Shown here: piece after piece, positions 1-64,000 of the stretch
How positions within the stretch are numbered: the first letter of the stretch is position 1
Layout: each line of letters opens with the position of its first letter
NCBI GenBank assembly: GCA_903847405.1
Contig: CAINDP010000034.1
Coordinates: 1-64,000, forward strand
Length of the DNA: 64,000 bases
Reading direction: 5' to 3'
Source of the DNA: an uncultured Myxococcales bacterium
GTDB taxonomy: Bacteria; Myxococcota_A; UBA9042; DTJE01
Position numbers and translations under genes: made by a program
The notes under the pieces: generated by a model
Databases searched by the model: none
What the model was told of the DNA's origin: nothing
Seen by the model: the letters and a program-made list of their open reading frames with translations, nothing else

Positions 1-366
1 CCATCCAGGGAGCCCGCGGATGAACCGACACCCCCCCCTGCCGGGGGCCTACAGGCCGTCGCTTCGCTCCGGAGCCCCAGATACATTTCCTGGTGAGGCA
101 ACGAATCCTGCTTCAGATACTTTTTTACTTGACGCAACGGGCATCCTGCGCGGTCCGCGACGGGTTTGACAGGGGCCTCGCGTTGGCCTATCAAGGTCTG
201 CAGCAGCAAGCAAACCAGGGTGGCCGGATCGTGTTGCCGACCCATCTCCTCACGCCCCCCCACCAGGGGGTCGAGCCGTCCGGCCCTGCCGAAGGCGTCC
301 TTCTGGCCGGACGGTTGACGGCGGAGTGAGGACCGGGGATGCTCCCACGGACAACGAGGAGCTCCC

Positions 367-1698
367 ATGACCGCCGCGCCCCAGCATCCCGAACGCCCCG
401 GCTTCTTCCGGCGCTTCCCGCGCAACTTCTGGGTCGTCATCCTGATGGAGTTCTTCGAGCGCGGTTCGTACTACGGCGTCATGTCGGTCCTGGCCGTCTA
501 CCTGGGCGACACGGCCCGCGGCGGCGTGCTGGGCCTGCCGGAACACTCCGTCGGCAGCCTGCTGGGCATCATCACGCCGATGCTGTACCTGCTGCCCATC
601 CTCAGCGGCGCGCTGGCCGAACGCTTCGGGTACCGGCGCATGCTGATGATCGCCTTCACGCTGCTGGCCACCGGCTACGCCCTGATCCCGATGGCGACCG
701 GGGAGACTGCCGTCTTCGCGGCGCTGGTGGTCATGGCGCTGGGCGCCGGCACCTTCAAGCCCATCCCGTCGGGCTCCATCGCGCGCATCACCACCCCGTC
801 GAACTCGACGCAGGCCTTCGGCATCTTCTACTGGACGATCAACCTGGGCGCCTTCCTGGTGCCGCTGTTCCTGGTCGGCTGGCTGAAGGCGATCAACTGG
901 ACCTACGTGTTCCTGATGGCGTCGGTGGGCACGGGCCTGATGCTGCTGCCCGTGATCGCCCTGTTCAAGGAGCCGCCCCGCCCGGAAAACCGCAAGTCCC
1001 TGGGCGAGGTCCTGGCCGGCGCGGCCCTGGTCCTGCGGGACTGGCGCTTCGTGCTGATGATCGTGATCTACTCGGGCTTCTGGATCCTGTACTTCCAGAT
1101 GTTCCACACGGTGCTGTGGTACCTGAAGGACTACGTGGACATGGCCCCCGTGGAATCGGTCGTGAACGGCGCCCTGGCCCTGGTGGGCATCACGATGGCG
1201 TTCAAGTTCGACGTCGAGCACGTGACCGTCATCAACGCCGGCACGATCATCCTGCTGCAACTGGTCGTGTCCCGCCTGGTCGCGAACACCCGCGCCCTGC
1301 CCACGATGGTGGTCGGCATCGCCATGGCCACCTGCGGCATGGGGCTGCTGGCGTTTTCCAGCCACGCGGCGTTCTTCATCCTGGGGATCTTCGTGTTTTC
1401 CGTGGGCGAAATGACCACGCATCCGAAGTTCATTTCCTACGTGGGCCTGATCGCGCCCGACGACAAGAAGGCGTTGTACATGGGCTACATGTTCCTGTAC
1501 GGCGTGCTGGGCAGTTCCATCGGCGGGTTCATCGGCGGGTATGGGTACGAGCATTTCGTGAAGCAGAACAACGATCCGCAGACGTTGTGGCTGCTGTTCG
1601 CCTGCATCGGTGTCGCGACCATCGTGGGGTTGCTGGTGTTCGACCGGTTCGTCGCGCCGGCGAACGCGCAGGGAAAGGCGCGCGAGAACGCAGCCTAG
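367..1698 (+). CDS. POT/PTR-like MFS transporter
   Basis: 443 aa polytopic protein; ERGSYYG motif near N-terminus and FKP motif (GAGTFKPIPSGS) as in proton-dependent oligopeptide transporters. Confidence 0.8.
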   Translation: MTAAPQHPERPGFFRRFPRNFWVVILMEFFERGSYYGVMSVLAVYLGDTARGGVLGLPEHSVGSLLGIITPMLYLLPILSGALAERFGYRRMLMIAFTLLATGYALIPMATGETAVFAALVVMALGAGTFKPIPSGSIARITTPSNSTQAFGIFYWTINLGAFLVPLFLVGWLKAINWTYVFLMASVGTGLMLLPVIALFKEPPRPENRKSLGEVLAGAALVLRDWRFVLMIVIYSGFWILYFQMFHTVLWYLKDYVDMAPVESVVNGALALVGITMAFKFDVEHVTVINAGTIILLQLVVSRLVANTRALPTMVVGIAMATCGMGLLAFSSHAAFFILGIFVFSVGEMTTHPKFISYVGLIAPDDKKALYMGYMFLYGVLGSSIGGFIGGYGYEHFVKQNNDPQTLWLLFACIGVATIVGLLVFDRFVAPANAQGKARENAA

Positions 1699-1714
1699 GC
1701 GAGTCGCGCGCTGA

Positions 1715-2752
1715 TCATGCCCGCCCCTTCTTCCCGCCGACGATCAGGCCGGCCAGCAGATCGACGATGAGGGGCTCGGGGCCCGCGCTGCCCTTCTTGA
1801 TGCGGATTTCCGCCGCCGGGGCCGCCTTCAGGAAGGTATCCAGTTCTGCGGCCTGATAGCGGGCGGCGCCGCGCTTCGTCATGTCCCACTTGAAATCGTG
1901 CTTCAGGCCCAGGCGCTCCATGGACTCGCTGGAACTGGCGCCACGGGCCACCAGCGCCTGCGCCGTCCGCAAGGTTCGGACTTGCCGAACGATCTTGTGG
2001 TACAGCGAGATGGCTTCGCCCCGGGCGTCCCGTGCGTCCTCCAGTTCCCGCACCGCGATCTTCACCGCCTTGCCCAGATCCCGTTCCGAAACGGCGTCCT
2101 GCAGGTCCCAGGGCGCGGGCCGGCGCGACCGCTGGACCAGCCCGACCAGGTCGGCCTCGGTGACCCGACCGCCCTTCCCGGCAAACTCGACCAGCAGGTG
2201 CATCGCTGCATCCAGCGCCGCCCGGTCCGTGCCCACCAGGTCCAGCAGCGCGTCCTGCGTCCTCCCGTCCATCCCGATGCCGGCCTCGCGGGTCGCCTGG
2301 GAAATCAGGGCCTGGATCTGCCGGTCCTTCAGCGTCGCCGGGACGATGACCAGGCCGATCGCCGTGACCTTCGTCGCCAGCGCGCTCTTGGCCGCCTTCC
2401 CTTCCGCGAAGAACAGGACGCGCAGGTGCGGAGCGGGCGAATCCAGGAAACCCACCAGAGCGGGGGGGGGCTTGGCGCCGCTGCCCACGTTGGTGATTGC
2501 GACGACGGTGCCCTCGCCGAACAGCGGCGCGTCGGAGGCCATCGCCGCCAGCCGGGACCACGCGTCGGTCTTGGCGCCCTCGGCGTCCAGGCGCACGATG
2601 GAAACTGGCGAGGCGGTGCGTTTCAGGTCCGCGGCCATCGCCTCGATCAGGCCTTCGCGAACCGCGTCGTCCCCTCCGGCAACCAGCACCGCGGCGGCAT
2701 CACCGCCCTTTTCCAGCACGCGCCGAAGGTCCTCGACTTCCGCGATCGTCAC
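1715..2752 (-). CDS. holA: DNA polymerase III delta subunit-like protein
   Basis: 345 aa; HolA-like layout (N-terminal AAA-like region with LRVLFFAEGKAAKSALATKV, then helical C-terminus DLQDAVSERDLGKAVKIAVRELE...ISLYHKIVRQVRTL). Confidence 0.65.
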   Translation of the reverse strand: MTIAEVEDLRRVLEKGGDAAAVLVAGGDDAVREGLIEAMAADLKRTASPVSIVRLDAEGAKTDAWSRLAAMASDAPLFGEGTVVAITNVGSGAKPPPALVGFLDSPAPHLRVLFFAEGKAAKSALATKVTAIGLVIVPATLKDRQIQALISQATREAGIGMDGRTQDALLDLVGTDRAALDAAMHLLVEFAGKGGRVTEADLVGLVQRSRRPAPWDLQDAVSERDLGKAVKIAVRELEDARDARGEAISLYHKIVRQVRTLRTAQALVARGASSSESMERLGLKHDFKWDMTKRGAARYQAAELDTFLKAAPAAEIRIKKGSAGPEPLIVDLLAGLIVGGKKGRA

Positions 2753-2823
2753 AGGTCCGCTCCACCCTTTCGGTCCGCGCCGATCATCGTCTGGTCGGGG
2801 TCACGGGTCAACGGCGGAGCCAC

Positions 2824-2850
2824 CGAAAAGGGTGACTGTCCCACTTTCCC
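2824..2850. repeat. Short REP-like element, variant GAAAAGGGTGACTGTCCCACTTTCCCG
   Basis: Imperfect palindrome resembling the GGTGTCTGTCCCCATTTTCC elements elsewhere in the window; intergenic. Confidence 0.45.
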
Positions 2851-2905
2851 GCTGCGGCCAGGGCCGTCTCTTCAAGTCCGCGGAACTTCGGCTTTCCCGG
2901 GAGCT

Positions 2906-3568
2906 TCACTTCACGGCCTCGACCAGTCGCAGGGACGGCACCAGCGGCAGCACGGGGATCGCCGCCACCCCGTCCAGACGCAGACCGGCCTCCACCACCA
3001 TGCGTTCGAGTTCCCGGCTGGAGTGGAACGTCGCAGGTCCGGTCGCCAGCGCGATGGCGCGCAGGCAGGCCGAATCCCACCAGGATTCGGTACACACCTG
3101 CGCCAGGAACAGGCGGCCACCCGGACGCAACAGATCCCGGATGCGGGCCAGGAACACCTGGGGATTCCGCACATAGGGGAAGGCGTGGGTCGAAACCACG
3201 GCATCGAACCCGCCCTGGGCCTCGCTCGAATTGTTCCCTTCCAGCAGAACCTCGTCCGGCACATCGTCAACGGTGCCCAGCAGGTAGGCGACGTGGGGAT
3301 GGGCGTAATCGGCGCGGGCGCGGTGGATCATCGCGCCCGTGGGATCGACGCCGACGACCCGGACGTCGGGAAGGCGCTCCGCCAGTGCCACGGCCAGTTG
3401 ACCGATCCCGCACCCCGCGTCGAGGATGCGCCGGGCGCCTGGACACGCCTCGGCGACCCGTTTCACGACGAGGTCCCGCGTCGGCTTCAGGCTGAAAGGC
3501 TGTGAAACAAGGTATTCGTATCGCGGAGCCCAGAACTCCCACGCGGACAGATGCCGACTCCCCATCAT
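2906..3568 (-). CDS. Class I SAM-dependent methyltransferase
   Basis: RRILDAGCGIGQLAVALAERLPDVRVVGVD motif I; start at MMGSRHLS with a GGAGG upstream rather than the longer ORF start. Confidence 0.8.
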   Translation of the reverse strand: MMGSRHLSAWEFWAPRYEYLVSQPFSLKPTRDLVVKRVAEACPGARRILDAGCGIGQLAVALAERLPDVRVVGVDPTGAMIHRARADYAHPHVAYLLGTVDDVPDEVLLEGNNSSEAQGGFDAVVSTHAFPYVRNPQVFLARIRDLLRPGGRLFLAQVCTESWWDSACLRAIALATGPATFHSSRELERMVVEAGLRLDGVAAIPVLPLVPSLRLVEAVK

Positions 3569-3750
3569 GACAGCCTCCTCCCTCCCTGCCGTCCGCAGGG
3601 GGCGCCCGGGAATCCCGCTTCCGGCGGCGACATCGATGGTCGCACGAAAGATCCGGAAGTACCGGTGCCGGCAATATGATGTCGTTGAAGTTTCACGGGG
3701 GAACCGGGCAGCACCAACGGGTGCGACCGCCGGAAATGCCCTGACCCGGA

Positions 3751-4512
3751 TCACGTCGCGCGATCACCGCCCGTCTTCCAGGTGTCGCTTTCGATCACGC
3801 CGTCCACGATCGCGACGATCCGATCGCACCGGTTCGCCAGGCGCAGGTCGTGGGTCACGATGACGAAGGCGCCACGGAACTCCCGGTTGAATTCCCGCAG
3901 GAGGTCGAACACCTGGTCCGCCGCGTGGGTGTCCAGGTTGCCGGTGGGCTCGTCCGCCAGGACCAGCGGCGGGTGCATCGCCAGCGCCCGCGCAACGGCG
4001 ACACGCTGCTGCTGGCCGCCCGACAGGTCCGACGCCCGGGCCGTGATCTTGTCCTCCAGGCCCACGCGCACCAGCAGTTGCCGGGCCCGCTCGCGCATCT
4101 CGTCGTCCGGCGATCCCCGGTGGACCAGCAGCGGCATCATCACGTTTTCCAGCGTGGTGAACGCCGGCAGCAGGTGGTGGTGCTGGAACACGAAGCCGAT
4201 CTTTTCGCCCCGGAACCGCGTCAGGCCGGCATCATTCAGCGTGGACGTGTCGGTGCCGTCCAGGAAGATGCGCCCGGAGGTGGGACGGTCCAGCAGGCCG
4301 ACCAGGTTCAGCAGCGTGCTCTTGCCCGCTCCGGACGGTCCCACCATCGCCACGAACTCGCCCGGGTTCACGACGAGGTCGATGCCGTGGAGCACCTCGG
4401 TGATCACTTTCTTGCCGAAGGACTTGCGCACACCCTCCAGGCGCAGGATCGGCCCGACGGATGCCGCGGTCGCCGGCCCCTCGCCCGTCGGCAGTTCGTT
4501 CGGGTCAGCCAT
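3751..4512 (-). CDS. ABC transporter ATP-binding protein (LolD/MacB type)
   Basis: Walker [10 protein letters not shown], signature [15 protein letters not shown], Walker [13 protein letters not shown]. Confidence 0.95.
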
Positions 4513-5722
4513 ACCGAATCACCTCTGCGGGGTCCAGGCGCGCGGCCCGGCGAGCCGGTGCGACCGCGGCCACCATGCCCACCACGGTCGCCATGGCCGA
4601 CGCCGCGGCGAACCGCGTCCAGGTCAGGTCCACGGGGAAGATCGGCGAACCGTCCGGGGCCACCGCCATGCTGCGGAAGCCGACGGCCAGCACCGCACCC
4701 AGGGCGCACCCCAGGGCCGAACCCACCAGGCCCAGCAGCGCGCCCTGCAGCAGGAAGATCGCCATGGTCTGCCGGGTGGACGTGCCGATGGCCTTCAGGA
4801 TGCCGATTTCCCGGGACTTCTGGACGACCGCGACGACCAGCACCGAGGCGATGCCCAGCGCCACGGCCAGCACCACGAAGAACTGGATCATCCAGGAGGA
4901 CATGTTCTGGGACTTCAGGCCCACCAGCAAAGGCCGGTTGATGTCCATCCACGTTTCCGCGACCAGGCCCGTCCGGTCCGTGATGTCCGCCGCCATCCGG
5001 TCCGCGTCGAAGATGCTGTCCACTCGGACCTCGATGCTGGTGATGCCGTCCTCCAGGTTCAGCAGCGTCTGGGCGTTCCGGATCGATGCCAGGACCCAGC
5101 GCTCGTTCAGGTCCTTGGCGCCCAGGTCGAACAGCCCGCCCACCGTGAACACGTCGGATCGTCCGCCTTCGGTGACCAGGCGCACCTTGTCGCCGATCCC
5201 CAGGCCCAGGTCCCGGGCCAGTCCCACGCCCAGCACGACGTCGTTGCCGTCCAGCCGGAACCGGCCGCCCTTCAGACGCCCCGTGATGTTCACGATCCGG
5301 TCGAAGCGATCAGTGTCCACGCCCCGCAACGCCACGGCCTTGCTGACGTCGCCCTTCACCACGAACGCCGCGCCGGCCGCGATGGGCGACGTCGCGACGA
5401 CACCGGGCACCCGCTCGATGCGGGTCAGGTTCAGGGGCCAGTCCGGCAGCGTCCGGGTCCGCACCGCCACCTTTTCCACCCGGGCCGCGACGGCCGCTTC
5501 ACCCTCCGCCACCATGCGCCGGGCGGTTTCGTCCTGGGGTCGGACGACCACGTGGGGCTGGCTGCCCAGGGTGTTGGCGACCAGGCTGGTCTGGAGGCCC
5601 GAGATCAGCGCCGACAGGAACACGATGACCGCCACCCCCACGGCGACGCCCGCCAGCGTCAGCAGCGTCTGGAAGCGGCCCTCGCGCAGGAAGCGCAGGG
5701 AAACGATCACCTCGAAGCGCAT
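4505..5722 (-). CDS. ABC transporter permease (FtsX/MacB-like)
   Basis: 405 aa; N-terminal TM, periplasmic domain, three C-terminal TMs; overlaps the ATPase start. Confidence 0.9.
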
Positions 5723-5731
5723 GCATCCACC

Positions 5732-6946
5732 CTACTCGCGAACCGCCCGGACCCGCTGGCCGGCCTTCAGGCGCAGGCCGTCCCCCGACACGACGTCCTC
5801 GCCCACGACCACGCCTTCCACGACCTCGACCCGGTCCTCGCCGCGCAGGCCCAGGCGCACGTCCCGACGCTCCAGCCGACCGTCCCGGACGGCCAGCACC
5901 CAGGGCCGCGCCCCGGCCACCTCGTGCACGGCCGTTTCGGGCAGAACCAGCGCGGATTCGCGCCGCTCCGCCACGACCTCCACCGAAACCGTCATGTCGG
6001 GCCGCAGGAAGTCCGGCGGCGCCGGCAGCGACAGGTGCACCTCGACCGTTCCCCGCAGGCGATCCACGGCGGGCAGGATCCGTGCAACCCGTGCCGGGAA
6101 GGTCCGCCCCGGGAACGCGTCGGCCGATGCCACGGCGTCCTGCCCTTCCCGCAGCAGGTTCAGGTTCTTTTCATCCGGCTGGACGACCAGGTAGGACGCC
6201 CCGTCGGTGGCCAGCCCCAGCAGCGCGGCGCCGGGCAGGACCACGTCGCCGGGTTCCACGTTCCGGGCCAGGATCGTCCCGTCGGCAGGCGCCAGGATCC
6301 GCGTCTGCGCCAGGCGCGCCGAAGCCGACTCCACGTTCGCCCGGGCCATGTCCACGGCCGCAATCGCCGCCCGGGACTCCGCCCCTGCCGCCGTGCCCGA
6401 ACCCGCCGCCTGGGATCGGGCCGCCGCGTGCCGGGCACGCGCCTGCTCCACCAGCATCCTCGCCTGGTCCAGTTCGTCCCCGGTCGAGGCCCCGGCCGCC
6501 GCCAGGGAGGATGTCCGGGTGAACCGCAGTTCGGCGAGGTCCAGCGCCGCCTTGGCCTGCCGCTGATCCTCCGACGCCACCCGCCCCGTGATCCCCCGGA
6601 CCTGGTCGCTGCGGGCCAGGGCCTGCTGCAACGCCGCACCGGCCTGGGCCAGCGCCGCGCCCGCCTCCCGGTCCTCCAGGCGCACCAGCACCGCGCCGGC
6701 CTTCACGCGGTCGCCTTCCCGAACCGCGACCTCGACCACGCGCCCCATCGCGACCGTTCCGATCGCCACGCGCGCCGCGGCCGCCACGCGCCCGCTGACC
6801 ACCACGGTCTGCACCAGGGGCCGCTGCTGGACCACCGTCACCACGACCGAGGGCCCGCGGACCAGCACCACCACCCCGAAGGCGGCGGCGGCCAGAACCA
6901 GGCCCAGCGCAACCGATCCGCCAATGATCCAGCCACGTCGTTTCAT
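5732..6946 (-). CDS. HlyD/RND-type periplasmic adaptor subunit
   Basis: MKRRGWIIGGSVALGLVLAAAAFG signal anchor; biotinyl-lipoyl-like halves (GRVVEVAVREGDRVKAGAVLVRLEDREA) and coiled coil; start at 6946 overlaps the MarR stop. Confidence 0.9.
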   Translation of the reverse strand: MKRRGWIIGGSVALGLVLAAAAFGVVVLVRGPSVVVTVVQQRPLVQTVVVSGRVAAAARVAIGTVAMGRVVEVAVREGDRVKAGAVLVRLEDREAGAALAQAGAALQQALARSDQVRGITGRVASEDQRQAKAALDLAELRFTRTSSLAAAGASTGDELDQARMLVEQARARHAAARSQAAGSGTAAGAESRAAIAAVDMARANVESASARLAQTRILAPADGTILARNVEPGDVVLPGAALLGLATDGASYLVVQPDEKNLNLLREGQDAVASADAFPGRTFPARVARILPAVDRLRGTVEVHLSLPAPPDFLRPDMTVSVEVVAERRESALVLPETAVHEVAGARPWVLAVRDGRLERRDVRLGLRGEDRVEVVEGVVVGEDVVSGDGLRLKAGQRVRAVRE

Positions 6947-7446
6947 GGCGTCTCTCCACGGTTCCCGGCAGGGTCGAGCGACATCGACTCCCTGCCCTCC
7001 TCCGCCTGCAGCCGTTCCGCCGCTCGCCCCATGGCCTCCAGTCCCAGCCGGACCAGGTCCAGTTCCACGTCGTCCATGGTCGCCAGCAGGCGCGCCGTCC
7101 GGACGCTGCCCGCCGCCCGCAGGCGATCCGCCGTCTGGACGCCCGCATCCGTCAATCGGACCAGCACCGAGCGCCCGTCCGACGGATCCGCCTCGCGCAC
7201 GATCAGTCCCTGGACCTCCAGCCGATCGACCGTCTCGCTGACCGAGGCCTTGGTGACGTGCAGCGCCACCCCGATGGCGCCCACCCGCAGGGCCCCGGAC
7301 GCCCGCAGCAGGAACACCACCTTCAACTGGCTGGTGCCCAGTTCCGACCCCAGCCAGGCATCGGGCTCGCCCCACCCCACGGCGCGATGGACCCGTTCCT
7401 CCAGGCCCAGGATGCGGCGGATGGTGTCTTCGCGACGGCCGGACAT
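6943..7446 (-). CDS. MarR-family transcriptional regulator
   Basis: wHTH: LGTSQLKVVFLLRASGALRVGAIGVALHVTKASVSETVDRLEVQGLIVREADPSDGRSVLVRLTDAG; GGGGGG upstream of ATG at 7446. Confidence 0.9.
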   Translation of the reverse strand: MSGRREDTIRRILGLEERVHRAVGWGEPDAWLGSELGTSQLKVVFLLRASGALRVGAIGVALHVTKASVSETVDRLEVQGLIVREADPSDGRSVLVRLTDAGVQTADRLRAAGSVRTARLLATMDDVELDLVRLGLEAMGRAAERLQAEEGRESMSLDPAGNRGETP

Positions 7447-7483
7447 GATCCCCCCCAACGGTGCGGACAACTACGGTTGGTAT

Positions 7484-7510
7484 GGTCCTCCCGAACTTTT
7501 CGGAAGTCAA
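7484..7510 (-). promoter_or_regulatory. Candidate promoter/operator of the marR-hlyD-ABC operon
   Basis: On the minus strand, TTGACT (7510-7505) followed by inverted repeat CCGAA-AAG-TTCGG (7503-7491) in the spacer region. Confidence 0.35.
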
Positions 7511-7534
7511 CGTGGTGTCGCGGGGATCCGTTGC

Positions 7535-8791
7535 TCAGTGCGGAGATGCGGGGCGCTCGCGGTGCGGCGTCGCGGGGCTGTTCCGGCCGGCCGCGACCTG
7601 CCGCGGCCCTCCCAGGATCCGGGCGCGCACCCGCGGCGTCGCGGGCACGGGTTCCGCCTCCCCCTCCGTCGCCACCCGTCGTTCGATCGGAACGAACGGT
7701 CGCGCCGGAACACCGACATAGAAGGACATGGGCCGGATCAGGCGGTTGTCGGCGGCCTGCTCCAGGATGTGGGCCGTCCATCCCACGACACGCCCCATCA
7801 CGAAGATCGGCGTGAACTGGGCCGGCGCGAATCCCATCAGGGCGTACATGGGGCCGGTTTCGAAGTCGAGGTTCGGGTGGATGCCCTTTTCCTCGCGCAT
7901 CGCCTCCCGCAGGACGTCCCCGATGGCATGCCAGCGGTCGTTGCCCACGATCGCGGCCACGCGCCGCCCCCAGGCCGCGGCCAGCGGCACCCGGGAATCG
8001 CCGTTCCGGTAGACCCGGTGTCCAAAGCCCATGATCTTGCGATGTTCGGACAGCCTCGCCTTCAGCCAGGTCCGCGCGTTTTCCGGCGATCCCACCTGGG
8101 CCAGATCCACGATGACCGCCTCGTTGGCGCCGCCGTGCAGCGCCCCCTTCAGCGCCGCGATCCCCGCGGTGACCGCCCCGTGCAGGTCCGCCATCGTCGA
8201 CGTGACGACCCGCGCGGCGAAGGTGGACGCGTTGAACCCGTGCTCGGCGTACAGGATCAGCGCGACCTCGAACGCCTTCACGATGTCCGGATGCGGCACG
8301 CGACCGAAGGTCATCCAGAACACGTTTTCGGCCAGCGACAGGTCCGATCGCGGCGGGATCGGGGCCAGGCCCTGCCGCGCCCGCGCATCGACGGCCACGA
8401 TGGTCGGGATCCGCGCCAGCAGGTCCAGGGTCTGCCGCCGCTGCGATTCGACGTCGTGCGCCACGGGGACGCTGAGGCCCAGGTACGACACCGCGGTCCG
8501 CAGGACGTCCATCGGGTGGGACCCCGCCGGGCTGTGCTGCAGCAGGAACAGCAGGTCGTCCGGCAGCGCCCGCCTCTTGCGTTCCACTGCCTGGAACGCC
8601 TTCAGTTGCGCCCGGGTCGGCAGTTCCCCGTACCACAGCAGGTACGCCACCTCCTCGAACCCGCAGCGCTCGGCCAGCTCCGTGACCGGGTATCCACGAT
8701 ACGTCAGCGTCTGGGTCGCAGGATCCATGCGGGACACGGCCGTCTTGTCGGCGATGACGCCTTCCAGCCCCTTGCGAATATCGGGTTCCAT
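7535..8791 (-). CDS. prpC: Citrate synthase / 2-methylcitrate synthase family protein
   Basis: 418 aa; LTYRGYPVTELAERCGFEEVAYLLWYGELPT, HGFNASTFAARVVTST, GALHGGANEAV, MGFGHRVYR; adjacent to a PrpD-like gene. Confidence 0.85.
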   Translation of the reverse strand: MEPDIRKGLEGVIADKTAVSRMDPATQTLTYRGYPVTELAERCGFEEVAYLLWYGELPTRAQLKAFQAVERKRRALPDDLLFLLQHSPAGSHPMDVLRTAVSYLGLSVPVAHDVESQRRQTLDLLARIPTIVAVDARARQGLAPIPPRSDLSLAENVFWMTFGRVPHPDIVKAFEVALILYAEHGFNASTFAARVVTSTMADLHGAVTAGIAALKGALHGGANEAVIVDLAQVGSPENARTWLKARLSEHRKIMGFGHRVYRNGDSRVPLAAAWGRRVAAIVGNDRWHAIGDVLREAMREEKGIHPNLDFETGPMYALMGFAPAQFTPIFVMGRVVGWTAHILEQAADNRLIRPMSFYVGVPARPFVPIERRVATEGEAEPVPATPRVRARILGGPRQVAAGRNSPATPHRERPASPH

Positions 8792-8800
8792 CAGGTTCTC

Positions 8801-10309
8801 CTAGAAGATGCCTCGGGTGTCCCGTTCCGTTGCGACCATCCGCCCGCCGGGCAGCGTGACGGTCAGGGCCCGCACCTCGGCAGGGGACAGGGTGTCCAGC
8901 CGGCGCGCCAGCATCAGAAAGCGTTCGCCCTCCCCGGGATCCAGCCATCCCTCGGCCAGCGTCTTGAACTTGCGCTCGTAGTCCGGCCGCGCGAAGGGCC
9001 GGGCCCCGTTCGGATGGGCGTCGGCGACGGCCAGTTCCTCCATGATCACGGCGCTGGTCCGCAACCGGACCTCCGCACGGGCGCCGAAGGCCTTCCGGGA
9101 CGGGTCCGGGTCCAGGTAGCGCCGGGTCCACGCCGGGTCCTCGACGGTCCGGACCTTGCGCCACAGATCCACCGTGTCGGGCCGCGTGGCGCGCTGGCGG
9201 GTGTAGGACTTTTCGTGGTGCCAGGCGCCGTCCTGCAGCGCGACGGCAAAGCAGTACATGACGCTGTGGTCCAGCGTTTCGCGGCTGGCTTCCGGGTCGT
9301 ACTTCTGGGGATCCCCCGAACCCGACCCGATGACGACGTGGGTGTGGTGGCTGGTGTGCAGGACCACCTCGTCGATGATGTCGATGTCGGGGATCTTCGA
9401 CCGCAGCCGGAACGCCAGGTCGATGATCGCCTGAGCCTGGTACTCGGCCGAGTGCTCCTTGGTGTACGACTCCAGGATCGCCCGGCGCGGCTCGTCGGTT
9501 TCGGGCAGGGGAACCTCGTAGGTCGCCCCGGGCCCCCCCAGCATCCAGGCGATCACGCCGTCCTCGCCCTCGTAGATCGGCGAGGGCGACCGCTCGCCCC
9601 GCATGGCCCGGTCCACCGCCTCGATGGCCAGTTTTCCGGTCCACCCGGGCGCGTAGGCCTTCCACGACGAAATTTCGCCCTTCCGGGACTGGCGCGTCGA
9701 AAAGCCCAGGTGCACGGCCTGCTGGATCGCCTGGTACGTGGTTTCGACGTCCAGGCCCAGGCACGCGGAAACCCCCGCGGCGGTCGAGGCGGCCAGGTGC
9801 CCCACGTGATCCTTCTTGTACCGGTGCAGCGAAATGCCCTTGGCCAGGGCGATCTGGACCTCGTAGGCCGCAACCGCGCCCCGCACCACGTCGGCCCCCG
9901 ACCGGCCGCACTGCTGGGCCACGGCCAGGATCGGCGACAGGTTGTCCCCCGGATGCGAGTACTCCTCGGCCAGGAAGGTGTCGTGGAAGTCCAGTTCCCG
10001 GACCGCGGTGGCATTGGCGTAGGCGGCCCATTCGGCCTCGAAGGTCCGGTCCGGCGGCATTCCCAGCAGCGTCGCACCGCCCGGTCGCGGGTGGGCCAGC
10101 ACCTGCGTCCGGATGTTGACCACGGGTCGGCGGTTCAGGGCCGCGACCGCGACGGCCGTGTTGTCGACGACGCGGTTGCCCACCATGTCGACGGTTTCCC
10201 GGGGATAGGTCACGGGTTCGACGGCCACGCGGGCCAGGTTCCAGGCCAGTTGCGACTCCTTGGGCAGCGCCTGGCTGGCAGGTACGGTGCGGACGGTCAG
10301 GATGCGCAT
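8801..10309 (-). CDS. prpD: MmgE/PrpD family protein, likely 2-methylcitrate dehydratase
   Basis: MgmE/PrpD signature around ANATAVRELDFHDTFLAEEYSHPGDNLSPILAVAQ; start MRILTVRTVPAS at 10309. Confidence 0.85.
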   Translation of the reverse strand: MRILTVRTVPASQALPKESQLAWNLARVAVEPVTYPRETVDMVGNRVVDNTAVAVAALNRRPVVNIRTQVLAHPRPGGATLLGMPPDRTFEAEWAAYANATAVRELDFHDTFLAEEYSHPGDNLSPILAVAQQCGRSGADVVRGAVAAYEVQIALAKGISLHRYKKDHVGHLAASTAAGVSACLGLDVETTYQAIQQAVHLGFSTRQSRKGEISSWKAYAPGWTGKLAIEAVDRAMRGERSPSPIYEGEDGVIAWMLGGPGATYEVPLPETDEPRRAILESYTKEHSAEYQAQAIIDLAFRLRSKIPDIDIIDEVVLHTSHHTHVVIGSGSGDPQKYDPEASRETLDHSVMYCFAVALQDGAWHHEKSYTRQRATRPDTVDLWRKVRTVEDPAWTRRYLDPDPSRKAFGARAEVRLRTSAVIMEELAVADAHPNGARPFARPDYERKFKTLAEGWLDPGEGERFLMLARRLDTLSPAEVRALTVTLPGGRMVATERDTRGIF

Positions 10310-10480
10310 GACGCCTCCGATCGAACAGGGTTTCAGGGACAACGTTCTTATTCGGATTCTTTCTGTCAAGGTTTGAGGAACAAGGGAATTCCGGAACCAA
10401 GAGGGCGATTCGGTTCAGTGAAGGCTGGAGGCGGGTGCGCGCGATCGGGGCAGGCCGGACCGGTTCACCGGTTCACCGGT

Positions 10481-11671
10481 TCACGGGGTCACGACGGGCT
10501 CGAAGCCCACGACCTTGGCCGTGGACAGCGAGTACGACAGGCACACCGACGCTGCGTCGCCGGGAAGATCCTTGGTCTTCGCCACGAACGTCAGGTTGCC
10601 CTGGTCGTCGATCACCTGGTGCAGGTCGAACAGCAGGTTCATGGCCGAAACAGCGACCTTCAGATAGCTGCAGAAGTCGGGCTTGGCGTTCGCCGGGGCC
10701 GCGTCGCAACTGGCCTGCAACTTGGCGATCGCCGCTTCCAACTGCTCCTTGGTCAGGACGCCGGACAGGACGCCGTCCGTCGCCGCGAAGCCGTCCGCCG
10801 TCGCCCCGGCCGTGATGCTGGCCTTGACCTTCGCCTGGATCAGGGTCGCGTCGATGACCAGCCCTTCGGAGATCGGGATGGACAACTGGAACATGGACGG
10901 GCCCGCGGCCAGTTTGCCGTCGGCGATCGACGCGCCCTCGAAGTAGATCATCGGGGTGCAGATGTCGGTCACGTACGACGCTTCCTGGACCTGGAAATCG
11001 CCCGTGGTCGCCGCCGGCGTCGCGGTGGACTTGCCCAGCAGGCCGTTCAACTGGAAGGACGCCGTCGTGGTGAAGTCGGTCACGCCGGCCAGTTCGAACA
11101 GGATGGCGATGCTGCCCCCGCTGACCGCGTCGGCCAGCGGGCCGTTGACCTGGCCCGCCAGGCCCTTGAGGCCGTTGTCGCCCAGGCCGTCTCCGGTATA
11201 GTCGAAACACAGCGACTTGACCACGGCGGCGTCGGCCGGCGTCGTCAGCGAGGAAATGGCGCCCGTCGGGCCCCACGTGATGGTCGGCTTGAAGGTCGGC
11301 CAGTCGCACGTCGGCACGCAAATGCCCTTCAGCGTGTCGCAGGTCGTGTTGGCGGCCGTGCACTCGCCGCACGTCTCGCCGTCGCAGTTGGAGGCGCCGC
11401 ACACGCGATCGCCGCACGTCTTGACGCAGGGGCCGGGGTCCAGCGGACCGGGGTCGAGTGGGCCGGGATCCTCCGGGCCACGATCAGTGCCGCAACAGTC
11501 AGGCAGCGAGCCGGGGTCGGTCCCCTGATCCGTCCCCTGGTCCTGAACATCCTGGACATCCATCACATCGTCCCCGCCCCCCCCATCGTCACACCCGGTC
11601 GCCACCAGGGCCAGGACAGCCATCCCCGCCACCAGCAGCATTCCCGTGGATCGGTCGGTCCGCATACGCAT
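10481..11671 (-). CDS. Secreted lipoprotein with DPG-rich linker and Cys cluster
   Basis: Lipobox LVATGC; DPGPLDPGPLDPGP linker; CGDRVCGASNCDGETCGECTAANTTCDTLKGIC. Confidence 0.75.
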   Translation of the reverse strand: MRMRTDRSTGMLLVAGMAVLALVATGCDDGGGGDDVMDVQDVQDQGTDQGTDPGSLPDCCGTDRGPEDPGPLDPGPLDPGPCVKTCGDRVCGASNCDGETCGECTAANTTCDTLKGICVPTCDWPTFKPTITWGPTGAISSLTTPADAAVVKSLCFDYTGDGLGDNGLKGLAGQVNGPLADAVSGGSIAILFELAGVTDFTTTASFQLNGLLGKSTATPAATTGDFQVQEASYVTDICTPMIYFEGASIADGKLAAGPSMFQLSIPISEGLVIDATLIQAKVKASITAGATADGFAATDGVLSGVLTKEQLEAAIAKLQASCDAAPANAKPDFCSYLKVAVSAMNLLFDLHQVIDDQGNLTFVAKTKDLPGDAASVCLSYSLSTAKVVGFEPVVTP

Positions 11672-11755
11672 GGTCGGGCTCCACTGAAGTTGAAAGCATG
11701 CTACCGATTCCGATCGCGCGGATTCAAACAGGGCAAGAATCATCTGGATTGGACG

Positions 11756-13372
11756 TCATGCCGGATCGGCGTGGTTCCACCACCGGTAGAAGCCCTTGTT
11801 GCGCCGCCACAGGTCCCGGAACGCCCGCATGCCGCGGTCATAGACCGGCCGGTTTGCGGGATCGGGCTCGAAGGTCTTCGCGAACCGCATGCATTTCGGG
11901 ATGTCGGTGAACCGCAGGCGCCCCAGGGCCACCGCGGCCAGGAACGCCGCACCCCGGGCATTGGCCTCCCGGGGATCCTCGACCTGCCGGATCGTCCGCC
12001 CGGTGACGTCGGCCAGGATCCGGCACCAGGCATCGGACTGGGCCCCGCCGCCGATGGCGTTCAGGGGGTCCAGGCGCCGGCCCACGAACCGCTCGATGTA
12101 CCCCAGGCTCCAGTTCGTGTTGTAGGCGACGCCCTCATAGACCGCCCGCAGCAGGTCCTCGGACGTCGTTTCCACCGACACGTTGTGGAAGCCTCCCCGC
12201 AGGCACTCGTCGTCCACCGGGGTCTTTTCGCCGTTCAGCCACGGCGTGAACAGCACGCCCCGTGCACCGGGGGGCACGGCTTCCACCACCGCGTCGGCCC
12301 GCAGGTAGGCCTCCGGCGACACCACCGCGCCCCGGGGCTCGCCCGGCGTCCGCAGCAGGTTGCGCAGGGCCGCGGCCAGCGCCCCGCCCGCCATGTCCTG
12401 CTCGTTCGCACAGAAATACCGGCCCGGGATCGCCGACGGCAGGGCCGCGATCGTATGCAGCGGATCGGTCTTGCGGAACGGCACGTGGCACAGGACCCAG
12501 GACGACGTCCCGATGTAGACGTGCCCCGCGAAATCGTCCACGGCCCCCGACCCCACGCAGGCCGACTGCAGGTCCGCCGAGCCCACGATCACCGGCGTTC
12601 CGCGGGCGACCCCCAGGGCGTCCGCCACGTCGTCCTGCAGCGGGCCCAGCACGTCGGTGGACGGCCGCAGGTCCGGCAGCTTGTTCCGGTCCAGCCCCAG
12701 GCGCCCCAGCAACACGTCGTCCCAGCGGACGTTGTGGATGTCCCGGTTGTCCGTCGCCCAGAACAGCGTCACGCTGTCGGGGGACGCGGCACACCGGCCC
12801 GTCATGCGCAGGTTCAGCCAGTCCTTGCTGCCCAGGAACCAGCGGGCGTTCCGGTAGATTTCGGGGCGTTCCTCGCGCCAGAACAGCACGTGGGCCGCGT
12901 CGTCCTTGCCCGACAGGGTGGGCGCGCCGCCCGACCGGCGCATCCAGTCCAGCGACCGGACCACGCCGTACCCCTTCACCGACGGCCATCCGTCCATCAC
13001 CCGGCGGACATGGGGCGCACCGCGATGGTCCATCCATGTCAGGGCCGGCCCGACCGGGCCTCCATCGGCGTCGCAGGCCACGGTGGTCGAAAAGGTGCTG
13101 GAGCAGGCGACCGCCAGAACCGAGGCCTGGGGGACCAGCCCGCGCGCCATCAGGCGCCGCGACGCGACGACCAGCGCGCGCCACCAGTCCTCGGGGTCCT
13201 GTTCGGCGCCCCCTCCGGGCAGGAACGCCACGGGCGTGGGCTCGAACTCGTTGGCCAGCACCCGCCCGTCCACGGTCACCAGGGCGACCTTCAGCCCCGA
13301 GGTGCCGTGGTCCACGGCCAGGATGCAGTCCCCGGACCCGGGCGACGACGACGGCAGGGAATCAGTGCTCAT
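11756..13372 (-). CDS. FGGY-family carbohydrate kinase (xylulokinase-like)
   Basis: CILAVDHGTSGLKVALV N-terminal phosphate motif; NAIGGGAQSDAWCRILADVTGR C-terminal motif; start MSTDSLPS at 13372, not the 943-aa ORF start. Confidence 0.9.
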   Translation of the reverse strand: MSTDSLPSSSPGSGDCILAVDHGTSGLKVALVTVDGRVLANEFEPTPVAFLPGGGAEQDPEDWWRALVVASRRLMARGLVPQASVLAVACSSTFSTTVACDADGGPVGPALTWMDHRGAPHVRRVMDGWPSVKGYGVVRSLDWMRRSGGAPTLSGKDDAAHVLFWREERPEIYRNARWFLGSKDWLNLRMTGRCAASPDSVTLFWATDNRDIHNVRWDDVLLGRLGLDRNKLPDLRPSTDVLGPLQDDVADALGVARGTPVIVGSADLQSACVGSGAVDDFAGHVYIGTSSWVLCHVPFRKTDPLHTIAALPSAIPGRYFCANEQDMAGGALAAALRNLLRTPGEPRGAVVSPEAYLRADAVVEAVPPGARGVLFTPWLNGEKTPVDDECLRGGFHNVSVETTSEDLLRAVYEGVAYNTNWSLGYIERFVGRRLDPLNAIGGGAQSDAWCRILADVTGRTIRQVEDPREANARGAAFLAAVALGRLRFTDIPKCMRFAKTFEPDPANRPVYDRGMRAFRDLWRRNKGFYRWWNHADPA

Positions 13373-13422
13373 GCGGTGCTCCCCGGTGAATCCGGCCCGA
13401 GGGGGAGGATACGACAGTGGGG

Positions 13423-13470
13423 GGAAAATGGGGACAGACACCGGGAAAATGGTGTCTGTCCCCATTTTCC
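13423..13470. repeat. Perfect 20-bp inverted repeat, REP/MITE-like
   Basis: GGAAAATGGGGACAGACACC (13423-13442), 8-nt spacer GGGAAAAT, GGTGTCTGTCCCCATTTTCC (13451-13470); directly abuts TAG stop (13471-13473). Confidence 0.9.
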
Positions 13471-14505
13471 CTATCCCCTTTTCCGACGGAGGACGGCGAA
13501 GAACAGCAGCAGCGACACCAGCGCGGGCACCGCGGACCCGGTTCCAGTGGCGCCGGCCGCGCATCCGAAGCCGCTCCCCGGCACGATGCCGCGGACGTCC
13601 GCAGGGTCGAACGCATCGCCCGCCCCCGGGTCCTCGCCCATCGGCGCCTCGACGCCCGCAACCTCCCGGAGCACCTCGACCGGCCCGGCATCCGGAGGAT
13701 CGCCCGCCTCGTCCGCGACCGACGCGTCGGTTTCCTCGCCCGCCGCGACCTCGGCCACGACCTCGGGCACCGCCTCGGGCGCCGGTTCCACCGGGATCGC
13801 CTGCCCCTCGCACCACGGGCCGGGCAGGCCGTTGCCCGCATCCGCGACCACCCACCAGTCCCGGGCGGTCCCGCAGGGCCCCGGGTAGGGGTCCAGGATG
13901 GCGCCCGACGGGTCCTCGACCTGGAAGTGCACGTGAGGCATCGACGAAATCCCGCTGCTGCCCACCAGTCCCAGGCGATCGCCGCACGCCACCACCTGGC
14001 CCACCTGCACCGCCACCGATCCGTTCTTGAGGTGGTAGTACAGCGTTGTCGTCCCGTCGGCGTGCCGTACCCCCACGTAGTTGGCCCGGATCGCGTTCCC
14101 GTCGCAGGTCACCGCCTGCGTGCCCAGGTCGGCGTGGCACCGGTCGTAGTTCCCGTCCACGGCCGCGATCACGGTGCCGCCGGCTGCCGCCACGACCACG
14201 GCGACTTCCTGGTCCATGGTCCCGAACCCGCCGTCCAGGATGAAGTCCGTGCCCCGGTGCTCGTCGTAGCAATAGGGAAAATCCGTGGTGCAGTCGGGCG
14301 CCAGGCAGTACATGTTCCCCTGCCCCAGGACCGCCGGATCGTGGTCCACGTGCAGGATCATGTCCGCCCAGATCAGGGCGGGGTCGGCAACCGGGAACCG
14401 GAACTGCAGCGCCGACGCGGGCCGCGGGACCATCACCCCCGCGAGGATCGCGACCATGGCCGCGCACGTCGGGAACCGGAACCTCTTCCACCGCGACGAC
14501 AGCAT
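13471..14505 (-). CDS. M23-family (LytM) peptidase-like protein with MYXO-CTERM-like tail
   Basis: HRGTDF, LYYHLKNGSVAVQVGQVVACGDRLGLVGSSG, PHVHFQV motifs; C-terminus GSGFGCAAGATGTGSAVPALVSLLLFFAVLRRKRG. Confidence 0.85.
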   Translation of the reverse strand: MLSSRWKRFRFPTCAAMVAILAGVMVPRPASALQFRFPVADPALIWADMILHVDHDPAVLGQGNMYCLAPDCTTDFPYCYDEHRGTDFILDGGFGTMDQEVAVVVAAAGGTVIAAVDGNYDRCHADLGTQAVTCDGNAIRANYVGVRHADGTTTLYYHLKNGSVAVQVGQVVACGDRLGLVGSSGISSMPHVHFQVEDPSGAILDPYPGPCGTARDWWVVADAGNGLPGPWCEGQAIPVEPAPEAVPEVVAEVAAGEETDASVADEAGDPPDAGPVEVLREVAGVEAPMGEDPGAGDAFDPADVRGIVPGSGFGCAAGATGTGSAVPALVSLLLFFAVLRRKRG

Positions 14506-14667
14506 CCTGGGGTCCTCCAGGTCGAGGTTGCTGATTGTAGCGGATGTGGGAAGGACCATTTCGTGGACACAGCGCCCTCGTCTCCATAGAATGACGTCAC
14601 AATCCGGGTGCGCCGTGTCCCATTGCCTGTGCAGCGACTGCACCAGCCGCCAGGGAGATCGACCACG

Positions 14668-17600
14668 ATGAATCGACGTCCTGCCGCCTTCACGGGAATC
14701 ACGTTCGCCACCCTGCTGGCGCTGGCGTTTTCGCCGATCGCCTGCGGCGGCGGGTCGCAACGGCCGGACTTCGGCCAGGAAGACGACGTCGAGGTCGCGG
14801 ACCTCGAGGACGTCGAACTCCCGGGCGACCTGCCGGACGGCACGGACGGTGGAGCGGATCCGTCGCGGGACGGCCAGGACCCCGGGCTGGACGGGATCGA
14901 GGACGGGCAGCGGGACGGGACCGGCGTGGACGCAGGGTGCCAGGGCGCGGGCGACTGCGTGGACGATGACCCGTGTACGACCGACCGCTGCCAGGACGGG
15001 GCCTGCAGTCACGACGCCGTCGAAGGATGCGTCGCCTGCGACTTCAGCGACCAGTGCGCCGGCAGCGAACCGGACGCGTGCGTCGCGGGCACCTGCGGCC
15101 TGCGGGCCTCCACCGCGGACGACCCGGCCTGCGGCGCCGGCGATGCCTGCGCGGACGGCCGGACCTGCGACACGGCGTCCCACAAATGCGTCCCCCGGGC
15201 CTGTCTGTGGGCCCCCCGGTCCTGCGACGACGGCGACGCCTGCACCACCGACACGTGCGATGCCCTGGCCGGTTGCCGCCACGACATCCCCGCGAACGCG
15301 CCGCTGACGTGCATCGCCTGCACGACGGACGTCGGGTGCCAGGGCCGCGAGCCCGACAAGTGCACCGTCGTCGTCTGCGACCGGTCCGCCGGACATTGCA
15401 TTTCCGGGCCCCGGAACTGCATCGACGCCGACCTCTGCACCACCGACGCCTGCGACCCGGCCACCGGCTGCTCCCACGTCCCGCTGGCCTGCGCGGACAC
15501 CGACGCCTGCACCACGGACACCTGCCAGGGCGGGCTGTGCCGCCACGTCAGCCTGCCCTGCGACGACGGCAATCCCTGTACCGGCGACAGTTGCAACCCG
15601 GCCACCGGCGCCTGCGTGCATGCGTCCCTGTCCTGCGACGACGCCAACCCCTGCACGGCCGATTCGTGCGTCGGCGGGCAGTGCGTCCACGCGGCCAGCG
15701 CCTGCGACGACGAAAACGCCTGCACCGTCGATTCCTGCAACCCGGCGACCGGTGCCTGCCGCACCGTGGCCCTGTCCTGCGACGACGGGAATCCCTGCAC
15801 CACGGACGCCTGCAGCACGGCCACCGGCTGCACCCACGGCGCCGTCGCCTGCGCCGACGCCGATCCCTGCACCGCCGATTCCTGCATGCCGGCCCTGGGC
15901 TGCGTGCACCAGCGCACGTGCAATTGCCAGACCGACGGCCAGTGCGACGACGCAAACGCCTGCACCACCGAAACGTGCACCCAGGGCGCCTGCGTCTACG
16001 TCCCCCGGGACTGCGCCGACGGCGACGCCTGCACGGTCGACTCCTGCCAGGCCTCCACGGGCCAGTGCGCCCACGCCCCCGACACCTGCGACGACGGCAC
16101 CCCGTGCACCACCGACCGCTGCCAGCCGGGCATCGGCTGCGTCCACGCCGCCCAGGCCTGCGACGACGGCAACGCCTGCACCGCCGACTCCTGCGACGCG
16201 GGGACCGGCGCCTGCGGCCACGTCGCGAAGGCCTGCGGCGACCCCGACCCCTGCACCGTCGACGGCTGCAACCCGGTCACGGGCGCCTGCACCCACGCCC
16301 CGAAGGCCTGCGACGACGGCGACATCTGCACCCTGGACGCCTGCGAGGCGGGGGCCTGCACGCACCAGGCCCTGGCCTGCGACGACGGCGACCGCTGCAC
16401 CACCGATTCCTGCGCCCCCGGGACCGGCTGCGTCCACACCCCGAACGGCGCCAGCGGCTGCGGCACCGCCTGCACGGCCGGCGACGCCTGCGGCGACGGC
16501 AACGCGTGCACCGTCGATTCGTGCCACGCCGCCACCGGCGTATGCATCCACGTCCCGGCGGACTGCGACGATGCCGATGCCTGCACCACCGACGTCTGCG
16601 TCACCGCCACGGGCGCGTGCAGCCACACCGCCGTCGACTGCAACGACCGCAACGCCGGCACCGTGGATACCTGCGCGAACGGCGCCTGCGTCCACGTCTC
16701 GAAGGACTGCGACGACCGGGATCCCTGCACCATCGACAGCATCAACTCGGCCACGGGCGAGTGCCTCCACCGTGCGGTGACCGTCGACGACAACAACCCC
16801 TGCACCTTCGACGAGTGCGACCCCGCGACCGGCGTCGCCCTGCACTTCCTGCGGGCCTGCGACGACGGCAACGCCTGCACCAACGACGCCTGCAACCCCT
16901 CGACCGGAGGGTGCACGAACCTCGCCAGGACCTGCAACGACGGCAACATCTGCACCACCGACACCTGCGACCCGCGGACCGGGTGCCTGTTCACCCCGGC
17001 CACGTGCGCCGACGACGGCCTTCCCTGCACGCGGGATCTCTGCGACCCCACGGCCGGGTGCATCCACCCCGCCACCGCCTGCGACGACGGCGACGCCTGC
17101 AGCGAGGACGCCTGCGAGGCCGCCACCGGCGCCTGCAGCCACCAGGCCCGCGACTGCGGCGATGCCGACGCCTGCACCACCGATGGATGCAACGCCCTGG
17201 GCTGCAACCACGCCGAGGTCCCCTGCGACGACGGCGACCGCTGCACCGCCGACACGTGCGTGCGCCCCGGCGGCACCTGCGCCCACACGGTCCTGGACTG
17301 CAACGACGGCGACCCCTGCACGACGGATTCCTGCAACCCCGCCACGGGGACCTGCCGCCACCTGGCGACGTCCTGCGACGACGGCGACCCCTGCACGCTG
17401 GACGGGTGCCTGTCGAACCTGGGCGGATGCCAGCACGCGCCCCGCGACTGCAACGACAACGACGCCTGCACCCTCGACACCTGCGTCCCCGGCGTCGGAT
17501 GCCGCCACGACCCGGCCAGCGGGTGCCGGACGTGCACGACGGACGCCACCTGCGACGACGGCAACCCCTGCACCACGGAAACCTGCGACACGTTTTCGCG

Positions 17601-19752
17601 CACCTGCACCTACGTGACCGTCACCTGCGGGGTCGGGTCCGACAAGTGCGCCCCGCTGGCCTGCGTCCCCGCACGCGGCGGGTGCGTGCCCGTGGCGAAG
17701 GACTGTGAGGAAGGGAACCTGTGCACCGTCGATTCCTGCGATCCGGCCAACGGCACCTGCCGCCACCCGCCCCGTGTGTGCACGGATGCCAGCCCCTGCA
17801 CGGTGGACGCGTGCAATCCGGCGGACGGAACCTGCCTGCACACCCCCGCCAGTTGCACCGACGACGATCCCTGCACGGTCGACGGCAGTTGCGATTCCCA
17901 GGGCACGTGCTGGCGCACCTCGAAGTGCGACGACCGGGATCCCTGCACGATCGACGCATGCGACCCGGTCACCGGCGCCTGCCAGTACGGACCGATCGAC
18001 TGTGACGACGGCATCCCGTGCACCCTGGACACCTGCGATCCCCGGACCGGCGCCTGCGTGCACCCGTACAAGACGTGCAACGACGACGACCCCTGCACCC
18101 GCGACGTGTGCGACCTCGCGACCGGCCTCTGCGACAACGTCGTCCTCGACTGCACCGACGCGGTTCCCTGCACGCGCGACCGCTGCGTCGACGGCCTGTG
18201 CGTCAACACCTTCGACACCTGCGACGACGGCAATTCCTGCACGACCGACGTCTGCAACCTGGCCACCGGGGCCTGCAGCCACCTGTCCACCAGTTGCGAC
18301 GATTCCAGCCTCTGCACCACGGATTCGTGCGCGGCGGACGGCACCTGCCTCCATGCCCCCGTCGGGTGCAGCGACGGAGACCCGTGCACGACGGACCGGT
18401 GCGACTCGCAGCAGGGCTGCCTGCACGCGACCATTTCGCCCTGCGTCCTGTGCGCGGTTGATGCCCAGTGCCAGGACTCCGACCTGTGCACCACCGACAC
18501 GTGCGACCTGGTGAACGGCGGCGTGTGCGTGAATGCAGCAGCCGACTGCGGGGACGGGGATTCCTGCACGGCCGACACGTGCGACCCGGCCACGGGCAGT
18601 TGCGTGACGCCCCACCCGCCGCAGGACTGCGACGACCACGACCCGTGCACCACCGACGACTGCGAGGCGGGCCGGGGCTGCGTCCACGTGACCCAGGACT
18701 GCCCCCTCAGCGCGGACCCCTGCGTGATCAACATCTGCGATTCCGCGACGGGCCAGTGCGCCCCGATCCCGGCCGGCTGCAACGACTACGACCCATGCAC
18801 GGTGGACAGTTGCGTCCCGGGCAGCGGATGCCTGCACACGGGAGGATGCGACGACGGGAACGCCTGCACGACGGACATCTGCGACGCGACGACCGCCGCC
18901 TGCACCCATGAACCGCGTTCCTGCGACGACTTCGACCCCTGCACGATCGATTCCTGCAACCCGGCGACCGGGTGCCTACACGTCGCGGCCGCCTGCCCGG
19001 ACGACGGCGACCCCTGCACCCTGGAGCAGTGCCAGACGCTTTACGGCGGTTGCCTGACCACGAAGGTCGAGTGCCCGGCCGGGCCCGACGCATGCAGCCT
19101 CGGCACCTGCAACCCGATCACGGGCCAGTGCGGGATGACGCCCCGGGACTGCGACGACGACGTGCCGTGCACCACGGATTCCTGCGACCCGGCCAGCGGG
19201 TGCCGGCACGCGTCGAAGGCCTGCGACGACCACTCGGACTGCACGGTCGATTCCTGCAATCCGTCCACCGGCGCGTGCCTCTTTGCCCCGAAGGACTGCG
19301 ACGACCACGATGCGTGCACGATCGATTCCTGCGACGTTGCGATGGGGGGCGCGTGCCTGCACCAGGCAAAGGATTGCCAGGACGGCAACCTGTGCACGCC
19401 CGACACGTGCAATCCGGCCACGGGCGCCTGCGCCCACGGCCCGGACACCTGCGATGACGGCAGCCTGTGCACGCTGGACTGGTGCAATCCCCTGGCGGGC
19501 TGCCAGCACACCCCCGTCGTGACCTGCCCCAACGACGCCAACGGCTGCACCGAGGAAACGTGCAACCCGTCGTCGGGCCAGTGCGAAACCAGGTTCGCGT
19601 CCTGCGACGACGGCCGGCCCTGCACGCTGGACGGGTGCACCATCGACGCGGGATGCGTCCACCGCGTGGACTGCGACGACGCCGATCCCTGCACGACCGA
19701 CTCCTGCAACCCGGCCGGCCTGTGCATCCACTCGCCGATCCCGGAGTGCTGA
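14668..19752 (+). CDS. Giant Cys-rich repeat lipoprotein (1694 aa)
   Basis: Lipobox LAFSPIACGGG, acidic linker, then about 55 repeats (hand count) of consensus CDDGxxCTxDxCxPxTGxCxHxxxx. Confidence 0.95.
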   Translation: MNRRPAAFTGITFATLLALAFSPIACGGGSQRPDFGQEDDVEVADLEDVELPGDLPDGTDGGADPSRDGQDPGLDGIEDGQRDGTGVDAGCQGAGDCVDDDPCTTDRCQDGACSHDAVEGCVACDFSDQCAGSEPDACVAGTCGLRASTADDPACGAGDACADGRTCDTASHKCVPRACLWAPRSCDDGDACTTDTCDALAGCRHDIPANAPLTCIACTTDVGCQGREPDKCTVVVCDRSAGHCISGPRNCIDADLCTTDACDPATGCSHVPLACADTDACTTDTCQGGLCRHVSLPCDDGNPCTGDSCNPATGACVHASLSCDDANPCTADSCVGGQCVHAASACDDENACTVDSCNPATGACRTVALSCDDGNPCTTDACSTATGCTHGAVACADADPCTADSCMPALGCVHQRTCNCQTDGQCDDANACTTETCTQGACVYVPRDCADGDACTVDSCQASTGQCAHAPDTCDDGTPCTTDRCQPGIGCVHAAQACDDGNACTADSCDAGTGACGHVAKACGDPDPCTVDGCNPVTGACTHAPKACDDGDICTLDACEAGACTHQALACDDGDRCTTDSCAPGTGCVHTPNGASGCGTACTAGDACGDGNACTVDSCHAATGVCIHVPADCDDADACTTDVCVTATGACSHTAVDCNDRNAGTVDTCANGACVHVSKDCDDRDPCTIDSINSATGECLHRAVTVDDNNPCTFDECDPATGVALHFLRACDDGNACTNDACNPSTGGCTNLARTCNDGNICTTDTCDPRTGCLFTPATCADDGLPCTRDLCDPTAGCIHPATACDDGDACSEDACEAATGACSHQARDCGDADACTTDGCNALGCNHAEVPCDDGDRCTADTCVRPGGTCAHTVLDCNDGDPCTTDSCNPATGTCRHLATSCDDGDPCTLDGCLSNLGGCQHAPRDCNDNDACTLDTCVPGVGCRHDPASGCRTCTTDATCDDGNPCTTETCDTFSRTCTYVTVTCGVGSDKCAPLACVPARGGCVPVAKDCEEGNLCTVDSCDPANGTCRHPPRVCTDASPCTVDACNPADGTCLHTPASCTDDDPCTVDGSCDSQGTCWRTSKCDDRDPCTIDACDPVTGACQYGPIDCDDGIPCTLDTCDPRTGACVHPYKTCNDDDPCTRDVCDLATGLCDNVVLDCTDAVPCTRDRCVDGLCVNTFDTCDDGNSCTTDVCNLATGACSHLSTSCDDSSLCTTDSCAADGTCLHAPVGCSDGDPCTTDRCDSQQGCLHATISPCVLCAVDAQCQDSDLCTTDTCDLVNGGVCVNAAADCGDGDSCTADTCDPATGSCVTPHPPQDCDDHDPCTTDDCEAGRGCVHVTQDCPLSADPCVINICDSATGQCAPIPAGCNDYDPCTVDSCVPGSGCLHTGGCDDGNACTTDICDATTAACTHEPRSCDDFDPCTIDSCNPATGCLHVAAACPDDGDPCTLEQCQTLYGGCLTTKVECPAGPDACSLGTCNPITGQCGMTPRDCDDDVPCTTDSCDPASGCRHASKACDDHSDCTVDSCNPSTGACLFAPKDCDDHDACTIDSCDVAMGGACLHQAKDCQDGNLCTPDTCNPATGACAHGPDTCDDGSLCTLDWCNPLAGCQHTPVVTCPNDANGCTEETCNPSSGQCETRFASCDDGRPCTLDGCTIDAGCVHRVDCDDADPCTTDSCNPAGLCIHSPIPEC
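14940..19752 (+). repeat. In-frame tandem repeat array, about 69-75 bp unit, about 55 degenerate copies
   Basis: Recurring TGCGACGACGGC(N)TGCACC(N)GAC(N)TGC DNA pattern; explains long open frames on other frames and the minus strand. Confidence 0.95.
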
Positions 19753-19969
19753 ACCGCGCCGCCTGATCGGCGAGGGGTTTCTGCCCGCCAGCCGCCCCGT
19801 CCCTTCGTCCACTCCCTGCGAGAATCCGGGTCCCGGAGAGAGGACGGTCCAACGTTTCCAACGTCCCAACCTTCCCGCTTGGAGCCTGCGAGCATCGCGA
19901 CGGTGGAGACGAACGGAGGACACGGTGGGGGCGACGTCCCGGCGGGCGACGTCATTGAACGTCACGTCC

Positions 19970-20000
19970 GGAAAATGGTGTCTGTCCCGATTTTCGGGGC
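19970..20000. repeat. REP-like element (GGAAAATGGTGTCTGTCCCGATTTTCGGGG)
   Basis: Same core as 13451-13470; ends next to the TAG stop at 20000-20002. Confidence 0.7.
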
Positions 20001-22795
20001 TAGAGGGCCGAGTTGCGGACGCCCGAGCAGTACACGCGCAGCGCGCCGTCCCAGTAGTTGCTGACGTTGACGATGACACCCTTGACGAAGGTGTTCGGGG
20101 GACAACTGGCGAAGTGCTGGATGTTGTCCGCCCCGGGATTCCAGGGGGAGGAAATCGCGCTCTCGACGCCGTACCCGTTTTCGGTGGTCGTCCAGCCGGC
20201 CGCCAGTTTGGTGCAGCGCAGCTTGCCCAGGTGGTCCAGGTAGTCGTTCGCGTAGACTTCCATGCCCGTGGCCAGCCAGCCGTCGGGGCACTTCATGAAG
20301 TGGTCGCAGTTGTCGCAGCAATTGGCCTTGCCGCAATCCCCATCCGCGGCCCAGGACTGGGTGTCGCTGAATCCCCACCATCCCACCTGGCCGGTGTCGA
20401 AGAGGCTGTTGAAGCACTGGGCGTTCGCGCGAATGTCGCCGTCCAGCCGGCCCGTGGCGTAGATGGAAAGATTCATCATCGCGCAGTTCGCGCTGAACTC
20501 GATCCGGTGCCACTGGCGATCCAGGCCGGTCCCGCCGCCATACCGCGCCTGGATCTGGCCCGCCGTGACGATGCCGCCGCCCCGGGGGAAGGCGCCCGCG
20601 CCCGGGTTGCCGCCGACGACCAGGTCGCCGGTGAGTTCCAGCGACAGGCCCAGGTTCTGGTGGTCGTACAACCGGATCCGCCGCGGGGCGTTGTTCAATT
20701 CCAGGATGCCCTCGTCCAGGCCGCCGTTGTGGAAGGAGATGCTGGACTTCCGGTACGGGGCGTTCACCGTGGTTTCCGCAAGGGCCAGCGTGGCGTCCGA
20801 GCCGCAACACTCGGTCGTGCCGTCCCGGGAGAACATGCCCTTGCCATGAACGTCCAGGACCGCGTCCGGGACCATGGTGTTGATACCCACGTTGCCGCCG
20901 GGGCTGACGGTCAGGCGGGCCGTTCCGAAGCCCGCGCCGTACGCGCCCGCGTCGCCGCCGTCCTCGAAGATCGAAAAGGTGTTGGCCGGGGTGACGCTGG
21001 CGCTGTAGCCGCCGATGGACCAGTTCTTCTGGTTGCCCCGGTAGTTGAACAGGATCTTGGGCTCGTCGTACCCGCCGTCGGTGACCACGGCGAGGACCTG
21101 CCCGTAGGACTGCCCGCCGCTGGAATGGAACACGGCCGCGACCGCGTTGCCGGTCGGGTTCTGGACTTCCAGGCGATTCGTGTAGGACGCGTTCGGGCTG
21201 ATGCCGATGCCCATGCGGCCGGCCACCACGGCGTTGGTGCCGCCCGGGTCGGCCCATCCGTTCAGCCCGCCGACGTTCAGGCTGTTCGGGGCGAACAGGT
21301 TCGGCGTGTGCGTGCCGCTGGTGAACGCGCCGTCTTGGTTCAGGCGCAGCCAGGAGTCGGTGGCCCGGAAGGCGTGCTTGCCGTTCAGCGAGACGTCCGT
21401 CCTGACGTCCATCCGGGTGCCGTCCATCGAGGCCAGTTGCGTGTGGACGACGCCGTCGGCGGAGTGCGTGTAGAAGTTGAACGACTGCCCGCTGAGCTGG
21501 AACATGGCGCCCGCGGCCGACGAGACCCAGTTCGACCCGTTGTACCACTCGTTGTTCGCCAGGTGCACATAGTCGCCGCCCGAACTGAGGTAGGCGGCGC
21601 CGACCTGGACGTACTGGTTCGTGCCGGCCGAAAGGGAGGTGCCGGCCGCGAACGACCCGCCCGCCACGCCGTTGCCCTGGATGTTGAAGTTCGCCCCCGC
21701 CTGCTGGACGGTCCCGTTCGCGATGAAGCTGCCGGCGCTGGAGGCGGGCATGTAGTACGCGCCTTCGTGATCGTCCAGGAGGTCGGCGTTCAGATAGTCC
21801 ACCTTCCCGTTCCGCGTGGCCGGGACGGCGAAGGGCACGGTGCCGCTGCCCGGGTTGAACGTCTTGACGGCCGTGTAGGTCTGGGGCGTGTTCAACAGCG
21901 ACACGTTCGTGGACAGCCGGGCGTCGTTCACGGTGCCCGCGATCAGGTTCGTCGCGTCCTGGTACCACGCGCCCTGCTGGCCATCCAGGAGGTCCGCGTT
22001 CAGGTTCGTGACCACGCCGGTCTTGCCGGTGTCGACCAGGAAGGGCGCCGACCCGGAAGGACTGAACGTCTTGGTCCCGGTGAAGGTCTGGGCGCCGGTC
22101 AGCCAGGCCACGTTCGCCGGCACCACCCCGTCCGGCAGCGTGCCCAGCAGGTTTCCCGCGGTCTGGTAGAAGGCCCCGTCCTGGCCGTCCAGCCGATCCG
22201 CGTTCAGGTTGATCACGATGCCGTTCCGGGCGGGATCCACCGTGAAGGGGATGCTGCCGGTCGCGGGGGCGAAGTTCATCACGCCCGAGATCGTCTTGGG
22301 GTCGTCCCGCAGGACCACCTTCGTGGACAACCGGCTGTCGTCCACGGGACCGGTGCTCCCGGAGAGGCCCTCGTAGTACGCCCGGTTCTGCCCGCCCAGC
22401 AGCATCGCATTCGCAGCCGTCGCAGCCTGCTCGGCCTTCAGGGCGTAGGCGACCGACGTGATGGCCCGGCAGTCCCCGAACAGCACGCCCGCCACCTCGA
22501 CCTTCATGCTGGCGGCCGCCTTGTCGGCGAAGTAGTTCCCCAGGGACGACAGGTCCAGGTTCTGGCTGAACACGCCGCCGATCACCGGAAGGCTGCCGGC
22601 ATCGACCACCTGTTCGGTCCCCAGGCAGTTCGCCGTCGGGAACAGGTGGATCCGGACCGCCAGCGTCCCCGTCACGACCTCGCCGGCGACGTTTCGCACC
22701 ACGCCGTCGATGTTCATCGTCCGGGGCACGTTCTGGGCGTCGGCCGCCACTGCCGTCAGGCTCAGGGCCAGGAACAGGGCTCCCTGGATCCGCAT
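20000..22795 (-). CDS. Secreted fibre-like surface protein with phage-tail-fibre-type repeats
   Basis: Signal peptide MRIQGALFLALSLTAVAADAQ; three NLNADxLDGQxGAxYQ-type repeats; C-terminal Cys/aromatic domain. Confidence 0.75.
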   Translation of the reverse strand: MRIQGALFLALSLTAVAADAQNVPRTMNIDGVVRNVAGEVVTGTLAVRIHLFPTANCLGTEQVVDAGSLPVIGGVFSQNLDLSSLGNYFADKAAASMKVEVAGVLFGDCRAITSVAYALKAEQAATAANAMLLGGQNRAYYEGLSGSTGPVDDSRLSTKVVLRDDPKTISGVMNFAPATGSIPFTVDPARNGIVINLNADRLDGQDGAFYQTAGNLLGTLPDGVVPANVAWLTGAQTFTGTKTFSPSGSAPFLVDTGKTGVVTNLNADLLDGQQGAWYQDATNLIAGTVNDARLSTNVSLLNTPQTYTAVKTFNPGSGTVPFAVPATRNGKVDYLNADLLDDHEGAYYMPASSAGSFIANGTVQQAGANFNIQGNGVAGGSFAAGTSLSAGTNQYVQVGAAYLSSGGDYVHLANNEWYNGSNWVSSAAGAMFQLSGQSFNFYTHSADGVVHTQLASMDGTRMDVRTDVSLNGKHAFRATDSWLRLNQDGAFTSGTHTPNLFAPNSLNVGGLNGWADPGGTNAVVAGRMGIGISPNASYTNRLEVQNPTGNAVAAVFHSSGGQSYGQVLAVVTDGGYDEPKILFNYRGNQKNWSIGGYSASVTPANTFSIFEDGGDAGAYGAGFGTARLTVSPGGNVGINTMVPDAVLDVHGKGMFSRDGTTECCGSDATLALAETTVNAPYRKSSISFHNGGLDEGILELNNAPRRIRLYDHQNLGLSLELTGDLVVGGNPGAGAFPRGGGIVTAGQIQARYGGGTGLDRQWHRIEFSANCAMMNLSIYATGRLDGDIRANAQCFNSLFDTGQVGWWGFSDTQSWAADGDCGKANCCDNCDHFMKCPDGWLATGMEVYANDYLDHLGKLRCTKLAAGWTTTENGYGVESAISSPWNPGADNIQHFASCPPNTFVKGVIVNVSNYWDGALRVYCSGVRNSAL

Positions 22796-22999
22796 CCGCG
22801 ACGTCACGTCCACATCGACCTCCCTCAACGCCCCGCCGTCCGGTCGGCTCCACGCCTCGCGCCCGACGTTCCTGCCACCGCGGTTCCGACGGCAGACCTA
22901 TGATCGTTCAACAGGTTGGAGCACTACTAATGCCACTCCGGGGCGGGCGCGTCAATCCCGGCATGCGGGTTTCCAGGCGATCGGGGGGGCCTTTCCGGC

Positions 23000-24370
23000 C
23001 TATCCCACCGGTTGGCGCATGAAGGTGAGGTACTCGAGGTTCTTGATGCGGTTGTTGAAGATCAGCAGGCCCGCGGCCAGCGTGATGATGCAGGCGCCCA
23101 GGTACCCGAAGCCGTAGAACGACGGACCCAGGCGCAGCGTGATCAACGTCAGCACCGTGTTCGACCCCAGGAACAGCAGGGACAGGAACACGCCCGACCC
23201 GCGGAAATCGAAGTACAGGATCAGGATCAGCAGGATCAGCAGGCCGCCGTGGAAGAAGGCGCCGATCACCGCCACCCGGAACACGGGTGTGTCGGCCGGG
23301 TCGATGCCCATCAGCGACACCAGGTACGGCATCAGCAGGAAGACGCCCGTGGTCACCGCGCCCTGCCAGATCAGCACCGTCCCCAGGGCCTCCCGCAGCA
23401 CGTCCAGCATTTCGGCCTTCCGCTGCAGGATCAGGTCCAGCGGCGCCTTCTGGAGGATCGTGCCGTAGTAGTTCTTGTACCGGAGGTAGAAGTCCGTTTC
23501 GATCCGCAGCAGGAAGATCGCCAGCGTCGGCAGGATGGTGACGTACGCGATGAACATCGCCGAGTCGTACGGGAAGTGCGTGCGGAAATACGAGTGGATG
23601 ACGATGCCGGAACCCGAGTACCAGAAGAGGATCTTGTCGATCCAGATGGCCGTGTTGTAGGCCAGACCGGCGACGACCAGGGACGGGTAGACCTTGAAAT
23701 ACGCCAGGAACTCGAAGTCGAACCCGTGTCCGAACCGGTACTCGGCGAACACCCGGTGCATCAGCAGGACCATCAGCAGGACCTGGCCGACCAGGAAGCC
23801 CATCGCCAGGCCGTCCAGGCCGAAGAACGCCGACAGCAACTGGGACAGCAGGAACGACGTCAGGTACCCCACGGCAAAGGCCAGCACGATGCTGCTGTAG
23901 TCCTTCGCCGCCGACAGGAACAGCATTTCCACCCAGATGACCGACACCGTCACGTACAGCCCCAGGGCCGTCATCTTGTACAGGAACGACAGGTCCGCGA
24001 AGAACAGCGCCAGCGCGCCCGTCACCGTCTGGAACAGCACCGTCACGACCAGGGCGCCCACGAAGGTGGGCACGACCGCGTCCGGGTTCCGCAGGTAGAA
24101 CTGGTCCGACACGTAGCGCGTGACCACCAGTTGCAGCGCGCCCGTGGCGATCAGGCTGAAGCAGTACACGTACACGATGGTCACGGTGAACACGTGGACG
24201 TCCCGATCCTGCATGGACGGCATCGCGAACATCGACAGGGCGGCCAGGCCCATGATCGAAATCAGCCAGGGACCGGAAAAGATGACGGCGGAATAGGTAT
24301 AGAGTTTCAGCCACTCCGCGAACGTCTTGCGCTGCGCCATTTCCCGCAGCCTGAAGCCGATACCTGCCAT
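23000..24370 (-). CDS. pelG: PelG-like exopolysaccharide membrane transporter
   Basis: MAGIGFRLREMAQRKTFAEWLKLYTYSAVIFSGPWLISIMGL N-terminus and polytopic layout typical of PelG; start adjoins pelF stop. Confidence 0.9.
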   Translation of the reverse strand: MAGIGFRLREMAQRKTFAEWLKLYTYSAVIFSGPWLISIMGLAALSMFAMPSMQDRDVHVFTVTIVYVYCFSLIATGALQLVVTRYVSDQFYLRNPDAVVPTFVGALVVTVLFQTVTGALALFFADLSFLYKMTALGLYVTVSVIWVEMLFLSAAKDYSSIVLAFAVGYLTSFLLSQLLSAFFGLDGLAMGFLVGQVLLMVLLMHRVFAEYRFGHGFDFEFLAYFKVYPSLVVAGLAYNTAIWIDKILFWYSGSGIVIHSYFRTHFPYDSAMFIAYVTILPTLAIFLLRIETDFYLRYKNYYGTILQKAPLDLILQRKAEMLDVLREALGTVLIWQGAVTTGVFLLMPYLVSLMGIDPADTPVFRVAVIGAFFHGGLLILLILILYFDFRGSGVFLSLLFLGSNTVLTLITLRLGPSFYGFGYLGACIITLAAGLLIFNNRIKNLEYLTFMRQPVG

Positions 24371-25857
24371 CAGGACCCTCCGCAGAACTGCCGGTACACG
24401 TCGCGATAGGCATCCAGCATGGCGCGCCGGACGTAGTAGCGGCCCACGCGCTCGCGGCCCGCGTCGCCCATCGCCCTGGCCTTGTCCGGATCCCGGAGGA
24501 TGGCCAGGATGGCGTCGGCCGTTTCCCGGGGCGACCGGACGTTGGTGATGTACCCGGCGGGACCGATGGCCTCGTCGTCGCTGCCCGACCCGAAGATCAG
24601 TTCCGCGCACGCGCCCACGCTGCTGGCCACGACGGGGATCCCGACGCGCATGGCCTCCAGCAGGACGAAGGGCTGGGCCTCGCTGATGCTGGTCATGACC
24701 AGGCACGACATGCCCGGGTAGTAGTCCTTCATGTTCACGGCACCGGTGAACTCGAACACGTTCTTCAGGGACAGCACGCGCACCAGGCGCTCGCACTCGT
24801 CGAAGTAGGACTCGTCCTCGTCCCGGCCGCCCAGGATCTGGAAGCGGACCTCGGGCATTTCCTCGCTGACCATCTTGGCCGCGCGGATGAACGTCTTGAC
24901 GTCCTTGATGGGCGCGACGCGTCCCACCATGCAGACCCGCGGCGGACCCCGGCGCCCGTCGGCATGGTCCAGCGCCAGGCCGTCGAACCGCTCGATGTCG
25001 ATGCCGTTCGGGATGATGCCGGTCTTTTCCGGCGGGGCGCCGCCCTGGACCTGCAACTGGCGGTTGCCCTCGTACAGCGTGTAGATACGGGCCGCGTGGT
25101 CGTAGGCGATGCGGGACAGCAGTTCGAACTTCTGCATCCACATGGACTGCAGGGCGCCCACCTGCTTGGTCGGCACCAGGGACGAGGGCTTTTCCCGGTA
25201 GATCCAGTGGGCCTGCGTGATTTCGATCATGCGTTCGTTGGTGTAGATGCCGTGCTCGGTGATGACCAGCGGCGCCCCGGTGCGGACCGACGCCACGGCG
25301 CCCAGGAGGCCGGCGTAGCCCGTGCAGGTGGCGTGGTACAGGCGCGCCTCGGGCAGTTCGGCATACAGGATGCGGAACAGCGGCAGCGCCATGAACCGGA
25401 GGGTCCAGAAGAAGTCGATGAACGAGAACTCGGGGTAGTTCTGCTGGTAGCGCCGGACCAGCAGGTCCCAGAACTCCTTCCCGTGGAACACGTCGTAGGG
25501 CGTGATCGCGTCGCGGTTGGACGGGTCCAGGCGCTCGAGGATCGCCCGCACGCCGGACGTGTCGTTCCGGCCCAGTTCGTCGATGAACCCCTCGAGGGCC
25601 TCCCAGGCCTTCTTCTTCCGGGCGAAGCGGGGGCCGCGCCAGGTGATGGTGTCCATCAGGGGAACCTGCCGGAATTCCAACACGTTCGGCGGAAACTCGT
25701 ACTTGGGTTCCTCGGCGGTTTCCCGGGACACGCCGATGTGGACCAGCGAGAAGGAAACGTCCTTCATGCTGGTGAGGAGGTCGTGGACCCACGTCGACAC
25801 GCCGCCGACGACGTAGGGGTAGGAACCCTCCAGGATCATGCAGACATCGGTCTTCAT
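24370..25857 (-). CDS. pelF: PelF-like GT4 glycosyltransferase
   Basis: MKTDVCMILEGSYPYVVGGVSTWVHDLL; GRVAPIKDVKTFIRAAKMV; SISEAQPFVLLEAM. Confidence 0.95.
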   Translation of the reverse strand: MKTDVCMILEGSYPYVVGGVSTWVHDLLTSMKDVSFSLVHIGVSRETAEEPKYEFPPNVLEFRQVPLMDTITWRGPRFARKKKAWEALEGFIDELGRNDTSGVRAILERLDPSNRDAITPYDVFHGKEFWDLLVRRYQQNYPEFSFIDFFWTLRFMALPLFRILYAELPEARLYHATCTGYAGLLGAVASVRTGAPLVITEHGIYTNERMIEITQAHWIYREKPSSLVPTKQVGALQSMWMQKFELLSRIAYDHAARIYTLYEGNRQLQVQGGAPPEKTGIIPNGIDIERFDGLALDHADGRRGPPRVCMVGRVAPIKDVKTFIRAAKMVSEEMPEVRFQILGGRDEDESYFDECERLVRVLSLKNVFEFTGAVNMKDYYPGMSCLVMTSISEAQPFVLLEAMRVGIPVVASSVGACAELIFGSGSDDEAIGPAGYITNVRSPRETADAILAILRDPDKARAMGDAGRERVGRYYVRRAMLDAYRDVYRQFCGGS

Positions 25858-26891
25858 GGGACCCCCAGCACGGCCGCCAGGTCCTCGAAACGGGGTTCAT
25901 CGGGGAACCGCCGGCGGGCCTCGGCCACGATGGCACGCGCCCCTTCCACGTCCTGCCGCTCGTAGGCGACCTCGGCCAGGGCAACGTGCACCTGCGGGTC
26001 GTCGGGACATGCCGCGGCATGGCGCTGCAGCGCTTCCTCGGCCTTGTCCAGGCGTCCCATCCGCCGCAGCAGCATGCCCGCGTACAGGTCCACCTGCACG
26101 GGCCGGTCCTGGATCAGCAGCGCCTTGTCCAACGCCCGCAGGCCGATTTCATGGAAGTACCGGACCATGCCCTGGTCCAGCAGCCCCGCATCGGTGTAGT
26201 CCAGCACGATGCGCGCCAGTTCGACGTGGCGTTCCGCGGTGGTCGGGCTGCGATCCACCTCCCGCACCAGGCGGAAGATGCGGTCGTTGAACTCCTTTTC
26301 CATTTCCGACAGCGCGTTGCTGGCGTAGTAGCGGATCTCGCGGGACTCGTCGGCCAGGGCGCGCTTGAGCAGTATCACCGCGTCGGCCCGCGGCAGGCGC
26401 GCCAGGGACAGGATCGCGCCGCGCTTGAGGGGGACGTCGTCGCCCGCCAGGATGTCCTTCAGGGGGGACACGTCGATTTCGGCCATCAGGAAACGATCGC
26501 CGTCGGCCTCGGTGCGGACCAGTTCGGGGATGACGGCCGGGTCGAACGAGATGTAGTCCTGGAAATCCTTCAGCAGTTCGCCGCTGCGCTTGGGCGCCGA
26601 CGCGATCAGGGCGTAGACCATCACGAAGCCCAGGAAGCCCAGGAGGGGCAGCGGGAGCATCAGGCACAGGCCGACCACGGCCCAGGCCCGATCGCTGCCC
26701 TTCGAAAAGTCCCAGCGCCGGACCAGCCCCACGGACAGCAGCGACACCGCCAGGAGGTGGGCGCCCAGGGGCAGGAACACGCGCCAGAAGGGCGACAGGC
26801 CGAAGCCGTGCAGCAGGAACACGAAGGCCTCGACCTCGAGGACCGCCTCGAGGACCGCCAGCAGCCGACCTGGCTCGCTGAGGAACCGCAT
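25854..26891 (-). CDS. pelE: PelE-like membrane/TPR-HEAT protein
   Basis: N-terminal TM segments then helical repeat region; position between PelD- and PelF-like genes; overlaps pelF start. Confidence 0.8.
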   Translation of the reverse strand: MRFLSEPGRLLAVLEAVLEVEAFVFLLHGFGLSPFWRVFLPLGAHLLAVSLLSVGLVRRWDFSKGSDRAWAVVGLCLMLPLPLLGFLGFVMVYALIASAPKRSGELLKDFQDYISFDPAVIPELVRTEADGDRFLMAEIDVSPLKDILAGDDVPLKRGAILSLARLPRADAVILLKRALADESREIRYYASNALSEMEKEFNDRIFRLVREVDRSPTTAERHVELARIVLDYTDAGLLDQGMVRYFHEIGLRALDKALLIQDRPVQVDLYAGMLLRRMGRLDKAEEALQRHAAACPDDPQVHVALAEVAYERQDVEGARAIVAEARRRFPDEPRFEDLAAVLGVP

Positions 26892-26954
26892 GCCTTCGAA
26901 CCTCCCAGGGCGGGACGCCTGCCCCGCCGACCAACGCTTCCGACGATACCCCTG

Positions 26955-28391
26955 CTAGCGCCCCTGCCGCAGGTCCATGCGCTCGGCCTCTTCCATCAGG
27001 CGGGCCTCCGACAGCGGCTCGGCGCCCGTGGTGGACGAGATGCCCATCTTCAGGCGCAGGTGGGCGAACCGCGATCCGTAGCCGCCGAACGTCTTCCGGA
27101 ACGACTCGTTGACGCGCGCCGTCACGATCGCGGCCTGGTTGACCGTCGTGGACGGCAGGATGATGCCGAACGACCCGATCTCGCGGTGCACGCCGACGAC
27201 GTCCACGGTCCGCAACAGGCGGCGCAGCAGCACGCCCATCTCGCTGAGCATCAGGCGGCGCTCGTCGGGTCCCAGCGTTTCGTGGTCCAGCAGTTTCACC
27301 AGCAGGTAGGTGCACGAACCGCCGTACCGCCGCACGCGCTGGGCCTCCTCGGCCAGGCGCTGCGTCAGGAAGCGATGGTTGTAGGTCCCCGTGGCCTCGT
27401 CGTCCACGCGGGCGTCCATGGCCGTGTCGAACCGGCGGGCGTCGGTGAGCGTCTTGCCGACCCAGCCCGCGATGGTGAACAGGTGGCTGACCGTCATCGC
27501 GGTCAAGCGCACGAAGGGGATGCGCTCGATGACGATCAGGCCCAGGACCTCGTCCCGGGAGGCGTCCACCAGGGGAGCGCACGCCAGGATGTCGCCGGCC
27601 GAAACGCCCGACGCGTCCTTGACCACGGTCACCTCGCGGCGTTCGACCGCGCGGGCCACGGCCGGGTTCCCCTCGTCCAGGCGATCCTCGAACTCCTCGG
27701 GCGAGGCCCATCCGCGGGACAGGCGCAGGGTGAACACGCGGCCCGCGGCGTTTCCGACCACCTGGGAGGGGACGTCGGCCGCCAGGTACAGGGCGAACTT
27801 TTCCGCGCCGGTGAACCGCGCCACCAGGTCCATGACCGCCGGGTAGGCCTCGTCGGGGCTCAGCGTCTGGAGCCCCTGGGCCGAGGCGTAGAACTCGGCC
27901 AGGGGATCGTCGGCCGACAGGACGCGCTGCTGCAGTTCGTCCTTCACCTTCAGCAGGAGGGTGTTTTCCCGGGCCAGTTCGTCGGTCCGGCGATCCAGAT
28001 CCTTCACGTCGTTCTGCAGACGCAGGACCTCCCGGTTCGCGATTTCGCGGATTTCACCCAGCAGCAGGCCCAGCAGGATGAACAGGTAGGCGGGGATGAA
28101 CTGGCTCCATTCGGCCGTCAGGCGAAGCCCCCCCAGGTCCTTGTTCCAGAAGAGGTATCCAATGTAGACGGCCGCGGACAGGAGGCCCGTGACGAAGCCG
28201 TCGAAGGTGCCGTACCGCGAGGCGATCAGGATCACCAGGAACAGGAAGGGATGCGGACTGACGGTCAGGTACCCCGGATCGTCCGGGAAGAAGGCGGCGT
28301 TCAGCGCCACCAGCATCGCCAGGCCCAGCAATGCCTCGATGAGGCTCTCGATCTGCCGGGAGTACCGGCTGGTCGAAACGCTCTTCGTCAT
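26955..28391 (-). CDS. pelD: PelD-like c-di-GMP receptor (TM-GAF-degenerate GGDEF)
   Basis: Four N-terminal TMs, coiled coil, GAF-like region, C-terminal GGDEF-like domain with EIGSF replacing GGDEF and an upstream RTVD (RxxD). Confidence 0.85.
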   Translation of the reverse strand: MTKSVSTSRYSRQIESLIEALLGLAMLVALNAAFFPDDPGYLTVSPHPFLFLVILIASRYGTFDGFVTGLLSAAVYIGYLFWNKDLGGLRLTAEWSQFIPAYLFILLGLLLGEIREIANREVLRLQNDVKDLDRRTDELARENTLLLKVKDELQQRVLSADDPLAEFYASAQGLQTLSPDEAYPAVMDLVARFTGAEKFALYLAADVPSQVVGNAAGRVFTLRLSRGWASPEEFEDRLDEGNPAVARAVERREVTVVKDASGVSAGDILACAPLVDASRDEVLGLIVIERIPFVRLTAMTVSHLFTIAGWVGKTLTDARRFDTAMDARVDDEATGTYNHRFLTQRLAEEAQRVRRYGGSCTYLLVKLLDHETLGPDERRLMLSEMGVLLRRLLRTVDVVGVHREIGSFGIILPSTTVNQAAIVTARVNESFRKTFGGYGSRFAHLRLKMGISSTTGAEPLSEARLMEEAERMDLRQGR

Positions 28392-28393
28392 GG

Positions 28394-30907
28394 TCACCTC
28401 GCTGCCAGGGCGCGAACGCCCGAATCGGCGCCGCCCTCGCATCCCACGACCAGGATCCGCCGGTCCATCCGGACCACGTGCCGGCCGGACACCGGGTCCG
28501 TCACCACCACTTCGCCGCCATCGGCGCCGGCCTTGCAGCCCGCGGGCAGCCGTACCAGAAGGGCCAGCGGGCCTTCCAACCCCGAGGCCCTCGTCACCGT
28601 CACCCGGGAGTCGCCCGTCGCCGCCACCGTCAGGCCTGTTTCGCCCAGCCGGCGCACTTCGTCCGCGGCCCGCAGCGCCGTCATCGGGCGCAGGTACGGG
28701 AAGCGCCGCTTCATTTCGTCCATCCCGCGGACCCAGGAATCCCGCAGGCGCGGCCACGGAAGGCCGCCCGAGCGCTCGGGGTCCAGGACGTCGTCCGGGT
28801 GGACGAAGTGCGTGGACACGACGACCGCCAGCAGGCCGTTCACCATGCCCACGGCGGCCTCGCCCGTCAGCGACATCCCGGCCCAGGTCCGCGGCAGGTC
28901 CACCAGCGACGGCTGATCCGGGTCCGGGCCGAAGTCCTGCTCGGCCTCGACGTCGGACCCGACGAACACGGACGCCAGCACGCGTACCTGGGGAACGGCG
29001 GCGACCAGGGCACGCTTGCCCGCCGCGTCGATCCAGTCGTTCGGGGGGACGTAGACGACCGGGACGTTCTGGGGGCCGAACGTGGCATCGAACGCCCGGC
29101 CGGCCGCTTCCAGTTGGGCCCGCAGGGCGGCATCGTCCGGGAAGGGGCGGGTGACGCCGCCCGACAGGCCGGGCGAAACGTGGGTCATGCCGTGGAGTCC
29201 CACGGGAAAGTCGTCCGCGACGATCTGCGCCGCCAGTTCCCGCGAAGCGTCCCCGGTCGGTCCCGGCCAGGGCGGGCCGTAGGGCCCCGTGACGCGGTCG
29301 TCATACGTGAACATGGCGAGGAAGGTGGGCCGCGCGCCCAGGCGCTTCGATGCATCCCGGAGGGTCCCGTAAAAATCGTCCCGGTAGAAGGCGGCGTCGG
29401 TCTTGCCCAGGGACGGCACGACGGCGCCGGTCATCGGGAGGGGGCAGTCGTCCACGAATTCCACGGTGGCGGCCAGGATCGGCATGGCCCAGCGGCCCTC
29501 GACGTCCAGCAGCGCCTGCACCATCACGCCCAGGGAGGCGCGGTCGGTCAGTTCGTAGGCGTTCAATGTCGCCACTTCGCCCCGGCCGGACGGGCAGCGC
29601 CACCACATCGGGATGTCGCCCTCGGGCGTGACGGCGTGGGCCGCGACGGTGCAGCGGGACGGCAGAACGGCCCGCAGGCCGGTGAACGCCGGCGTCGGAA
29701 GGTCGATGACGAACCCGCCCAGGCCGGGGAACGAGGCGGCCTCGAAGCGCAGACGGGACGCCTTGTAGGGCACCGGCGCCCCCCCCTCGTGGCCGAAGGC
29801 CGCCGCCAGGGGACGATCGCGGACCGGCAGCACGGACAGGGCCCGGCCGCCACCGGCCGCATGGTTGCGCACCAGGCCGGCCAGGTAGTCGTCCAGCGGC
29901 GAGGGCACCTCGGGCAGGGCCAGGACGATCCCGGCATAGGACGCCAGATCCATGGGGCGCAGGGCCGATGCCGCGCCGACCGCCACGGTGGCCAGCGGCA
30001 CCCCGGCATATGCCGCAGCCGTGCGCACCGCGGCCAGCGCCCGGCGGCTGTCCTCGGCGGCAGGGTCCACCACCACCAGGAGGGTGGCGGGCGCCGCGGG
30101 TCGGCGGGCCAGGGCCGCATGCAGGAACGCGTCCAAGTCCAGGTGCGACACGCGGGCATCCGCCAGCATGTCGTCGGCGGACAGGTAGCGGGACAGGGCC
30201 ATCGCCCCGGTGCTGCTGGCGAACACCAGCGCCGAGGGCGGCAGGACGGCGTCGGTGCGCTGCCCGGACACCAGGACGCGGACGTCCGGGCGGGCCGGCG
30301 AGAACTGGTAGAAATGCCGGGTCACGGAGGAGGTCACCGCCTCGGGGGGACCCAGGGACGGATCCAGGACGCCCACCCGGAACTTCGCCGGGTCGTCCGT
30401 CCACCAGGCCTCGTAGCGCACGCCCAGGGCCAGGAAGGCCCGGTTGACGACGTCCGCCGCCAGGAAGGTTCCCGTCCCGGCGTCCTGGAAGGCGCCGAAC
30501 GCCCCGATCACCACGACGCGCACGCCCGACTCGGAGGTTTCCCGCAGGAATTCCACCAGGTCGCGGGCACGGGGGATGCGGCCGTCCTTGAAGCCCGTGA
30601 TCACGGCCCGGGCGCCCGCGACGTCGGTCGCGGACGGGGGGCCGCCGGCGGCATCGCGCCACTCCACCAGGAATCCCTGGCGGCGCAGCGCATCCGCCAC
30701 GGCGCCCGACAACGGGTTGTGCTGGACGGTCGAGCCCTCGGTGGAATCGAACAGGCAGACCACGCGATCCCCGGGGACCAGCGGGTTGACGGCGACGGAA
30801 CGAAGCGCCCGGGCGCCCGCCGGAACCGCGAAGACCACCGCAGCCGCCATGACGGCAGCGACGCGCCTCCCTCGGTCACCGGAAAGCCCTGAAGGCGCCC
30901 GCACCAT
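28394..30907 (-). CDS. DUF2194/PelA-deacetylase-like secreted protein
   Basis: Signal peptide; polysaccharide-deacetylase-like signatures VEFVDDCP and GLHGMTH; located directly upstream of pelD. No recognisable N-terminal PelA hydrolase. Confidence 0.65.
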   Translation of the reverse strand: MVRAPSGLSGDRGRRVAAVMAAAVVFAVPAGARALRSVAVNPLVPGDRVVCLFDSTEGSTVQHNPLSGAVADALRRQGFLVEWRDAAGGPPSATDVAGARAVITGFKDGRIPRARDLVEFLRETSESGVRVVVIGAFGAFQDAGTGTFLAADVVNRAFLALGVRYEAWWTDDPAKFRVGVLDPSLGPPEAVTSSVTRHFYQFSPARPDVRVLVSGQRTDAVLPPSALVFASSTGAMALSRYLSADDMLADARVSHLDLDAFLHAALARRPAAPATLLVVVDPAAEDSRRALAAVRTAAAYAGVPLATVAVGAASALRPMDLASYAGIVLALPEVPSPLDDYLAGLVRNHAAGGGRALSVLPVRDRPLAAAFGHEGGAPVPYKASRLRFEAASFPGLGGFVIDLPTPAFTGLRAVLPSRCTVAAHAVTPEGDIPMWWRCPSGRGEVATLNAYELTDRASLGVMVQALLDVEGRWAMPILAATVEFVDDCPLPMTGAVVPSLGKTDAAFYRDDFYGTLRDASKRLGARPTFLAMFTYDDRVTGPYGPPWPGPTGDASRELAAQIVADDFPVGLHGMTHVSPGLSGGVTRPFPDDAALRAQLEAAGRAFDATFGPQNVPVVYVPPNDWIDAAGKRALVAAVPQVRVLASVFVGSDVEAEQDFGPDPDQPSLVDLPRTWAGMSLTGEAAVGMVNGLLAVVVSTHFVHPDDVLDPERSGGLPWPRLRDSWVRGMDEMKRRFPYLRPMTALRAADEVRRLGETGLTVAATGDSRVTVTRASGLEGPLALLVRLPAGCKAGADGGEVVVTDPVSGRHVVRMDRRILVVGCEGGADSGVRALAAR

Positions 30908-30974
30908 CCGATCGTCCTCCGTCACCGGTTCCGTCCGGGTCCCGCACCGCGCCGGACCCGGGGACTGGCCCCGG

Positions 30975-33137
30975 TCACGCCTTTTCGCGGCCGTCGCGGG
31001 CCAGGGCACGCAGGCGCAGGACCACCAGCAGGACGAGGACCGGCGTGAGGATGAAGAAGACCAGGTAGGCCATGTTGTACCGCGACGGCGCCGGGGCCGG
31101 CTGCGGCACCTCCAGCACGGGCACCATCTTGCCGTCCTTTTCCTCGAAGCGGACCTTGGCCGGGTCGAACTGGGCGACCGGGTCGGCCTGGGTGGGCGGC
31201 AGCAGGACCTTCAGTTCGTCGTCGGAGGTGGCGGCGGCCAGCGTGCCGCGAACCCACTCCACCTTGCCGGGCGCGTACAGGTGCGGCGCGGCCAGGCCGA
31301 TCTCGTCGTCCGACCGGCCCGTGACCGCCAGGACCTTGCGCCCGCCGTCGGGCATGCGCACCAGGGACAGGAAGCCCGCCGTGTTCAGGATGTCCCCCCG
31401 GCCCTGGATTTCCCGGCCGGACAGTTCCTTCGGCAGGGTCGTCGACCACAGGGGATCCGGGAGCATCGCCCCGAGGGGCCCGACGACCAGCAGGTTCAAG
31501 GTCGACTTCTGGGCGGCCGTCAACTGCTTCGCGGACGTGAACAGGAGGTCCACCCAGTTGGGCGACCGCAGGCTCTGGCTGAGGTAGGCGACGATGTTGA
31601 AAGCCGCCGACATCGCGCCGTCGCTGAGCGGGTCCATCACGACCACGCCCAGCCTGTCGAAGCGATTCCACCGCAGGAACATGTAGGGGTAGTTCGCCAG
31701 CGTTTCGTCGGACGCCGAATCCACGGGCAGGTACAGCAGGGTGTCGTTGTGCAGCGTGAACCAGGCCATTTCGGGGTGGTTGTAGTAGCAGTCCGGATCC
31801 CCGATATCCAGGAACAGTTCCATTTCAAAGGTCAGGAAGCGCGTGTTCAGGTACTGCAGCGGGATCTTGATGTCCCAGGTGTTCCGGGGCGCGGTGTCCT
31901 TGGTCAGGCGCAGGCTGCGGACCGGCTCCCCGTTGACCTTCACCAGCAGCGAGGAGGACTGCGGCAGCAGCAGTTCGCTGTGGCTCATCGCGACGCGCAG
32001 GAACGCGCCGTCCTTCACCTTGCCCACGAAGGGGTTCGGCATCGTGAACGTGATGGAATGGTAGAACTTTCCGCGGGCCTGCAGGTCGGTCATCTTGAGG
32101 TCCTGCAGACGGACCATGAAGGCCGCGTCCTGGCGCCCGTCGGCCGCCGCCTCGAAGACCGGGGGCTTGTCGAACGTCACCGAGGGCCCCTTCAGGTTGC
32201 GCACGGTGGCCGGGGTCTTCAGGTGGTCCGACACCAGCTTGAGGGCCGCGTCGTCACGGCCGGTGGCGACCAGCAGCCGGCGGTAGGGGTTGAAGGGCGA
32301 CTTGAACTCCATGAGGGCGCCGCCGGGCTCGCCGGCCACGGTGTCCAGGGGCAGCGGAATGCGCCAGGGCGAGCCGGTCAGACGCTTCACGAACTCCAGC
32401 CCGCCGGCCACGATGATCTGGCGCGACTTCAGGTCCGCCGGATCGACCCGATCGGCCGCGACCACCCGGAACCCGCCCGCGCCCAGGCCCACGTCCTGGC
32501 CCAGGACCACCGCCAGGGCGCCGACCAGGTCCAGCTCGGCCGCCGTCGGGGCCGACGGGACCACGATGACCGCGTGGATCTTTTCCTTGTCCTTCGTGTA
32601 CAGCAGGTCGGGATTCGCGTAGTCCGACGGGAACTTGTCCAGGTCCGGGACGATTTCCTTTTCGGTGTAGGGCACCTGCAGCCGGGATTCCTTTTCCAGC
32701 AGGGTCCACAGCGCCGGGTTGTGCACGTCGTCGCACAGGTCCTTCAGGTCGGACCGCATCTTGACGACCAGCGTCAGGACGTTCATCCCGCCCTTCAGCA
32801 GCTTCCCGGGAACCTGCACCACCAGCTGGGCGTTCCGCAGGTTGCCGTTGTCCAGGTAGACGCTTTCGATGGGACTGCCGTTCACCTGGACGCTCAGCGT
32901 GGACAGCTGGCGCACGACGATCGGCGTGTGCGAGAACCGCAGGTCCAGGGTCGCCGGCTCCGGGAACTCCCAGTCCTCCGACAGCTCGAACCAGAATTCC
33001 TTGGTGACGTAGACACCCTTCACCGTCGAGTTCGCGCCGGACATGAAGTCGATGGTCACGCCTCGGGCGAAGGCGGACAGCGACCCCAGGAGGGTCATCG
33101 CGAACATCGCGGAAACCAGCAAGCGTCGAAACTTCAT
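30975..33137 (-). CDS. BcsB-family (cellulose synthase periplasmic subunit-like) protein
   Basis: Signal peptide; LSTLSVQVNGSPIESVYLDNG and LLVATGRDD elements; single C-terminal TM (YLVFFILTPVLVLLVVLRLRAL). Confidence 0.75.
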   Translation of the reverse strand: MKFRRLLVSAMFAMTLLGSLSAFARGVTIDFMSGANSTVKGVYVTKEFWFELSEDWEFPEPATLDLRFSHTPIVVRQLSTLSVQVNGSPIESVYLDNGNLRNAQLVVQVPGKLLKGGMNVLTLVVKMRSDLKDLCDDVHNPALWTLLEKESRLQVPYTEKEIVPDLDKFPSDYANPDLLYTKDKEKIHAVIVVPSAPTAAELDLVGALAVVLGQDVGLGAGGFRVVAADRVDPADLKSRQIIVAGGLEFVKRLTGSPWRIPLPLDTVAGEPGGALMEFKSPFNPYRRLLVATGRDDAALKLVSDHLKTPATVRNLKGPSVTFDKPPVFEAAADGRQDAAFMVRLQDLKMTDLQARGKFYHSITFTMPNPFVGKVKDGAFLRVAMSHSELLLPQSSSLLVKVNGEPVRSLRLTKDTAPRNTWDIKIPLQYLNTRFLTFEMELFLDIGDPDCYYNHPEMAWFTLHNDTLLYLPVDSASDETLANYPYMFLRWNRFDRLGVVVMDPLSDGAMSAAFNIVAYLSQSLRSPNWVDLLFTSAKQLTAAQKSTLNLLVVGPLGAMLPDPLWSTTLPKELSGREIQGRGDILNTAGFLSLVRMPDGGRKVLAVTGRSDDEIGLAAPHLYAPGKVEWVRGTLAAATSDDELKVLLPPTQADPVAQFDPAKVRFEEKDGKMVPVLEVPQPAPAPSRYNMAYLVFFILTPVLVLLVVLRLRALARDGREKA

Positions 33138-33355
33138 GCGTCACCCCCTGATCGGTCTGGCCGCAGCCCACGGAGGAGGAGGCGATCGCCCCTGGCGAAT
33201 CGTTCCCCGCGCGCCCGCATGGGCTGTCAGCGTTCGAACTCCGTGCGGGGGATTATAGACGCGCACGCAACCGAGGTAAAGCCTCAACATCCAGACAGGT
33301 TTCGGATGGTTGCATCGACCGACATCGGGAGGGAAGTCGCGGGTGGGGCACGGGA

Positions 33356-34387
33356 TCAGGCGCGAACCGGGAATCGGCGGCGCAGCATCGGGATCAGCGC
33401 ACCCAGGGCCAGAAGCATCAGGGCCAGGGGCGAACCGGCGCCGGGCGAGGACTGGCAGCCGCTGCCGCCGGAGGGCGTGGCGGCGGCGCTCTCGGCGGCG
33501 CCGGGAGTGGCCGGGGGCGTCGTGACGTCGCCGTCCTTGCCGGTCGTGATCACGTCGCCGGTGTTGACCGGCACGCTGGTGTCCGGTTCCGGGGTGCCGG
33601 TGGCATACCCGATGGCCGCCCAGCCCGTGGGCAGGCAGACCTTCTCGGCGGTCGGGGCCGGGCAGTTGCAGGTGTCGCACGGGCAGTCCGGCGTGTCCGG
33701 GGCGCACGCGCAGGCCGGGCAGGCGCAGTCGCCCCCGGTCGTCCGCTGGATGCACTCGAATCCGGCGGCGCAATCGGCGTCGGCGATGCACGCCGTTTCC
33801 TTCGGCTGGCACCACGAACCCGTCGTCTGGCACGTCGGCTCGGTGGGCTCGGGGCAGTCGCAGGCGGGGCACTCCGAATCCGGGGCGCAGGGCGCGCAGG
33901 CGCAGGACGTCCCGCTGCAGACTTCCTCGGCCTTGCAGGCCCAGCCGTCCTTGCAGTCGCCGTCGGCGGCGCACTGGACCGGGTGATACACGCAGAAATT
34001 GCCGGTGGTCGGCGTGCAGGTGAACTGCACGTCGCACGACGGGCACTCGCAAGGCAGGCACTCGCCCTCGGCCGGGCAGGCGCAGGTGCAGGGCGAGCAT
34101 CCGCCCGAGACACAGGGAATTTCGACCGGGTCGCACGTGAATCCCGTCGGACAGTCCGCGTCTGCGGCGCAACTGCCGTCCCAGGGCGCGGCAACGCAGA
34201 ACCCCTGGACGTCGCAGGCGGTCGCGTCCGGGCAGTCGGAATCGGGTGCGCAGGCCGGGACGCTGCAGGGGGCCGCCATGCAGACCTGGCCCTTGGCGCA
34301 GTCGCTGTCGACCGTGCACGGCGCGTCGGCTCCGCGAGCCGGGACGGCCAGGAACAACAGGGTCGCGAGCGTCAGCGTGAACTTCAT
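33356..34387 (-). CDS. Secreted Cys-rich protein with MYXO-CTERM-like tail
   Basis: Signal peptide; repeats of CxxDSDCxxGxxC type; tail GGSGCQSSPGAGSPLALMLLALGALIPMLRRRFPVRA. Confidence 0.8.
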   Translation of the reverse strand: MKFTLTLATLLFLAVPARGADAPCTVDSDCAKGQVCMAAPCSVPACAPDSDCPDATACDVQGFCVAAPWDGSCAADADCPTGFTCDPVEIPCVSGGCSPCTCACPAEGECLPCECPSCDVQFTCTPTTGNFCVYHPVQCAADGDCKDGWACKAEEVCSGTSCACAPCAPDSECPACDCPEPTEPTCQTTGSWCQPKETACIADADCAAGFECIQRTTGGDCACPACACAPDTPDCPCDTCNCPAPTAEKVCLPTGWAAIGYATGTPEPDTSVPVNTGDVITTGKDGDVTTPPATPGAAESAAATPSGGSGCQSSPGAGSPLALMLLALGALIPMLRRRFPVRA

Positions 34388-34469
34388 GGAGGCCTCCTCC
34401 CCGCGCGCGGCGGGTTGCGTTCCAGGAAGATTGTACGCGCTTTCCGGGACGTTGACGACCGGGGAGGCC

Positions 34470-35645
34470 TCAGAACGTGAACGAAACGCGGGTGAGGATG
34501 TTGTACTTCGACAGCCGGCCGATGGGCACCCCGCCAATCACCGTCGTATCCGGCCGCTCGGCGGTCCAGACCGGCGCCTCGACGGCCACGGCCAGCCGGA
34601 AGAAGGCGATCTTGAACTGGAGTCCGCCCGTGAAGTACAGGGCGTTGTAGGCCGTGGCATTGGCCAGGGGGACCAGGCCGTTCAGTTCGGCCAGGACGTT
34701 CAGGAAGAACGAGGGGAACAGCACCATGCCCAGGCCGTACTTCAGCACGTGCACCGAGTCCGCGGGCGGGGCGTCGCGCACGCCCACCTGGGCCAGGTAC
34801 TCCAGGTGCGCCATCAGCAGGATCCACTGGGCGGCATCCAGCCCCAGCACGATGTAGGGCGCCAGCCCCAGGTACTGATGCATGGTCTTGGGCGCCTGGA
34901 ACAGGTCGGCGCGCAGCGACTCGTCGGCCGTGCGGGTGCCCGTCGGCAGGTAGGCGGACAGGCCTCCCGTGACCCCGTACGAAACGCTGCCCTTCGTCCA
35001 GATCCCGCCGGACCGGAGATCCAGCGTGACGTTGCCCAGGCTGGCGTCGGTGCCGCCGCTGCGGATGCGCAGCATGAAGGGAAAGGACGCGCCGACCTCG
35101 ATGTACTTCGTGTTGACGCGGACGAACGGCTCCATCAACAGGTTCACGGAATTTTCGGCCCTCGAGGCGATCCGGGCGGCGTAGACGGCGTCCTGTCGCT
35201 GCTGGGGCGTCGCCTCGCTGATGTGGGTCACGACCTGCGCACGGACGTTCGGGTCCGTCACGCCCGCGGCCTTCAGGGCGGCATCCAGTTGCGCCGGGGT
35301 CATCTGGGCGGCGGCCTGCACCTGGTTCCAGGTGGCGTCGGGGACGTTCTTCAACTGCTCCATGGCCGTGTTCACGTCCGTGGCGCAAGTCACGTCGCCG
35401 GGGGACGCCTGCTGGCACTGCTGGATGGCCTTGTTCTTGATGTCGTCCTTCAGGTAGCCCAGCACGGCCGACATGGGCGACGTTCCCACGCTGAGGCCGA
35501 ACTGGACGGTCTGGCTTTCCTTCGGGGGCTTGATGCCGCGACCCGTCATCAGTTCGGCCCCGCCGAAGGGCTTCGGCTTCCCGAGGGCCGGGGACGCGAC
35601 GCACAGGACGATCGCCAGGGCGGGGGCCAGCAGGCGGGATCGCAT
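34470..35645 (-). CDS. Predicted outer-membrane beta-barrel protein
   Basis: Signal peptide; C-terminal half of alternating amphipathic segments ending in F (NILTRVSFTF). Confidence 0.6.
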   Translation of the reverse strand: MRSRLLAPALAIVLCVASPALGKPKPFGGAELMTGRGIKPPKESQTVQFGLSVGTSPMSAVLGYLKDDIKNKAIQQCQQASPGDVTCATDVNTAMEQLKNVPDATWNQVQAAAQMTPAQLDAALKAAGVTDPNVRAQVVTHISEATPQQRQDAVYAARIASRAENSVNLLMEPFVRVNTKYIEVGASFPFMLRIRSGGTDASLGNVTLDLRSGGIWTKGSVSYGVTGGLSAYLPTGTRTADESLRADLFQAPKTMHQYLGLAPYIVLGLDAAQWILLMAHLEYLAQVGVRDAPPADSVHVLKYGLGMVLFPSFFLNVLAELNGLVPLANATAYNALYFTGGLQFKIAFFRLAVAVEAPVWTAERPDTTVIGGVPIGRLSKYNILTRVSFTF

Positions 35646-35727
35646 CGGGCACCTTTTCGTCGGGCAGGGCCCGGAGTGGACATCATTCTAGTGAATCGGG
35701 GGCCGGGGTGGGAAGTCGGCGCAGGCC

Positions 35728-38352
35728 TCACCGCGGCCGGTTGGGGGGCGGGGGCGTTGCGTGGGCGGGGTCCTCGGGCCAGGAATGGCGCGGATAGCGG
35801 CGCCGCAACTCGCGGGCCAGGGCCGGGTAGTGCCGCTCCCAGAACCCGGCCAGGTCGGTGGTCACCTGGACGTCGCGGCCCGCCGGCGTCAGCAGGTGCA
35901 GCACCACGGGCTCGCCGCCGCCCAGCACCGCGGGCCCCCGGGCCAGGCCGAAGAAGTCCTGCAGGCGCGACGCGGCGGAGGGCGGTTCGCCGGCCGGGTA
36001 GTCGATCCGCAGGGTCCGGCCGCCGGGGAGGCGGAACGACGTCGGCGCCAGGGCGTCCAGGGCGCGACGCTGGCCCGGGTCCAGGCGGGAGGACAGGGCG
36101 TCCAGGACACCGCGACGGCGCACGTCCGCCAGGGACCGGCAGCCCTGGCAGGCGTCCCGTCGCACGGCGTCGAGGTCCGCCGCATCGAACGACGGAAGGC
36201 CCAGGTCGGGCCGGCGGGCCCGCAGGAAGGCCACGCGGGCCAGCCAGGCGTCCGGGTCCTCGCGGTCGGCGGCCAGCGCGGCGAACGGTCGATCCCGGAG
36301 CCCGATCGCCAGGGCGGCGGCGACCGCCTCGGGCGCGCCCGGGAACGCGCGTTCCTCCAGCACCAGGCAGTCGTATGCCAGGCGACGCACCGACTCCACC
36401 CGGTCGGCGCCGGGCAGGAAGCGCACCTCGGTGGTTTCCCGGACCTCGTCGAACCGGCCCTCGATGAGGTCGTTTTCGTCCAGGGGTCGCGCCGAGCGCA
36501 CCTGGAGGACCAGGGCCCGGCTGCCCGCGCGCTCGGAGGCGTCGGCGGCGATGACCAGGCGTCCTTCGGGAAGAAGGGCGTCGGCGGGGAGTTCGGCCGT
36601 GCCCCCCGAGGACAGGGCCAGTTCCAGGGCGCCCGCCCGGGCCAGCCCCGGAAGGGTCGAGCGACGGACCCGGCCCACACGGTCCGGAAAGCCGGCCAGC
36701 AGGGCCAGGGTCAGGGCGCGATCGCGGCCGCCCCCGTCCGCCGAACCGATCCCCCCGGCCAGCCCGGCCCTGCGGGCCACGGACTCCAGGTGCGAGGCCG
36801 CCCGGCGCACCGCGGTCACCGCGACCGGATCCAGGTCGGCGTGCCGCCCTCCCGCGCACAGCAATCCCACCGCCTCGACGGGATCCAGGAAGCCCTCGGG
36901 GAGTCCCGACAATGCGTCGGACGCAGGGCCGGCGGACGTCGTTCGATCCGACTGCAGCATCCGCCGGGCGCCCGTCGAGCGACGCACGTCGCGTTCCGCC
37001 AGCACCGCGGCCAGCAGGCATCCTTCCGCCAGGCGTCCCCGGGCACCGGCCTCGGCGACCAGGCGTCCCAGCCGCGGGTGGGCGGGAAGGCCGGCGACGC
37101 GGACGCCCAGGTCGGTTACGCAGCCGTCCGCGCCGACCAGTTCCAGGCGGCGCAGCAGGACCTCGGCGGCCTCCAGGGCGGCCCGGGGCGGAGGATCCAG
37201 CCAGGGGACGCCGGCGGCCGGATCGATGCCGGCGGCACGCAGCAGCAGCACGGCGTCGGCGAGGTCCGCCCGCGCGATTTCGGGGACGTCGGCCGCGGGC
37301 CGCCCGTCGTGATCGGACCGCGTGAACAGCCGGACGCACCGACCGGGCCCCACGCGTCCCGCGCGCCCGGTCCGCTGGGCGACCGAGGCCTGCGACACGG
37401 CCCCGACCCGCAGGGACGGCAGGCCCGACCAGGGGCTGTGGACCAGGCGGCGCGCCAGGCCGGAGTCCACCACCGCGGTCACGCCCTCGACCGTGATGGA
37501 GGTTTCGGCGACGTTGGTGGACAGGATGATCTTGGGGCGATCGCCGGGTTGCACGGCCCGGTCCTGCTCCTCGGGCGGCAGGTCGCCGTGCAGCGGCAGG
37601 ACCAGGCGCCCGCTGCGACGGGCCAGGTCCGCCAGGGCGTCCCGGCATCGCCGGATCTCGGCCGCCCCGGGCAGGAACACCAGGATGTCCCCCTCGTCGG
37701 CGGCGACCAGGCGCTCCACCGACTGGGCGACCCGGGCCTCCAGGGGCCGCGCATCCGGGCTCGCCGCGTGCTCGACGGCCACGTCGAAGCGCCGCCCTTC
37801 CGCCCGAACCGCGGTGGCGTCCAGCGTCGCGGCCAGTCCCTCGGCATCCAGGGTCGCCGACATGATCACCAGCCGCAGGTCCGGCCGAGGCCCGGCCCGC
37901 AGCCGCCGCAGCAGCGCCAGGCACAGGTCCGCGTCCAGGCTGCGTTCGTGGAACTCGTCCAGCACGACCGCGCCGACGCCGGCCAGCGTCGGGTCGGCCA
38001 GCAGCCTGCGCACCAGCACGCCCTCGGTGACGTACCACAGGCGCGTGGCCGGGCCGCCCACGGACTCGAACCGCACCTTCCAGCCGACCGTGCCGCCCGG
38101 CGCCTCCCCGCGCTCGGCCGCGACGCGCCGGGCCGCCATGCGGGCCGCCAGCCGGCGCGGCTGCAGCACGACGATCTCGCCGTCGCCGCAAAGGCCGGAA
38201 TCCAGGAGGGCCGGGGGAAGCCGCGTGGTCTTGCCCGACCCCGGCGGCGCCGCCAGGACCAGCACGGGGCGCTGCCGGAGGGCCGAAACCACCCCGGGCA
38301 GAACCTCGTCCACCGGCAGGGACACGCGTCCCGAGGCGGTCGTCCCTGTCAT
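35728..38352 (-). CDS. hrpB: ATP-dependent RNA helicase HrpB
   Basis: APPGSGKTTRLP, LDEFHERS (DEFH), SATLD, FLPGAAEIRR, QRTGRAGR; HrpB C-terminal domain. Confidence 0.95.
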   Translation of the reverse strand: MTGTTASGRVSLPVDEVLPGVVSALRQRPVLVLAAPPGSGKTTRLPPALLDSGLCGDGEIVVLQPRRLAARMAARRVAAERGEAPGGTVGWKVRFESVGGPATRLWYVTEGVLVRRLLADPTLAGVGAVVLDEFHERSLDADLCLALLRRLRAGPRPDLRLVIMSATLDAEGLAATLDATAVRAEGRRFDVAVEHAASPDARPLEARVAQSVERLVAADEGDILVFLPGAAEIRRCRDALADLARRSGRLVLPLHGDLPPEEQDRAVQPGDRPKIILSTNVAETSITVEGVTAVVDSGLARRLVHSPWSGLPSLRVGAVSQASVAQRTGRAGRVGPGRCVRLFTRSDHDGRPAADVPEIARADLADAVLLLRAAGIDPAAGVPWLDPPPRAALEAAEVLLRRLELVGADGCVTDLGVRVAGLPAHPRLGRLVAEAGARGRLAEGCLLAAVLAERDVRRSTGARRMLQSDRTTSAGPASDALSGLPEGFLDPVEAVGLLCAGGRHADLDPVAVTAVRRAASHLESVARRAGLAGGIGSADGGGRDRALTLALLAGFPDRVGRVRRSTLPGLARAGALELALSSGGTAELPADALLPEGRLVIAADASERAGSRALVLQVRSARPLDENDLIEGRFDEVRETTEVRFLPGADRVESVRRLAYDCLVLEERAFPGAPEAVAAALAIGLRDRPFAALAADREDPDAWLARVAFLRARRPDLGLPSFDAADLDAVRRDACQGCRSLADVRRRGVLDALSSRLDPGQRRALDALAPTSFRLPGGRTLRIDYPAGEPPSAASRLQDFFGLARGPAVLGGGEPVVLHLLTPAGRDVQVTTDLAGFWERHYPALARELRRRYPRHSWPEDPAHATPPPPNRPR

Positions 38353-38414
38353 CTGCTCCCCATTCCCGTCGCGGGCGGCCTATCATACCCGCGTCGTCTC
38401 CCTGGGGAACCTCG

Positions 38415-38840
38415 ATGGACTCTCCGCACCACTGGCTGATGAAGACCGAGCCGGGAACCTTCGCCTGGAGCGACCTGGTCGAACGGGGGACCGATCCCTG
38501 GGACGGCGTCCGCAACGCCCAGGCCCGGAATCACCTGCGATCCATGACCGTCGGCGACCTGGCGCTGATCTACCACTCGGGCGACGAGCGCCGGATCGTC
38601 GGCGTGGCCCGCGTCGCGTCCCTGCCCTACCCCGATTCCACCAGCGACGATCCCCGGTGGGTCATGGTGGACGTCGAGCCGCTGCAGGCGCTGCCGCGCT
38701 CCGTCACCCTGGCCGACGTCAAGGCCGACCCGGTCCTGTCCACCCTGGCCATCGTGCGCCAGCCCCGCCTGTCCGTGGCGCCGGTCACCCTGGAGCAGTT
38801 CGAGCGAATCCTGAAGATGGGCGGGATCGACGAGGGGTGA
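38415..38840 (+). CDS. EVE domain-containing protein
   Basis: HHWLMKTEPGTFAWSDL...WDGVRNAQARNHLRSMTVGDLALIYHSGDERRIVGVARV. Confidence 0.95.
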   Translation: MDSPHHWLMKTEPGTFAWSDLVERGTDPWDGVRNAQARNHLRSMTVGDLALIYHSGDERRIVGVARVASLPYPDSTSDDPRWVMVDVEPLQALPRSVTLADVKADPVLSTLAIVRQPRLSVAPVTLEQFERILKMGGIDEG

Positions 38841-38864
38841 GGGGAGCGGGGCGGGGGCAGGATT

Positions 38865-38912
38865 CGTCCACGTCGACGTCCACGTCCACGTGCACGTCGA
38901 AGTCCACGAACG
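38865..38912. repeat. Hexamer-type (GTCCAC/GTCGAC)n intergenic repeat
   Basis: TTCGTCCACGTCGACGTCCACGTCCACGTGCACGTCGAAGTCCACGA; near-copy at 49043-49094; lies between convergent genes. Confidence 0.8.
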
Positions 38913-38914
38913 AT

Positions 38915-39784
38915 TCAGGGCCCGCGGACGCACTTGATGGCGGCGCTCTGCATGCCGGACATCGAGGGCGGCACGTTGATGCCGGCGTCGAAGAACGTGA
39001 CGTACCACGCCCGCTTGTCGCCGGTGGACGAGGCCTTGACCTGCGTGGCCGACCAGTACAGGTTGCAGTACCACTCGAACGTGTTGTCCATGTAGCACTT
39101 GCGGGTCGGGTCGCCGATCTTTTCCACCGGGCCCAGGTTCATGCCGCAGCCGTCGCAGGCCGACGTGCGGGCGGTTTCGAGGATGGTCGTGGCGACGATC
39201 GGGCAGGCGCCGCCGTCGCCCGTGTTCGCGTCGCAACCGATGATCAGTTCGCGCAGTTCCACGATGGTCGGCAGGTGCCAGTCCGTGAACCCGCCGTACC
39301 GCTGCTTGTTCAGGTCGGTACAGTACGTCCGGGCGTCGTCCAGCAGCGACGAGAACCCCATGCCCTTCATCCAGGTCCGCTGGGTGTTCGTGTCCAGCAT
39401 CGTGCCGTCGCAGTTGTCCTGGAGGCCCCACGGGCTTTTCGGGTACTCGCAGGGCGGGCCCGGGTCCGTGGGACCCTCGTCGGCCGGGCCCGGGTCCACG
39501 GCCACGGGGTTGTCAACCACGCCCGGATCCACGGCCGGCGAATCCTTGCCCGGGTCCGTCGGAGTGCCCGGATCCCCCGCGTCGGCCGGGGGCGTGCCCG
39601 GGTCCTCGCCGTCGGGCGTCGCGATCACGTCGTCCGGCTGCGGGCGGTCGCCGTAGAAGATGTCGATGGGGCCGCCCGGGTCCAGCGTGACCAGGCCCTC
39701 GTCGGTTCCCCCCGAAGAGGAACTGCAGGCCACGAAGGCGGCCATGGCCAGGCCGCCCAGGATGCCGAGGATCGTCAACCGCAT
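38915..39784 (-). CDS. DUF1566-type lipoprotein
   Basis: Lipobox MAAFVACSSSS; DPG-rich linker; GFTDWHLPTIVELRELI and WSATQ...KCVRGP. Confidence 0.8.
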   Translation of the reverse strand: MRLTILGILGGLAMAAFVACSSSSGGTDEGLVTLDPGGPIDIFYGDRPQPDDVIATPDGEDPGTPPADAGDPGTPTDPGKDSPAVDPGVVDNPVAVDPGPADEGPTDPGPPCEYPKSPWGLQDNCDGTMLDTNTQRTWMKGMGFSSLLDDARTYCTDLNKQRYGGFTDWHLPTIVELRELIIGCDANTGDGGACPIVATTILETARTSACDGCGMNLGPVEKIGDPTRKCYMDNTFEWYCNLYWSATQVKASSTGDKRAWYVTFFDAGINVPPSMSGMQSAAIKCVRGP

Positions 39785-39869
39785 CGTGCACTCCTCCAAA
39801 CGGGCGAAGGATACGGTGTCCGTGCCGAAAAATCGACAGGCTCGAGCGGCCGATCCCACGTGGGCAGCG

Positions 39870-41534
39870 TCAGGCGCGAATCCGGAACTCCTTCCACGCC
39901 TGGTGGTTCAGTTCGTCGCGGAAGCGCGGATCCGACACCGAAATGAGGTTCCGGACGAACCGGTGCTGGTCGACGCCGGACATCTGCGCCACGCCGTGCT
40001 CGGTCACCAGGAAGAACCGCGCGCCCTCGCGGCCGCCCATGACGTCCGGGCCGATGTAGGAAATCGGCGTGCCCATGGGCTGGAACGGGAAGATCGAACT
40101 GCGCAGCTTGCCTTCGGGCGTCGTGTGCGTGGACTTCATGCAGAAGTACCCGATGCCGCCCCGGGACAGGCCGCGATTGATGGTCGCGCCGCCGCCCACG
40201 CCGCTGAAGTGGTTCCGGTCCCGGCCGCCCGCGTTGATGTGCCCCTGGAAGTCGATGGACAGGCAGTTGTTGATGCCCATGCCATAGTGGAAGGCCTCGG
40301 GAATGACCACGCGGGACGCCGGCGCGATGATGAGGTTCGGGTTGTTGTCCAGCTTCTTGTAGAAGTCGCTGCCCTCGGTGCAAATCGTGAACGTCGCCAC
40401 CAGCTTGCCGTCCAGCACCGTGCGACGGCCGTCCTTTTCGATGAAGTGGGTGCCGCTGATCTTGCCCGCCTCGAACAGGTCCAGCGTGAAGGGCTCCAGC
40501 ATTTCGGTGTAGCAGCGGCCGGTCCACGACGACGACTTGAGGTCCTTGATGACCAGGACGCCGGTGCCGCCGAAGCCCACCTGGATGGCCCGCCCCTGCG
40601 TGTACCGCAGGTTCTGCTCGATGTGGTTCACCGCGTTCTGGGCGATGGTCACCTCGGAATGCGCCGGGTTGTCCAGGGCGTTGGCGGGCAGGGCCGGCAG
40701 GCGGCCGTCGTTGTCCTCGACCACGAACAGTTTCCCGGCCCGCGCCAGACCCTCGAACCGGCTGGCGTGGATCGTGTTGGCCGCGTACTCGTCGCCATAG
40801 CCGCGCGTGAAGGGGTACTTCGGGTTCATGTACAGCAGGATGTTGATGGTCTTCAGGCGCAGGGCCTTTTCCAGGATCTCGCCGTTCGCGCCGTTCGCCA
40901 GGCCGTGCGACAGTTCGCCCTTTTCGTTCGGGGGCGTCATCGTCATCACGAAGGTGTCGACCTGCGGATTGTCGTCCGGGTCGTACCCCATGCTGTCCAC
41001 GGCGTCGGGGAAGTGGATGGACTGCATGCGGGTGATGCCCATGCGCGTGGTGTTGCGGCCGACGTAGTCGGGATACAGCGCGCGGGTCAGGAAGTTCGAC
41101 GGGATCACGGCGTTCGTCGCCGGCCCGATGAAGGCCGACGTGAACGTGATGCGGCGGCGGTGCAGTTCCTCGTAGTGCCCGATCAGGCGCTTCAGGCCTT
41201 CCAGCTTCTTGGTGACGGCGTTGACCTTCCGGGCGAACCGGCCCAGGGAGGAATCCGATGCGGAACTGGCTGCCAGGTCCGCCAGGGCGCCCTTGCTCTT
41301 CAGCGCCGAGCCCAGGCACAGTTCGTAGGGCGCCATGAACAGGGCCTGCCGGATGTCCAGCCCCGTGATGTCCTCGCGTTCGATGTGGCCCCACAGCGAG
41401 TCGTAGAACGTCGTGGGTTCGGACGTGGCGAAGCCGGAGGCCACGGTCATGCCCGAACGCACCGCGCGGCGCAGCGCCTCGTCGTTCGGCAGGACGCAGT
41501 CGGCGAAGAACGCGGGAACATTCGTATACGGCAT
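39870..41534 (-). CDS. Acetyl-CoA hydrolase/transferase family protein
   Basis: 554 aa; GFGGTGVLVIKDLK and NHFSGVGGGATINRG regions typical of family I CoA transferases/acetyl-CoA hydrolases. Confidence 0.85.
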   Translation of the reverse strand: MPYTNVPAFFADCVLPNDEALRRAVRSGMTVASGFATSEPTTFYDSLWGHIEREDITGLDIRQALFMAPYELCLGSALKSKGALADLAASSASDSSLGRFARKVNAVTKKLEGLKRLIGHYEELHRRRITFTSAFIGPATNAVIPSNFLTRALYPDYVGRNTTRMGITRMQSIHFPDAVDSMGYDPDDNPQVDTFVMTMTPPNEKGELSHGLANGANGEILEKALRLKTINILLYMNPKYPFTRGYGDEYAANTIHASRFEGLARAGKLFVVEDNDGRLPALPANALDNPAHSEVTIAQNAVNHIEQNLRYTQGRAIQVGFGGTGVLVIKDLKSSSWTGRCYTEMLEPFTLDLFEAGKISGTHFIEKDGRRTVLDGKLVATFTICTEGSDFYKKLDNNPNLIIAPASRVVIPEAFHYGMGINNCLSIDFQGHINAGGRDRNHFSGVGGGATINRGLSRGGIGYFCMKSTHTTPEGKLRSSIFPFQPMGTPISYIGPDVMGGREGARFFLVTEHGVAQMSGVDQHRFVRNLISVSDPRFRDELNHQAWKEFRIRA

Positions 41535-41699
41535 CGTAACCCCCCAAGACTGAAAGTGCGTCGTACCTCCGGGGCGCAGGCGAATCCTACGAACCCTACA
41601 CGGGTCCGATAACTACCATTTACCGCAGGGACCCGGCAAGACGGGCTTTTGAGGGATGTTTTGCGTCCGATTTACCGTCCGGCATTCCCGCGTCCGCGG

Positions 41700-42590
41700 T
41701 CAGGGGACGGGACCGCACCCGCACAGGCCCAGGGGCCCCAACTGGCACTGGCCCCGGACGTCGTTCAGCAGCAGGCACTTTTCGGCCGTGCACTGGGGGT
41801 TCAGATCCTCGCCGCACGGGTCGTCGCGGGAATCGACGCACGTACAACTCGTGCCGTCCGGGCGGCAGCGGCCGGGACGATCGAACCCCAGGTCGCAGAG
41901 GTTGCCCCAGCACTGGGGATTCAGCGCGCTGCCGCAAGGGTCCTTGGCCGTCTTGCATCCGCACGTCAGGTCCAGCCCGGCCCCCTGGCACATGCCCAGG
42001 ACCCCGCCTTTCAGCCAGCACTGGAAGGGCGTGCACGCCGTCACCGGCTTGACCAGACCGCAGACGTCGACCCGGGCGCACCCACATTTTTCGGTGCCGG
42101 TCGGCCGCGTGCACAGGCCGTAGTTCCCGTCCCCGAGGTCGCACAGGCGACGAAGGCATTGGGGATTGAGGACGGTCGAACAGGGACCGGGCGCCCCCTG
42201 GCAGACACACTTGGCAAGGCCGGTGACGTCCAGGGCGCACGCGTCGTTCGTGGTGGTCGGGTCGCCATCATCGCAGGCGGCCGCGGTGCAGTTGGGGTTC
42301 AGCGCCGCCCCGCAGGGTTCCGTCGGCGGAACGTCGTCCCCGGGCGCATCGACGGCCGGAACGTCCACGGTCGGAACGTCGTCCGCGGGGGTATCGAGGG
42401 TCGGGGTGTCGATGCCCGACAGGTCCGGCGCCACACCGTCCGCGCCGGGATCCACCGCCAGGGGCACGTCCGCCGGAACGTCCTGCAGGCCCTGGAAGTC
42501 CACGGCCGCGACGGTGACCTTGCACCCGGCGACGGCCCACAGAACCAGCATCGCCCCGAGGGCGGTCGTTCGGAGTCCCCGGCGAACCAT
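41700..42590 (-). CDS. Cys-rich lipoprotein
   Basis: Lipobox LWAVAGC; D/P/V-rich linker; repeated CGxALNPxC units. Confidence 0.8.
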   Translation of the reverse strand: MVRRGLRTTALGAMLVLWAVAGCKVTVAAVDFQGLQDVPADVPLAVDPGADGVAPDLSGIDTPTLDTPADDVPTVDVPAVDAPGDDVPPTEPCGAALNPNCTAAACDDGDPTTTNDACALDVTGLAKCVCQGAPGPCSTVLNPQCLRRLCDLGDGNYGLCTRPTGTEKCGCARVDVCGLVKPVTACTPFQCWLKGGVLGMCQGAGLDLTCGCKTAKDPCGSALNPQCWGNLCDLGFDRPGRCRPDGTSCTCVDSRDDPCGEDLNPQCTAEKCLLLNDVRGQCQLGPLGLCGCGPVP

Positions 42591-42663
42591 GTGGATCCTC
42601 CCTGCGTCTTGTCGGAAGCAATCATACTACTGCTACAGGGGAACGGGGAACCCGGCAGCGCCG

Positions 42664-43908
42664 TTAGCGGATCATGCCCTGCAGGCGACCGTAGGGCGGA
42701 AGGGGACCGACGAGGGGGCGGGCGTACTCCAGGAAGGCCTCGGTCACGTTGTTGCCGTCCGGGACCAGGAACGAATCGGGCATCGCGCGGGTCTCGCGGG
42801 CCACGTTCGCCAGTTCGGTGTGCTCGTACCGGACGCGGTACTCGCCGGGCTCGCGGATCATCACGACCGAGCCGTCGTGGTGCTCGCCGGTGGCCAGCGC
42901 AACCGCCTGGCGACCGCACTCGCGGGCCTCCGAGGCGTCCACCTCGGACACGACGCCCGGGAACGAGCGCTGCAGGTACCCCAGAGTGTCGGCACGCACG
43001 CGCAGGCCCAGGCCCAGGCGCTTTTCGGTGCTGAGGCCGTCCTTGACGTGCTGGGCCAGCCAGTCGCCCAGGGCGCCGCTGCCCGACAACTGGATGTTCG
43101 CGTGGGTGTCCTTTTCGACGGACCGCGCGGACTTTTCGGCCATGATTTCGGCCATCGTGCGCTTCAGCGGGTCGGTGCCGTCGATGATGCCTTCCGACAC
43201 GGCCACCACGCAGCGGCCCAGGCGGCGGTACACGTCCTCGACGTCGGACAGGAAGCGATCCAGGAAGAACGGCCGCTCGGGCACATACACCAGGTGCGGG
43301 CCGTCGTCGGGCCACTTGCGGGCCAGGGCCGAGGCCGCCGTCAGGAAGCCCGCGTTGCGGCCCATGACGATGTCGATCTTGATGCCCGGGAGCGCCCGGT
43401 TGTCCAGGTTGTCCCCCAGGAAGGCGCTGGCCACGAACCGGGCGGCGCTGCCGTACCCGGGGCAGTGGTCGGTGACCCGGAGGTCGTTGTCCACGGTCTT
43501 CGGCACGTGGAAGCAGCGCAGGTCGTAGTTCGCCGCGTGCGCCGCCTGGCTGACGATGTTGACGGTTTCCGCCGAGTCGTTGCCGCCGATGTAGAAGTAG
43601 TAGCGGACGTCGTGCTTCCGCATCACCTCGAACATCTTGTAGCAGTCTTCGGCCTTCGGCTTCTGGCGCACGGAACCCAGGGCCGAGGACGGCGTGCGGG
43701 CGACCTCCTCCAGGACGTCCCGCGACTCCGCGAAGAGGTCCACGAAGTCCTCCCGCAGGATGCCCTTGACGCCGTGCCGCGCACCCAGCAACTGCTGGAT
43801 CACGCCGGACGAACGGGCGGCTTCGATGACGCCCACCAGGCTCTGGTTGATGACCGCCGTGGGGCCACCGGACTGCCCGACGACCGCGTTTCCCCGAATG
43901 CCCGCCAT
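42664..43908 (-). CDS. 6-phosphofructokinase, PPi-type
   Basis: VGQSGGPTAVINQSLVGVIEAA, YIGGNDSAETV, KIDIVMGRNAGFLTAASALA; start MAGIRGN. Confidence 0.9.
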   Translation of the reverse strand: MAGIRGNAVVGQSGGPTAVINQSLVGVIEAARSSGVIQQLLGARHGVKGILREDFVDLFAESRDVLEEVARTPSSALGSVRQKPKAEDCYKMFEVMRKHDVRYYFYIGGNDSAETVNIVSQAAHAANYDLRCFHVPKTVDNDLRVTDHCPGYGSAARFVASAFLGDNLDNRALPGIKIDIVMGRNAGFLTAASALARKWPDDGPHLVYVPERPFFLDRFLSDVEDVYRRLGRCVVAVSEGIIDGTDPLKRTMAEIMAEKSARSVEKDTHANIQLSGSGALGDWLAQHVKDGLSTEKRLGLGLRVRADTLGYLQRSFPGVVSEVDASEARECGRQAVALATGEHHDGSVVMIREPGEYRVRYEHTELANVARETRAMPDSFLVPDGNNVTEAFLEYARPLVGPLPPYGRLQGMIR

Positions 43909-44087
43909 GATCGTTTCCCCCTCTGGATGGGCCGCCGTCCGTCCCTCGCGATGCACCGAAGGATGCCCTGCTTTTAAGGGAGGACGGCGCGTACGTCAAG
44001 ACGCGATGGGACAAGGGGAAGGCGGGCTGGAGGGGGGATGCGTCTTTCGGGGGGAGGTATGATGTCGGGGCGTCCCTGGAGGCATCG

Positions 44088-44999
44088 ATGGCTCTCGTCG
44101 ACACCCACGTCCACCTGGCCGACATGCCGCTGGCCGGCGACCTGCCGGGCGTGCTGGCGAGGGCGCGGGCGGCGGGGGTGGACGCCTTCGTGGTCCCGTC
44201 GGGGGACGAAGCGACGTCCCGGGCGGCCCGGGACCTGGCGCGACGGCACCCCGGCGAGGTGTTCGCTGCGGCGGGCCTGCATCCTTCGTTCCTCCCGAGC
44301 GCGCAGGCGCAGGCGATGGGTTTCCTCAGGAAACTCTCGCCGGAGCCGAAGCCGACTCGGGACGATCCAGTGGACCCGGGGACCGATGGCGCCCCCGCGC
44401 TGGCCTGGCTGGAAACGATGCTGGCCGAGGGAGGGTTCGTCGCCGTGGGCGAAACCGGCCTGGACGACGTGATTCCCCGGGCCGATCTGGACGCCCAGGA
44501 ACGGGTCTTCCGGGCCCAGGCCGGCATGGCCCGGGAGGCGGGGCTTCCCCTGATCGTCCACGTCCGGGGGGCCTTCGAACGACTGGTGCGCGTGCTGGAG
44601 TCCATCGGCCCCGGCGGGCCCGGGGGCGTCCTGCACGCCTTCGGCGGGTCGGCGGAAATCGCGGCGCGCCTGCGACGCCTGGGCTTCCTGCGCGGGGTGG
44701 CGGGCGGCGTGACCCGCCCGGAAGCCGTGAAGCTCCGCGCCGCGGTGGCCCGGACGCCGCTGGACGCCCTGGTGCTGGAAACGGATGCCCCGTACATCGG
44801 GACCTTTCGGCGGCCAAAGGGGACCGTCGAACCGGCCGACGTGGCCGACATCCGGGATGCGGTGGCGATGCTGCATGGAGTGGCGCCCGGGGAGGTCGAG
44901 GCCAGGACCTCGGCGGCCGCGCGGTCGCTGTTCCGGCTCAGTCCCGCGACGTCGAACTCGGGAGGCTCCGACCCAGGGCCACGGCCGAACAGGCAATGA
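44088..44999 (+). CDS. tatD: TatD family hydrolase
   Basis: MALVDTHVHLADMPL, VAVGETGLDD, LVLETDAPYI; GGAGG upstream. Confidence 0.9.
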   Translation: MALVDTHVHLADMPLAGDLPGVLARARAAGVDAFVVPSGDEATSRAARDLARRHPGEVFAAAGLHPSFLPSAQAQAMGFLRKLSPEPKPTRDDPVDPGTDGAPALAWLETMLAEGGFVAVGETGLDDVIPRADLDAQERVFRAQAGMAREAGLPLIVHVRGAFERLVRVLESIGPGGPGGVLHAFGGSAEIAARLRRLGFLRGVAGGVTRPEAVKLRAAVARTPLDALVLETDAPYIGTFRRPKGTVEPADVADIRDAVAMLHGVAPGEVEARTSAAARSLFRLSPATSNSGGSDPGPRPNRQ

Positions 45000-45621
45000 A
45001 CCCCACGATCGTGACCAGGACCATCCACTCGGTGACGGCCAGTCCCCAGACGTCCGTCCGCGGCACGCCCGACAAGGGATCCAGCATCCGGAAATCCGGC
45101 GCCCCGGTCAGGTAGGGCCACGCCAGGAACGCAGCGAAGGCGAGGGCCGTGGCCGCCGCCGGCACCAGCAGCCAGCGCGGCAGTTTCCGGCCCCGGTCGC
45201 GCAGGATGGCCACCGCAAACAGGATCACCGTCACCAGGCCGCCGTCGAAGAAGGTGAAGGCGGCCGTCAGGTGCGGCGGAAGGTCGTTCATCGGATACAG
45301 CCCCACCGCGGACGTGCCCAGCCCCGACACCACCCCGGCGATGCCGGCGGCCCACCCCAGGCGGGTGCCCACATGGCGCCCCAGGAACAGCAGGAAGGCC
45401 GCCATCAGGAGGCCCGAGACCACCAGGCTGCCGTTGAACAGCCAGGCCAGGGACGACACGCCGACCTCGCCCAGTTCCGAAATGAAATGGTTGAGGGGCG
45501 AGTAGGCTTCGCCGGCCTTGCCCGTGTAGGCCAGCGCGGGCAGCAGGACGCCCGGCACCAGGAGCAGGGGCCCCAGCAGTCCGCCCAGCCGCGCCATTCG
45601 CCCCGGGCCGCTTCGCGTCAT
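44938..45621 (-). CDS. DUF998-like membrane protein
   Basis: About six TMs; YSPLNHFISELGE motif; overlaps TatD 3' end antisense. Confidence 0.75.
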   Translation of the reverse strand: MTRSGPGRMARLGGLLGPLLLVPGVLLPALAYTGKAGEAYSPLNHFISELGEVGVSSLAWLFNGSLVVSGLLMAAFLLFLGRHVGTRLGWAAGIAGVVSGLGTSAVGLYPMNDLPPHLTAAFTFFDGGLVTVILFAVAILRDRGRKLPRWLLVPAAATALAFAAFLAWPYLTGAPDFRMLDPLSGVPRTDVWGLAVTEWMVLVTIVGFIACSAVALGRSLPSSTSRD

Positions 45622-47786
45622 TCCACCGCTCCCAGCTTCACGAAATCCACGAAGAACGGGACCGCCGTGTTGCCGCCCGTGGCGCCGTGCATGGGCAACC
45701 GGTCGTCGTACCCCACCAGGATCGTCACGACTCGGCGGCCATCGGACCCGGCGAACCACGCCTCCCGCGACCGGTTCGACGTGCCCGTCTTGCCCCACGC
45801 CGGGACGGGGAGGTTCGCCGCCGCCTTCGCCGTGCCGCTGACCACGGCCTCCCGCAAGGCGCCCCGGACCCACTTCGCGATCCACTGTGGGAGGATCCGG
45901 GAGGGTCGGGAGCGGTGGGCCAGCAGCGACTTTCCGTCGGCGTCCACCACGTCGGACACCAGGTACGGCGTGTCGTGCAGGCCGTTGGCCGCGAACACGG
46001 ACATCGCGTTGGCCAGGGCCAGGGGGCTGACTTCCGCGCTGCCCAGGGCCAGGGACAGGTCGGACGGGATCCCGCCGTCCACGCCCACCGCCGTCAGCAG
46101 GTCCGCCACCAGGGCCACGCCCACCTGCGACAGGACCTTCACCGCGACGACATTCACCGACTTCGCCAGGGCCTCGGCCAGCCCGTACTCGCGGCCGTCG
46201 TAGCCCCCTTCGTAGTTCCGGGGTGTCCAACTGCGTCCCCGCCCGCCGCGGAACGACACCGCCGTGTTGGCCACGGCAGTGTTCGCGGACAGCCCGGAGT
46301 TCAGCGCCGCGGCATACAGGAAGGGCTTCACGGTGGACCCCATGGGTCGGCGGGACTGGATCGCACGGTTGAACGGACGGGCCTCGAAGGACTCCCCTCC
46401 GACCAGGGCCAGGACCGCCCGGGTCTGGGGATCCAGCACGGCCATCGCGGCCTGGGGCCCGGGTTCGGCGTTGACCCGCGTCTCGCCGGCCGCCGCTCCG
46501 TCGGGCGTCGTGCCCGGGGCTTTCGACACGCGCAGGTCGCCGGCGCCCTTCGCGCAGACGGCGTAGGGATCGGGATGGCCCGCCAGCACCACGCGGGCCA
46601 GCGACGCCGGGTCCAGCAGCGCCCGTTCGCCCGCGGCCTCCACCTCGATGCGTCCCAGGGCGCGATCGCACCGGACCACCCGCGCCTCCACGGCATGCGG
46701 CGCCTCGGGCAGCCCCTCGTCGTCGGACCCGTCGGTCAAAGCGTCCTCGCGGGTGGCCGCCGCCTCGTCGGCCTCCCGGGTCCGCCCGTTCGCCCACAGT
46801 CGCGACAGGCCCAGGGCCACCGCCGCCTCGGCCGCATCCGACGTCGCCAGGTCCAGCGTGGTCCCCACCGTCAGGCCGTCGTGCAACAGCCGCCCGACAC
46901 CGAACAGCCGGGTCACCTCGCGCCGCACCGCGTCCACGAAGTACGGGGCCGCACCCAGCCGCGAATCCTCCCGGGCCCACAGGCGCACCGGGGCTGCGGC
47001 CGCCCGCTCCGCGTCGTCCACCTTGGCGTACCCCAGCTCCACCATGCGCCGCAGCACGTAGCGCCGACGGCCCAGGGCGCCTTCGGGGTTCTTCAGGGGC
47101 GAGTTGGCCTCGGGCGCGGACACCAGCCCGGCCAGCAGCGCGGCTTCGCCCAGGTCCAGATCCACGGCGCGCTTGCCGAACCAGAACCGGGCGGCCTCCT
47201 CGAACCCGTACCGCCCGGCGCCCAGGTACACCTCGGTCAGGTACATCGCGAGGATCTCGTCCTTGGAACGGGACGCCTCCAGGCGGCGCGCCAGCAGCAG
47301 TTCCTTGAACTTCCGCTGCCAGGTCCGCTCGGGCCCCAGCAGGACCTGCTTGACCACCTGCTGCGTCAGCGTGGAGCCGCCCTGGGCAACGCGCCCCTTC
47401 CAGAGGTTGACCATCATCGCCCGGGCGATGCCCCCGTACGACAGGCCTTCGTGCGTCCGGAAGTCGGCGTCCTCGGCGGCCAGGATCGCGTTTTCAACCA
47501 GCGGCGGGATCCGGTCGGGGCTCATCAGGGTGCGGCGCTCGGTGAAGAACTCGGCGATGACCGTGCCGTCGGCCGCCAGCACGCGGCTGACCTTCGGCAC
47601 CGCCCGGGCGTATTCCTCGAAGGTGGGGACGTCCGGCAGGCGGGACTCGACCAGGGCGACGACGACCGTCACCGCCGCCAGGCCCAGGATCGCGCCCGCC
47701 GCGACGACGCCCAGGGCGATCGTGAACGACCGCCACCCACTGCCGCCCCGCGACCGCCTCCGCTTCGGAACCTTTCGACCCGCCAT
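45618..47786 (-). CDS. Class A penicillin-binding protein (PBP1A type)
   Basis: Transglycosylase EDADFRTHEGL...GGSTLTQQVVKQ and transpeptidase RPMGSTVKPFLY, KSVN, KTGTSN. Confidence 0.95.
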   Translation of the reverse strand: MAGRKVPKRRRSRGGSGWRSFTIALGVVAAGAILGLAAVTVVVALVESRLPDVPTFEEYARAVPKVSRVLAADGTVIAEFFTERRTLMSPDRIPPLVENAILAAEDADFRTHEGLSYGGIARAMMVNLWKGRVAQGGSTLTQQVVKQVLLGPERTWQRKFKELLLARRLEASRSKDEILAMYLTEVYLGAGRYGFEEAARFWFGKRAVDLDLGEAALLAGLVSAPEANSPLKNPEGALGRRRYVLRRMVELGYAKVDDAERAAAAPVRLWAREDSRLGAAPYFVDAVRREVTRLFGVGRLLHDGLTVGTTLDLATSDAAEAAVALGLSRLWANGRTREADEAAATREDALTDGSDDEGLPEAPHAVEARVVRCDRALGRIEVEAAGERALLDPASLARVVLAGHPDPYAVCAKGAGDLRVSKAPGTTPDGAAAGETRVNAEPGPQAAMAVLDPQTRAVLALVGGESFEARPFNRAIQSRRPMGSTVKPFLYAAALNSGLSANTAVANTAVSFRGGRGRSWTPRNYEGGYDGREYGLAEALAKSVNVVAVKVLSQVGVALVADLLTAVGVDGGIPSDLSLALGSAEVSPLALANAMSVFAANGLHDTPYLVSDVVDADGKSLLAHRSRPSRILPQWIAKWVRGALREAVVSGTAKAAANLPVPAWGKTGTSNRSREAWFAGSDGRRVVTILVGYDDRLPMHGATGGNTAVPFFVDFVKLGAVE

Positions 47787-47875
47787 CCGGACCTCCCGGC
47801 GGCCGACGATACCACCTGCGACGACCGCACGCCCACGGGACGCTGCGGTGACGCCCCAGGGTCCGAAAATGGGGA

Positions 47876-48041
47876 GAAAATGGGGACAGACACCGATTAT
47901 TCAAGGTCCGGACGTGGTCTGTCAGTACAAGGACTTGCGGAACCCGCGCGGAAGAAGGGGACAGCCTCCTCCTTCCAGGGGCATCAGGGGTTGAGCGTGG
48001 GAACGGGGACTTGCAGAGAATCGGTGTCTGTCCCCATTTCC
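47876..48041. repeat. MITE-like element with 21-bp perfect terminal inverted repeats
   Basis: AAATGGGGACAGACACCGATT (47878-47898) and AATCGGTGTCTGTCCCCATTT (48019-48039), 120 bp between. Confidence 0.85.
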
Positions 48042-48132
48042 CCCGGCGTGGCCGCCCCAGTCCGCCCCCCCGTCCGTTGACCCTCACCCGGGTTCCGGCT
48101 AGCATTCGCCCGTCTTTCCACCGGAGGTCCCC

Positions 48133-48999
48133 ATGCCCGCCCAGGTCATCGACGGGAAGGCCATCGCCGCCCAGGTCCGCAACGAGGTCCGCATGGCCGT
48201 GGACCGCCTGAAGGCCCAGGGCGTGACGCCCGGCCTGCACGTGGTCCTCGTGGGGGACGATCCCGCATCGGCCGTGTACGTCCGCAACAAGGGCAAGGCC
48301 TCCGAGGAAGTCGGCATCGCCGGCGTGACCCATCACCTGCCGGCCGAAACGTCCGAGGCGGACCTGCTGGTGCTGCTGCGCGAACTGAACGCGTCACCGG
48401 GCGTGGATGGCGTGCTGGTCCAGTTGCCCTTGCCGAAGCACATCGACGCCAACCGGATCACCGACGCCCAGGACGCCGCCCGGGACGTGGACGGCTTCCA
48501 CCCGGTGAACCTGGGCCTGCTGCTGTCCGGCCGCGACGGCCTGGTCGCCTGCACGCCCGCCGGCTGCATGCGCCTGATCGATTCGACGGGCATCGATCTG
48601 GCGGGCAAGCGCGCCGTGGTCGTGGGCCGCAGCCTGATCGTGGGCAAGCCCATGGCCCTGCTGCTGATGCAGCGCAACGCCACGGTCACGGTCTGCCATT
48701 CGCGCACGCAGGACCTCAAGACCCGCGTGTCCGAGGCCGACATCGTCGTCGCCGCCATCGGCAAGGCCCGCATGATCAAGGGCGACTGGATCAAGCCCGG
48801 CGCGGTCGTCATCGACGTGGGCATGAACCGGGGCGACGACGGCAAACTGTGCGGCGACGTGGACTACGCCGCGGCCGCCGAGCACGCCGGCTTCATCACG
48901 CCCGTCCCCGGCGGCGTGGGCCCCATGACCATCGCCTTCCTGCTGCGGAACACGGTCCTGGCCTGCGCGGCCCGCCGCGGCCTGTCCAACCCGTTCTGA
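48133..48999 (+). CDS. folD: Bifunctional methylenetetrahydrofolate dehydrogenase/cyclohydrolase
   Basis: [38 protein letters not shown]-like [41 protein letters not shown]. Confidence 0.98.
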
Positions 49000-49042
49000 C
49001 CGCCCTCCCCTCGCGGCATTCCACCGGCAGGAACACGGCGCT

Positions 49043-49094
49043 TCGTCCACCTCGACGTCCACGTCCACATGCACGTCCGCGTCGAGGTCCACGA
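49043..49094. repeat. Hexamer-type (GTCCAC/GTCGAC)n intergenic repeat, second copy
   Basis: TTCGTCCACCTCGACGTCCACGTCCACATGCACGTCCGCGTCGAGGTCCACGA; near-copy of 38865-38912. Confidence 0.8.
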
Positions 49095-49159
49095 TGTCGG
49101 CTGCACGGCCCAGGCGGCCGGCGAGTCGATCGCCGACGAAGGCCCGAGGTTCTTTTGCC

Positions 49160-49188
49160 TTGACTCGCGCGGGAGGTTCCTGTATTCG
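49160..49188 (+). promoter_or_regulatory. Candidate sigma70-type promoter of gcv operon
   Basis: TTGACT (49160-49165), 17-nt spacer, TATTCG (49183-49188); 31 nt before the GTG start. Confidence 0.4.
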
Positions 49189-49219
49189 GTGCCCCGGACC
49201 GCTCTGGGAGTCTGCAATC

Positions 49220-50320
49220 GTGAGTTCACACGCCGACGCCAGGAAGACCTTCCTGTACGACGAACATATCAAGGCCGGCGGCAAGATGGTGCCCTTCGCC
49301 GGGTACTGGATGCCCGTCCAGTTTGAAGGGATCGCGGCCGAGCACCACAGGGTCCGCACCAAGGTCGGCCTGTTCGACGTCAGCCACATGGGCGAGGTTC
49401 TGTTCCGGGGCCCCCGTGCCCTGTCGGTGGTCCAGCGCATCACGACCAACAACGTCGGCACCGTTTCCCCGGGGAAGGCGGTCTACACCCCCGTCTGCCT
49501 GCCCACGGGCGGCATCGTCGACGACATGATCTTCTACAAGGTGTCGGACACCGAGTGGTTCGTCTGCGTCAACGCATCCAACAAGGACAAGGATTTCCAG
49601 TGGTTCGTCCGCCAGGCGGAAGGCGAGTGCGAAGTGCTGGACCTGTCCGAGCAGTACTCGCAGGTCGCGGTCCAGGGCCCGAACGGCCCGGCCCTGCTGG
49701 CCCGCATCTTCGGCGACGACGTCCTGGGCATGAAGCCGTTCACCTTCGTCAAGAAGGACTTCCAGGGCGCCGAGGTCATCCTGGCCACCACCGGCTACAC
49801 CGGCGAGAAGGGCGGCGAAATCTACGTCCCGAACGCGGTGGTCGCCGACCTGTGGCGCACGCTGCTGGCGAAGGGCGAGGATCTGGGCGTGGCCCCGATC
49901 GGCCTGGGAGCCCGGGATTCCCTGCGCCTGGAAATGAAGTACTGCCTGTACGGCAACGACATCGACGAAACGACCACCCCGGTCGAAGCGGGCCTGTCCT
50001 GGACCGTGAAGTTCGACAAGGGCGACTTTGTCGGCCGCGACGTGCTGGTCCGCCAGCGCGACGAGGGCTGCAGCCGGTCGCTGGTCGCGTTCGTGGTCGA
50101 AGGCAAGGGCATTCCGCGCCACGGCTACCCGGTCCTGGCGGGCGATCGCGAGATCGGCCACGTCACGTCGGGCACGCTGTCCCCCACCCTGGGAATCGCG
50201 GTCGGCATGGCGTACGTCGCCAGGCCCAACGACGAGATCGGTTCGAAGCTCACGATTGATATCAAGGGTTTGAGGAAGGTCGAGGCGCGGGTGGTACAGT
50301 CCCCGCTGGTGAAGCGTTAG
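49220..50320 (+). CDS. gcvT: Glycine cleavage system T protein (aminomethyltransferase)
   Basis: GTG start; GKMVPFAGYWMPVQFEGIAAEHHRVRTKVGLFDVSHMGE; RDSLRLEMKYCLYGNDID. Confidence 0.97.
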   Translation: MSSHADARKTFLYDEHIKAGGKMVPFAGYWMPVQFEGIAAEHHRVRTKVGLFDVSHMGEVLFRGPRALSVVQRITTNNVGTVSPGKAVYTPVCLPTGGIVDDMIFYKVSDTEWFVCVNASNKDKDFQWFVRQAEGECEVLDLSEQYSQVAVQGPNGPALLARIFGDDVLGMKPFTFVKKDFQGAEVILATTGYTGEKGGEIYVPNAVVADLWRTLLAKGEDLGVAPIGLGARDSLRLEMKYCLYGNDIDETTTPVEAGLSWTVKFDKGDFVGRDVLVRQRDEGCSRSLVAFVVEGKGIPRHGYPVLAGDREIGHVTSGTLSPTLGIAVGMAYVARPNDEIGSKLTIDIKGLRKVEARVVQSPLVKR

Positions 50321-50337
50321 GGCGAAGGGAGGGCACG

Positions 50338-50739
50338 ATGTCGGTCCCCAAGGACTACCGGTACACAGAGAGCCACGAGTGGGTGCGGATCGAGGAGGAC
50401 AACGTCGTCACGATCGGCATCACCGACTACGCGCAGGAAAAGCTGGGCGACATCGTCAGCATCGATCTGCCCCGCGTCGGCGATGAAGTCGAGCGCGGCG
50501 AGCCGATCGGCATGATCGATTCGCAGAAGGCGTCGACCGAGGTCTTCGCGCCCGTCAGCGGCGTGGTCCTCGAGGTCAACGAGCTGCTGAACGACGATCC
50601 GGCCGTGATCAACACGGACCCCTACGAAGAGGGTTGGCTGGTCCGGATCGAGGTCGAGGACGTCGAGCAGATCGACGAGCTCCAGAGCGCGGACGACTAC
50701 GAGGAACTGCTGGGCAAGCTGGACGACGAAGAGGGCTGA
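50338..50739 (+). CDS. gcvH: Glycine cleavage system H protein
   Basis: YTESHEWVRIEEDNVVTIGITDYAQEKLGDIV; lipoyl site ESQKA-like DSQKAS. Confidence 0.98.
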   Translation: MSVPKDYRYTESHEWVRIEEDNVVTIGITDYAQEKLGDIVSIDLPRVGDEVERGEPIGMIDSQKASTEVFAPVSGVVLEVNELLNDDPAVINTDPYEEGWLVRIEVEDVEQIDELQSADDYEELLGKLDDEEG

Positions 50740-50797
50740 AGCCCCCGTTCCCGCTTCGCGCCCGGTTCCCCCGTCCCTCGGCAAGGAGCACCACGTC

Positions 50798-52123
50798 ATG
50801 GACTTCACCCCGCATACGGATGCCGAAGTCGCCGAAATGCTGAAGGTCATCGGCGTCCCGACGATCGACGACCTGTTCCAGGCGATTCCGGAAATCTTCC
50901 AGATCACGACCCCGTTGGCCCTGCCGCCTGCGCTGGACGAGGCCCAGGTGCTGACGTACGTCCGCGACCTCGCGGCCAAGAACGCAGGCGCCAGCGCCCT
51001 GTCGTTCCTGGGCGCCGGGGCCTATGACCATTACGTGCCCGCCGCCGTGCACCACCTGACGTCGCGGGGCGAGTTCCTGACCACGTACACGCCCTACCAG
51101 CCCGAAGTGTCCCAGGGGACGCTGCAGGCCCAGTTCGAGTACCAGACCATGGTCGCCTCCCTGCTGGGCATGGACGTGGCCAACGCGTCGATGTACGAGG
51201 GTTCCACGGGATGCGCCGAGGCCGCCCTGATGGCCGTGCGGCACACGCGTCGCCCGAAGGTGGCCGTGTCCCGGGCGGTCCACCCCCAGTACCGCGACGT
51301 CCTGCGCACCTACCTGGGCAACGACGCCATCGTGGAAGTGCCCTTCGACGCGACCGGCGCGACGGACCTGGCGGCGCTGGGTGCGATCCTGGGGCCCGAC
51401 GTCGGCGGCGTGGTCCTGCAGTCGCCGAACTTCCTGGGCGTGGTCGAGGACCTGCAGGCCGCTGCCGATCTGGCCCACGGTGCCGGCGCCCTGATGATCG
51501 CCACGTTCACCGAGGCCCTGGCGTACGGCATGCTGGAAGCCCCCGGGAACCTCGGCGCGGACCTCGCGGCCGGCGAAGGCCAGTCCCTGGGCCTGCCGCT
51601 GTCGTGGGGCGGTCCGTACATCGGTTTCTTCGCGGTCAAGCAGCCCTTCGTCAAGGGCATGCCCGGCCGCCTGATCGGCCAGACGAAGGACGTCAACGGC
51701 AAGCCCTGCTTCGCCCTGACGCTGGCCGCCCGCGAGCAGCACATCCGCCGCGAGCGCGCCTCCTCGAACATCTGCACGAACGAGGGACTGTGCGCCCTGG
51801 CGGTGGCGATCCACCTGTCGCTGCTGGGAAAGACCGGCCTGGGGCGCCTGGCCCGCTGGAACCATCACCGGGCCGAACTGCTGAAGGCGCGCATCGCCGC
51901 GCTGCCCGGCGTGTCCCTCCCGTTGTCGGGCCCGACGTTCAACGAATTCGTCGTCCGGCTGCCCGGTCCCGCCGCGGACGTCGTCGCGCGCCTGGGCCGC
52001 GACGGAATCGTCCCGGGAATCGACCTGGGCCGCTTCCTGCCTGAACGGGCGGACTGCCTGCTGATCGCGGTGACGGAGCAGCGCACCGACGCGGATTTCG
52101 ATCGCCTGATTGCCTCCTTGTGA
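50798..52123 (+). CDS. gcvPA: Glycine dehydrogenase (decarboxylating) subunit 1
   Basis: MDFTPHTDAEVAEMLKVIGVPTIDDLFQAIP; GAGAYDHYVPAAVHHL; TPYQPEVSQGTLQAQFEYQT. Confidence 0.97.
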   Translation: MDFTPHTDAEVAEMLKVIGVPTIDDLFQAIPEIFQITTPLALPPALDEAQVLTYVRDLAAKNAGASALSFLGAGAYDHYVPAAVHHLTSRGEFLTTYTPYQPEVSQGTLQAQFEYQTMVASLLGMDVANASMYEGSTGCAEAALMAVRHTRRPKVAVSRAVHPQYRDVLRTYLGNDAIVEVPFDATGATDLAALGAILGPDVGGVVLQSPNFLGVVEDLQAAADLAHGAGALMIATFTEALAYGMLEAPGNLGADLAAGEGQSLGLPLSWGGPYIGFFAVKQPFVKGMPGRLIGQTKDVNGKPCFALTLAAREQHIRRERASSNICTNEGLCALAVAIHLSLLGKTGLGRLARWNHHRAELLKARIAALPGVSLPLSGPTFNEFVVRLPGPAADVVARLGRDGIVPGIDLGRFLPERADCLLIAVTEQRTDADFDRLIASL

Positions 52124-52130
52124 CCCATGC

Positions 52131-52158
52131 TTGACCTGCCCTCCCCCTCGGCTACAAT
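52131..52158 (+). promoter_or_regulatory. Candidate sigma70-type promoter
   Basis: TTGACC (52131-52136), 16-nt spacer, TACAAT (52153-52158); upstream of the GTG-start lipoprotein. Confidence 0.5.
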
Positions 52159-52189
52159 GCGAGGGGATCAATTTCCGTGGAGGTGGCCG

Positions 52190-52750
52190 GTGTCTGCAAG
52201 CCGTTTCACGGCCCTGTTGGGGGGGGCTGCCCTCGCCCTGCTGGTCGTCGCCTGTCAAACCAAGGACGATTTCGAGCAGTGCGCCATGACCGAAAGGGTC
52301 CAGGCAGACTGCAAGGCAGCCATCGCGGTCGGCAGCGACCAGTGCAGCGAGGCCGAGGTCTTCTGCTACGACTCGTGCGTGGTGAAGGACCATCCTCAGT
52401 GCGTCGATGGCCCCTGCGTCATGTACGAAAGCCGGTTGATTGGCGAAGTGCAGCCGGTCAACTCGGCCGAGGTGTCCTTCTGCACGATCCCCTGCCACGG
52501 GGAAACGTGCACGGCCGACGCGACCTGCCGCAAGATCCTCAGCCTGAAGACGTCGTGCACGAAGGATCTGGAGTGCACGGCCAACTCGCCGTGGTCCCGC
52601 TGCGAAACGCCTCGTTTCTGCGAAACCAGCAGGAAGGAATGCGAAACGGCGGCGGACTGCACCGGCGAAGCGTGCCTGCCCGACGACGCGGCCGCGAAGT
52701 TCTGCACCTACAAGTTCTGCATTCCGGAAAAGTACACGCCCAGCGTCTGA
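52190..52750 (+). CDS. Cys-rich lipoprotein
   Basis: GTG start with GGAGG; lipobox LLVVACQ; about 20 cysteines. Confidence 0.75.
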   Translation: MSASRFTALLGGAALALLVVACQTKDDFEQCAMTERVQADCKAAIAVGSDQCSEAEVFCYDSCVVKDHPQCVDGPCVMYESRLIGEVQPVNSAEVSFCTIPCHGETCTADATCRKILSLKTSCTKDLECTANSPWSRCETPRFCETSRKECETAADCTGEACLPDDAAAKFCTYKFCIPEKYTPSV

Positions 52751-52781
52751 AGGCGCATCCCCGCAGCATCAGCACCCCGGT

Positions 52782-53516
52782 TCATGGCTCGGGCATGCCC
52801 TCGATCACGACGGGCTCGGCCTGCTCGGGAAGGTGTGCGCGCCCTGAAAAGTCGATGTAGTGCCCGGACCGGGCCGCCTTGGTTTCCAGGTAGAAGCGGT
52901 TGTGGACGTTCGGCGGCATCACGTGCGGGATGCGGCCGCTCACGTGCACGCCCAGGTCCTGCAACTGCTTCATCTTGTCGGGGTTGTTCGTCATCACCTG
53001 GACGGACTTCATGCCGAGGGTGGAGATCATGTGCGCCGCCACCGCGTAGTCGCGCTCGTCATCCCGGAAGCCCAGCGCCCGGTTCGCTTCCACGGTGTCC
53101 AGGCCCCGGTCCTGCAACGCGTAGGCACGCACCTTGTTGATCAGCCCGATGCCGCGGCCTTCCTGGCGCAGGTACAGCACCGCGCCGCACTCCAGGGTCC
53201 CGACCTTCCGCAGCGCCGCTTCCAACTGGTCCCTGCAGTCGCACCGCAGGGACCCCAGCGCATCCCCGGTCAGGCACTCGCTGTGCATGCGGATCGGCAC
53301 GTTCTCCCGGCCCACGACGTCGCCGTGGAGGATCGCCACGTGTTCCTTCCCGTCCCGGTTGTTCCAGAACGCCATGATGTGGAAGTCCCCGAAGCGCGTC
53401 GGCAGCACGGCCACGCTGACCGGGCGGACGCACAGGCGCCTCGGGCCCAGCCCCTCGCATTCGTGCTCGCGCTCGTGGGCGACGATTTCTTCCAGGTGGA
53501 TCAGGGTGTCGTTCAT
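52782..53516 (-). CDS. ribA: GTP cyclohydrolase II
   Basis: VRMHSECLTGD-like IRMHSECLTGDALGSLRCDCRDQLEAAL, LYLRQEGRGIGLINKVRAYALQDRGLDTVEANRALGF. Confidence 0.95.
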   Translation of the reverse strand: MNDTLIHLEEIVAHEREHECEGLGPRRLCVRPVSVAVLPTRFGDFHIMAFWNNRDGKEHVAILHGDVVGRENVPIRMHSECLTGDALGSLRCDCRDQLEAALRKVGTLECGAVLYLRQEGRGIGLINKVRAYALQDRGLDTVEANRALGFRDDERDYAVAAHMISTLGMKSVQVMTNNPDKMKQLQDLGVHVSGRIPHVMPPNVHNRFYLETKAARSGHYIDFSGRAHLPEQAEPVVIEGMPEP

Positions 53517-54568
53517 CCGATGGTCCTTTCGGCCAGGCGGGCCGCCAGCAGGCGCCCCGACGTCCATGCAGCCTGGACGCCGCCGCCCTCGGCAAACACC
53601 TCGCCGGCGATGCCCAGGGTTCGCCCTCCGGCGCCCTCCACCACCAGCGGTCCCGACAGTTCGTTGCCCGATTCGATCCGCCCGAACTGCCAGTGGCGCA
53701 CCTGGGTCCAGGCCGGGTGAGCCACCCACTCGCCGTAAAGGCGCGCGCCTTCCGACAGCAGCGACTGCGTCCAGGAGGCCACCGGTTCCCCCGCGTGCTG
53801 CCGCGACCATCGGGCCGCCGCCTGGATCACCAGGACGGTCCACCTGGGGTCCTGCCGCTTGGCCGAATCGTGCACCACGTCCTTGAGGATCGAGGAGGTT
53901 TCCGGGAAGGCGACGTCCCACGCCGGGGCGGGCACGTCGGTGGGATACCCGGCGATCACCGTCAGGCAGGGCACGCTGGCCGCCACCATCCGCAAGAGGT
54001 GCCGGGCGCCCTCCAGTTCCAGGTCGCCCGGTGGCAGGCCGTCCACGAGGGCCAGCGTTTCTTCCGTGGCCATGGCCAGGACGACCGTTCGCGCACGCGC
54101 CGTGCCGCCACCCGCCAGGTCCAGGCGCCACAGGTCGTCCTCGGCGTGCAACCCGACCACCGTGGTCACCAGGCGTGCATCGAGGCCCGCAACCATCATC
54201 TTCGGGAAGGCCGTGACACCCTCGGCAAACGCAACGCGCCGCTCGTTCGGCGCGAAGGCATCGGGCTGGCAGGGGGCGCCCGTGCCCTCGACGCGCGAGG
54301 GCCAGCCCTCCAGGAGGGTCGCGCCCGGCACGGAGTGGAGGGCGTCCAGGAACGCCGGATCCGACCCGTGGAGGAACGCGACGCCGTGGTCGACAGGCTG
54401 GCCGTCGACGCGCCGGGTGGCGCACCGCCCGCCCACGCCGCGCCCGCGATCCAGCAGGGTCACCGGGATGCCCCGGTGGGCAAGGTCCCGGGCGCAGGCC
54501 AATCCGGCGATACCGGCACCCACCACCAGGACACCCGGGTGGGGATCGAGCGGGAAGATTGCATTCAT
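53513..54568 (-). CDS. FAD-dependent oxidoreductase (renalase/FAD-NAD(P)-binding type)
   Basis: VLVVGAGIAGLACARDLAHRGIPVTLLDRGRGVGGRCATRR. Confidence 0.9.
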   Translation of the reverse strand: MNAIFPLDPHPGVLVVGAGIAGLACARDLAHRGIPVTLLDRGRGVGGRCATRRVDGQPVDHGVAFLHGSDPAFLDALHSVPGATLLEGWPSRVEGTGAPCQPDAFAPNERRVAFAEGVTAFPKMMVAGLDARLVTTVVGLHAEDDLWRLDLAGGGTARARTVVLAMATEETLALVDGLPPGDLELEGARHLLRMVAASVPCLTVIAGYPTDVPAPAWDVAFPETSSILKDVVHDSAKRQDPRWTVLVIQAAARWSRQHAGEPVASWTQSLLSEGARLYGEWVAHPAWTQVRHWQFGRIESGNELSGPLVVEGAGGRTLGIAGEVFAEGGGVQAAWTSGRLLAARLAERTIG

Positions 54569-54659
54569 GACGGGATTGTGGGCCATCGGCCGGAGGAGCG
54601 CAACCGGGAACGGCGTCGGGTTCGTGATTGGAACGGGGTTTTGGGGCGGGCCGGGTGGG

Positions 54660-55300
54660 ACGGGGGAGGACGTGACTTCGTGGAGGGCCGGGTCCGGGGG
54701 TGCCGGGAGAGGACGTGACTCCCTGGAGGGCCGGGTCCCGGTGGTGCCACGGGGGACCGTTGTCCGGCCGGGGGCTCTGCCCCCGGCCGGCAACTGCCTA
54801 CTCGGCGCGGGCCGTTCATTATTTCCCCCGCAAGGTGGCCCGCGCCTCCGGAGGCCCCCCCGTTGGCACCCCCGGCCCCGGCCCGCGGTTGTCCGCAGAG
54901 TTGGGCACCCCCGGACCCGGCCCGCGGTTGTCCGTCGAGGTGGGGCTCCCGGACCCGGCCCTCGGTCGTCCGTCGTGCAGGCACCCCCGGACCCGGCCCG
55001 CGATCGACCGTCGAAGTCGAACCCGGCGCCTGGGGTCGGCGGGTGCGGGAGGCGGCCGAGTGGCGGTGCCTGCGGCGCTCCAATGTTTCGGGATCAGTTT
55101 GCTGGGGGGGCTGCTTCGCTTCCTCAATGCGACATGCGACCGCGGGCCGGGTCCGGGGGTGCTCCGGAGGGGCTCCGCAGCCGGCGGTACCTTGCGGGGG
55201 CAAACACGATCCCGCCGGCGAGGACAGAGGTGCGAACGGGGGCATCGCCCCCGGGCGCACCGTCCCCGGAGGGGCACCCCCGGAACCGGCCCTCAGGGGC
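54660..55300. repeat. GC-rich intergenic repeat cluster, core GGCACCCCCGGACCCGGCCC on both strands
   Basis: Four degenerate copies of about 38-40 nt at 54870-55015, two tandem copies of opposite orientation at about 54666-54750, further single copies near 55145 and 55272; no credible CDS. Confidence 0.8.
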
Positions 55301-55323
55301 GGAACGCTATCAACAGCGGGCTC

Positions 55324-57084
55324 CTACGCCCCCCGCCGCAGCACGCGCCCGGGCAGGGGGTCGGGGTGGAAGCCGTCGGGGTCCACGACGACGTGCCCGT
55401 TGATGAAGACCGTGTGGATGCCTTCGGGGTAGTGCGCCGGGTCCTGGGCGGTGGAGCGCGAGGTCAGGCGGTGTGCGTCGAAGACCACAAGGTCCGCGAA
55501 GGCGCCCTCGCGGATGCGGCCCCGATTCCGGATTCCCATCTGGTCGGCCGGGAGGGAGGTGGCCCGGCGGATGCCTTCCGCCATCGTCACGACGCCGCGA
55601 TCCCGGGCGTAACTGCCCAGCCACCGCGGGTAGGCGTCGTAGAAGAGGTGCGACGGCATGCCGAAGCCCAGCAGGATCGTGTCGGTGACGATGGACACGT
55701 GGGGGTTGGACAGCGCGGCCAGGACGGAGCGCTCGACGAAGGGATCGCCCGGCCAGGTCGCGGTTTCGAACACCAGCACGCGCCCCTGCTCCTCGACCAG
55801 CAGGTCGCAGGCCACGTCGAAGGGGTGCCGGCCCGACTCGTCGCCGATCTGCTGCAGGCTCATGCCCTCCAGGCGCTTGTTGTGCGGCAGCGTCACGGAC
55901 ATGATGAAGGCCGCATCCCAGCCCATGACCTTGAACACGTTGAAGGACCACGAATCCCGCCCGCGGTGGGGCCAGGCCACGTCGCCGTCCTGGATGCTCC
56001 GGAGGATCTGGGCGCGCTGATGGGGATCCTTCAGGCGTTCCAGCATCGCCCGAATCCCGCCCTGCAGCGTCCACGGCGGGAAGAAGGCCAGCAGGTGCGT
56101 GAACCCCGCGGACGTCGGCATCCCGTCGAAGCCGATGGGCTCGCCCGCGTCGGCGGCCTTGAAGGCCTTTTCCATGCGGCTGGCCAGCAGCCCGTCCACC
56201 GGGATGGGCAGCGGCAGGGCCTCGTACAGGCGGCTGCCCAGGTTCACGGCCGCGCGCGCCAGCAGGTCCAGCGGCCACTTCAGGCGCGGGATGCAGAACA
56301 GGTGGCTGACCTGCAGCGGGACCTCGGCGGATCGGCAGACGTCCATGACCTCGTCCAGGGCCTGGACCATCGTGTCCGAGTTGTACGACCGCAGGTGCGA
56401 GGTGAAGATCCCGTTGTACCGGTGGAGCACGCGGGCCAGTTCCGTCAATTCGTGGGAGTCCGACGCCAGGCCCGGGAAGTACATGAGGCCCGTGGACATC
56501 CCCAGTGCGCCCGCCTCCATGCAATCCGCCAGCATGCCTTTCAGGGCCCGCAGGTCGTCGGGGTTCGCCGTTTCGTTCCGGTCGCCCATGGCGTTCAGTC
56601 GGAGGATGCCGTGGGGCGCCAGGAACCCGGCGTTCAGCAGCATGCCCTGGGACTCGCACGTGTCCAGCATCTGGCCGAACGTGCTCCAGTGGACGTTGTC
56701 CTCCTGGGGCGCCCCCAGGAAGAAGTCGAAGAACGTGAAGATGTCGGCGGCGTTTTCGGGGAACACCGGCGCCATGGACACGCCGCAGTTCCCGCCCACG
56801 AACGTGGTGATGCCCTGGCGGACCAGCGGCTCCAGGATCGACGCGTGGTCCGGGCGCACCGCCGTCATGTCGGCGTGGGAGTGTGCGTCGATGAAGCCCG
56901 GGCACAGCGCCAGGCCCCGGGCATTCACCCGGCGCCGGGCGGTCGCGTCGGCCAGGTCCCCGATGGCGGCGATGCGGTCCGCCTTCACCCCGACGTCGGC
57001 CGTGAAGGGGTTGCGCCCCGTCCCGTCGTAGACCTGCGCTCCCTCAATGACGACGTCGAACCGGGGAGCAGTCTTCACAGCCAC
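55324..57084 (-). CDS. N-acyl-D-amino-acid deacylase-like amidohydrolase
   Basis: FDVVIEGAQVYDGTGRNPFTADVGVKADRIAAIGDL, PGFIDAHSHADM, FADLVVFD; GTG start proposed at 57084. Confidence 0.85.
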   Translation of the reverse strand: MAVKTAPRFDVVIEGAQVYDGTGRNPFTADVGVKADRIAAIGDLADATARRRVNARGLALCPGFIDAHSHADMTAVRPDHASILEPLVRQGITTFVGGNCGVSMAPVFPENAADIFTFFDFFLGAPQEDNVHWSTFGQMLDTCESQGMLLNAGFLAPHGILRLNAMGDRNETANPDDLRALKGMLADCMEAGALGMSTGLMYFPGLASDSHELTELARVLHRYNGIFTSHLRSYNSDTMVQALDEVMDVCRSAEVPLQVSHLFCIPRLKWPLDLLARAAVNLGSRLYEALPLPIPVDGLLASRMEKAFKAADAGEPIGFDGMPTSAGFTHLLAFFPPWTLQGGIRAMLERLKDPHQRAQILRSIQDGDVAWPHRGRDSWSFNVFKVMGWDAAFIMSVTLPHNKRLEGMSLQQIGDESGRHPFDVACDLLVEEQGRVLVFETATWPGDPFVERSVLAALSNPHVSIVTDTILLGFGMPSHLFYDAYPRWLGSYARDRGVVTMAEGIRRATSLPADQMGIRNRGRIREGAFADLVVFDAHRLTSRSTAQDPAHYPEGIHTVFINGHVVVDPDGFHPDPLPGRVLRRGA

Positions 57085-57149
57085 GAGGGCCTCCAACCGG
57101 GGAGTCGTGGGAGTGTACCAGACACGACGCGTTCGCCGCGATGCGCAAT

Positions 57150-57174
57150 GGAAATGGGGACAGACACCATTTTC
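57150..57174. repeat. REP-like element (GGAAATGGGGACAGACACCATTTTC)
   Basis: Same core; abuts the TAG stop (57174-57176) of the radical SAM gene. Confidence 0.7.
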
Positions 57175-58364
57175 TAGATTCCCTGCCGCAGGGTCCGGGC
57201 CATGCAGCGGGCGAGGTTCCCGTCGTCGTCGCGGTCGTGCATGGAGCCCCCCATGCAGGCCGCCCACTCCCGGCAGGAGGCGCAGGGCCCCCGGCGCAGG
57301 CGGGCGCGGTCGCGGAAGGGCCGGAAGCGGTCGCGCCAGACCTCCGACACGCGCTGGGTGCCGGCGTCGCCCTGGACGTTGAACCCCGAGTGGATGACCG
57401 GGCAGCCGACGATGCGGCCGTCGTGCTCGATGCCCAGGACCGTCAGGCCGGCCCGGCAGTACAGGAAGGACCCGCGCAGCAGGCCCCCCTCCCACTCCAG
57501 GCCGCACCAGCCGTCGTCCACGAACTCGATTTCGATCGTGCGCCGGCCCTCGCGAAACGCCACGCGCTGCTCGGCCAGCCAGGACAGGACGCGGCGCAGA
57601 TCCCCGGGCGTCAGCACCTCCTCCGGCGCATCGGCCGCCCGCCCCACGGGGAAGATCGCCGACAGGCGGGCGAACCGGATGCCCAGGTCCTCGAACCGCT
57701 GGAACACGCCGGGCACCTCGGGCAGGTTCAGGGGCGACGCAGCGCAGATGGTCGTCAGGCCCAGTTCGGGGTACCGCTGCTGCACGTACTCGATCGCGCG
57801 CCAGGTCCAGGCCCCTGCCGAGGCGTCGCCACGCAGGACGCGCTGGGCCGGGCCCGTTCCGTCCACCGAGATCGTGGGGCACCGCATGCCCGCCTCCACC
57901 AGGCGGTCGATCAGCGTCAGGTCCCGGCCATAGGCGACGCCGTTGGAGTCAACGGCCACGGTCCGGAATCCCAGGCGCACCATGTGCCCGACGATGTCCA
58001 CCAGGTCCGGCCGCAGGGTCGCCTCGCCGCCCGTGATGCCGATCATGATCGACGCCGGGTCGAAGTCCTCGGCCATCTCCGCGAAGATGCGCTTCACCTC
58101 GTCGGTGGACAGGTCCGCGCCCGGGCTTTCCTCGGAGGGCAGCACGCAGTACCGGCAGCGCAGGTTGCAGCGCCGGGTGGCCATCCAGATGACGTAGCGC
58201 AGCGTGGGGTTCGCCAGGACGTGATGGAAGTTCGACCGCCACTCGGCGAGGCTGGCGCGGAAGGCCGGGTCCCGGACGCGGGCGGCCTGGATCGCCGGCA
58301 GGGACGCGGCGAAGGCCGCCGACGGGGCACAGGGCTGGCCGGGGTCGCTGGGCCGGTCGGGCAT
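57174..58364 (-). CDS. Radical SAM protein with SPASM-like C-terminus
   Basis: CNLRCRYC, GITGGEATLRPDL, C-terminal GPCASCREWAACMGGS...ARC. Confidence 0.9.
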   Translation of the reverse strand: MPDRPSDPGQPCAPSAAFAASLPAIQAARVRDPAFRASLAEWRSNFHHVLANPTLRYVIWMATRRCNLRCRYCVLPSEESPGADLSTDEVKRIFAEMAEDFDPASIMIGITGGEATLRPDLVDIVGHMVRLGFRTVAVDSNGVAYGRDLTLIDRLVEAGMRCPTISVDGTGPAQRVLRGDASAGAWTWRAIEYVQQRYPELGLTTICAASPLNLPEVPGVFQRFEDLGIRFARLSAIFPVGRAADAPEEVLTPGDLRRVLSWLAEQRVAFREGRRTIEIEFVDDGWCGLEWEGGLLRGSFLYCRAGLTVLGIEHDGRIVGCPVIHSGFNVQGDAGTQRVSEVWRDRFRPFRDRARLRRGPCASCREWAACMGGSMHDRDDDGNLARCMARTLRQGI

Positions 58365-59221
58365 CACGGCGTCTTCACGCAGGCGGTAGTGATGCCCACG
58401 TCCGCGCAGGTCGCGCCCTCGGGGCATGGCGTCCCGGCGGGATCGCACACGATCGGCAGGCAGACCTCGGTGGGCGCGATGCAGAACAATCCGGGCGGGC
58501 AGTATTCCCGGCAGAAGTGCTGGGGCGACGCGCAGTCCTGTGCCGATGCGCACCGCTGCCCGAGGCCGACCAGGGGCGGGGTCAACCGGGCGCACACCTT
58601 CATCGTGGACCCGCTGGACTTCAGGTCATAGGGAAAGCAGACCGCCCCCTCGGGGCACGCGTCGTTCGTCCCGCAGGGCTTCGGGATGCAGATCGGCTCG
58701 TTGCACCCGGGAGCCGGGGCGATGCAGAACAAGGCGACTTCGCAGAAGTACTCCTGGCCGCAGTCCGCGTCCGCCACGCACGGCGCCAGGAACCCGCCCA
58801 ACGCGGGCACCGGCGACACGTCGGTCCCCGGGTCGAACGGAGCGATCGCGATGATGTCCGGCGGCGCATCGGACGGCCCCGGGTCGAACGGCGCGATGGC
58901 GATCATCTCGGGCGGCAGGTCGCCGGGTCCCGGATCGAACGGGGCGATCGCGATCATCTCGGGCCAGGCGTCGATGGGCCCCGGGTCGAACGGCGGGGCG
59001 ATGGCGATGATTTCGGGATCCACCCAGCCGTCGGGCATGTCGGGGCGGTCGGCCACGATGTCCGCGGGAGCGTCGGCCATATCCTTGCCGTCGTCCTTCG
59101 CGCACCCGGTCAGCCCCAGGGGCGCCAGGATCATCAGCGCCCCGCCCGTGTACATCCGCCGGCGGTCCATCCACCGGGGACGACGCGATGCCTGCGCGGA
59201 ACACTCCCCGTGCTTCGCCAT
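58364..59221 (-). CDS. Cys-rich lipoprotein with 17-aa tandem repeats
   Basis: Lipobox LGLTGC; four copies of (E/D)(M/I)IAIAPFDPGPxDxPP; CVADADCGQEYFC etc. Confidence 0.75.
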   Translation of the reverse strand: MAKHGECSAQASRRPRWMDRRRMYTGGALMILAPLGLTGCAKDDGKDMADAPADIVADRPDMPDGWVDPEIIAIAPPFDPGPIDAWPEMIAIAPFDPGPGDLPPEMIAIAPFDPGPSDAPPDIIAIAPFDPGTDVSPVPALGGFLAPCVADADCGQEYFCEVALFCIAPAPGCNEPICIPKPCGTNDACPEGAVCFPYDLKSSGSTMKVCARLTPPLVGLGQRCASAQDCASPQHFCREYCPPGLFCIAPTEVCLPIVCDPAGTPCPEGATCADVGITTACVKTP

Positions 59222-59255
59222 GATCCCTGCCTCGCCGAAATCCACGTCCATCATA

Positions 59256-59288
59256 CGAAAAATGGGGGGACAGAGTCCACGTTTCCGG
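59256..59288. repeat. REP-like element variant (GAAAAATGGGGGGACAGAGTCCACGTTTCCGG)
   Basis: GGGGACAGAGTCC variant of the GGGGACAGACACC core; between divergent genes. Confidence 0.5.
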
Positions 59289-59321
59289 CTACCTTCGCCC
59301 CAACACCCGGAGGCACCCGAC

Positions 59322-60026
59322 ATGCCGCGCGCGAATGGACGCCCCCTCGATCAGTTGCGAGAAGTCCGCATCATCACCGGCGTCCAGAAGGACCCCTGGG
59401 GATCGGTGCAGATCGCCTTCGAAGATACCGTCGTCCTGGTTGCGGCCACGGTCGCCGAGCAGGTCCCTCCGTGGCTGAAGGGCAAGGGACGCGGCTGGAT
59501 CACGGCCGAGTACTCCATGCTCCCGGGCTCGACGCCGGGCCGCCAGGGCCGCGTCCAGAAGGGTCGCTCGGAAGAAATCCAGCGCCTGGTCGGCCGCTCC
59601 CTGCGCGCCATGGTGGACCTGACGGCCCTGGGCGAACGCCTGATCACGGTGGACTGCGACGTGATCCAGGCCGACGCCGGAACGCGCTGCGCCGCGATCA
59701 CCGGGGGATGCGTGGCCGTGGAACTGGCGATCGCCCGCCTGCTGAAGGAGGGCCTCCTGACAGCCTCGCCCGTCCGGCGCCGCGTCTGCGCCGTGTCCTG
59801 CACCGTGACCGACGGGGTCCCCATGCTGGACCCGGACTACTCGGAAGACCACCGCGCCGACGTGGACGCGAACTTCGTGTTCTGCGACGACGGGCGCCTG
59901 GTGGAAATCCAGGGGACGGCAGAGGGCGAACCCTTTGACACCCCGACCCTGGAAGCCCTGCTGCGCCTGGCCCGGCAAGGCGCCGACACGCTGTTCCAGA
60001 TCCAGAAGAACACGATCGGCCGGTGA
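59322..60026 (+). CDS. rph: Ribonuclease PH
   Basis: MPRANGRPLDQLREVRI, GWITAEYSMLPGSTPGRQGR, DLTALGERLITVDCDVIQADAGTRCAAITG. Confidence 0.98.
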   Translation: MPRANGRPLDQLREVRIITGVQKDPWGSVQIAFEDTVVLVAATVAEQVPPWLKGKGRGWITAEYSMLPGSTPGRQGRVQKGRSEEIQRLVGRSLRAMVDLTALGERLITVDCDVIQADAGTRCAAITGGCVAVELAIARLLKEGLLTASPVRRRVCAVSCTVTDGVPMLDPDYSEDHRADVDANFVFCDDGRLVEIQGTAEGEPFDTPTLEALLRLARQGADTLFQIQKNTIGR

Positions 60027-60129
60027 TCGGCCCCCGAGGACTGGCAGGAACCGGCGCGAGGATCAGGTATAATGCCGCCGGTCCGGCCCCCGCTGTTGAC
60101 GGATGGGGCCGGCATCGGACGGAGGCTGG

Positions 60130-61227
60130 ATGTCTGGCGTGTTGAAGCGGTCGATCGTCGAGGGAATCCAGGCCGTCTGCCTGCCTTCGCCCGGCGGCGA
60201 GGAATGGTTCGTGTCGGCGGATGCCCCGCACGGGGGCGACGCAGGCACGCTGCAGCAGTCGGCCCGGGGATTCCTGGGCGCCCACGGGCTGAAGGCCGTC
60301 GCCGGCCTGGCGTTCGGCGCCTGTGACGCGGGTCGTCCCGCGGACGGGCTCCCGTGGCCCGTGACGTGGGCCGGCGCGGACGGCGGCGTGGTATCCCCGG
60401 CGACCGGGATCCAGGTCCATGCGGTCACCGGGCTGACGATGGAACCGGTGGTCCTGGACGGCCTGGTGGTGGGCCACGTGGTGGACGCCCCGGACGCGCG
60501 CTGGTGCGTCCTGTCGGGGGTCGGCCCGGCCGACGGATCCGCCGATCGCGCGACGCAGGCCCGCAGCGTCTTCGAGCGCCTGGAAGCCACGCTGGCATCG
60601 GCCGGGCTGGGGCTGCCGGACCTCGCCCGGACCTGGCTGTACCTGGATCGGATCCTCGAGTGGTACGACGACTTCAACCGCGTCCGCACCGAATTCTTCA
60701 CCCAGCGCGGCGTTTTCGACGGCCTGGTTCCGGCCAGCACGGGCATCGGCGCCGGCAACCCGCAGGGGTACGCGATGGTGGCCGGCGCCCTGGCCATCCG
60801 CCCCCGCAACGGCAGCGTCGCCGTCGTCGAGGTGGCCTCGCCGCTGCAGTGCACGGCCCGGGCCTACCGCAGCTCGTTCAGCCGCGCGGTCGAAATCCGG
60901 CGCCCCGGCATCCGGCGGCTGCTGGTCTCCGGCACGGCCAGCATCGCCCCCGACGGGGCTACCGCCTGGCCCACCGACGTCCGCAAGCAGGTCGACCTGA
61001 CCCTGGACGTGGTGGAAGGAATCCTGCAATCCCGCCAGATGGGCTGGGCGGACATCACCCGCTCGGTCGCGTACTTCCCGGACCTGGCGAACGCGCACCA
61101 CCTGGACGCCGCCCTGCGGGAACGGGGGATTGCCGCGATGCCGTTGACCCTGGCGAAGGGCGACGTATGCCGGGACGACCTGCTGTTCGAACTGGAGGCC
61201 GACGCGGCTGTGGTCGCAGGCCTCTGA
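60130..61227 (+). CDS. FkbO/Hyg5-type chorismatase-like protein
   Basis: LARTWLYLDRILEWYDDFNRVRTEFFTQRGVFDGLVPASTGIGAGNPQG and RRLLVSGTASIAPDG; RidA-like fold signatures; GGAGG before ATG, TATAAT at 60068. Confidence 0.75.
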   Translation: MSGVLKRSIVEGIQAVCLPSPGGEEWFVSADAPHGGDAGTLQQSARGFLGAHGLKAVAGLAFGACDAGRPADGLPWPVTWAGADGGVVSPATGIQVHAVTGLTMEPVVLDGLVVGHVVDAPDARWCVLSGVGPADGSADRATQARSVFERLEATLASAGLGLPDLARTWLYLDRILEWYDDFNRVRTEFFTQRGVFDGLVPASTGIGAGNPQGYAMVAGALAIRPRNGSVAVVEVASPLQCTARAYRSSFSRAVEIRRPGIRRLLVSGTASIAPDGATAWPTDVRKQVDLTLDVVEGILQSRQMGWADITRSVAYFPDLANAHHLDAALRERGIAAMPLTLAKGDVCRDDLLFELEADAAVVAGL

Positions 61228-61308
61228 CCCCGTCACCCCCATCGGATCGATTCACCCGCAACGCCCGTCACGGCACAACCGACCCATCACCCGTCCATCC
61301 ACGGAATC

Positions 61309-63381
61309 CTAGAAAGGGGTGACCACGGTCGGAGGCGGCTGCTGGGGCGGCGGAGGCGGAGGCGGCGGCGGCGGCACGGGCGGCGGCGGCGGCGGCGGCG
61401 GCGCCGGGTCGAACAGGGGCATGAAGTAGACCATTTCCGACGTCACGACCGGCGGGGTCGTGACGGTGCCCGGCGGGTAGACCCAGTCCAGGAACTCCTG
61501 GTTCAACTTGCGGTACATCCAGTAGGACTCGATGCGCAGTTCGGTCACGCCCGGAGGCAGCACGAACGCGTAGTCGTCCTCGGTCACGCGGTGGAACTCG
61601 ATCGCCCGGGTGACGATCTTTTCCTTGATCTGCCAGACGCGGTCGCGGTCGACCGGCTTGCCGTCCTCGCCCATCATGTACCCGCCCATCCGGTGGGCCT
61701 CCGGGTCGATCGCGTGGCCCGCCCCGATTTCCCCGACGTTGAACAGGACGTTCCCCGCCTGATCGGTCACCTTCACCTTCTGCCAGGCCTCGATCAGGTC
61801 CAGGGGCCCGCCGGGGAACAGGTGATCGACGGTCGCGTTGATCGTCAGGATCCGGAACTTGAACTCGGCGCCGACGACCGGGTCCGACATGGGCATCGCC
61901 TTCTGGACGATCCACAGCATCCGGTTCTTGGCCAGGTCGCGGGGCTCCCAGAAACTGCCCCAGCCCTCCAGTTGCACCGGCAGCAGTCCCCGGCTGAACT
62001 TCTGGAAGATTTCAACCACGTCCGGCTGCCCCAGCACCGTCGGCATGATCGAGTTGGTTCCCGGGAAGATGTGGTTCATTTCCTTGCTGTTCAGGCCCAA
62101 CTGGTCCCGCGGCTGCATGTGGCAGTGGATGCACTTCGGCTTCACCAGCGGGGTGTCCTTGGTCGGCTTGATCTGCAGGCGATGGCAGGCCTGGCAGTAC
62201 TCGTCCTCGAAGTACAGCGGCTTGCGGAACACCCGGGCGTGGCCGAAGGGGTTCAGTTCGATCAGCCGGCGGTTCAGGGGCCCGATCGCGTCGCGCCCGC
62301 CCTCGTCGAACATCCGCAGGTGGTTCAGGTCCAGTTTGACCGTGATGTCGCTCTTGCGCGGATCCTCCCAGGGACGGACCGAGTCGATCTGGTGGCAGAA
62401 GGTGCAGGAGTAGTTGATTTCGGTGAAGGCGCCCGACAGCTTCTTGGTGCGGTCGAACATCATCCGGGGGTAGTGGCAGCCCCCGCAGGTGATCTGGTTG
62501 TGCTCGCCGATTTCCGACGCCAGCAGCGCGACGTTCTTCTGCAGGTACGTCGTGTGCATCGAGCGCCCGTGCGCCGATTTCGTCAGGTCGCTGAGGAGGT
62601 TCGGATGGCATCCGGCGCCGTCGCCGCAACTGTCGGTGCGGGTGGCCAGGTCCGGCTCGTTGAAATCCTTGGGCAGGATGTCCTGCTCATCGGGACCGCG
62701 ACGCTCGATCGCGAACGTCGACAGGTGGAAACGGTACAGCGGCGATTCGGGGCGGTTGACCAGGTCCAGGCCCAGGATCAGGACCAGAAGGACCGCGACC
62801 GAAATCCAGATCCTGCGGTTGGCGGCGAAGACCGGCGCGGGCGCGGGAACGTCCGCCCCGCCCGCCGACTTCGAGGCCCGCCAGTCCGCGAACGCCCAGG
62901 CGATCAGAACCGGCACGAACACGAATCCCGCCGCACGGTGCAGGACCAGCACGCCCTCCAGGCCGCGCCCGCCCAGCGCGATGCCGAACAGCGTTCCGGT
63001 GACCGCCATGACCGTGAAGGTGTAAAGGGTGACGAGGTCCAGGAACCGGGCCAGCGGCCTGCGGTGCCGGATCGCCAGGAACAGCGGCCACGCGCCCAGC
63101 ACCAGCATGTTCCCCATCAAGGACGGCCAGCGTGCCGACGCGCCCGTGAACACGGCGGTCGTGACGAGGGCCGGAAGGACCGCCCGCAACCCCAGGTCGC
63201 GCGTGGTTTCCGGCGTGCGCCGGACCAGCAGCCGGGCCACGAAGGGTATCGAGGCCAGGATCCCGACCAGGGGGTGGAACAGCAGGTTTGCCTTGTAGAC
63301 CAGCGTCCAGGACTCGGAAAACAGGACCCAGAAGCCCGTGACGATCGCCAGGAACATGAGCGGTCCGCTGCGCCTGGTCAT
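61309..63381 (-). CDS. Membrane-anchored multiheme c-type cytochrome with polyproline C-terminus
   Basis: N-terminal TMs; CGGCH, CTFCH, CQACH, CIHCH and atypical CGDGAGCH; C-terminal PPPPPPPPVPPPPPPPPPPQQPPP. Confidence 0.85.
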   Translation of the reverse strand: MTRRSGPLMFLAIVTGFWVLFSESWTLVYKANLLFHPLVGILASIPFVARLLVRRTPETTRDLGLRAVLPALVTTAVFTGASARWPSLMGNMLVLGAWPLFLAIRHRRPLARFLDLVTLYTFTVMAVTGTLFGIALGGRGLEGVLVLHRAAGFVFVPVLIAWAFADWRASKSAGGADVPAPAPVFAANRRIWISVAVLLVLILGLDLVNRPESPLYRFHLSTFAIERRGPDEQDILPKDFNEPDLATRTDSCGDGAGCHPNLLSDLTKSAHGRSMHTTYLQKNVALLASEIGEHNQITCGGCHYPRMMFDRTKKLSGAFTEINYSCTFCHQIDSVRPWEDPRKSDITVKLDLNHLRMFDEGGRDAIGPLNRRLIELNPFGHARVFRKPLYFEDEYCQACHRLQIKPTKDTPLVKPKCIHCHMQPRDQLGLNSKEMNHIFPGTNSIMPTVLGQPDVVEIFQKFSRGLLPVQLEGWGSFWEPRDLAKNRMLWIVQKAMPMSDPVVGAEFKFRILTINATVDHLFPGGPLDLIEAWQKVKVTDQAGNVLFNVGEIGAGHAIDPEAHRMGGYMMGEDGKPVDRDRVWQIKEKIVTRAIEFHRVTEDDYAFVLPPGVTELRIESYWMYRKLNQEFLDWVYPPGTVTTPPVVTSEMVYFMPLFDPAPPPPPPPPVPPPPPPPPPPQQPPPTVVTPF

Positions 63382-63989
63382 GCGTCCTGACTCCCTGCCC
63401 GACGGAACGAGGCCGCCACGGCGATCAGCGAGATCCCGGCCGCGATCATCGCGAGCCCGGAATACCCCACCAGAAGGATCGGGGGCTTGAAGCAGAACAG
63501 CGAGAAGCCGCCACCCAGCAGCCACCAGGCCAGGGCGACGTGCTGCAGTTCCTCCTTGACCCGGGCCAGCACGGTGGAAAGGGCCATCCCCGCCCCGAGG
63601 CCCGCGGCCAGCGGAGCGACATTGACCCACTGCGAACGGTGCAGTCCGTACAGGGCGGCAAGCCCGCCCGCGAACAGCACGGCCGCCAGCGCCGCCACGA
63701 TCGGCGAGCGGGCCCAGCGTCCGACGGCCAGGAAACCGATGGCGGTGCCCGCGACGAAGACCATTTCCAGGACGTTCCACGACGGTATCCCGAAGGGCGC
63801 GAGGATCAGCGCGTTGTGGCAGGCGAAGATGGTTTCGGCAAGGCCGGCCGCCAGCCCGGCCCCTGCGGCAGCCGCGCCCCACCCCAGGCCGACGCCGTTG
63901 CGGGCCCGGGTGCGACGGACGAAGGACCGGATGACCAGCAGGAACAGGGCCGACAGCCCCAGGTGGATGAACCCGATCGTCCGCTGCAT
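63378..63989 (-). CDS. Polytopic membrane protein of unknown function
   Basis: 203 aa, about six hydrophobic segments; stop overlaps the cytochrome start. Confidence 0.6.
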   Translation of the reverse strand: MQRTIGFIHLGLSALFLLVIRSFVRRTRARNGVGLGWGAAAAGAGLAAGLAETIFACHNALILAPFGIPSWNVLEMVFVAGTAIGFLAVGRWARSPIVAALAAVLFAGGLAALYGLHRSQWVNVAPLAAGLGAGMALSTVLARVKEELQHVALAWWLLGGGFSLFCFKPPILLVGYSGLAMIAAGISLIAVAASFRRAGSQDA

Positions 63990-64000
63990 CGAGTTCTGCA

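Follow-up and report, generated by a model that had tools for sequence, protein, structure and literature searches.

The closest described counterparts of the locus reported here are pel clusters of several kinds and the Bcs system. The canonical pelABCDEFG type, known from P. aeruginosa and including the Azonexus, Caballeronia and Pseudoalteromonas loci, is characterized by a PelD-E-F-G core order, a PelD with an I-site, a GH114-deacetylase fusion, the PF24604 barrel of PelB, and PelC. In Gram-negative bacteria the link from PelDEFG to PelA, which is responsible for deacetylation, and to PelBC, which serve outer-membrane export, has been described as unclear (PMC13254593). The Gram-positive pelDEADAFG type, exemplified by B. 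cereus, combines PelDEFG with a DUF2194/PelADA protein without the hydrolase domain. Stand-alone PelADA in pel clusters is known from Gram-positives (PMC7112168, PMC13254593), and the B. cereus enzyme de-N-acetylates alpha-1,4-GalNAc oligomers and, by prediction, makes direct contact with PelG (PMC13254593). A DUF2194 gene is also found in a diderm pel cluster, that of Cetobacterium (Fusobacteriota), which has the order GH114-PelD-DUF2194-PelE-PelF-PelG. In the Bcs system (BcsA-BcsB-BcsZ-BcsC) of E. coli, the apex of BcsB (CBD1/FD1) binds TPR 1 of BcsC, so that the synthase complex holds on to the outer-membrane channel (PMC11379886). Neither the systematic operon survey (PMC7112194) nor the Gram-positive pel papers mention BcsB in pel clusters, and we found no paper placing PelF/PelG and BcsB in one cluster; Whitfield and Howell's 2021 review may describe one.

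The window, by which we mean the whole 64,000-nucleotide stretch of DNA that was analysed, sits on a 96.5-kb contig of a 5.65 Mb genome that is about 97% complete. Its minus strand carries, at 23000-33137, a tight six-gene unit in the order BcsB-like, DUF2194, PelD, PelE, PelF and PelG. The starts of PelD (taken as 26955-28391) and PelG (taken as 23000-24370) were corrected from the start codons seen, and with these the intergenic gaps from the BcsB-like gene to PelG are 67, 2, 63, -4 and -1 bp. The features of the system are as follows:

33252..33280, minus strand: promoter-like site TTTACC-17-TATAAT, sigma-70-like, the presumed operon promoter upstream of the BcsB-like gene
30975..33137, minus strand: BcsB-like periplasmic subunit, 720 aa (PF03170, E 7.4e-46)
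28394..30907, minus strand: DUF2194, predicted PelADA-type polysaccharide de-N-acetylase, CE26-like (PF09960, E 1.6e-52)
26955..28391, minus strand: PelD-like protein with N-terminal hydrophobic segments, GAF, degenerate GGDEF and an RxxD (RTVD) I-site (domain searches and alignment)
25854..26891, minus strand: PelE-like TPR/HEAT protein (domain search; tblastn match to the PelE position in other pel clusters)
24370..25857, minus strand: PelF GT4 glycosyltransferase (NF038011, E 1.1e-141, 473 bits; cut-off 100)
23000..24370, minus strand: PelG inner-membrane polysaccharide exporter (PF16933, E 4.3e-134), the sole PelG found in a search of the genome
L062:10951-12885, another contig of the same genome: predicted TPR/beta-barrel exporter, 644 aa, directly after a second DUF2194 gene

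The preliminary description had named the six clustered genes in this order, and all of them are present, with Pfam or NCBI-family HMM matches for the BcsB-like, DUF2194, PelF and PelG proteins. The same gene order recurs in other genomes whose BcsB-like proteins are 70-94% identical to that of the window, and in a second Myxococcota family (f5) at 33-36% identity; its occurrence in independent metagenome-assembled genomes (MAGs) from two families rules out an assembly artefact. Across the six genes, differences from the congeners are concentrated at third codon positions, as strongly in the BcsB-like gene as in PelF. The search for promoter-like sites upstream of the BcsB-like gene returned one, compared with a mean of 0.0 (sd 0.1) in shuffled sequences. 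This site lies about 115 bp ahead of the first ATG and is kept in the congeners G191 and G031 amid otherwise diverged upstream DNA, so that the BcsB-like gene is probably the first of the transcription unit.

Compared with the systems above, this one is Pel-type by its synthase core and forms a new variant where it crosses the envelope. It shares with canonical pelABCDEFG the core gene order, the PelD I-site and a deacetylase, whereas it has no PF24604 barrel, no PelC-like gene in the cluster and no GH114-deacetylase fusion; instead, its first gene is BcsB-like and it has a separate, non-homologous TPR/barrel exporter. The PelADA without a hydrolase domain is shared with the Gram-positive clusters, from which the system differs in gene order and in having a BcsB-like subunit and an outer-membrane exporter. 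DUF2194 is shared with the Cetobacterium cluster, which, in contrast, has no BcsB-like gene. With Bcs it has in common the BcsB homologue, which in f5 adjoins the TPR/beta-barrel exporter; however, the cluster contains neither BcsA nor BcsZ, GT4/PelG stand in place of the GT2 synthase, and the barrel lacks sequence homology. PelG also belongs to a different fold class from BcsA.

Several lines of evidence indicate that the 720-aa protein is a true, full-length BcsB homologue. Beyond the PF03170 match (E 7.4e-46), its profile aligned with those of cellulose BcsBs over 595 columns (hhalign, probability 100, E 4.7e-43). The AlphaFold model has an N-terminal hydrophobic segment, two repeats of a jelly-roll plus a Rossmann/flavodoxin-like domain, and a C-terminal TM helix, matching the two CBD-flavodoxin repeats and C-terminal TM anchor of BcsB. 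Foldseek recovered E. coli BcsB chains as the best matches (E 3.2e-31, probability 1.00), with low TM-scores because domain orientation is poorly predicted in a model of modest confidence (pLDDT 65.7). A phmmer search of the PDB with the single sequence gave no match, and a profile search of the same database did match. Thus, the BcsB fold anticipated in the preliminary description, for which structure prediction had been proposed, is recovered by PF03170, hhalign, AlphaFold and Foldseek alike. One congener carries another BcsB-like copy on a 3.4 kb contig (G031:C16, L081); this copy is 86% identical to that of the window and may reflect a strain mixture or a duplication.

The DUF2194 protein, earlier described as PelA-deacetylase-like, likewise proved to belong with a characterised enzyme: it matches the B. 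cereus PelADA structure (PDB 9ZAU, CE26) with E 4e-40 in phmmer and E 1.8e-105 with a profile, which rules out its being a mere domain of unknown function. Its motifs DD, HGxxH and HFxHPDD (here HFVHPDD) are invariant in an alignment of twelve relatives; the histidines at these positions in PelADA are metal ligands or serve as the acid, and mutating them abolishes deacetylation (PMC13254593). The protein is therefore, as judged from these motifs, a PelADA-family de-N-acetylase in which the catalytic motifs are preserved. In the PelD-like protein the GGDEF motif is gone; what remains is the RxxD inhibitory-site motif, a predicted c-di-GMP site common to all the PelDs aligned, including those of f5, four Pseudomonadota and one Fusobacteriota homologue. 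The PelE-like TPR protein sits between PelD and PelF, as in other pel clusters, and the family matches of PelF and PelG make their assignments unambiguous. The GH166 hydrolase domain of PelA, sought as PF03537/GH114, is absent from the cluster; an unlinked PF03537 gene is found elsewhere in the genome (G000:C171). This GH114-type gene (L093:4022-5430), a possible Pel hydrolase, adjoins a small PilZ-looking gene. GH114 genes occur in most of family f1, to which this genome belongs, and also in two genomes without PelG.

We then turn to the parts that a canonical system would supply. The absence of BcsA noted earlier for the window extends to the whole genome, in which a TIGR03030 search returned nothing near the cut-off. 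The PelB barrel model PF24604 has no match in the genome, and finds PelB in another member of the Myxococcota (G090), indicating that it works in this phylum; no gene for a PelC-like lipoprotein lies among the six operon genes. These negative searches argue against a canonical PelB or BcsA hidden elsewhere in the genome, and no complete canonical pelA/pelB/pelC set competes with the cluster, given that no canonical PelB was found. The earlier remark that PelB and PelC are not visible thus holds for the window, and for PF24604 genome-wide, but it fails if taken to mean that there is no exporter, as another contig carries the gene for an unrelated TPR/beta-barrel exporter. There (contig C200, L062:8837-12885), a second DUF2194 gene is followed by the exporter gene, which overlaps it by 4 bp. 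A search for DUF2194 found a second copy in every f1 genome with the pel cluster, and in f1 this PelADA-like gene travels with the exporter gene. In f5, the place between the BcsB-like gene and pelD is taken not by DUF2194 but by the gene of a TPR protein whose C-terminus is an OMP barrel. Even when restricted to their last 270 residues, the f1 and f5 exporters align with probability 99.85 (hhalign, E 1e-29), which indicates that their orthology extends well past the TPR region. The predicted export channel is accordingly present in both families, in the operon in f5 and at a second, unlinked locus in f1. The DUF2194 gene of f5 lies away from the pel cluster and adjoins an MMPL-family transporter gene (L067:5951-10841, L070:5512-10303).

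The AlphaFold model of the f5 orthologue has a TPR solenoid and 16 predicted strands, and the protein ends in F; Foldseek ranked E. coli BcsC first (E 6e-14), with a TM-score of about 0.4 for a model built on three sequences (pLDDT 72.6). Comparison of barrel-only profiles detected no sequence homology to the PelB and BcsC barrels, ruling out the exporter as a sequence homologue of either, and the barrel gave only weak PgaA-barrel/OMP matches. The likeness to BcsC and PelB is therefore one of predicted architecture only: TPRs followed by an outer-membrane beta-barrel.

We surveyed 284 Myxococcota genomes, finding PelG in 21, BcsB in 42 and DUF2194 above the cut-off in 11. The genomes with DUF2194 above the cut-off, with the exporter and with a BcsB-like gene next to pel are the same 11 of the 284, counted on a few related families in which the events are not independent. 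The exporter was recognised by its barrel-only profile, whose matches include three genomes that had no part in building it (G065, G110 and G206); the remaining 10 genomes with PelG gave no match. The association of exporter with PelG gives a Fisher p of 1.8e-14 in a test that ignores shared descent. The BcsB-like gene and PelG lie on one contig in 9 of the 11 genomes; in G110 the BcsB-like gene and then the start of DUF2194 stand at a contig end, and in G206 the BcsB-like gene itself does. All the genomes of the clade seen here are draft assemblies, the majority labelled as MAGs in their titles. Within family f1, PelG, the BcsB-like gene, DUF2194 and the exporter are all present in 8 genomes and all absent in 5, some of the latter being 95-97% complete. 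A tblastn search found no BcsB-like gene in the other PelG genomes examined; among those sampled, some have genes of the GH114, TPR or PelB type in its place. Outside the phylum, none of 19 PelG records in the plasmid collection (Pseudomonadota, Fusobacteriota) matched the BcsB-like protein, and the viral_contigs set held no relatives.

The BcsB-like proteins of the pel clusters form one clade (support 98/100), apart from the cellulose-linked BcsBs, and the PelF and PelG of those clusters likewise group together (100/100), divided between f1 and f5 in the same way. Given the joint presence and absence of the genes and the concordant trees, the association of Pel with the BcsB-like protein looks like one old event, after which the genes were inherited or lost together. 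The hybrid of a Pel synthase with a BcsB-type subunit that had been put forward in the preliminary description is thus upheld by homology, by synteny in two families, by joint presence and absence (11 of the 284 genomes keep the set together) and by the trees; what that description missed is the system's own TPR/beta-barrel exporter.

The composition of the hybrid, in its genes, motifs and co-conservation, is well supported, and on it we build a functional model in which the identity of the polymer, the physical contacts and the order of steps are our inference. On balance we favour a c-di-GMP-controlled Pel-type synthase, in a Gram-negative lineage of Myxococcota, with a periplasmic bridge and an outer-membrane channel on the BcsB-BcsC plan rather than the PelA-PelB-PelC plan. 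PelD would sense c-di-GMP through RxxD and, with PelE, activate PelF; the GalNAc-type chain polymerised by PelF would cross the inner membrane through PelG. Held in the membrane by its anchor, the BcsB-like protein would stand over the PelG exit, bind the chain via its carbohydrate-binding domains, and so physically guide the Pel-like polymer, while anchoring the N-terminal TPRs of the TPR/16-strand beta-barrel exporter. The DUF2194/PelADA enzyme would de-N-acetylate the chain en route. Since the BcsB-like/TPR-barrel gene pair of f5 mirrors the E. coli BcsB-BcsC pair, a bridge of the same kind may, by analogy, be mounted on PelDEFG, with PelADA-type deacetylation on the way out.

The gene neighbourhoods could also be read to mean that the BcsB-like protein serves as a carbohydrate-binding scaffold in the periplasm, presenting the nascent chain to DUF2194 or retaining the polymer at the cell, with no link to the exporter. 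The position of the BcsB-like gene directly upstream of DUF2194 in f1 would fit this, as would a Chloroflexota EPS cluster in which BcsB-family genes lie beside a deacetylase without a cellulose synthase. However, the neighbour of the BcsB-like gene in f5 is the exporter and not DUF2194, and the exporter is strictly co-conserved, so that we regard a scaffold of this kind as rather unlikely. BcsB usually partners a GT2 synthase, in other Myxococcota too, and one might therefore see here an ordinary Pel operon and, independent of it in function, a BcsB-like protein serving an unlinked GT2 synthase for another polymer. The genome without BcsA, the lead position of the BcsB-like gene behind a conserved promoter-like site, the joint presence and absence, and the concordant trees together make this highly improbable.

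As for the product, the match of DUF2194 to an alpha-1,4-GalNAc de-N-acetylase with its active-site motifs kept, the score of PelF far above the equivalog cut-off, and the GH114 (PF03537) gene elsewhere in the genome all argue against the secretion of a non-Pel polymer, not based on GalNAc, through relatives of PelF and PelG. That the PelFG clade is distinct from canonical PelFG would nevertheless be consistent with such a polymer, and Bundalovic-Torma et al. caution that divergent loci may make a different one (PMC7112194); we consider it unlikely.

If the bridge on the BcsB-BcsC plan is correct, the part that links PelDEFG to the envelope appears here to be homologous to BcsB, a protein with a mode of action derived from structures (apex to TPR 1 of BcsC). 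The system suggests that BcsB can work without BcsA, and that envelope-crossing parts can be swapped between different polymer machines. More tentatively, BcsB could be a general envelope-bridging adaptor and not specific to cellulose; in this lineage an oligomer of it on a GT4/PelG machine would tether a dedicated TPR/barrel channel and replace PelB-PelC, synthase and envelope-crossing modules being interchangeable; we hold this to be possible but somewhat short of an even chance. For annotation, Pel clusters without PelB/PelC may use a BcsB-like protein and an unlinked TPR/barrel exporter.

BcsB-family genes were also seen in other settings. On a plasmid of Leptolinea sp. HRD-7 (Chloroflexota; L082:13492-20344), a Wzx/Wzy-type EPS cluster that has neither BcsA nor PelFG contains two tandem BcsB-family genes together with a Wzz-GGDEF fusion and a polysaccharide deacetylase, a further case of BcsB away from cellulose. 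At three loci (L100:3451-9016, L103:4319-9383 and L104:4215-8875), BcsB adjoins GT2 synthases with MshEN and DUF4388, no PilZ being reported. A further BcsB-family gene (L077:7832-10081), with no glycosyltransferase among the scanned neighbours, is weakly placed beside the pel-type BcsB clade. Next to the operon in the window, 33356-34387 encodes a protein with Myxo-type Cys-rich repeats and a MYXO-CTERM signal, and downstream of the operon 14608-19752 is a very large Cys-rich ORF with repeats of the CDDGNxCTTDSC type.
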